Below are positions 1 through 32,133 of a stretch of DNA of 32,133 nt, piece after piece. Numbering within the stretch: the first letter of the stretch is position 1; each line of letters opens with the position of its first letter. Source of the DNA: Alphaproteobacteria bacterium (lineage in GTDB: Bacteria > Pseudomonadota > Alphaproteobacteria > GCA-2731375); assembly GCA_030746635.1 (NCBI GenBank), contig JASLMH010000038.1:1-32133 (forward strand). Reading direction: 5' to 3'. Under the pieces are notes generated by a model. That model ran no database searches. It saw only the letters and a program-made list of their open reading frames with translations, and was not told the DNA's origin. The translations under genes were made by a program, and so were the position numbers.

Positions 1-249
1 GTTGAGCCCGGCGCCGTGCAGCCACGGCACGCCCACGAGGCATCGGAGCAGATCTGGTGGGCGATCAGCGGCGGCGGCACCCTGTTGCTGGCCGATGAGG
101 AACGGCGCCCGTTCAGCGCCGGCGAGGTCGCCCGCTTCGCCGATGGCGATATGCATGGATTCGAAAACACCGGCGCGGAGCCCTTCGTCTATGTCGCGGT
201 GACCGCGCCACCGATCAATTTCGACGCCGCCTATCGGCAGCGGGTGTGA
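1..249 (+). CDS. Cupin-domain protein, C-terminal fragment (5' end outside window)
   Basis: Open frame from base 1: VEPGAVQPRHAHEASEQIWWAISGGGTLLLADEERRPFSAGEVARFADGDMHGFENTG...; cupin-like P-x-H-x-H...E...G...F/P..H pattern; TGA stop at 247-249. Confidence 0.75.
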   Translation, partial: VEPGAVQPRHAHEASEQIWWAISGGGTLLLADEERRPFSAGEVARFADGDMHGFENTGAEPFVYVAVTAPPINFDAAYRQRV

Positions 250-392
250 TTGGATCGCCGGAGCGCCGCCGGCATCTTCGCCGGATTGCCCAAGCAGGGC
301 CGGACGTTCGTGTGCTACGATCCTGAAGGCGCTGGTTGGTTTTGCGGCCTGCCGGCGATCCTATTGGTTGTCCGGGGCGATGTGAAGATCCG

Positions 393-2153
393 ATGAATGG
401 GGGCAAGGTCGAGCGGCGGCTGGCGGCGATCGTCGCCATCGACGTGGCCGGCTACAGCCGGCTGATGAGCGCCGACGAGGAGGGGACCCTGGCCCGGCTG
501 AAGGCGCATCGGGCGGCGATCGATCCAATCGGCGAGAAATACGGCGGCCGCATCGTCGGTACGGCGGGCGACGGCTTGCTGCTTGAATTTCCCAGCGTGG
601 TCGACGCGGTCAATGCCTCGGTCGAGGCGCAGGGGCTGATACACGAACGCAACCAGGGACTGCCGGACGAGAAAAAGATGGAGTTTCGCCTCGGCGTCAA
701 TCTGGGCGACGTGATGGTCGACGGCGACAACATCTATGGTGATGGCGTCAACATCGCCGCCCGGCTGGAAGGATTGGCCGAGCCCGGCGGCGTGTGCCTG
801 TCCAACGCGGCCTACGAACAGATCCGCGACCGGGTCGAATATGGCTTCGAGGATCTGGGGGAAGTGTCGGTGAAGAACATCGCCCGACCGGTGCGGACGT
901 GGCGCTGGCGGATCGGCGCGATGGCGGACCAGCCGGCGGTGGCGGCGGTACAAGCCGAAGACCGGCCCTGCGTCGCGGTATTGCCTTTCAACAACATGAG
1001 CGGCGATGACGAGCAGGAGTATTTCGCCGACGGCATATCGGAAGACATCATCACCGCCCTGTCCAGATTTCAGGAATTCCTGATCATCGCCCGCAACACC
1101 ACCTTCACCTACAAGGGCACGGCCGTCGACATCAAGCAGGTGGCCGGCGAACTGGGTGCCCGCTACGTGCTCGAGGGCAGCGTCCGCAAGGGCGGCAACC
1201 GGGTGCGGATCACGGCCCAGTTGATCGATGCCGATACCGGCAATCATCTCTGGGCGGAACGTTACGACCGGGAACTCGACGACATCTTCGCGGTCCAGGA
1301 CGAAATTACCGAAGCTGTCGTCGGCGCCATCGAGCCGCAGATCTACGCCGCCGAAAGATTGCGGGGACAGAAGAAGGCGCCCAGCAACCTTGGCGCCTGG
1401 GATTGTGTGACGCGGGCGCTGTTTCTGATCGACAAGGTCACCAGGGAAGACTTCCAGGCAGCGCGGGAGCTGCTCGACCAGGCCATCGCGCTCGATCCCG
1501 ACTATGCCTTGGCCTACAGCCTGCAGGCTTTCGTCAGCACCTGGAATGCCGTGTCCGGCTGGGGCCAGCGCGCCGACCGGGAATTGGCGCGGGCCGAGCA
1601 ATTGGCGCAGCGGGCGCTCGCCCTGGACGCCGATGACGCCTGGGCGCACTACGGTGTCGGATTTATCTACGTGATGACGCGGCGGTCGGAGGCCGCGATC
1701 GCCGCCATGCGGACGGTGACCGAGATAAATCCGGGTCTGACTATCGGCCAAATTGGCCTGGGCATGGCCTATGCCTATGCCGGCCGTTCGGACGAGGCCG
1801 TGGCGAAATTGGAAACGGTCCTGCGAACCAATCCCCGGGGATCGTTCAATTTCACCGCCACCGGATTTACGGCCCTGGCCCATTTCCTGGCGGGGCGGCA
1901 CGATAGGGCCATCGAACTGGCCGATAATAGTATCCGGGAGCGGCCCGATTTCATCGTCTCGCGGCTGGTCAGGGTGGCCGCCTTGGGACTTTCCGGTGCC
2001 GAGGCCGAGGCCGGGAAGGCGGTCAAGGATGCCTTGGCCATCCTCCCCGAGACCACGGTGGCGAAACAGGCCCGATTTTTCCCGATATCGGATGACGCGG
2101 CGCTGCAAACCGACCTCGATGGCCTGCGCCAGGCGGGCATGCCCGAGGATTAG
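393..2153 (+). CDS. Class III adenylate/guanylate cyclase with TolB-like and TPR regions
   Basis: MNGGKVERRLAAIVAIDVAGYSRLMSADEEGTLARLKAHR... typical cyclase N-terminus; CVAVLPFNNMSGDDEQEYFADGISEDIITALSR and C-terminal TPR-like repeats. ATG 393 preferred to the track start at 336. Confidence 0.9.
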   Translation: MNGGKVERRLAAIVAIDVAGYSRLMSADEEGTLARLKAHRAAIDPIGEKYGGRIVGTAGDGLLLEFPSVVDAVNASVEAQGLIHERNQGLPDEKKMEFRLGVNLGDVMVDGDNIYGDGVNIAARLEGLAEPGGVCLSNAAYEQIRDRVEYGFEDLGEVSVKNIARPVRTWRWRIGAMADQPAVAAVQAEDRPCVAVLPFNNMSGDDEQEYFADGISEDIITALSRFQEFLIIARNTTFTYKGTAVDIKQVAGELGARYVLEGSVRKGGNRVRITAQLIDADTGNHLWAERYDRELDDIFAVQDEITEAVVGAIEPQIYAAERLRGQKKAPSNLGAWDCVTRALFLIDKVTREDFQAARELLDQAIALDPDYALAYSLQAFVSTWNAVSGWGQRADRELARAEQLAQRALALDADDAWAHYGVGFIYVMTRRSEAAIAAMRTVTEINPGLTIGQIGLGMAYAYAGRSDEAVAKLETVLRTNPRGSFNFTATGFTALAHFLAGRHDRAIELADNSIRERPDFIVSRLVRVAALGLSGAEAEAGKAVKDALAILPETTVAKQARFFPISDDAALQTDLDGLRQAGMPED

Positions 2154-2293
2154 GGCGGGGTGGAAATCACCCAGCGATCCCCTCGCTCATTCCAGCTCGT
2201 CCGCCGCCAAACCGTCGGTAGATTTTACATCCTTGGCGATGTTCGCATGGCGAGCGTTGCATAAGCCATTGAAAAATCACGCTTCGACGAGGT

Positions 2294-2309
2294 TGGCACG
2301 AATCTTGCT
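2294..2309 (+). promoter_or_regulatory. Sigma-54 (RpoN) -24/-12 promoter upstream of PEP-CTERM gene
   Basis: TGGCACGAATCTTGCT, full match to TGGCACG-N4-TTGCW with GG/GC separated by 10 bp; 41 bp upstream of ATG 2351. Confidence 0.85.
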
Positions 2310-2350
2310 TGGTTCTGACCAAGCTATTTGTCGTTTCGAGGATTTGACGG

Positions 2351-2950
2351 ATGTTCACCTCCACCCTGAACCGGCTGGTCGCGGCGCTGGTCCTGGCCTT
2401 TGGTTTGGTCGCCACGGCCCAGGCATCGACTGTGATCGATTTCAGTTCCGTCGACAACTACACCCCGACGGGCCTGATCGAGCGGATTGGCGATGTCAGC
2501 TTCAGCTATGATCTGTACACCAATCCCGACGGCTTCTATTTGAACCTCGGCTATGCCTCCAACTATTACGGCGAGCGCAAGGAATTCTTCACTTTCGACG
2601 ATGCTGTGCTGCTTGAAAGCCTGGATATTCATGGGAATTATTGCTGCATAAACCCGGACAACATCATCCTCAATCTTTACGACGCGGCGGACAGTCTGCT
2701 GAACTCGGTGAGTTTCGCGGCGCCGGCCAGTTTCCAGACCATCGTCCTGAACGAAAATAACGTGAAGTGGGTGGAGATCGATTTCACCGGCGGCGGCCCG
2801 GCCTACGGCGACGGCCGGACCCATGCCTGGTGGGGACTGGACAACATTACCTATTCCGAGGCCATCGCGGCGGCACCGGAGCCGTTCAGCGGCGCCCTGC
2901 TGGGTGTCGGTCTGCTTGGCCTGGGTATGTTACGTCGCCGGCGGGCGTAG
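2351..2950 (+). CDS. PEP-CTERM sorting-domain exported protein
   Basis: N-terminal signal peptide (MFTSTLNRLVAALVLAFGLVATAQA) and C-terminal APEPFSGALLGVGLLGLGMLRRRRA (PEP motif, TM helix, Arg tail). Confidence 0.88.
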   Translation: MFTSTLNRLVAALVLAFGLVATAQASTVIDFSSVDNYTPTGLIERIGDVSFSYDLYTNPDGFYLNLGYASNYYGERKEFFTFDDAVLLESLDIHGNYCCINPDNIILNLYDAADSLLNSVSFAAPASFQTIVLNENNVKWVEIDFTGGGPAYGDGRTHAWWGLDNITYSEAIAAAPEPFSGALLGVGLLGLGMLRRRRA

Positions 2951-2970
2951 TTCGCTTCCTTCAGACCAGC

Positions 2971-3822
2971 CTAGACCTCGATTTCCATCAGATCGTGGCC
3001 GACCAGCACTTGGCCGTCGAAGTCGCGCCGGGCGTCATTCTCGACTTGGCGGAGTAAGTCCTCCGATTTGCGGCGGAGGTGAGTCAACGCGAGGGTGCCG
3101 ACGCCGGCCTGGGCGGCGATCTTGCCGACGGCGCCCGAGGAGGCGAGGATGTAGGCGGCGATGATCTCGTGCTCCCGGTCGACGATCTCGGCCTCGGCGA
3201 AGTAACAGCATTGCACCAACAGGTCGGCGTTTGCGGCCAGGCGGTGCAGGCCGTCGCAGGCCACGGTGTCGCCGCTGATCGCCACCACCTTGCCCGCCGC
3301 CTCGATGCGGAAGCCGAGGCAACACCACTCTTCCTGTGAAATGCCCAGGCCGTGGCCGTGTTCCACCCGTTCGGCGCGGACCAGGCAGGCACTGTCATCA
3401 AGGGCGACGCCGGCGTCGATATCACTGACCGGCACCAGTTCGCGGACATCCGCCAGGGTATTGCCGGTCAGCTTGGCTTCGCGCCGGCGAAAGGCGATGT
3501 CGGCGCCATAGACCGTATCGAACAGGGCCGCCACGATGGCCGCGGTGCCGGGCGGGCCGAACACGGGCAGAGGTCGGCGCCGGCCGTTGTTCCAGGCCGA
3601 CAGCATCACGTCGTCCAGGCTGGCGATGTGGTCGAAATGGTGGTGGGTGACGAACACGGCGTCGAGGTCTTCGGGCCGGACGCCGGCCCGAACGAGCTGT
3701 GCGCAGGCGCCCCGGCCGGCGTCGAACAGCAGCCGGAGGCCCGCCGCCTCGACCAGGGCGGCCGGTCCCATGCGGTCGGGGTCCGGTTTCGGCCCACCGG
3801 TGCCGAGCAGGATTGTCTTCAA
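2971..3822 (-). CDS. MBL-fold metallo-hydrolase (RNase Z/arylsulfatase-like)
   Basis: MKTILLGTGGPKPDPDRMGPA...VFVTHHHFDHIASL...ISGDTVACDGL...LALTHLR. Confidence 0.85.
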   Translation of the reverse strand: MKTILLGTGGPKPDPDRMGPAALVEAAGLRLLFDAGRGACAQLVRAGVRPEDLDAVFVTHHHFDHIASLDDVMLSAWNNGRRRPLPVFGPPGTAAIVAALFDTVYGADIAFRRREAKLTGNTLADVRELVPVSDIDAGVALDDSACLVRAERVEHGHGLGISQEEWCCLGFRIEAAGKVVAISGDTVACDGLHRLAANADLLVQCCYFAEAEIVDREHEIIAAYILASSGAVGKIAAQAGVGTLALTHLRRKSEDLLRQVENDARRDFDGQVLVGHDLMEIEV

Positions 3823-3913
3823 GCGAAAGTCCCCGGGTGAGGTCTCGTTCCAGCCGGGACTATGGCGGGGCCGGTCGACATCGGCAACCGGGCGCGCCGA
3901 CGATCAGGGCGTA

Positions 3914-3943
3914 TCAAGAAAACGGGCGGCGATGCCGCCGCCC
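3914..3943 (-). terminator. Rho-independent terminator for the 3980-4288 gene
   Basis: Minus strand GGGCGGC-GGCATC-GCCGCCC followed by GTTTTCTT; ~37 nt past the stop codon. Confidence 0.6.
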
Positions 3944-3979
3944 TTGCTTGGCGTCAATGGGGTGGATGAGGGGGCCGTC

Positions 3980-4288
3980 TCAGGACGGCATGTGCGCCGC
4001 CGGCGTCTCCGGCTTCGGCTCGATGTTCTCCCACCACTGCCCGGTGGCGACCACGCAGGCGCCGCCGTCCGGCATGGTGTAGAGGATCGTCCAACTGCCC
4101 TTGTCCGAGGCCAGAACCTCGACGATGTTGCCGTTGCTCGCGAGGCCCATGGCGGCCGGCTGCTCGCCGAAATCGGTGCCCAGCTTGGCCAGGATCTTGT
4201 CGCGCTCGCCGCAGGCGGCCTGCTGGGCCAGGGCCAGGCCCGGGGCCAGACCAGTCAGGATGATGGCGGTTGCCAGCGTGCGTTTCAT
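3980..4288 (-). CDS. Small secreted hypothetical protein
   Basis: 102 aa with signal peptide MKRTLATAIILTGLAPGLALAQQA; two Cys in mature part. Confidence 0.7.
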   Translation of the reverse strand: MKRTLATAIILTGLAPGLALAQQAACGERDKILAKLGTDFGEQPAAMGLASNGNIVEVLASDKGSWTILYTMPDGGACVVATGQWWENIEPKPETPAAHMPS

Positions 4289-4869
4289 CTTCGCTACTCC
4301 GATCCCGCGGCGGGGCCGCGATCCGGGCGTCTGAACCGACGGAACGCGTCCATACGCCGGTGGTCCTTGGTCGATCCAACAACAGGTCGTTGGATCAGCA
4401 TCGATGATATTAGCCGGCGAATACTAAAGATTGGTTAACGGAAAGAAATGATTTCGTTAACAAGTATAGATCGTTAGAAGCCTTTAGAAGAAAGGCGGAA
4501 AATCAGTGTCATTGAATCATGTAATTTTTCGGAATCAATGTCGGGTATTTCGAGATCGCCTGTACCATTCATGATTCCTGGAAATTGACTGTGGCCAGGG
4601 TATCGAATTGGCGGTAATCCAGCGACTCGTCATCCGACATGCCAGCACTTCGGTGCCATGACTTTCGTGTTCGCAGTGTAACGGCGGCATGACCATGACC
4701 GTCGACGACGAGGTGGCAGGGACCGGCGTCTTGGTGGTCGGGGCCGCCGGCGCGGCCCGCCGGGTGGGCCTGGACCACCGGGAGAACCGCCGGCTCGCCG
4801 CGTCGACCCATCGCCCCCGCGCTGCTATAACCAGCCGATAAACCCAATCAGCGAAACAAGGGGGCGATC

Positions 4870-5979
4870 ATGGATGTACGGGCCGCGGTGGCGCACCAGG
4901 CGGGGGAGCCGCTGAGCATCGAGACGGTGCGGTTGGAAGGACCACGGGAAGGAGAGTGCCTGGTCGAGGTCAAGGCCACCGGCATCTGTCACACCGACGC
5001 CTTCACCCTGTCGGGCGCCGACCCGGAGGGCATCTTCCCGGCCATCCTGGGCCACGAGGGCGCCGGCGTGGTGGTCGAGGTCGGCCCCGGCGTCAGCAGC
5101 CTGGCCGCCGGCGATCACGTCATCCCGCTGTACACCCCGGAATGCCGGCAGTGCAAATTCTGCCTGAGCGGCAAGACCAACCTGTGTGGCGCCATCCGCG
5201 AGACCCAGGGCCAGGGCCTGATGCCGGACGGCAGCAGCCGGTTCAGTCTGGGCGGCGAGACCATCTATCACTACATGGGCACCTCGACCTTCGCCAACTA
5301 CACCGTGGTGCCGGAAATCGCCCTGGCCAAGATCCGCTCCGACGCGCCGTTCGACAAGGTTTGCTACATCGGTTGCGGCGTGACCACCGGCATCGGCGCG
5401 GTGACCAACACCGCCAAGGTCGAGGCCGGCGCCAAGGTGGTGGTGTTCGGCCTCGGCGGCATCGGCCTGAACGTGATCCAGGGCTGCCGCATGGTCGGCG
5501 CCGACGTCATCGTCGGGGTCGACACCAATCCGGCCAAGCGGGCCCTGGCCGAGCAGTTCGGCATGACCGATTTCGTTGATCCCGGGCAGGCCGACGACGT
5601 GGTCGGCCAGCTGGTGGAGCTTACCGGCGGCGGCGCCGACTACAGTTTCGAATGCATCGGCAACGTCGCCACCATGCGCCAGGCACTGGAATGCTGTCAC
5701 AAGGGCTGGGGCGAGAGCATCATCATCGGCGTCGCCGGGGCCGGGCAGGAGATCGCCACCCGGCCGTTCCAACTGGTCACCGGCCGGGTCTGGCGCGGTA
5801 CCGCCTTCGGCGGCGCCAAGGGCCGCACCGAGGTGCCGCGGATCGTCGATTGGTACATGGACGGCAAGATCAATATCGACGATCTGATCACCCACACCAT
5901 GCCGCTGGCGGAGATCAACACCGCCTTCGATCTGATGCACGAGGGCAAATCAATCCGCAGCGTCGTCACCTTCGACTAG
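4870..5979 (+). CDS. frmA: S-(hydroxymethyl)glutathione dehydrogenase / class III alcohol dehydrogenase
   Basis: [54 protein letters not shown]...GHEGAGVV...[15 protein letters not shown]...; [12 protein letters not shown] Rossmann motif. Confidence 0.95.
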
Positions 5980-6002
5980 CTATTTGTCGGACCGAAGGGG
6001 CC

Positions 6003-6527
6003 TCAAACGAACAGCAGGTCCGGATCGAATGTTTCGTGGTCGGGGTAGTCGGCGTAGTACAGCATCAGGAATTTGTCGGCGGTTAGGCCATCGTTGGCCA
6101 GGGGGTAGACCGTCTTGACCGCCAGGGTTGGCATTCCGGCCGGCGTCGTCTCGCGCCGCTCCTGGCGCACCGGCGCGGCCTTTTCGATCGCTGCCAGATA
6201 GGGCGCCATGACGAATTCATACAGCTCCGCCGGCACGTGGCTGTCCAGATAGTCGGCGGTGCTGTCGCTGGCGTCCCGGCCGCCCACGGCACTGCCCTTC
6301 AGCCGGGTCCAGAGCCGCAGCGGAGGGCCGGGGATGATGTCATAGACGCATAGGTAGCCCATCCAGGGCCGCAGATCGGAAATGTCGAAGTCCCGACGCG
6401 CCGGCAGCGACCCGGGTTCCGGGCGCTTGGCTTCGTACAACTCATTGAAACCCTGGAACCGGGTTTCGAAGGGGTCGTCGGACGGGACCACGGCGCTCTC
6501 CGGCAACGCGGTGATGGACGACGTCAA
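6003..6527 (-). CDS. PAS-like domain hypothetical protein
   Basis: 174 aa; LPARRDFDISDLRPWMGYLCVYDII...RLKGSAVGGRDASD... resembles small alphaproteobacterial PAS-domain proteins. Confidence 0.65.
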   Translation of the reverse strand: MTSSITALPESAVVPSDDPFETRFQGFNELYEAKRPEPGSLPARRDFDISDLRPWMGYLCVYDIIPGPPLRLWTRLKGSAVGGRDASDSTADYLDSHVPAELYEFVMAPYLAAIEKAAPVRQERRETTPAGMPTLAVKTVYPLANDGLTADKFLMLYYADYPDHETFDPDLLFV

Positions 6528-6590
6528 CCGACCACAGCCCCCGAGCGGCGATCGGCACCAGCAAGCATAACCTGAACCGCGTCTTTGCCG

Positions 6591-6720
6591 CTAGTCGACA
6601 TCCCGTTTGATTGGATTCACCGGGCCACCCGCTCCCCCGTCCCAACCACCCCGAGGGTACCATCTGTGGGTGGTTGGGACGGGGGAGCGGGTGGCTTGGA
6701 TCAGACGAGAAATGCGCTAG
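6591..6720. repeat. Dispersed inverted-repeat element, copy 1
   Basis: 28-bp perfect arms GCCACCCGCTCCCCCGTCCCAACCACCC (6624-6651) and reverse complement (6668-6695), 16-nt loop; CTAG at both outer ends; second copy at 17964-18096. Confidence 0.9.
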
Positions 6721-7880
6721 TCGACGATGTAGGGTTCGAACGGCAGTTTGGAGAGCACTTCGTTGCCGTCGGCGGTGATCACCAGCGGCCGTTCCATGCG
6801 CAGGCCGCCGACGCCGGGCAGGTTGGCGGTGACGGCGATTTCCTGCATGTAATTGGGCTCGAGCACGTAATCGGGTTCCGAGACGCCGGCGATCGCCACG
6901 TCGGTCAGGGTGGGATACCACTCGTCGCCGAAATGGCCGATGCCGTGGCCGAAGCCGCGGATGAAGCCGCTCCAGCCCTGCTGCTCGACGAATTCCCGGG
7001 TGGCGCGGGCGACTTCGCCCAGGGTGCGGCCGGGCCGCATGTTCTCCACCACCTTGTGACAGGTGGCGGTGAAGCCTTCGATCACCCTGGCCTGCTCCTC
7101 CGACGGCCGGCCCAGCACCGCGTTGTGGGCGACGTCGCCCAGCATCAGGCCGTACATGCCGTGCAGGTCCAGCAGCACGAACTCGCCCCGCTGCAGCAAT
7201 TTGTCGGTGGCCGGGGTGCAGGCACCGGTCCAGGTGCGCGGCCCCGAGGCGATCTCCTGACCGCCGGTGAAGGTCCAGGCGAATTCGCTGCCGGCGTCGC
7301 GCATCGCCTTCTCGGCCACGCCGGCGATCTGTTTCTCGCTGATCCCGGGCCGCAGAATTTGGGCCACCGCTTCGTGGCCATGATCGACGATGGCCGCCGC
7401 CTGGCGCATCAGGCGTATCTCGGCGTCCTCCTTGACCAGGGTCAGCCGATCGATGATCGGGTGGCCGTCGACCAGTTCGGCCTCGGGCAGGGCGGCCGCC
7501 AAGTCATTGTATTCGACCCGGGTGATGAAACCCTCGGGCAGGTAGACCGAGGCGCCGTCCTCGATGCCCAGGCGGCCCCCGGCCAGTTCGAGCTCGGCGA
7601 TTTGCGCCGCCGCCGTCGCCATCATGGAGTCCCGGGAATAGCCGACGACCCGGCGCAGCCAACCCTCCTGGCGCAGGCGAATGGCATCCATCGAGGGACA
7701 GATCAGGGTGACCTCGCCCTGGGCCGGGATAACCACGGCGCTGCGCCAGGGGCAAAAGGCGCCGCAGGCATGGGTGACGGTCTTCAGCCGGGTGCCGATC
7801 AGCGCATCCAGGCCGGCCTCGGCCACCGCCGCCTGCATCCGGGCCAGCCGGCCCGTGGGATCCATATGCACGGTGTACAT
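6717..7880 (-). CDS. M24 family metallopeptidase / Xaa-Pro aminopeptidase-like
   Basis: LLDLHGMYGLMLGDVAHNAVLG, RGFGHGIGHFGDEWYP, NYMQEIAVTANLPGVGGLRMERPLVIT; start MYTVHMDPTG chosen with upstream AGGAGG-like site. Confidence 0.9.
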   Translation of the reverse strand: MYTVHMDPTGRLARMQAAVAEAGLDALIGTRLKTVTHACGAFCPWRSAVVIPAQGEVTLICPSMDAIRLRQEGWLRRVVGYSRDSMMATAAAQIAELELAGGRLGIEDGASVYLPEGFITRVEYNDLAAALPEAELVDGHPIIDRLTLVKEDAEIRLMRQAAAIVDHGHEAVAQILRPGISEKQIAGVAEKAMRDAGSEFAWTFTGGQEIASGPRTWTGACTPATDKLLQRGEFVLLDLHGMYGLMLGDVAHNAVLGRPSEEQARVIEGFTATCHKVVENMRPGRTLGEVARATREFVEQQGWSGFIRGFGHGIGHFGDEWYPTLTDVAIAGVSEPDYVLEPNYMQEIAVTANLPGVGGLRMERPLVITADGNEVLSKLPFEPYIVD

Positions 7881-8034
7881 CGCGCGTCCTCCTGACTCAC
7901 ATACAAGCCGCGGGCATTCCGGCGCCCGCTGTTCCTTTGCCAGCGTAGCATGTCGCCGGACCTTGCCGTTCGACGTTAGGGGATTTTTCGCCGCCACGCT
8001 CTATACGCCGGAAACTGGGCACGGCCGGAAAAGC

Positions 8035-8068
8035 GAAAGCGGCAGCACCGCTTTCACGATGCTGCCGC
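8035..8068 (-). terminator. Terminator/attenuator-like hairpins
   Basis: Minus strand GCGGCAGCA-N12-TGCTGCCGC (9-bp perfect stem) followed by TTTCGCTTTTCC; overlaps a mutually exclusive GAAAGCGG-TGCTG-CCGCTTTC stem. Confidence 0.65.
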
Positions 8069-8266
8069 CCCGCCGACCCGGTGTCGTAAAGTCACCGCCG
8101 CACGCCCCGATCGCTCGGTGTGTGGGCGGCGCCCGAACAGGGTGAGGGTGGCCGGTCCGGGTTGATCACCAGGCCGAAACCTCGATTGTTTCGTCCGGCG
8201 CCTTGTGGCGGTCGCCGCCCTGCCCGACTGGCCGCGGCGGCAAACCTCCGTTCTCAACAGGAGCCA

Positions 8267-8282
8267 AGCAAGAATCGTGCCA
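8267..8282 (-). promoter_or_regulatory. Sigma-54 (RpoN) -24/-12 promoter, no obvious coding target
   Basis: Minus strand TGGCACGATTCTTGCT; 18/19 identical to the 2294 site over TGGCACGAATCTTGCTTGG. Confidence 0.8.
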
Positions 8283-8501
8283 GTTTTTCTATGTCTTTTG
8301 AATCAAAGGCTTAGCCATGCGTGATGCAGGTTTGGTTAACTGACTGTAAATCTTTCCGACACCCTGACGGGGCCGCCGTGGTGGTTTGAAATCGCGCCCA
8401 TCGGATTCAGGAATTGTTAACCCATCAGTTTCAGTGATTCTTAAGATTTACCTGTCAGCATGGATGGTGCGTTAAAGGCGAATAGGCGAAAGTTTGGAGC
8501 T

Positions 8502-8651
8502 ATGACCTACCTGACAGCAGATTCTTCCGAGAGCATCGGCAAGTTGCATGACGAGGAGCGGCTGCCCTATTACCTGGCGATGCCGGTATGGCTGCTGCTG
8601 GCGGCGGCGAGTTGGATCCCGATCGTGCTGTTGGTTGGCGCCTTCGCCTGA
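8502..8651 (+). CDS. Small single-TM membrane protein (49 aa)
   Basis: MTYLTADSSESIGKLHDEERLPYYLAMPVWLLLAAASWIPIVLLVGAFA; followed by terminator-like hairpins. Confidence 0.5.
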   Translation: MTYLTADSSESIGKLHDEERLPYYLAMPVWLLLAAASWIPIVLLVGAFA

Positions 8652-8689
8652 ACGGCTGTCCTCCAGCCAACGCAAACACACCAACAAAG

Positions 8690-8711
8690 GCCCGCTCAGC
8701 CAAGAGCGGGC
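8690..8711. terminator. Hairpin downstream of small ORF
   Basis: GCCCGCTC-AGCCAA-GAGCGGGC perfect 8-bp stem. Confidence 0.45.
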
Positions 8712-8720
8712 GCTTCCTTG

Positions 8721-8757
8721 GGCCCTTCTTCAGCGCATGATGAAGGGCCTTGGTTTT
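8721..8757 (+). terminator. Rho-independent terminator
   Basis: GGCCCTTC-TTCAGCGCATGAT-GAAGGGCC followed by TTGGTTTTT. Confidence 0.65.
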
Positions 8758-8798
8758 TGGTCCTCAGGCAAGCCGCAACGGCCCGGATACGCTCTGGT

Positions 8799-9212
8799 TC
8801 AGGCGATCTTCTTGCGGCCGGATTTGGTTTGCGCCGGCTGGTAGGCCATGGCGGCGTGGTAGTCGCAATAGGGCTGCCCGACCGTCGATTTGGAACCGCA
8901 GAAATGGAAGTCCTCATCGCCGGGATCGCCGATCGGCCAGCGGCAGGTCGAAGCGGTGAGGGAAAAGATCGAGGTGCCCTCATCCATCGGAGGCTGCAAT
9001 TGCAGCACCTTCTCTTCCCGCTCTTTCTTGCGCTGACGCCGGGTCACCGACGATTTCGACGGCTTCGACAGGCCCAGCCGATTGGCCTTGCCGATCACCG
9101 CGTTGCGCGTCACTTCCTCGCCCAGGCGTTCGGCGATCTGCCGCGCCGAGAAGCCCTCTTGCCACAGGCGGGCCAGCAGCGCCACCCGTTCTTCGGTCCA
9201 ATCCACGGCCAT
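8799..9212 (-). CDS. gcrA: GcrA cell-cycle regulator
   Basis: MAVDWTEERVALLARLWQEGFSARQIAERLGEEVTRNAVIGKANRLGLS...CRWPIGDPGDEDFHFCGSKSTVGQPYCDYHAAMAYQP; hallmark N- and C-terminal motifs. Confidence 0.97.
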   Translation of the reverse strand: MAVDWTEERVALLARLWQEGFSARQIAERLGEEVTRNAVIGKANRLGLSKPSKSSVTRRQRKKEREEKVLQLQPPMDEGTSIFSLTASTCRWPIGDPGDEDFHFCGSKSTVGQPYCDYHAAMAYQPAQTKSGRKKIA

Positions 9213-9326
9213 TGCATACCCCCCACAACCGGTATTGCTTTTGTTTTGGCTGGCGGCGATTGTACCGACAGGTCAACACCGAAACAATATATAATGTAGG
9301 AACAAAGAACGAACTATACCAAATCC

Positions 9327-9355
9327 TGTGGATAAGACTGTGGCTGGCCCTGTGG
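9327..9355. promoter_or_regulatory. DnaA-box-like array upstream of gcrA
   Basis: TGTGGATAA (reverse complement of TTATCCACA) at 9327-9335; further TGTGG at 9339 and 9351 with exact 12-bp period. Confidence 0.55.
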
Positions 9356-9380
9356 AGATCTCTGGTACAACAACGCTAAG

Positions 9381-10340
9381 TCACGCGAGCGCGCCAAGAA
9401 AACGCCGCGTCAGGTCCAAATACCAGGGCCGGCCCTCGCGGCCGTGAAAACCGACATGTCCGCCCCGTTCGGGCAGCACCGGGCGTAGCAGCGGATTGTC
9501 CGCCCAGGGGTATGAGAGATAGGGCGCGATCGGCACCATGGGGTCGTCCCGGGCCTGCACCAACAGGGCCGGAACGGCGATTTCGGCCAGGAAACCCTTC
9601 GCCTGGCACTGCAACCAATAGTCGTGGGCGTCGCGGAAGCCGTTGCGCGGGGCGACGAAGTCATTGTCGATATCGACGAAGTTGCGGGCCGCCAGCACCG
9701 CCCGCCGCTCCTCGGCGTTCACTTCGGCGCCGTGGCCCAGGCTTTCGCGCTTGTAGTCGCGCAGCAATTTCTGGTTATAGAGATAGTTGCGCGGCCGCAG
9801 CATGTTGCGCGAGGTGGCGGCCAGGTCGAGCGGTGCCGACACCGTCACCACCGCCCGCAGCGGCGGCCTGGCGCCATGCTCGGCGGCGAACTTCAGCGCC
9901 AGGTTACCGCCCAGTGAAAAACCGACGACGACCACGCCGTGGGCGGTCAGCTCGGCCGGCAGGGTGGCCAGGGCGTCGGCCAGATCCTGGCTGCGTCCGG
10001 CGTGGGATTGCAGCCGGCAGGTCGGCCGCGAAGGCCCGGCACCCCGGGTGTTCAGGCGCAGCACGGGAAAACCATGGTGGTGAAAATAGCGGGCGGAAAG
10101 CTGCATATAGGTGCTGTCCTGGCTGCCGCTCAGGCCGTGGATCAGCACGATCAGCGGCCCGTCAGGCTGGCGACCGGGGTGGTGCAGAGCGCATAGCCTA
10201 TCGCCGCTGCCGTCCGCCATGGCCAGCAGCAGCGTTTCGCCCGGCAACGGCGGTGGCGCCGGTGCCAGGCTGTTGCGCAAGGTCTGCAGATCGCCGCCCC
10301 ACCAGGGCGGCCGCGGCCGGAAAGGGTGTTCGGTCAACAA
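9381..10340 (-). CDS. YheT-like alpha/beta hydrolase
   Basis: FRPRPPWWGGDLQTLRNSL...LIVLIHGLSGSQDSTYMQLSARYFHHHGFPVLRLNTRGAG...VVGFSLGGNLALKFAAEHG... Confidence 0.88.
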   Translation of the reverse strand: MLTEHPFRPRPPWWGGDLQTLRNSLAPAPPPLPGETLLLAMADGSGDRLCALHHPGRQPDGPLIVLIHGLSGSQDSTYMQLSARYFHHHGFPVLRLNTRGAGPSRPTCRLQSHAGRSQDLADALATLPAELTAHGVVVVGFSLGGNLALKFAAEHGARPPLRAVVTVSAPLDLAATSRNMLRPRNYLYNQKLLRDYKRESLGHGAEVNAEERRAVLAARNFVDIDNDFVAPRNGFRDAHDYWLQCQAKGFLAEIAVPALLVQARDDPMVPIAPYLSYPWADNPLLRPVLPERGGHVGFHGREGRPWYLDLTRRFLGALA

Positions 10341-10343
10341 GCC

Positions 10344-11591
10344 CTAGAAGCGATCGACGCGGAACGGCGTGGCGTCGATCGGCGGGGTTTCGCCGTCCGC
10401 CAGATCGGCGATGATCCGGCCGGTGACGGCGGCTAGGGACAGGCCGAGATGGCCGTGGCCGAAGGCGAAATGCGCCGAGGGAAAGCGGGGCGATTGGGCG
10501 ATCACCGGCAGCGAGTCGGGCATCGACGGACGGTGGCCCATCCATTTTTCCGCGCCGTCGACCGCCAGGTCCGGAAACAACCGCCGGGCATGGGTCAGGA
10601 TGGCGTCGGCCCGGCGGTAGTTGGGTGGCGCCTCGGTGCCGCCGAATTCGACGGTGCCGGCCAGGCGCAGCCCGTCCTCCATCGGCGTCACCCCGAAACC
10701 CAGGGAACTGATCAGCATCGGCAGGCGGATGTCCAGGCCGGACCTGGGCAGCATCACGTGATAGCCGCGTTCGGTGTCGAGCGGTATGTCGTGGCCCAGG
10801 GCCGCCGCCAGCGGCCGCGAGAAGGCGCCGGCGGCGATCACCAGGTCCTCCACCCCGTGCCGGCCCTGGTCGGTGCGAACCTGGCTCGGCCCATCGTCGC
10901 CGAATTCGAAGCCCAGGGCCTTCTCCCGCAGGAACCGGCCGCCGTCGGCGGCGATGGTTTCGGCCAGCAGGGTGGACAGGCGCAAGGGACTGGTGGTGTG
11001 GCCCGAGGCGGTGGCCAGGGCGCCGCCGGCCGCCGGCACGCCCAGGGCCGGCACCAGTTGTTTGACTTCCTCCGGGCCGAGCAGTTCCAGCGCCACGCCG
11101 CGCCGCAGGCGGGCCTCGTTGTCCGGCCGGGCGGCCTCGACGTCGGCCGGCTTGGGGTAGAGGTAAAGACAGCCTTGCTGGCGGATCGGGTTGCGCCCTT
11201 CCGCGATGTCGTCCAGCAGTTCCCGGTAATGCGTCAGTCCCGGCAGCACGATGCTGGACAGCGCCGCGGAAATCCGTTCCACCCGGGCGGCCGTGCTGTT
11301 GCGCAGAAAGCGCAGCATCCACGGCGTCAGCCGCGGCAGGTAGGCCGGGCGGATGGTCAACGGGCCCAGGGGATCCAACAGCATCCTCGGCACCTTTTTC
11401 CACAAGCCGGGCTTGCCTTCGGGCAGCACCGAGCCGGTGGACAGGATGCCGGCGTTGCCATACGAGGCGCCGCGGCCGGGTTCGCCCGGGTCGATGACGG
11501 TGATCCGCCGGCCGCGCCGTTGCAGGGCCCTGGCGCAGCACAGTCCGACGATGCCGGCGCCGATCACGGTTACGCTACGTTGGGCGTTCAT
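10344..11591 (-). CDS. FAD-dependent oxidoreductase, D-amino-acid dehydrogenase (DadA)-like
   Basis: VTVIGAGIVGLCCARALQRRGRRITVIDPGEPGRGASYGNAGILS...; C-terminal FAFGHGHLGLSLAAVTGRIIADL. Confidence 0.9.
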   Translation of the reverse strand: MNAQRSVTVIGAGIVGLCCARALQRRGRRITVIDPGEPGRGASYGNAGILSTGSVLPEGKPGLWKKVPRMLLDPLGPLTIRPAYLPRLTPWMLRFLRNSTAARVERISAALSSIVLPGLTHYRELLDDIAEGRNPIRQQGCLYLYPKPADVEAARPDNEARLRRGVALELLGPEEVKQLVPALGVPAAGGALATASGHTTSPLRLSTLLAETIAADGGRFLREKALGFEFGDDGPSQVRTDQGRHGVEDLVIAAGAFSRPLAAALGHDIPLDTERGYHVMLPRSGLDIRLPMLISSLGFGVTPMEDGLRLAGTVEFGGTEAPPNYRRADAILTHARRLFPDLAVDGAEKWMGHRPSMPDSLPVIAQSPRFPSAHFAFGHGHLGLSLAAVTGRIIADLADGETPPIDATPFRVDRF

Positions 11592-11597
11592 GGCGGC

Positions 11598-11975
11598 TCA
11601 ATTGGTCGACGTGGTTGCGGTGGTCGAGGTAGTGGACGAGGTCACGGTCGATGTGGTCGAGGTGGTGGCGGTGACGTCGGTGCTGCCGCCGCTGGAGACC
11701 GTGCCGTCAGGCCGCACCCGCAGCGAAAAGGTCAGGGCCTCGCGCGCCGCCGCCAGGGCGGCGGCGACCCCGGCGGCGCCGACCGCGCCCTTGGTCACCC
11801 GGCCGGGCATACCCTCCCACTGCCGATCCAGTTCCGCGCGCAACTCCTGCAGCGACGGCAGGGCGGTGCCGGTGCCCGTCTGTTCGACGTTCTGCGCCAA
11901 GGCGGCCGCTGCCAGCAGCAGCAACAGGCCGCCGGCCAGGCCGATCACCGACAGCGTATGTCGCCAAATCTTCAT
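11598..11975 (-). CDS. Small exported protein with Thr/Ser-rich C-terminal tail
   Basis: 125 aa; signal peptide/TM GLAGGLLLLLAAAALA; tail TATTSTTSTVTSSTTSTTATTSTN; ATGA overlap with the preceding rhodanese gene. Confidence 0.7.
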   Translation of the reverse strand: MKIWRHTLSVIGLAGGLLLLLAAAALAQNVEQTGTGTALPSLQELRAELDRQWEGMPGRVTKGAVGAAGVAAALAAAREALTFSLRVRPDGTVSSGGSTDVTATTSTTSTVTSSTTSTTATTSTN

Positions 11976-13561
11976 GTGAACAAGCGAAAGCGGTGGTCGC
12001 CGTCGCGTTCGATGTCGTCCAGCAAGTCGACCTCCCAGGTCAGGTAGGCACGCATGCGTTCCTCGACGCCGCCAGGGTGATCATAGGGCTTCAGCCAGGT
12101 GTCGTCGCGTTCATCGGCAAGGTTCTCCAGGCCCGATCGCAATTCGCCGCCGGCCTCGGCCCAGGCCCGGTTGCCGCCGGCCAGCACGGCGATCGGCATC
12201 TCGGTCAATTCGGACGCCTCGGGCGCCGCCAGCCGGGCCAATACGCCGCTGCCCGAGGTCAGCACCAACGACGGCCTGTTCGGCAGTCGGGGCAGGCTGT
12301 CGGCCAGACGTGCCCGCACCCCCCACCAGGCGCCGGGGATGTGGCCGGCGTCATAGTCGCGGCTGGGTGCCAGGTCGAGCACCACGGCCCGATCGGCGCT
12401 CAACCGGGCCGACAGTTCCGCCGGGTCGATCTCGTTCTCCGCTGCCTGGGCAATGCCGGGCGGCAGGGTTTCGCCGGAGCCGGCCTCGATCTCGAAACCG
12501 TCCAGGCCACCCGCCAGCACCGCTACCTCCCAACCCATCTGTAGCAGCCACGAGGCGGTCATGGTGGCCCGCACGCCGTTGTCGTCCAGCAGCACGACGC
12601 GGGCGCCCAGGGTGGCGCACCAGGCTTCGGTCTCCTGCACCAGTTGGCCGCCGGGGGCGTTGGCGACGCCGGCCGGATGGCCGGCGCGGTATTCTTCCGG
12701 GTCGCGCACGTCGAGCAGATACAGGGTTCGGCGGTCCGCCTCCGCCTGCCATTCGGCCAGGGTGTCGCGGTCGATGTGGCGCACGCCGAAACGTTCGGCG
12801 GCATTGGCGGCGAAGCCCTGGGCCGCCGCCAGGCCGGCGGCGCCGGGGGCGGTGGCGGCACGGTCCTGCCCCCGTTCCAACTCGAAACCGGCCAGGTGCC
12901 AGCCCATGGTGCCGTTCTTCAGCGCCGTCACCGGGTTCGGGATGCCGGCGTTGATCAGCGATTGGGCGCCGATGATGCTGCGGGTGCGGCCGGCGCAGTT
13001 GACCACCACCCGGGTGTTCGGATCGGGGGCCAACTCGTGCACCCGATAGACCAGTTCGGCGCCGGGACAGTCGATGCCGCCGGGGATGTTCATCACCCGG
13101 TACTCGTCCAGCGGCCGGCTGTCGAGGATCACCAGGTCCTCGCCGCCGTCGATCAGCGCCTGCAATTCCTCGGCCGGCAGATGCGGCGTGCCGTAGTGGT
13201 GTTCGACATACTCGCCGAACGCCTTCGAGGGCACGTGCACGCCCGAGAACAGCAGGTGGCCCGCCGCCTGCCAGGCGGCGATGCCACCTTGCAGGCAGCG
13301 CACGTCGCCATAACCCATCTCGGCCAGCCGACCAGCGGCCCGTTCCGCGAGGCCGTCATCGGCGTCGACCAGGACCACGCGGACCGATCGCCGCGGCAGC
13401 AGCGCCGGCGCGCGCAGTTCCAGGTGGCTGAGCGGCAGCGGCGCGGCATAGAACAGGTGCGATTGCGAATGGGCGCCTTCCTCGCGCACGTCCAGCAGCG
13501 CCAGTTCCGCGCCGTCGCGCAACGCGGCCTTCAATTCGGCCGGCGAGATGTATTGGAGCAT
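11972..13561 (-). CDS. Tandem (four-domain) rhodanese-related sulfurtransferase
   Basis: MLQYISPAELKAALRDGAELALLDVREEG..., LVILDSRPLDEYRVMNIPGGIDCPG...VVVNCAGRTRS, LYLLDVRDPEEYRAGHPAGV, VVLDLAPSRDYDAGHIPGAWW; start 13561 rather than the track's 14530. Confidence 0.9.
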   Translation of the reverse strand: MLQYISPAELKAALRDGAELALLDVREEGAHSQSHLFYAAPLPLSHLELRAPALLPRRSVRVVLVDADDGLAERAAGRLAEMGYGDVRCLQGGIAAWQAAGHLLFSGVHVPSKAFGEYVEHHYGTPHLPAEELQALIDGGEDLVILDSRPLDEYRVMNIPGGIDCPGAELVYRVHELAPDPNTRVVVNCAGRTRSIIGAQSLINAGIPNPVTALKNGTMGWHLAGFELERGQDRAATAPGAAGLAAAQGFAANAAERFGVRHIDRDTLAEWQAEADRRTLYLLDVRDPEEYRAGHPAGVANAPGGQLVQETEAWCATLGARVVLLDDNGVRATMTASWLLQMGWEVAVLAGGLDGFEIEAGSGETLPPGIAQAAENEIDPAELSARLSADRAVVLDLAPSRDYDAGHIPGAWWGVRARLADSLPRLPNRPSLVLTSGSGVLARLAAPEASELTEMPIAVLAGGNRAWAEAGGELRSGLENLADERDDTWLKPYDHPGGVEERMRAYLTWEVDLLDDIERDGDHRFRLFT

Positions 13562-13566
13562 CGCCG

Positions 13567-14733
13567 TCACCAAGCCGATTCCAGGATGCCGACGATCTCG
13601 CCGGCGTCGCGGATCGGCTTCGGGTTCTGCCGTACGAACAGGTTGTTCATGGCGGTGCGGGCGATGTCGCCGAACAGGCCCCGGTCGACCTGCAAATCCT
13701 GCATTCGGCCGGGCAGCTCGAGATCGGCGATCAGTTCCGCCACGGCGTCGGCGGCCTCCATGTTCGGCCGGTCCAGGGCCTCGGCCACCAGCTTCTGCCG
13801 CTCGCCGTTGACGCTTTCGTTGAAGCGCAGCACCGCCGGCAACAGCACGCAGGAGGTATGGCCGTGGCTGACCCCGGCCATGGCGCCGAGTGCGTGACCG
13901 ATACCGTGGGAGGCACCGTAGGGCACCCGATTGATCGACGAGGCGGCCATCCACACGGCCTGCTGGCTGTCCAGCCGGGCCGCCAGATCGTCGGGGGAGT
14001 GGTGGTTGCGCCGCAACGCGGTGGCGAACAGCCGCAAGGCATGCAGGGCCAGGGCATCGGTGAACGGTTGCGCGGCGCTGGAACATACCGCCTCGACTGC
14101 GTGGTCGATGGCCCGGATGCCGGTCGACAGCCACAGCCATTCCGGCGTGTGGCGGGTGATCTCCGGGTCCAGGATCACCGATTGGCCGCAGATGTCGGGC
14201 GCCGTATAGGCGTCCTTGACCTTCCGCCTGCTGTCGGTGCAGCCGCCCAGGTTGGAGAATTCCGCTCCTGACAGCGTGGTCGGCACGATGATTTGCCGGA
14301 TCGGCGAGGGCGCGATGACCGGGATGTGGGGGGCGCCGTCGGCGTCGATGCTGACGTGCAGATCGTCCATCTCCTCCGGCGTCCGCACCCCCTGGGCCAG
14401 GCAGATCAGCATCACCTTGGCGGTGTCGATGGCGGTGCCGCCGCCGATCGTGACGATTAGGTCGGGATCGGCGTGGCGGGCGGCATCGGCCGCCGCGATC
14501 ACCGACTCCCTGGGCGTGTGTTCGACGCATTTGTCGAAGCGGCCGACATAGTGATGGCCCAGGGCCTCGCCGATCGCCTCGATCGCATCGGTCTTGCGCG
14601 ACAGGCTGTTGGCGCAGACCACGAATAGGCGGCCCACGGCCAGACGGTGGGCTTCCTCGGCCACCGCCTGGGCGGCCGGCTTGCCGAAAATCACCCGCTC
14701 CTGGCGCAGGAAATCGTAACTGCCCACATCCAT
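13567..14733 (-). CDS. Iron-containing alcohol dehydrogenase
   Basis: TIGGGTAIDTAKVMLICLAQG; IRAIDHAVEAVCSSAAQPFTDALALHALRLF; GASHGIGHALGAMAGVSHGHTSCVLLP. Confidence 0.93.
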   Translation of the reverse strand: MDVGSYDFLRQERVIFGKPAAQAVAEEAHRLAVGRLFVVCANSLSRKTDAIEAIGEALGHHYVGRFDKCVEHTPRESVIAAADAARHADPDLIVTIGGGTAIDTAKVMLICLAQGVRTPEEMDDLHVSIDADGAPHIPVIAPSPIRQIIVPTTLSGAEFSNLGGCTDSRRKVKDAYTAPDICGQSVILDPEITRHTPEWLWLSTGIRAIDHAVEAVCSSAAQPFTDALALHALRLFATALRRNHHSPDDLAARLDSQQAVWMAASSINRVPYGASHGIGHALGAMAGVSHGHTSCVLLPAVLRFNESVNGERQKLVAEALDRPNMEAADAVAELIADLELPGRMQDLQVDRGLFGDIARTAMNNLFVRQNPKPIRDAGEIVGILESAW

Positions 14734-14759
14734 CGCCTCGACCCTCCGCGCCGGCGTTG

Positions 14760-17700
14760 TTATTCAGCCGCCTGCGGCGTCGCCGCCGCCGCCCGCTTGC
14801 GGTCCCGTTCCACCACGCCCGAGATCAAGCTCAGCAGCGGCGGAATGATCAACAGGGTCAGCACCGCCGACAGCGACAGGCCGCCCAGCACCACCGAACC
14901 CAGGCCACGATACAATTCCGATCCCGCGCCTGGGAAGACCACCAGTGGCAGCATGCCGAACACGCTGGTCAGCGTGGACATGAAGATCGGCCGGATGCGG
15001 TTGCGCACGGCCTCGATGATCGCCTCGTCCACCCCCAGGTCCTCGTTGCGTACCAGGAACAGGGTCTGGTGCACCAGTAGAATGGCATTGTTGACGACGA
15101 TGCCGATCAGGATGACGAAGCCCAACATGGTCAGCATGTCCAGCGGCTGGAAGGTATAGGTGTTCAACAGCACCAGGCCGGCGACACCGCCGGCGGTGGC
15201 CAGCGGCACCGACAGCATGATGATCAGCGGATAGAGGAAACTCTCGAACAGCACCGCCATCACCAGATAGACGATGATCACCGCCACCACCAGATCGACC
15301 ACCAGATGGTCCCAGGCGGCGGTCAACTTGTCCGCCGTGCCCGACATGTTCAGCCGCACGCCCCGCGGCAGGCCTTCTTGCCGCAAGCTGTCGATCACCG
15401 CGTCCTGCAGCACCTCCATCGCCGACTCCAGCGGCAGTTCGGCCCGCGGCCGCACCTCCAGGGTGACCGTGCGCACCCGTTCGACGTGGCGGATTTCGGT
15501 CGGTCCGGCGGTGACCTTGATCTCGGCCAGCGAACTGGCCGGCACGATGGTGCCGGAACGGGTCACCACCGGCAGGCTGCCGATGCCCTGGGTGGTGGCG
15601 ATCCTGTTGTCCGGACCCATCACCATCAGGTCGATGCGCCGGCCGTCGACGGTGATCTCGGCCACCCGGATGCCGTCGTTGAAGGTATCGACGGTCTGCG
15701 CCAATTCGCGGGCGGTGACGCCGCTGTCGGCCAGGCGCACCGGATCGGGGATCACCCGGACTTCCGGCGCGCCCAGTTCCAGGCCCGGTTTCGGCCGGAA
15801 CTGGTTGCCCTCGCGCAGCGGCAGCACCTTGGTGATCTTGCGCGCCGCCCGTTTGGCGACGTCCAGCACTTCCTCCAGATCGGGGCCCGAGACGTCCAGG
15901 TTGACGGTACGGCCGCCGCCGATCCCGCGGCCGAACAGGGAGCGCTTGCTCATGAACCCATAGGTGCCCGGTTCCTTGAAGATCGGCCGCCGCAGCACCG
16001 GGATCAACTCGTCGACCCGCTTGGGCTCGACCGAGGAGGCGCCGACGAAGGTGCTGGCGCGAGCCGCGACGAAGAAGAAATTCTCGATCTTCGGCGGTTG
16101 CCCGGGCACCGGCTCGGGGCCGGTCTCCGTGGACCAGAGGGGGCGGACCTCGGCCTCCAGTTCCTTGGCGATCGCCGTGGTGGTGTCCAGGTTATAGCCC
16201 GGCGGCGGCAGGATCACCCCGAAGATCAGGTTGCGGTTGCCATCCGGCAGATAATCCAGTTTCGGCAGGAAGGCCCAGGTGGCGAGCGCGCCGGCGCCGC
16301 ACAGGGTGACGACCACCGTGATGGCCAGGGATCGGCTGCGCACCACGCGCCGGGTGAAGCCGATGATGGCGGCGCTGAACATCCGGGCGAAACCGTCGAT
16401 GCCGGGCAGGCGCAAGGGATTTTGCAGGCTGCGCGCCCGGTCCGACAGCAGGCGTTGCGCGAGGGCCGGGATCACGGTGATCGAAACCACCAGCGACAGC
16501 AGCACCGAGACCGAGATGGCGACGGCGATGTCACGGAACAGCTGCCCGACCTCCAGCTTCATCACCAGGATCGGCACGAACACCAGGACGGTGGTCAGGG
16601 CCGAGACTAGGATCGCCCCCCAGACCTGTTGCGCGCCCAGATAGGCCGCCTGGGCCGGTTCGGTGCCGGCTTGCCGGTGCCGATAGACGTTCTCCAGCAC
16701 CACGATGGCGGCGTCCACCACCATGCCGACGGCGAAGGCGATGCCGGCCAGGGAAATCACGTTCAGCGAACGCCCCAACGCCGCCATGGCGACGAAGGCG
16801 CCGACCACCGAAACCGGAATGGCCAGCGAGATCACCAGGGTGGCACGGGCCGAACGCAGGAACAGCAACAGGACCACCGCCGCCAGGATGCCGCCGACGA
16901 CGATATTGTTCTGCACCAGGCGGATCGCCGAATTGATGTACACCGTTTCGTCATAGACCTGGCTGATGGTCAGGTCGTGGGCCGGCAGGATCTCCTCGGC
17001 CAGTTCGCGGATCGCCTTGTGGATGCCATCCATGACCTCGATGACATTGGCGCCGGCGTCGCGGATCGTGTTGACCGCCAGCGACGGCCGGCCGAGGTGG
17101 CGGATATGGGCGGTCGGGTCTTTATGGGCGAAGTCGACGGTGGCGATGTCGCCGATGGTGACGCGGCCGACCCGGCCGGTGGCATCGTCGGTTTCCGAGC
17201 GCACCAGGACGGCGGCCACCTGTTCGGGAGTGGTGAACTCGCCTTCCGTGCGGACCACGTAGCGGCGCTTGCCCTCGACCACGTCGCCGCCCGACATCGA
17301 GGTGTTGGCGGCCCGCAAGGCGGCCACCACGTGCGGCACGGTCAGGCCGTAGCGGGCCATCTTCTGCGGGTCGATGACGATGCGCAATTCCCGCTCGCTG
17401 CCGCCGTAGGCGTTGACCCGCGAGACGCCGGGCACCCGTTCCAGGCGATCGCGGATGATGTCGTCGGTCAGATCGCCGTAGGTGTGGATGGACCTATCGT
17501 TGCCCTTCGCCCGATCGATGATGTACCAGCCGATCGGATTGTCGTCCGAGCTCGAGGTGCGGATGGTCGGCTCGTCCGCCTCGTCCGGATAGCCGGTGAC
17601 CCGGTCCAGGCGATTGGCGACCAGCAACAGCGCCCGATCCATGTTTTGGTGAATCTCGAACTCCAGCACCACGCGAGCCCGGCCGTCCTCGGAGCGGCTG

Positions 17701-17942
17701 GTGATTTCGGTGACCCCCGGCAGGCCCTTCAGGGCCTCTTCCTGACGGTTGACGATTTCCCGCTCGATCTCCGCCGGCGCCGCGCTGCGCCAATAAGTCT
17801 GGATGGTCAGCACCGGCCGGCGCACGTCCGGGGTCAGCTGGATGGGGATGGTTTGCAAGGCCAGCAGACCGAACAGCACCACCATCATCACCGCGGCGAT
17901 CACCGCGATCGGCCGGTTGATGGAAAGGCGGATGAGGTTCAT
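14760..17942 (-). CDS. RND efflux transporter, HAE1/AcrB-type inner-membrane pump
   Basis: MNLIRLSINRPIAVIAAVMMVVLFGLLALQTIPIQLTPDV...; 1060 aa; LAGIAFAVGMVVDAAIVVLENVYRH; MLGFVILIGIVVNNAILLVH. Confidence 0.95.
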   Translation of the reverse strand: MNLIRLSINRPIAVIAAVMMVVLFGLLALQTIPIQLTPDVRRPVLTIQTYWRSAAPAEIEREIVNRQEEALKGLPGVTEITSRSEDGRARVVLEFEIHQNMDRALLLVANRLDRVTGYPDEADEPTIRTSSSDDNPIGWYIIDRAKGNDRSIHTYGDLTDDIIRDRLERVPGVSRVNAYGGSERELRIVIDPQKMARYGLTVPHVVAALRAANTSMSGGDVVEGKRRYVVRTEGEFTTPEQVAAVLVRSETDDATGRVGRVTIGDIATVDFAHKDPTAHIRHLGRPSLAVNTIRDAGANVIEVMDGIHKAIRELAEEILPAHDLTISQVYDETVYINSAIRLVQNNIVVGGILAAVVLLLFLRSARATLVISLAIPVSVVGAFVAMAALGRSLNVISLAGIAFAVGMVVDAAIVVLENVYRHRQAGTEPAQAAYLGAQQVWGAILVSALTTVLVFVPILVMKLEVGQLFRDIAVAISVSVLLSLVVSITVIPALAQRLLSDRARSLQNPLRLPGIDGFARMFSAAIIGFTRRVVRSRSLAITVVVTLCGAGALATWAFLPKLDYLPDGNRNLIFGVILPPPGYNLDTTTAIAKELEAEVRPLWSTETGPEPVPGQPPKIENFFFVAARASTFVGASSVEPKRVDELIPVLRRPIFKEPGTYGFMSKRSLFGRGIGGGRTVNLDVSGPDLEEVLDVAKRAARKITKVLPLREGNQFRPKPGLELGAPEVRVIPDPVRLADSGVTARELAQTVDTFNDGIRVAEITVDGRRIDLMVMGPDNRIATTQGIGSLPVVTRSGTIVPASSLAEIKVTAGPTEIRHVERVRTVTLEVRPRAELPLESAMEVLQDAVIDSLRQEGLPRGVRLNMSGTADKLTAAWDHLVVDLVVAVIIVYLVMAVLFESFLYPLIIMLSVPLATAGGVAGLVLLNTYTFQPLDMLTMLGFVILIGIVVNNAILLVHQTLFLVRNEDLGVDEAIIEAVRNRIRPIFMSTLTSVFGMLPLVVFPGAGSELYRGLGSVVLGGLSLSAVLTLLIIPPLLSLISGVVERDRKRAAAATPQAAE

Positions 17943-17963
17943 CGGAATTCCGCCACTGGGCCG

Positions 17964-18096
17964 CTAGCGCGTGTCGCGTTTAGTTGGAGTCACCGAGCCA
18001 CCCGCTCCCCCGTCCCAACCACCCATGGAATGGTACCCATCGAGGGTGGTTGGGACGGGGGAGCGGGTGGCTGGGATCGCACGCGACATCCGCTAA
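17964..18096. repeat. Dispersed inverted-repeat element, copy 2
   Basis: Same 28-bp arms as copy 1 (17997-18024 and 18044-18071), 19-nt loop; CTAG at left end, CTAA at right end. Confidence 0.9.
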
Positions 18097-19196
18097 AACC
18101 TTACTGGCTGTCCCGGAAACAGCCTTTCGTTGCCGCGGACGACGACGATCTCGCCGGGCTTCAAGCCGTTCTGCACTACGAACCGGCCGCCGACCGCGTC
18201 ACCGATGGCGATCTTGCGGGGGCTGGCCTTGCCGTCCTTGACCACGAACACCATGTTGCCGCCGCGCCGGTTGAGGATGGCGTCCTTGTGTACCGATACC
18301 ACGTCGTGCGGGGCGCTGATCGGGATGTCGGCGGTGACGCTCTGGTTGGTGGCCAGGCGGCCCCGCAGCTTGCCCAGGTCGGCCGTGAAACGCACCGCCC
18401 TGGTCCGGGTCATCGGGTTTTCCTGCGGCACCACGGCCCGGACCTCGGCCTGGACGGTGGCGCCATTGATCTGCACCCGGATCGAGGCGCCGGGGCGCAG
18501 GCCGCCGATGCGCTCGGCCGGGACATCGGCCTCGACTTCCAGTTCGCTGTCGTCGACCAGCGTCACCACCGGTTGGCCGATGCCAAGGAAAGCACCCGCC
18601 TCGGTGTGGCGCTGGGTGACGACGCCGGGGAAGGGCGCGCGGATCTGGGCATATTCCAGGTCGATCTCGGCCAGGCGCAAATCGGCCCGGGCTCGCTTCA
18701 GGCGGGCCTTGGCCTCGGCCACCTGGCTGTTCAACATCGCCCCTTCCTGCCGCTTGTCGGCATACTGCGCCTGACGGAAGGCGGCCGATTTGTTCTTGCG
18801 CAGGCGTTCCAGGCGGCGCAGTTCCTGGTTCTTGATCACCAACTGGGTTTGACGCGAGGCCAGTTCGGCCTGACGCTCGCTGACGTCGGCGGCCTTGCGC
18901 TCGCGCTCCCAGCGCAGGCGTTCGCGCACCAGCACGGCCACCACCTGATCCTTGGCGACCCGGTCGCCGACCTCGACCCGCAACTCGCCCACCGGCCCCC
19001 CCACCCGGGCCGCCACGACGCCGAAGCGCCGCGCCACCAGGCGGCCGATCACCGGGAAGGTCTGCGAGACCACCTCGGTGCGGACCTCGTCGACGCCGAC
19101 CAGGGCGGCGTTCTGCGCCCGGACGCCGGAGGTTGGCACCACGACGAGCATCATCGCCGCCGCGCACGACAACAAAAAACTTCGCCGCCGCATCAT
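18093..19196 (-). CDS. RND periplasmic adaptor (membrane fusion protein)
   Basis: Signal-like MMRRRSFLLSCAAAMMLVVVPTSGVRAQ; FPVIGRLVARRFGVVAARVGGPVGELRVEVGDRVAKDQVVAVL; coiled-coil and beta-barrel regions. Start uncertain (track: 19262). Confidence 0.9.
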   Translation of the reverse strand: MMRRRSFLLSCAAAMMLVVVPTSGVRAQNAALVGVDEVRTEVVSQTFPVIGRLVARRFGVVAARVGGPVGELRVEVGDRVAKDQVVAVLVRERLRWERERKAADVSERQAELASRQTQLVIKNQELRRLERLRKNKSAAFRQAQYADKRQEGAMLNSQVAEAKARLKRARADLRLAEIDLEYAQIRAPFPGVVTQRHTEAGAFLGIGQPVVTLVDDSELEVEADVPAERIGGLRPGASIRVQINGATVQAEVRAVVPQENPMTRTRAVRFTADLGKLRGRLATNQSVTADIPISAPHDVVSVHKDAILNRRGGNMVFVVKDGKASPRKIAIGDAVGGRFVVQNGLKPGEIVVVRGNERLFPGQPVRF

Positions 19197-19294
19197 CGGA
19201 CCGGCGCTGCCGATATCATCAACATCATGCCGCAACGTGGCATCGCCTGCCGGCGGTTTCAAGCCATCTGATGACCCGAAGCGGCGGTGATGGG

Positions 19295-21136
19295 TCAGCC
19301 GATGCGATCGGCGGGGAAATGCAGGGTCGCCGTGGTGCCCTTGCCGGGCTCGCTTTCCAGGACCAGACGGCCACCGTGCAGGCCGGCGATGGCGTTGGTG
19401 ATGGCCAGGCCCAGACCCAGGCCGCCGTGGGGTCGGCTGGGGGTGTCGTCGAGTTGCGAGAAGGTGCGCCGAGCGTGGTCGAGTTCGCTTTTGGTCATGC
19501 CGATGCCGTTGTCGCGGACGTACAGCTCCAGGCCGCGCAGCGGTAGGCGGCGGGCGCCGAACTCGATCTCGCCGCCGGCGTCGGTGAACTTCACGGCATT
19601 GGTGACCAGGTTGTGCAGCATCTGCTTGACCTTCGGCATATCGCCGATCAGGGGCGGCAGGTCGGCCGGCAGGCTGTTGACGACGGCGATGCTCTTGATC
19701 GCCGCCCGTTGCGCCACCATCGTGATCGTGGCGTCGACGCAGGCGGCGATGTCGACCTCGCCCTCGGAGATCCGCAACTCGCCGCCTTCCGCCCGGGCCA
19801 TGTCCAGAATGTCGTTGATGATGGTCAGCAGATCATGGCCGGACTGGTTGATCGCGGTCAGAAAGGAATGACGCTCCGGCTCGGTCAGGCGTTCACTGTC
19901 GCCGCCGCCCAGCACGTCCGAGAAGCCGATGATGGCGTTCAACGGGGTGCGCAGTTCATGGCTGGCGTTGGCCAGGAACTGGGTTTTCGCCCGGTTGGCG
20001 ATTTCGGCTCCCTCCTTGGCCCGCAGCAACTCCCGCTCGGCCCCCTTGCGCTCGCTGATGTCGGCCATCGAGCCGGCGATGCGATAGGGGGTGGCGGTGG
20101 AATCGCGCAAGGCCAGGGCCCGGTCGCAGATCCAGCGGATTTCGCCGTCGCCGTGCCGCACCCGGTATTCCAGATCGAGGATGCGGCTGTTGCCGTCCAT
20201 GTGCTGCTGCCAGGCGGCGTCATAGCTCGGCCGGTCTTCGGCGTGGATGGCCGCCAGCCAGTCCTCGCGCCGAAAGTGGGCCGGATCGCCGTCGAAGCCG
20301 ATGATGGCGAGCACGCGGGGCGAGATGTAGAAGCTGCGGCTGCGCAGGTCCAAATCCCACAGGCCTTCGTTGGAGGCCTGTGAGACCAGGGTGTAGCGCT
20401 CCTGGGCGTCGCGCAGCTCGCGCTCCTTGGTCTTCAGTTTCGTGACGTCGCGAACGGCGGTCAGGGTGCCGCCGTCCTCGCAATGTTCGTCGACGATTTC
20501 GTATTCCAATCCGTCGATGGCGCGATGTTCCGGCATGTTGCCGATCCAGTGACGATTCCGGCGCTGCTGGAACCAGTCCGATGGGGCCGCCTGCGGTGCA
20601 TAGTCGGACTCGATCTCGGCGGCCAGCACGCTATCGAAGTGCACGCCGGGCCGCAGGCGATCATCGAGGCGGTCGAAAATCCGCCGGTAGGCGGCGTTGC
20701 AGAAAACCAGGTTGTCGTCACCATCCCAAAGCGCGACGCCGTCGGGCAGGCGGTCGAGCATGCCTTGATACAACCGAGGGCCGGCTGCGGCTTCACCGAT
20801 CGCTGCCGCGCCCGGTGGCGCGGTTCGCGCCCGCGTCCGGCCAGGCCGCAACGAGCGACGCACCGCCAGGGCCGAGGTCGCCGACAGCAGCAGGCCGGTG
20901 CCGCAGAACAGCAACAGCAGGGCGATCGGCACGGTCTCGCCGTGTATCGGCGGCGCGACCACGGCGGCCAGGCCGGTCAAGACGGCACCGAGGCCGAAGA
21001 CCAACAGCGTCACCCGCCTGACCACCGGCGCCGACGGGCCCGCCGGCGCTTCGGCGGCGGCCACCGTCGGCAAAGGCTTGGCGGCAACGGATCGACTTTC
21101 GTCCCCCCGATCACGCTGCGCCACCCAACTCGACAT
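19295..21136 (-). CDS. Membrane-anchored PAS sensor histidine kinase
   Basis: Two TM segments, two PAS regions, [24 protein letters not shown] (HisKA), DNGIGMT...[16 protein letters not shown] (HATPase). Confidence 0.92.
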
Positions 21137-21263
21137 ACAAATGTCCTTCCGTGCGGGCGGCGTGTCGCCACGCCGCCCGAAATTCATTGCCCTCCAGCAC
21201 AAGTCTTTGCGATCGCGTCTATTTTTTTCAGAATAAGACGAACGAATTCCTAACAAACGTTAA

Positions 21264-21281
21264 CGCCGCCAAAAGGCGGCG
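21264..21281. terminator. Hairpin in the divergent HK/YedK intergenic region
   Basis: CGCCGCC-AAAA-GGCGGCG perfect stem; function unclear. Confidence 0.4.
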
Positions 21282-21304
21282 CGCCCGACGTGGTATCATC
21301 GGGG

Positions 21305-22006
21305 ATGTGTGGCCGCTACAGCCTAACCTCGCCGGAAGAGGCCATGCGCCGGCTGTTCGACATCCAGGCCGGCGATATCGGTCCGCCGCGGTACAACCTC
21401 GCGCCGTCGCAACTGGCGCCGGTGGCGCGCCGGGAAAGCGCCGACGGCCCGGTGCTGGCACGACTGATGCGCTGGGGCCTGGTGCCCGGCTGGGCCCGCG
21501 ACGAGAGCATCGGCCAGCGCCTGATCAACGCCCGCAGCGAGACCGCGGCCGAGAAACCGTCATTCCGCGCCGCCTTTCGGCAACGCCGTTGTCTGGTGCC
21601 GGCCGACGGCTTCTACGAATGGCGCAATCTCGGCAGCCGCAAGCAGCCGTACTGGATCTCCCGCCCGGAGGGCGAGCCGTTCGCCATGGCCGGATTGTGG
21701 GAAAGCTGGCGGCGCGACGACGGCCCCGAACTCTTGACCTTCACCATCCTGACCACCGAGGCGACGGAGGATCTGCGCCCGATACACCACCGCATGCCGG
21801 TGATCCTGCCGCCCGAGGCGCACGCGGCATGGCTCGATCAGGCGGAGACGCCGTCGGCGGAGCTGTTCGTGTCCGGGCGGGCGCCGGAATTGCGGCCAAG
21901 GGCGGTTTCGACCCACGTCAACCGGCCGGCCAACGATGACGCCGAGTGCCTGCGTCCCCTGGACGGCGAGGCGCCGGTGGCCGGTACCCAGCCACGATTG
22001 CTATGA
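21305..22006 (+). CDS. yedK: SOS response-associated peptidase (HMCES/YedK family)
   Basis: MCGRYSLTSPEEAMRRLF with catalytic Cys2; NARSETAAEKPSFRAAFRQRRCLVPADGFYEW; IHHRMPVIL. Confidence 0.95.
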   Translation: MCGRYSLTSPEEAMRRLFDIQAGDIGPPRYNLAPSQLAPVARRESADGPVLARLMRWGLVPGWARDESIGQRLINARSETAAEKPSFRAAFRQRRCLVPADGFYEWRNLGSRKQPYWISRPEGEPFAMAGLWESWRRDDGPELLTFTILTTEATEDLRPIHHRMPVILPPEAHAAWLDQAETPSAELFVSGRAPELRPRAVSTHVNRPANDDAECLRPLDGEAPVAGTQPRLL

Positions 22007-23197
22007 CGGTGCCGGCGGTTTCCGCTCGACCAGCCCCAGCAGCAGTGCCAGGCAGAGGCCCAGGCCGCCGCAGGCGAGGATCAGGCCATGGCTGTCCGAC
22101 CACGCCCCGGCTGGGCCGATCGCCAGGGCCATGGCCGGCGGCCCGATCAGGCTGCCGATGTTGGCGCTCTGCACCACCACGCCGTTGAAGCTGCCCAGCA
22201 TGCCCGGGCTCGGCGCGTGGGCGGCGGCGGCCGCCAGCACCGAGCCGGGTAGCAAACCGCCGCAGAAGTTGAACAGGAAGGCCAGGGGCAGCTTCCACTC
22301 GACGGCCACCGCCTCGGCGAAGATGCCGGTGGCGCAGGCCATCATCAGCACGAAAGCCGAGCCGATCAGCAGCCAGCGCCGGGCACCGCGGTGCAGCAAC
22401 AGGGCGGTCAGCAGGCCGCCCACGGCATTGCCGGCGACCACCAGGGCGGTGGCCGGGCCGGCCTGGCCCGGGCTCAGCCCCAGCACCTCGACCAGATAGC
22501 TGGGCAGCCAGGCGGTCACGGCGAAAAACTGAATGGCGTAAAGGGTGAAACAGCCGCCCAACAGCAATGGCGCCGGGCGCGTCAGGGCCGTCAGCAGATC
22601 GCGCAGGCGCAGGCCGGTCCCGGCCATCGGCACGGCCGGCCAGCGCCGGGGCGCCGTCAGGTACCCCGCCGGCAACAGGCAAACCGCCGCCAGGGCCGCC
22701 GCCGCCAGCCAGACGCCGCGCCAGCCGGCCCCATCGGCGATCCATGGCGCCGTCAGCATCGCCAGGGCGATGCCCGCCGGCATATAGGTGCCCCAGGCGC
22801 CCAACGCGAAATCCCGATGCCGCGGCGCCGTGGCGGCGGCGATCAGCCGGGGCGCCGAGACCACGCAGGCCAGGAAGGCGACGCTTTCCAGTATGCGCGC
22901 GCCCAGCAGCCAGCCGGCGCTCGTCGCCAGGGCGCCGACCACGCCGGTCACCGCCAGGCCCGCCAGACCGGCCAGCAGCACCCGGCGGGCGCCCAGGCGG
23001 TCGGTCAGGGCGCCGCCGGCGATGCCGAAGATCGCGCCGGTGAGGTTGAACAACGAGGCCAGCCAGCCGGCACCGACCAGCGACAGCGCCATTTCCGCGC
23101 GCAGCAGATTGATCAAGGGCGGCACCTTGCCGACCTGGACGCCGGCGACGATGCCGGCGCCGATGGCCAGGATGACGATGCCCCAACGCGTTTTCAT
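22001..23197 (-). CDS. MFS transporter
   Basis: MKTRWGIVILAIGAGIVAGVQVGKVPPLINLLRAEM...GALTDRLGARRVLLAG; 12-TM hydrophobicity. Alternative start 23215. Confidence 0.9.
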   Translation of the reverse strand: MKTRWGIVILAIGAGIVAGVQVGKVPPLINLLRAEMALSLVGAGWLASLFNLTGAIFGIAGGALTDRLGARRVLLAGLAGLAVTGVVGALATSAGWLLGARILESVAFLACVVSAPRLIAAATAPRHRDFALGAWGTYMPAGIALAMLTAPWIADGAGWRGVWLAAAALAAVCLLPAGYLTAPRRWPAVPMAGTGLRLRDLLTALTRPAPLLLGGCFTLYAIQFFAVTAWLPSYLVEVLGLSPGQAGPATALVVAGNAVGGLLTALLLHRGARRWLLIGSAFVLMMACATGIFAEAVAVEWKLPLAFLFNFCGGLLPGSVLAAAAAHAPSPGMLGSFNGVVVQSANIGSLIGPPAMALAIGPAGAWSDSHGLILACGGLGLCLALLLGLVERKPPAPS

Positions 23198-23303
23198 ACT
23201 TTGAACCAAATGCACCAGGACGCCTTTCGACCCGGCCGAGCCGATGAATTAACGGGAAACCGTGGGTGGTGGCCAGCCCGTTTTCCCACCTACAATGCGT
23301 GCC

Positions 23304-24164
23304 ATGACGGTGGATTATTCGATCTGGAGCTTCGCCTACACCCATTCGGCCCTGCCGCACGACTTCTTCGGCGGCACCATCCAGCACAGCAACCAGGGTA
23401 TCGCGCAGGTGCCGATGGTCTATTCGGCGCTGTTGGGCGGGCCAACGGGGGAGCCGCCGCGGCCGATCGTCATCGACACCGGGATGACCGGCGAATGGTC
23501 CTCGGCTGGCGTGCAGTACCGGAATGTCGAAACGCCGGCGCAGGTTCTGGCCAAGGTCGGGCTGGCGCCGGAGGCGGTGGAGACGGTGATCCTGACCCAT
23601 CTGCACTTCGACCACGCCGGCAACATGCGGGCCTTCCCCAACGCCCGGTTCTATCTCCAGCGCCTGGAATACGAAGGCTGGCGCGAGCAATTGCGGATCA
23701 ACCTGGAGCATGCCGGCTTCGACGCCGGCTGGCGTCTGGGTTCGCTGCGGCCGGACGATATCGGCGTCCTCGAAGGCCTGATCGCCGAGGGGCGGGTGGA
23801 GATCCTCGACGGCGATCGGGAGATCGCCCCTGGCGTCACTTGCCGCCTGGCCGCCCGCACCCACACCTTCGGTTCGCAATGGGTCGAGGTGCACACACAA
23901 GCCGGGCCCTACGTCATCGCCGGCGATTGTGTCTATTGGTACTGCAATGTCGAGGACATGTGGCCGCCCGGCTTCGTCCAGGGCGACAGCTGGAAGGTGC
24001 TGGATTGCTATCGCGCCATCCTCGATGTGGTCGGCGGCGAAGTGGACCGCATTGTGCCCGGCCACGACCCGGAGCTGTTCACCCGACACCCGAGTTGGGT
24101 CGCCGGTCTGAACGAAATGGCGGAGATCAACGTCGCCGCCGCCATCGGTTCGAAACGGCCGTGA
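23304..24164 (+). CDS. MBL-fold hydrolase, N-acyl homoserine lactonase-like
   Basis: TVILTHLHFDHAGNMRAFPNARFYLQRLEYEGW (HxHxDH); VIAGDCVYWY; VPGHDPELF. Alternative start 23295. Confidence 0.87.
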   Translation: MTVDYSIWSFAYTHSALPHDFFGGTIQHSNQGIAQVPMVYSALLGGPTGEPPRPIVIDTGMTGEWSSAGVQYRNVETPAQVLAKVGLAPEAVETVILTHLHFDHAGNMRAFPNARFYLQRLEYEGWREQLRINLEHAGFDAGWRLGSLRPDDIGVLEGLIAEGRVEILDGDREIAPGVTCRLAARTHTFGSQWVEVHTQAGPYVIAGDCVYWYCNVEDMWPPGFVQGDSWKVLDCYRAILDVVGGEVDRIVPGHDPELFTRHPSWVAGLNEMAEINVAAAIGSKRP

Positions 24165-24180
24165 CGGGGAGCGCCTGAAC

Positions 24181-24801
24181 ATGGCCATGCGGCGGACATA
24201 CCAATTGGGCCCTTCGGGTGGCGCCGCGGTCGAACTGGCGCCGGGTCAGCGCCTGCGGGTGATCGATACCTTGGGCGGCCAGGTCGTCGACATGGCGGTC
24301 TTCAACCTCGACAACCCGCGGGAAAAGCTGTCGACCTCCTATTCGCGATCCCGTTGGGATCCGGCCATCGAGGGCAGTTTCCATCCGCGCGATCGGCTGA
24401 GCGTGGGTGACTACCTGATGTCGACCCTGAACCGCGAGATGCTGCGCATCACCGCCGACACCCCGGCCGTCAAGGGCATGCACGACGTGCACGGCCGCAT
24501 GTGCAACCGCCGCCTCTATCGTTCCCTGGGCCGGGAAGAGCAGGACGGCTGTCACGAGATCATCACAGCCGCCGTGGCCGACTACGGCCTGCTGGCGGAA
24601 GACATACCGGACACCATGGACCTGTTCATGAATTACCATCACGATTGTACGAATGGCTGGTGGGTGATCGAGGACGGCGTCTCTGGGGCCGGCGACTACA
24701 TCGAATTCGAGGCCGTGATGAATTGCCTGGTGGCGCTGTCGAACTGTCCCTTCTTCGACGGCACCGCGATCGAGGCACAGGTTTTGGAAGCCGTCGCCTG
24801 A
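24181..24801 (+). CDS. Urea carboxylase-associated / DUF1989 family protein
   Basis: VIDTLGGQVVDMAVFNLDNPREKLSTSYSRS...GMHDVHGRMCNRRLY...DLFMNYHHDCTNGWWVI. Confidence 0.85.
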   Translation: MAMRRTYQLGPSGGAAVELAPGQRLRVIDTLGGQVVDMAVFNLDNPREKLSTSYSRSRWDPAIEGSFHPRDRLSVGDYLMSTLNREMLRITADTPAVKGMHDVHGRMCNRRLYRSLGREEQDGCHEIITAAVADYGLLAEDIPDTMDLFMNYHHDCTNGWWVIEDGVSGAGDYIEFEAVMNCLVALSNCPFFDGTAIEAQVLEAVA

Positions 24802-24843
24802 GGGACGAGAACCGGGGGTTGGGCCCGACCTGATAGGAACGTC

Positions 24844-25791
24844 ATGAGCCGCACGCACAAACTCGATGCCGACACCGTCCACTATGCCTGGGACAACGCC
24901 ATCGCCCCGCGCCTGACCATCGACGCCGGCGATAGCGTGATCTTCCAGACCAGGGACGCCGCCGACGGCTACTACAGCCAGGATTCGACCGCTGCCGACG
25001 TGGCCAGCCGGGGGCCGTTCACCGGCCATCCCCTGACCGGCCCGGTCCATGTGCGCGACGCCGCACCTGGCGACGTGCTGGTGGTCGGCGTGCTGGACAT
25101 GCAATTGGCATCGCCGTTCGGCTGGACGGCGGTGCGGCCGGGCCGGGGCCTGCTGCCGGAGGCGGAGGTGCCGGGCAGCTATCTGCAAATCTGGGACCTC
25201 TCGGACGGCCGGCTGGGCCGCATGCGCCAGCGCCATGACATCGCCGTGCCGCTGGCGCCGTTCCCCGGCATCATGGGCACCGCCCTGGCCGAGCCCGGCG
25301 CCCATTCGACCATGCCGCCGCGCCAGAACGGCGGCAACATGGACAACAAGCACCTGACCGTGGGCGCGACGCTGTACCTGCCGGTGCTGGTCGAAGGGGC
25401 GCTGTTCTCCACCGGCGATGCCCATGCCGCCCAGGGCGACGGCGAGGTCTGCGTGACGGCGGTGGAAACCTGGTCGGAACTGACCCTCAAGTTCGACCTA
25501 TTGCAGGGCAAGGATTTCGCCGAACCGCGCCTGCGTACGGCTGGGCCGCTGTGCCAGGGCACCAATCTGGGCCCCTATTTCGCCACTACCGCCCAGGGCC
25601 CCGACCTCTACGCCTCGGCCCAGCAGGCGACCCGTTACATGATCGAGCACCTGATGACGGAACGGGGCCTGAGCTGGTTCGAGGCCTATGCCCTGTGCTC
25701 GGTGGCGGTGGATTTGAAGATCTCCGAGATCGTCGACGTGCCGAACTGGCTGGTCTCGGCCTTCCTGCCGGAGTGTGTTTTCGTCGAGTGA
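24844..25791 (+). CDS. Acetamidase/formamidase family protein
   Basis: HYAWDNAIAPRLTIDAGDSVIFQTRDAADGYYSQDS...GPVHVRDAAPGDVLVVGVLD...NGGNMDNKHLTVGATLYLPVLVEGALFSTGDAHAAQGDGEVC. Confidence 0.93.
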   Translation: MSRTHKLDADTVHYAWDNAIAPRLTIDAGDSVIFQTRDAADGYYSQDSTAADVASRGPFTGHPLTGPVHVRDAAPGDVLVVGVLDMQLASPFGWTAVRPGRGLLPEAEVPGSYLQIWDLSDGRLGRMRQRHDIAVPLAPFPGIMGTALAEPGAHSTMPPRQNGGNMDNKHLTVGATLYLPVLVEGALFSTGDAHAAQGDGEVCVTAVETWSELTLKFDLLQGKDFAEPRLRTAGPLCQGTNLGPYFATTAQGPDLYASAQQATRYMIEHLMTERGLSWFEAYALCSVAVDLKISEIVDVPNWLVSAFLPECVFVE

Positions 25792-25824
25792 GGCTGGATG
25801 AGCAACAGAGCGGACCTATGGCCG

Positions 25825-25931
25825 TGCTTCGAGACGGGCGCTCCGCGCCCTCCTCAGCACGAGGGCAACGGGTTGAAAATAACAAGCGCGTCCTCACCCT
25901 GAGGAGCGCCGCAGGCGCGTCTCGAAGGGTG
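25825..25931. repeat. Extragenic palindromic (REP/BIME-like) inverted pair
   Basis: CTTCGAGACGGGCGCTCCGCGCCCTCCTCAG on + and imperfect inverse CTGAGGAGCGCCGCAGGCGCGTCTCGAAG at ~25898-25926; each arm carries its own internal GC hairpin. Confidence 0.75.
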
Positions 25932-25994
25932 AAGGGGGCAGGCGATGTTCCTGGCATCATGGAATGCGAAGCCGAAGGGCGGTAGACTCACGCC

Positions 25995-26192
25995 ATGGCC
26001 TTCATCCTGCGCAGCCTCGTGCGCTACGCCGCGCGACGCATCGCCGCCGATCCCCGAGCCCGGGAAGCGGCGGCCAAGACCCTGCGCACCGCCACCGACG
26101 AGGCTAAGAAGATCGCCGCCTCCGACGACCGCGCCCGCGCCGCCGGCCGCGCCGTCCGCAAGGCCATGGACAAGCTGCAGGGCGAGCCTTGA
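25995..26192 (+). CDS. Small conserved hypothetical protein
   Basis: 65 aa basic, Ala-rich helical: MAFILRSLVRYAARRIAADPRAREAAAKTLRTATDEAKKI... Confidence 0.55.
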   Translation: MAFILRSLVRYAARRIAADPRAREAAAKTLRTATDEAKKIAASDDRARAAGRAVRKAMDKLQGEP

Positions 26193-26236
26193 GGGGCCGG
26201 GAACCCGTGCAACGCTTGGCATGGTGAACTGAACGG

Positions 26237-26677
26237 ATGGATCCCGAACAAATCCTGCGCCAGAAACTGCGCAAGATCGAGGCGCTGTTCGCCGGCGGTG
26301 CCACGGCCGGCGAGCAGGCGGCGGCCGGTGCCGCCGCCGGGCGTATCCGGGCTCGGCTTAGGGAAGTCCGGGACCGGGAAAAACCCGTCGAGGTGAGGTT
26401 CAGTCTGCCTGATCCCTGGTCGCGCCAACTGTTCCTCGCCCTCTGCCGCCGTTACGGCATCCAGCCCTACCGCTACCCCAGAATGCGGCGGCAAAGCGTC
26501 GTGGTCAGCGCGCCGCAGTCGTTCATCGACGAGGTGCTGTGGCCGGAATTCGAACAGATCAACGGCGCCCTGGTCGACTACCTCGCCGAAGCCACGGACA
26601 AGGTCATCCGGGAAGAGGTCCACGGCACGACCGAGGATGCCGAGGTGGTCGCCGAGCCGCCGCGACTCGGTTCATGA
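26237..26677 (+). CDS. Hypothetical protein with DUF2786-like N-terminal segment
   Basis: ILRQKLRKIEALFAGGATAGEQAAAGAAAGRIRARL resembles KIxxLLALAxxxxxxEAxAAxxxA. Confidence 0.65.
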   Translation: MDPEQILRQKLRKIEALFAGGATAGEQAAAGAAAGRIRARLREVRDREKPVEVRFSLPDPWSRQLFLALCRRYGIQPYRYPRMRRQSVVVSAPQSFIDEVLWPEFEQINGALVDYLAEATDKVIREEVHGTTEDAEVVAEPPRLGS

Positions 26678-26732
26678 CCGGGGTGCGGTCACGGTGCGCG
26701 TTCACCCCGAATGAAATAGCCCCCGAGGCCGG

Positions 26733-27419
26733 ATGATGAAATCGGCATACCGCCTGGCCATCTACAGCGCTGCTTTTCCCACCGTTCTGGGAACCGCGGT
26801 CTTTATCGCCTGGACCGTTAGGCCGTCGGATCTGCTTTTCAGCCTCGGATTCGGCCTGATACTGAGCGGCGCCATGCTGTTCGTGGTCGGCCTCGGCAGC
26901 TTGGTGTCGTACATAATCCTGGCTCGGCGGGCCGGTGTCTCATTTTGGCGACCGGTTGGGATCGCAATGGCGCTGTTGCTCGGCAATCTGCCATTGTGCG
27001 CGTTCTACGTCGTTGTCGTGATGGAGGTTGCCAACGCCCACTTCGTGATCATCAAAAACGCTTCGGCGTCGCCGATCGAAGACCTCGTCGTGACCGACTC
27101 GTACAAGAATGCCTACGAGTGGCCTCCCGTTGCGCCGGGTGAAACGCAAACCAGATGCTTCCGCTTCAGAGGCGAAGGGGGCGTAGCGTATTCGTTTGTC
27201 GCCGGGGGGCAACGGCAGGACGGGTTTCTAAATGGCTACCTCGAAGGTTTCATGGGGCAAACCCACTTCGAATTGCAGCTATTGGAGAGCCTGGAGGTGA
27301 AGATTATCGGTCGTTTGCCGGACAATTCGGAGGCGGAGTACGAGCGATCCGGACGCAAGAATACGCTGCTGGAATACCTTGAATATTGCGGCCTTGGCGA
27401 GAAAGAGAAGCCAATTTGA
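26733..27419 (+). CDS. Hypothetical membrane protein (3 TM plus soluble C-terminal domain)
   Basis: 228 aa ORF, hydrophobic segments in the first ~110 aa; lower GC than neighbours. Confidence 0.65.
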   Translation: MMKSAYRLAIYSAAFPTVLGTAVFIAWTVRPSDLLFSLGFGLILSGAMLFVVGLGSLVSYIILARRAGVSFWRPVGIAMALLLGNLPLCAFYVVVVMEVANAHFVIIKNASASPIEDLVVTDSYKNAYEWPPVAPGETQTRCFRFRGEGGVAYSFVAGGQRQDGFLNGYLEGFMGQTHFELQLLESLEVKIIGRLPDNSEAEYERSGRKNTLLEYLEYCGLGEKEKPI

Positions 27420-27474
27420 CGTGAGTCAATGAACGCGGCCGTCGTTGGCGGGGAAACTGCAATAAAGGAGACAG

Positions 27475-27741
27475 GTGATCCCAACCATCGAACCGAGGCA
27501 CGAGCGTTGCGGGGCCTGCAATTTGTGCGTGCTGGCCTGTGCCTTCCATCATGAGGGGGCGTTCGGGCGGCGGAGCGCCAGCATCGAAATCCATAAGAAC
27601 GAGCGCGAGGGCGAAGTCGAAATCGTTATTTTCGACGAGCCGCGGGATGGGCACAAAGCCTGTGACGGTTGCCTGAACGAGGACAGGCCGCTATGCGCCC
27701 AATGGTGCCCCGTCCGGGCCCTGCTGATCAGGCGGAACTGA
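27475..27741 (+). CDS. 4Fe-4S ferredoxin-like AOR partner (AorA-like)
   Basis: GTG start with GGAG; CGACNLCVLAC and CDGCLNEDRPLCAQWC cluster motifs; 3 bp upstream of AOR gene. Confidence 0.85.
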   Translation: MIPTIEPRHERCGACNLCVLACAFHHEGAFGRRSASIEIHKNEREGEVEIVIFDEPRDGHKACDGCLNEDRPLCAQWCPVRALLIRRN

Positions 27742-27744
27742 GCC

Positions 27745-29634
27745 ATGCCTCAGCCGTTCGCTATCGCTGGCCATATCCTCCGCATCGATCTGACCCGGCG
27801 CGCGGTCAGCATCGAGCCGACGGCACCGCTCAACGCCCGGTTTCCCGCCGGCATGGGCGTCAACAATTGGCTGTTGCTGGAGGAAACGCCCCTCGGGAAG
27901 GAACCGCTCGATCCGGAGAACCCGCTGATCTTCACGGCCGGAACCCTGGTAGGCACCATGGCGCCGACCGCCTGCCGCATGACCGTAAGCTGCAAGAACG
28001 TCTTGACCGGCGGCTTCGGCTCGGCCAGCGCCGGCGGCAATTTCGGACCGGAGCTGAAATATGCCGGCTTCGACCATATCGTCGTCACGGGACGGGCCGA
28101 CGGGCCGGTCTACATCGATATCGACGACCAGGCCGTCACCATCGTCGACGCCGGCGAGCTTTGGGGCCAAACCACCTGGGAGACCGAGCAGGCCCTGCGG
28201 GCAGGCATCGACCGCCCGACCCTGGAGTTGTTGAGCATAGGTCCCGCCGGCGAAAATCTTGCCGCCGCGGCCTGCATCATCGTCAGTCACACCCGTTCGG
28301 CTTCCCGCTGCGGTGTCGGCGCCGTCATGGGTTCGAAGAACCTCAAGGCCATCGCCGTCAGCGGTTCGAGAACGCTCCCGGTCGCCGATCCGCAAGGCTT
28401 CGTGAGCGAAAGTCTGGCCATGCAGCGTTACCTGCTGGGCGTGGATACGACGCGGAACCTGCGGAAGTTCGGCACCTCGACCTCCTTCGAGGCGTGGAAC
28501 CATCTCGGTTCCATTCCCGTGCGGAATTTCCAGGCGACGCAGATGGCCGCCGACGAGGCCGACGGCATCGCCACCGCCGTCAAGGAAAAGCGGTATATCG
28601 ACAAGGCCTTCGGCTGTTTCGGCTGCCCCATCATGTGTTCGCAATATCAACGCGTGAAAACGGGTCCCCACGCCGGCACCCGTGGCGAAAAGGTCGAAAG
28701 CCAGGATTATTGGGATTTCGGCGGCAAGCTGGGCATTTCCGATCCGGCCGCCGTCATCGCTCTGAGTGAACTCTGCACCCGATTGGGTCTCGACAACACC
28801 AACGCGACCAACCCGATCGCCTGGGCCCTGGAGTGTTTCCAGCGCGGCCTCCTGACCCCCGAGGAGACCGACGGCCTGGACCTGGAGTGGGGCAACGTCG
28901 AGGTGATCGGCGAACTGCTGGAGAAGATCGCCCATCGCGACGGCATCGGCGATCTGCTGGCCGACGGCAGCCTAGCCGCGGCGAAACGGCTCGGCCGGGG
29001 CTCCGAAAGCTTCGCCCTGCACATGAAGGGGCAGGACCTGGCCGAGGAGATGCGCGTCTTCAAGGGCTGGGGGCTGGCCGTCGCGGTGGCCGAGCGCGGC
29101 GGCACCCACACCCAGGGCGGGCCGCTGACCGAACGCATGCCGTTGGACGCCGAATTGTCGATGCAGCGCTTCGGCGTCCCGACGGCCTTCGATCCGGCCA
29201 GCTACGAGCACAAGGCCGAACTGGTGGTCTACTACCAGCGCCTCCACAATCTGTTGGAAATCGTCGGCATCTGCTTTTACGCCACGTATTGGTGCGGCAT
29301 GCAGATGATGGGCCCCGACGAGGTCGCCCGGCTTTATTCCCTGGCCACCGGCAAGACCAAGACCGGCGACGATTTGATGGCCGAGGGCGAGCAGATCCTC
29401 TACCTGCAAAAGGCCTTCAACATGCGGCATACCGACTTCGACCGCGCCGCCGACTATCCGCCGGACCGCATGATGCGCGAAGGGGCGAGCGGCCCCCATG
29501 CCGGCGCCCGGCTGGACCGCGCCGATTGGGACCAATTGCTGGACCAGTACTACGACCTGCGCGGCTGGGACCGGGTGTCGGGAAGACCAACGCCGGAGAA
29601 CTTCCGCGCCGTCGGCCTGCCGGAATTGGTTTGA
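27745..29634 (+). CDS. aor: Aldehyde:ferredoxin oxidoreductase (tungsto-bispyranopterin family)
   Basis: GHILRIDLTRRAVSIEP..., NFGPELKYAGFDHIVVTGRA, ARS-type RSASRCGVGAVMGSKNLKAIAV, KAFGCFGCPIMC (CxxCxxxC), VGICFYATYWC. Confidence 0.95.
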   Translation: MPQPFAIAGHILRIDLTRRAVSIEPTAPLNARFPAGMGVNNWLLLEETPLGKEPLDPENPLIFTAGTLVGTMAPTACRMTVSCKNVLTGGFGSASAGGNFGPELKYAGFDHIVVTGRADGPVYIDIDDQAVTIVDAGELWGQTTWETEQALRAGIDRPTLELLSIGPAGENLAAAACIIVSHTRSASRCGVGAVMGSKNLKAIAVSGSRTLPVADPQGFVSESLAMQRYLLGVDTTRNLRKFGTSTSFEAWNHLGSIPVRNFQATQMAADEADGIATAVKEKRYIDKAFGCFGCPIMCSQYQRVKTGPHAGTRGEKVESQDYWDFGGKLGISDPAAVIALSELCTRLGLDNTNATNPIAWALECFQRGLLTPEETDGLDLEWGNVEVIGELLEKIAHRDGIGDLLADGSLAAAKRLGRGSESFALHMKGQDLAEEMRVFKGWGLAVAVAERGGTHTQGGPLTERMPLDAELSMQRFGVPTAFDPASYEHKAELVVYYQRLHNLLEIVGICFYATYWCGMQMMGPDEVARLYSLATGKTKTGDDLMAEGEQILYLQKAFNMRHTDFDRAADYPPDRMMREGASGPHAGARLDRADWDQLLDQYYDLRGWDRVSGRPTPENFRAVGLPELV

Positions 29635-29758
29635 CACGTCAGACCCATAGCGAGGGGTCATGTGTGGATGCCCCTGATTTTGCAAGGGGAAGCTGGGTCT
29701 TGATGGCGTGGTCGGGAGCGGTCATGTATCCGGCCTTTGCATTGAAGCTGACGTCTTA

Positions 29759-29786
29759 TTGACATCTGTACGAAAATCCGTACAGT
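29759..29786 (+). promoter_or_regulatory. higBA promoter/operator
   Basis: TTGACA (29759-29764), 16-bp spacer, TACAGT (29781-29786); palindrome CTGTACG-AAAATC-CGTACAG at 29766-29785. Confidence 0.7.
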
Positions 29787-29792
29787 TTCGAT

Positions 29793-30077
29793 GTGGATAT
29801 CTACTCGTTTCGTCACAAGGGTTTGCGGCAGTTCTTTGAAAAGGGACAAACGAAGGGTTTGCCGCAAGACCGTGTCGAGAAGCTCCGTCGTATCTTCTCC
29901 GCGCTGAATGAAGCCGAGTCCGTGGCCGAAATGGACTCGTTGCCAGGTTGGCGCCTGCACCAACTCCGTGGAGACCGCCTCGGAACCTGGTCCGTCAGCG
30001 TATCGGGAAACTGGCGGATCACGTTCAGGGTCGAAGAAGACCGAATTTACGACGTGAACTTGGAGGACTATCACTGA
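29793..30077 (+). CDS. higB: HigB-type (RelE/ParE superfamily) toxin
   Basis: MDIYSFRHKGLRQFFEKGQTKGLPQDRVEKLRRIFSALNEAESVAEMDSLPGWRLHQLRGDRLGTWSVSVSGNWRITFRVEEDRIYDVNLEDYH. Confidence 0.93.
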   Translation: MDIYSFRHKGLRQFFEKGQTKGLPQDRVEKLRRIFSALNEAESVAEMDSLPGWRLHQLRGDRLGTWSVSVSGNWRITFRVEEDRIYDVNLEDYH

Positions 30078-30382
30078 TGAGCCAGAAGCCGATCAAAATG
30101 GGAATGATGCCCTCGCCGGTTGGTGAGTTCATTCGTGAAGAGATCCTCGGACCTCTGGACCTAAGCATTTCCAAGGCCGCCGAGATAACCGGCGTGCGAC
30201 GGGCGACTTTCTCGGAGATCGTCAACGGCAAGGCGCGCCTGAGTCCCGATGTGGCGCTGCGGCTCGAAAAAGCATTCGGCGTGTCAATGGGAATTCTGTT
30301 GCGGATGCAGACGGCCCGCGACGTTGCCCAGGCCCGTTCGCGCTCGAAGGAGATCGCCGTGCAGCGCTATGAGCCCGTGTGA
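30077..30382 (+). CDS. higA: HigA antitoxin (HTH)
   Basis: SPVGEFIREEILGPLDLSISKAAEITGVRRATFSEIVNGKARLSPDVALRLEKAFGVS; TGATG overlap with higB stop. Confidence 0.94.
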   Translation: MSQKPIKMGMMPSPVGEFIREEILGPLDLSISKAAEITGVRRATFSEIVNGKARLSPDVALRLEKAFGVSMGILLRMQTARDVAQARSRSKEIAVQRYEPV

Positions 30383-30435
30383 TGGACTGAGCGGTGGTGA
30401 GAAAAACCTACTCTCTCTCTTGTTGGCGCAGATGC

Positions 30436-31218
30436 CTATTCGGCGTGTGGATGAATCAGGTGAATCACGTTGTTCGAAGCGAAGTAAATCCTATCGAATA
30501 TGCTAAGCCGAGGATCGCTTTGCACTACCGCAGCCAAGCAAGACCGTACATACGCGATGTCGTCCGCCAGCGGGTACGTGTTGACCAGCACGAGAGCAAT
30601 TGCGTCAAACCCAGCAACGTACTCAAGCTTTCGAGCCTTGTCGCTGAGGGCGTGCGAGAACATCGCTGACAGGTTCGCCGCGATGTCTTGGTTCATCGCC
30701 CCATCCGGGGTCGTAGAATCAAATGGGATACCCAACATGAGGGAAACGCGTCCCTCGCCGGGAAAAGCCCAAATCGACGCCCCTGAAAATTCCATCCGCT
30801 TCGTCGCACCGGAGTGAATGTACGACCGCACGCCGTCACTAATAGTGCGCTGCCAGGTACGCCAACATCCCGTCGACAAAGGACCTTCCAAATACAGCAC
30901 GTAGCGCATCTTGAGTGATGGTCCGAGTTCTTGTTCCAACATTTTTCCGAAGCGTTCCAGGCGGGCGGTACGGGCTTTGTGCGGTACCGCTTTTCCAGAC
31001 TCAACGAAACGCTGGTGGACCTGGGTGACTTCCACCGCCCAGGAAAAGCCACCAACATGGCAAACTAGGTCAGGAGGGTCCGGCTCGTTGAATCGGCATA
31101 TGGCGGATGAATCGCGATGGCGGCGTAGGTGCGCTTCAAGCAATTGTCTTGCGTATTCTTCGTCGGAACGGTTCGACATTGCCAGGTTCCCTATTTCGGG
31201 ACTCGGATTGCGGGACAT
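30436..31218 (-). CDS. Hypothetical protein, putative PD-(D/E)XK-like nuclease fold
   Basis: 260 aa; EPDPPDLVCHVGGFSWAVEVTQVHQRF matches PD...(D)...hhhE-h-T spacing; alternative start 31179. Confidence 0.6.
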   Translation of the reverse strand: MSRNPSPEIGNLAMSNRSDEEYARQLLEAHLRRHRDSSAICRFNEPDPPDLVCHVGGFSWAVEVTQVHQRFVESGKAVPHKARTARLERFGKMLEQELGPSLKMRYVLYLEGPLSTGCWRTWQRTISDGVRSYIHSGATKRMEFSGASIWAFPGEGRVSLMLGIPFDSTTPDGAMNQDIAANLSAMFSHALSDKARKLEYVAGFDAIALVLVNTYPLADDIAYVRSCLAAVVQSDPRLSIFDRIYFASNNVIHLIHPHAE

Positions 31219-31317
31219 GGTCGATCTCGGAAGATAACCTGTCCGTACCCGGTGGCGCCTTGAACCAAATCCTTTCCTTTATTGCGGCGTTCGCCCAAGG
31301 ATCAATGATCACCCAAC

Positions 31318-32133
31318 TCAGACAACCTTCCCCGGGTTCATAATGTTCGCCGGGTCGAGCGCGGCTTTCACCGTGCGCATCAGTTCCATCTCGATGGCCG
31401 GCTTGTAGCGTTTGGCTTCCTCGCGGCGCAGGCGGCCGAGGCCGTGTTCGGCGCTGATCGAGCCGTTCAATTCGGCGATCAGGTCGTGGACGATGCGGTT
31501 GATGGCACCGTATTCGGCGGCGAAGGCCTCCGCGTCGGCGGCCTCCGGCTGAGCCGGGTTGTAGTGGATGTTGCCGTCGCCGATATGGCCGAAGGCGACG
31601 CCGCGGATGCCGGGATAGGCCGCCTCCAGAGCCGCATCGGCCCGCTCGATGAACTCGGCGATGCGCGAGAGCGGCACCGAGACGTCGTGTTTGACCGAGG
31701 TGCCCTCGTGGTTCTGGGCCTCGGGGATCGCTTCGCGGATCTTCCATAGGGCCTCGGCCTGGGCCTCGCTGGCCGCCGGCACCGCGTCCAGGACATGGCC
31801 GGCTTCCAGGCCTTCCCCCAGCAGCTCTTCCACCGGTTCGCGCAGGCTGCCGGGTGCGCCCTGGCCCGAGACCTCCAGCAGCACGTACCAGGGATAGGCC
31901 TCGGCGAAGGGGTCCGTGATGTCCGGCAGGTGGGCGACGACGAAATCGATCGCCCGGCGCTGGATCATCTCAAACGCCGTGACCCGCTCGCCGATCGCCG
32001 CCCGGGCCCGTTTTAGCAACTCCACGGCGGCGCCCGGATCGGCCACCGCGACCAGGGCGGTCTGCACCTCGGTCGGCTTAGGGAACAGCTTCAACACGGC
32101 TGCCGTGATGATACCCAGAGTCCCCTCAGCGCC
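31318..32133 (-). CDS. FAD-linked oxidase (GlcD/D-lactate dehydrogenase-like), C-terminal part, 5' end outside window
   Basis: Open to window edge: GAEGTLGIITAAVLKLFPKPTEV...GVAFGHIGDGNIHYN...SISAEHGLGRLRREEAKRYKP...LDPANIMNPGKVV. Confidence 0.93.
   Translation of the reverse strand, partial: GAEGTLGIITAAVLKLFPKPTEVQTALVAVADPGAAVELLKRARAAIGERVTAFEMIQRRAIDFVVAHLPDITDPFAEAYPWYVLLEVSGQGAPGSLREPVEELLGEGLEAGHVLDAVPAASEAQAEALWKIREAIPEAQNHEGTSVKHDVSVPLSRIAEFIERADAALEAAYPGIRGVAFGHIGDGNIHYNPAQPEAADAEAFAAEYGAINRIVHDLIAELNGSISAEHGLGRLRREEAKRYKPAIEMELMRTVKAALDPANIMNPGKVV

Follow-up and report, generated by a model that had tools for sequence, protein, structure and literature searches.

A probable sigma-54-dependent small RNA gene of the PEP-CTERM regulon near gcrA in an alphaproteobacterium

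The locus lies within a window of 32,133 nucleotides, the whole stretch of DNA that was analysed, from an alphaproteobacterial genome (G000; 5.08 Mb, 83% complete). The gene for the GcrA cell-cycle regulator (gcrA, 8799-9212, minus strand) is a syntenic neighbour of the locus in the genus, and the genes on the gcrA side, an alpha/beta hydrolase gene, gcrA and a 49-aa membrane ORF, are syntenic within the family. The 49-aa ORF (MTYLTADSSESIGKLHDEERLPYYLAMPVWLLLAAASWIPIVLLVGAFA, 8502-8651, plus strand), which encodes a single membrane span and is divergent from the small RNA described below, matched no Pfam family and has counterparts that are 38-50% identical at the corresponding position in seven relatives. 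On the other side, an M24 peptidase gene (6717-7880, minus strand) is the next gene on the minus strand. Orthologues of this peptidase that are 77-85% identical are found in unrelated neighbourhoods, and to judge by its neighbours the gene appears to move between genomes.

A sigma-54 -24/-12 promoter, TGGCACGATTCTTGCT, was found by exact pattern match at 8282-8267 on the minus strand, exactly as the original prediction had described a perfect site there. The second perfect -24/-12 site of the window, at 2294 on the plus strand, stands ahead of a PEP-CTERM gene. A count of the pattern TGGCACG-N4-TTGCW in the whole of G000 gave 33 copies vs a single copy for the reversed control, which argues for a genuine regulon promoter, and since an intact PEP-CTERM gene is located downstream of 24 of the 33 exact sites, the pattern marks the PEP-CTERM regulon of G000. 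At five other regulon sites (C57:7445, C56:7220, C237:27579, C253:11865 and C273:13840) no intact PEP-CTERM gene was found downstream; these are possible non-PEP or further non-coding members.

Haft et al. (2006; PMC1569441) described proteobacterial PEP-CTERM genes with a two-motif promoter, in which a motif 1 of 17 nt ending in TTTACA is followed by a spacer of 32-92 nt (mean 62.8) and then by a sigma-54 site, the maximum distance from promoter to start codon being 221 nt. The window copy resembles this PEP-CTERM/PrsR class in having a predicted activator-binding box equivalent to motif 1 (TGTCGGAAAGATTTACAG, minus strand 8361-8344), of the form TGTCGG-N5-TTTACA (TGTCGGAAAGATTTACA, minus 8361-8345), which is separated by a 62-nt spacer from the -24/-12 site as motif 2 and lies 79 nt upstream of the -24 element. 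It differs in that the class was described for protein-coding genes (PMC1569441), whereas the window copy would drive a non-coding gene. Allowing up to 4 mismatches, the box is present upstream of 26 G000 sites, and at 22 sites its distance to the -24 element is 79-82 nt, where shuffles lead one to expect 0.27. The box and the -24/-12 site as a combined pattern occur 19 times in G000, 13 times in the relative G008 and not at all in the 13 other genomes of the family, with controls of 0. Between box and promoter, on the plus strand at 8301-8313, is an IHF-like site (AATCAAAGGCTTA) that fits the IHF consensus perfectly; the perfect consensus WATCAANNNNTTR recurs at a constant offset in 20 of 30 regulon promoters, the window copy among them. 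On this sequence evidence, the activator box and the IHF consensus, both additional to the site first predicted, complete the regulon promoter. The best PrsR candidate in G000 scored 368 bits to TIGR02915, below the curated cut-off of 502.6, and no PrsR above that cut-off was found in the 83%-complete assembly. This protein, L123 (G000 C134:5712-7091), is an NtrC-type regulator encoded on a contig shared with a PEP-CTERM gene, and is a candidate activator of the PEP-CTERM regulon.

The positions of promoter and terminator predict a small RNA transcript of about 228 nt (minus strand, 8256-8029), which would begin about 12 nt past the -12 element and stop where the T-rich tail ends. The terminator stem that had been proposed here is real: GCGGCAGCATCG and CGGTGCTGCCGC (hairpin at minus 8068-8039) form 12 pairs that enclose a 6-nt loop, TTTCGCTTTT then runs to 8029, and all 12 pairs are kept in the four homologous sequences described below, 3 of them with changes on both sides. 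A strict terminator scan did not list this hairpin. The predicted fold of the region is much more stable than those of shuffled sequences (z -3.8). That 8255-8035 holds no convincing ORF, as was also predicted, agrees with the comparison, in which no ORF there is conserved in the homologue; a small peptide product was rejected, as no reading frame is conserved with G008. A known RNA family was likewise rejected, since Rfam covariance models matched neither the window copy nor any of the three homologues.

Three relatives (G008, G007 and G010) carry homologues of the RNA in the equivalent position downstream of gcrA. In G008 the same activator box, 80 nt upstream, and the sigma-54 site are found there, and the roughly 210 nt that follow close with a terminator like that of the window copy. 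A covariance model, R1, was built from the window copy and G008; it matched G007 at C27:186491-186656 (E 5e-16) and G010 at C7:16635-16799 (E 8e-15), and scored G008, as one of its own two sequences, at E 4.6e-37. The covariance model search revealed no convincing homologue in other members of the family, and in 387 alphaproteobacterial genomes it gave weak, short matches only, all without the loop described below, which are read as terminator-like chance matches. A DNA similarity search of 61 relatives gave nothing useful. In G012 (L148:1709-1750), a terminator resembling that of the small RNA is all that remains at the syntenic place, and looks like a decayed copy.

The original prediction had made its case depend on conservation of promoter and hairpin in close relatives, and in this comparison one relative has promoter and RNA together, while two others have the RNA without the promoter. 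The regulon promoter is found ahead of the RNA in G000 and G008 only, and is absent in G007 and G010; the numbers of PEP-CTERM proteins (PF07589) in these four genomes are 71, 15, 0 and 0, respectively. As the promoter is present only in genomes with the PEP-CTERM system, promoter and system go together. Either regulon control is ancestral and was lost with the system in G007 and G010, or else the RNA was recruited to the regulon. No replacement promoter, including a sigma-70 promoter, was recognised upstream of the RNA in G007 and G010, and these copies could therefore be relics.

The four sequences share a conserved core (minus strand, 8184-8025; covariance model R1, pair counts and RNAalifold) that consists of a closing helix (P1), a hairpin (P2), a variable hairpin (P3) and the terminator. 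The 5' strand of P1 (8174-8164) pairs in the alignment with its 3' strand (8085-8075), and for 3 of its 5 core pairs one or more homologues have both bases altered. P2 (8161-8132) has a 10-position stem and a 10-nt loop, of which ACCCUCAC (8149-8142) is identical in 4 of 4 sequences and is the presumed seed, complementary to the ribosome-binding site of gcrA. The covariation check called for by the original prediction, run here by alignment, detected compensatory changes: 95.8% of cells in the four-sequence alignment are paired and 12 pairs are changed on both sides, a result reached by 0 of 500 shuffles, vs 0-4 such pairs when the partner was slid by 1-3 columns, although the alignment was fitted to the covariance model, which favours the count of 12. 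A plain MAFFT alignment of the window copy and G008, made without structure, still gave 7 double-changed pairs vs 0-1, the structure being that of the two folds. RNAalifold recovered P1, P2 and the terminator from the four-sequence alignment. Only these four homologous sequences were found, and folding of two of them supplied the helices of the model.

In the alternative put forward alongside the small RNA, the region was a regulated leader of about 375 nt for the M24 peptidase gene (start 7880), with the hairpin as an attenuator. The M24 gene is indeed next on the minus strand, but its start codon is 387 nt from the promoter, more than the 221 nt published as the longest such distance for promoters of this class (PMC1569441), and in the four closest M24 orthologues (77-85% identical) both the region and a close upstream -24/-12 site are absent. 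The RNA homologues, moreover, precede unrelated genes, one of them convergent. The M24 peptidase gene follows in the window, and at this position G008 has a convergent transporter gene, G007 a BON-like gene and G010 a kinase-like ORF, the latter three being named from their sequence only. Because the downstream genes differ and the M24 orthologues are without the element, the RNA gene is taken to be free-standing rather than a leader; the M24 leader, which we regard as very improbable, was dropped. The covarying homologues, the synteny and the complete regulon promoter support the other alternative, in which a sigma-54-dependent small RNA is co-regulated with PEP-CTERM genes.

The P2 hairpin resembles the PEP-CTERM codons PEPATLTLFG, and two further explanations arise from this likeness. 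Translated, minus 8161-8132 gives PGPATLTLFG, and a matrix built from G000 PEP-CTERM 3' ends scores it at 30.7 bits, which is the median of real members and far above the best scores of 13.8 in 107 kb of control DNA and 14.5 in 2000 simulations; random hairpins with the same loop never reached the P2 score in 300,000 trials. These values, together with the fitting promoter type, made it an early leading idea that the locus is the remnant of a PEP-CTERM gene, with promoter and terminator intact and the coding sequence mostly deleted, so that the codons would be a fossil and the transcript meaningless. However, only the ten codons PGPATLTLFG match, with none beyond TLFG, and the full sorting signal (PEP motif, membrane helix and basic end) was not found, the 66-nt signal scoring -7.7 against at least 26 in members. 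The homologous P2 hairpins score -5.1 to 3.3 on the same matrix, and the same RNA, with compensatory changes, occupies the same site in G007 and G010, both without PEP-CTERM genes. The pseudogene idea was overturned by these covarying homologues; the remnant reading is largely refuted and is now considered improbable. A decoy is given a similarly low probability: P2 would imitate a hairpin into which the sorting-signal codons of PEP-CTERM mRNAs could fold, and the RNA would titrate whatever binds those mRNAs. Of 30 positions, the window copy of P2 shares 25 with the PEP-CTERM codon consensus and each other homologue shares 18, and the RNA and the PEP-CTERM mRNAs share a promoter class and would be produced together; but the likeness is confined to G000 and was noticed post hoc, the binding partner is wholly hypothetical, and gene conversion from one of at least 71 PEP-CTERM genes, or chance, would also suffice. 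The P2 likeness may thus reflect gene conversion, mimicry or post-hoc chance.

The locus has several of the features by which a trans-acting small RNA is recognised, namely its own promoter and terminator, no conserved ORF, independence of the downstream gene, and compensatory changes (in four sequences). We consider it probable that it is a free-standing, sigma-54-dependent small RNA gene of the PEP-CTERM regulon, whose product acts in trans and represses mRNAs by loop pairing. Its promoter class, conserved structure and independence from downstream genes are supported by the comparisons made here, and we infer transcription, action through the loop, and repression. In the proposed mechanism, RpoN (sigma-54) and IHF, with an NtrC-type activator on the box at 8361-8344, would switch the RNA on alongside the PEP-CTERM surface-protein genes. 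Transcription of minus 8256-8029 would yield an RNA of roughly 228 nt ending at its own terminator, and this would fold into a closing helix bearing the ACCCUCAC-loop hairpin, then the variable hairpin, then the terminator. Translation would be blocked by pairing of the C-rich loop with G-rich ribosome-binding sites, the mRNA of neighbouring gcrA being the likeliest target found.

The complement of the loop, GUGAGGGU, is itself similar to a ribosome-binding site. In the window the predicted pairing falls in the gcrA ribosome-binding region (TGTGGGGGGTATGCA, minus strand 9227-9213), and the sequence directly ahead of the gcrA start is GUGGGGGGU, compared with GUGGGGGU in G008 and G010 and the exact complement in G007. 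Using 175 control ribosome sites, taken from ORF starts called by a simple rule, the loop-gcrA pairing was found to beat 175 of 175 in three genomes (G008, G007 and G010), and 166 of 175 in the window genome, which places it only in about the best 5% there. The G-rich gcrA site is also present in relatives without the RNA, and therefore no co-evolution is shown. As the best candidate found, gcrA is a tentative target on this predicted pairing. Regulon mRNAs were rejected as targets, since their leaders match permuted loops as well and have no excess complementarity to the loop (5.68 vs 6.01 for permuted loops). Elsewhere in G008 (C404:1954-2134, L194), a regulon promoter is followed by an ORF with GTGAGGGT, an exact loop complement, before its start; the contig ends ahead of an identifiable gene.

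Several known RNAs share parts of this arrangement. NrsZ of Pseudomonas (PMC8395346) is an intergenic RNA of about 226 nt with an RpoN promoter and a response-regulator activator (NtrC), and acts on a ribosome-binding site, as predicted for the window RNA; it differs in belonging to the nitrogen regulon and in activating rhlA, and no shared Rfam family was found. CrcZ, also of Pseudomonas, similarly has a sigma-54 promoter with a response regulator (CbrB) and IHF, but is 407 nt long with A-rich Hfq-binding motifs, and the window RNA is not built around such motifs. In Caulobacter crescentus, a C-rich loop of CcnA base-pairs with GGGG in the 5' UTR of gcrA, which hides the ribosome site (PMC8959179). 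CcnA is thus an alphaproteobacterial RNA likened to ours through its C-rich loop and gcrA, compared by features without a claim of homology, although it is CtrA-controlled and also acts on ctrA. EcpR1 of Sinorhizobium meliloti (PMC4414408) is a trans-acting RNA with a strictly conserved loop and its own terminator that represses gcrA, but its loop is UCCGCCGCAUCU, its RpoD-type promoter is under stringent control, and it is encoded beside divK-pleD. EcpR1 and CcnA establish that loop-acting gcrA RNAs exist in Alphaproteobacteria (PMC4414408, PMC8959179).

The PEP-CTERM/exosortase regulon, which is concerned with surface proteins, exopolysaccharide and floc formation, has been described only through its protein-coding genes, and no paper linking it to a small RNA was found in the literature searched. 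If the present interpretation is true, this would be the first non-coding member of the PEP-CTERM regulon, and a small RNA under the regulon promoter would add a post-transcriptional arm to it. Should gcrA be the target, the formation of surfaces and aggregates would be linked to cell-cycle control, and Alphaproteobacteria would have a third gcrA-directed RNA of separate evolutionary origin. More speculatively still than the target itself, repression of gcrA by this RNA might slow the cell cycle when the surface-protein and exopolysaccharide programme is turned on.
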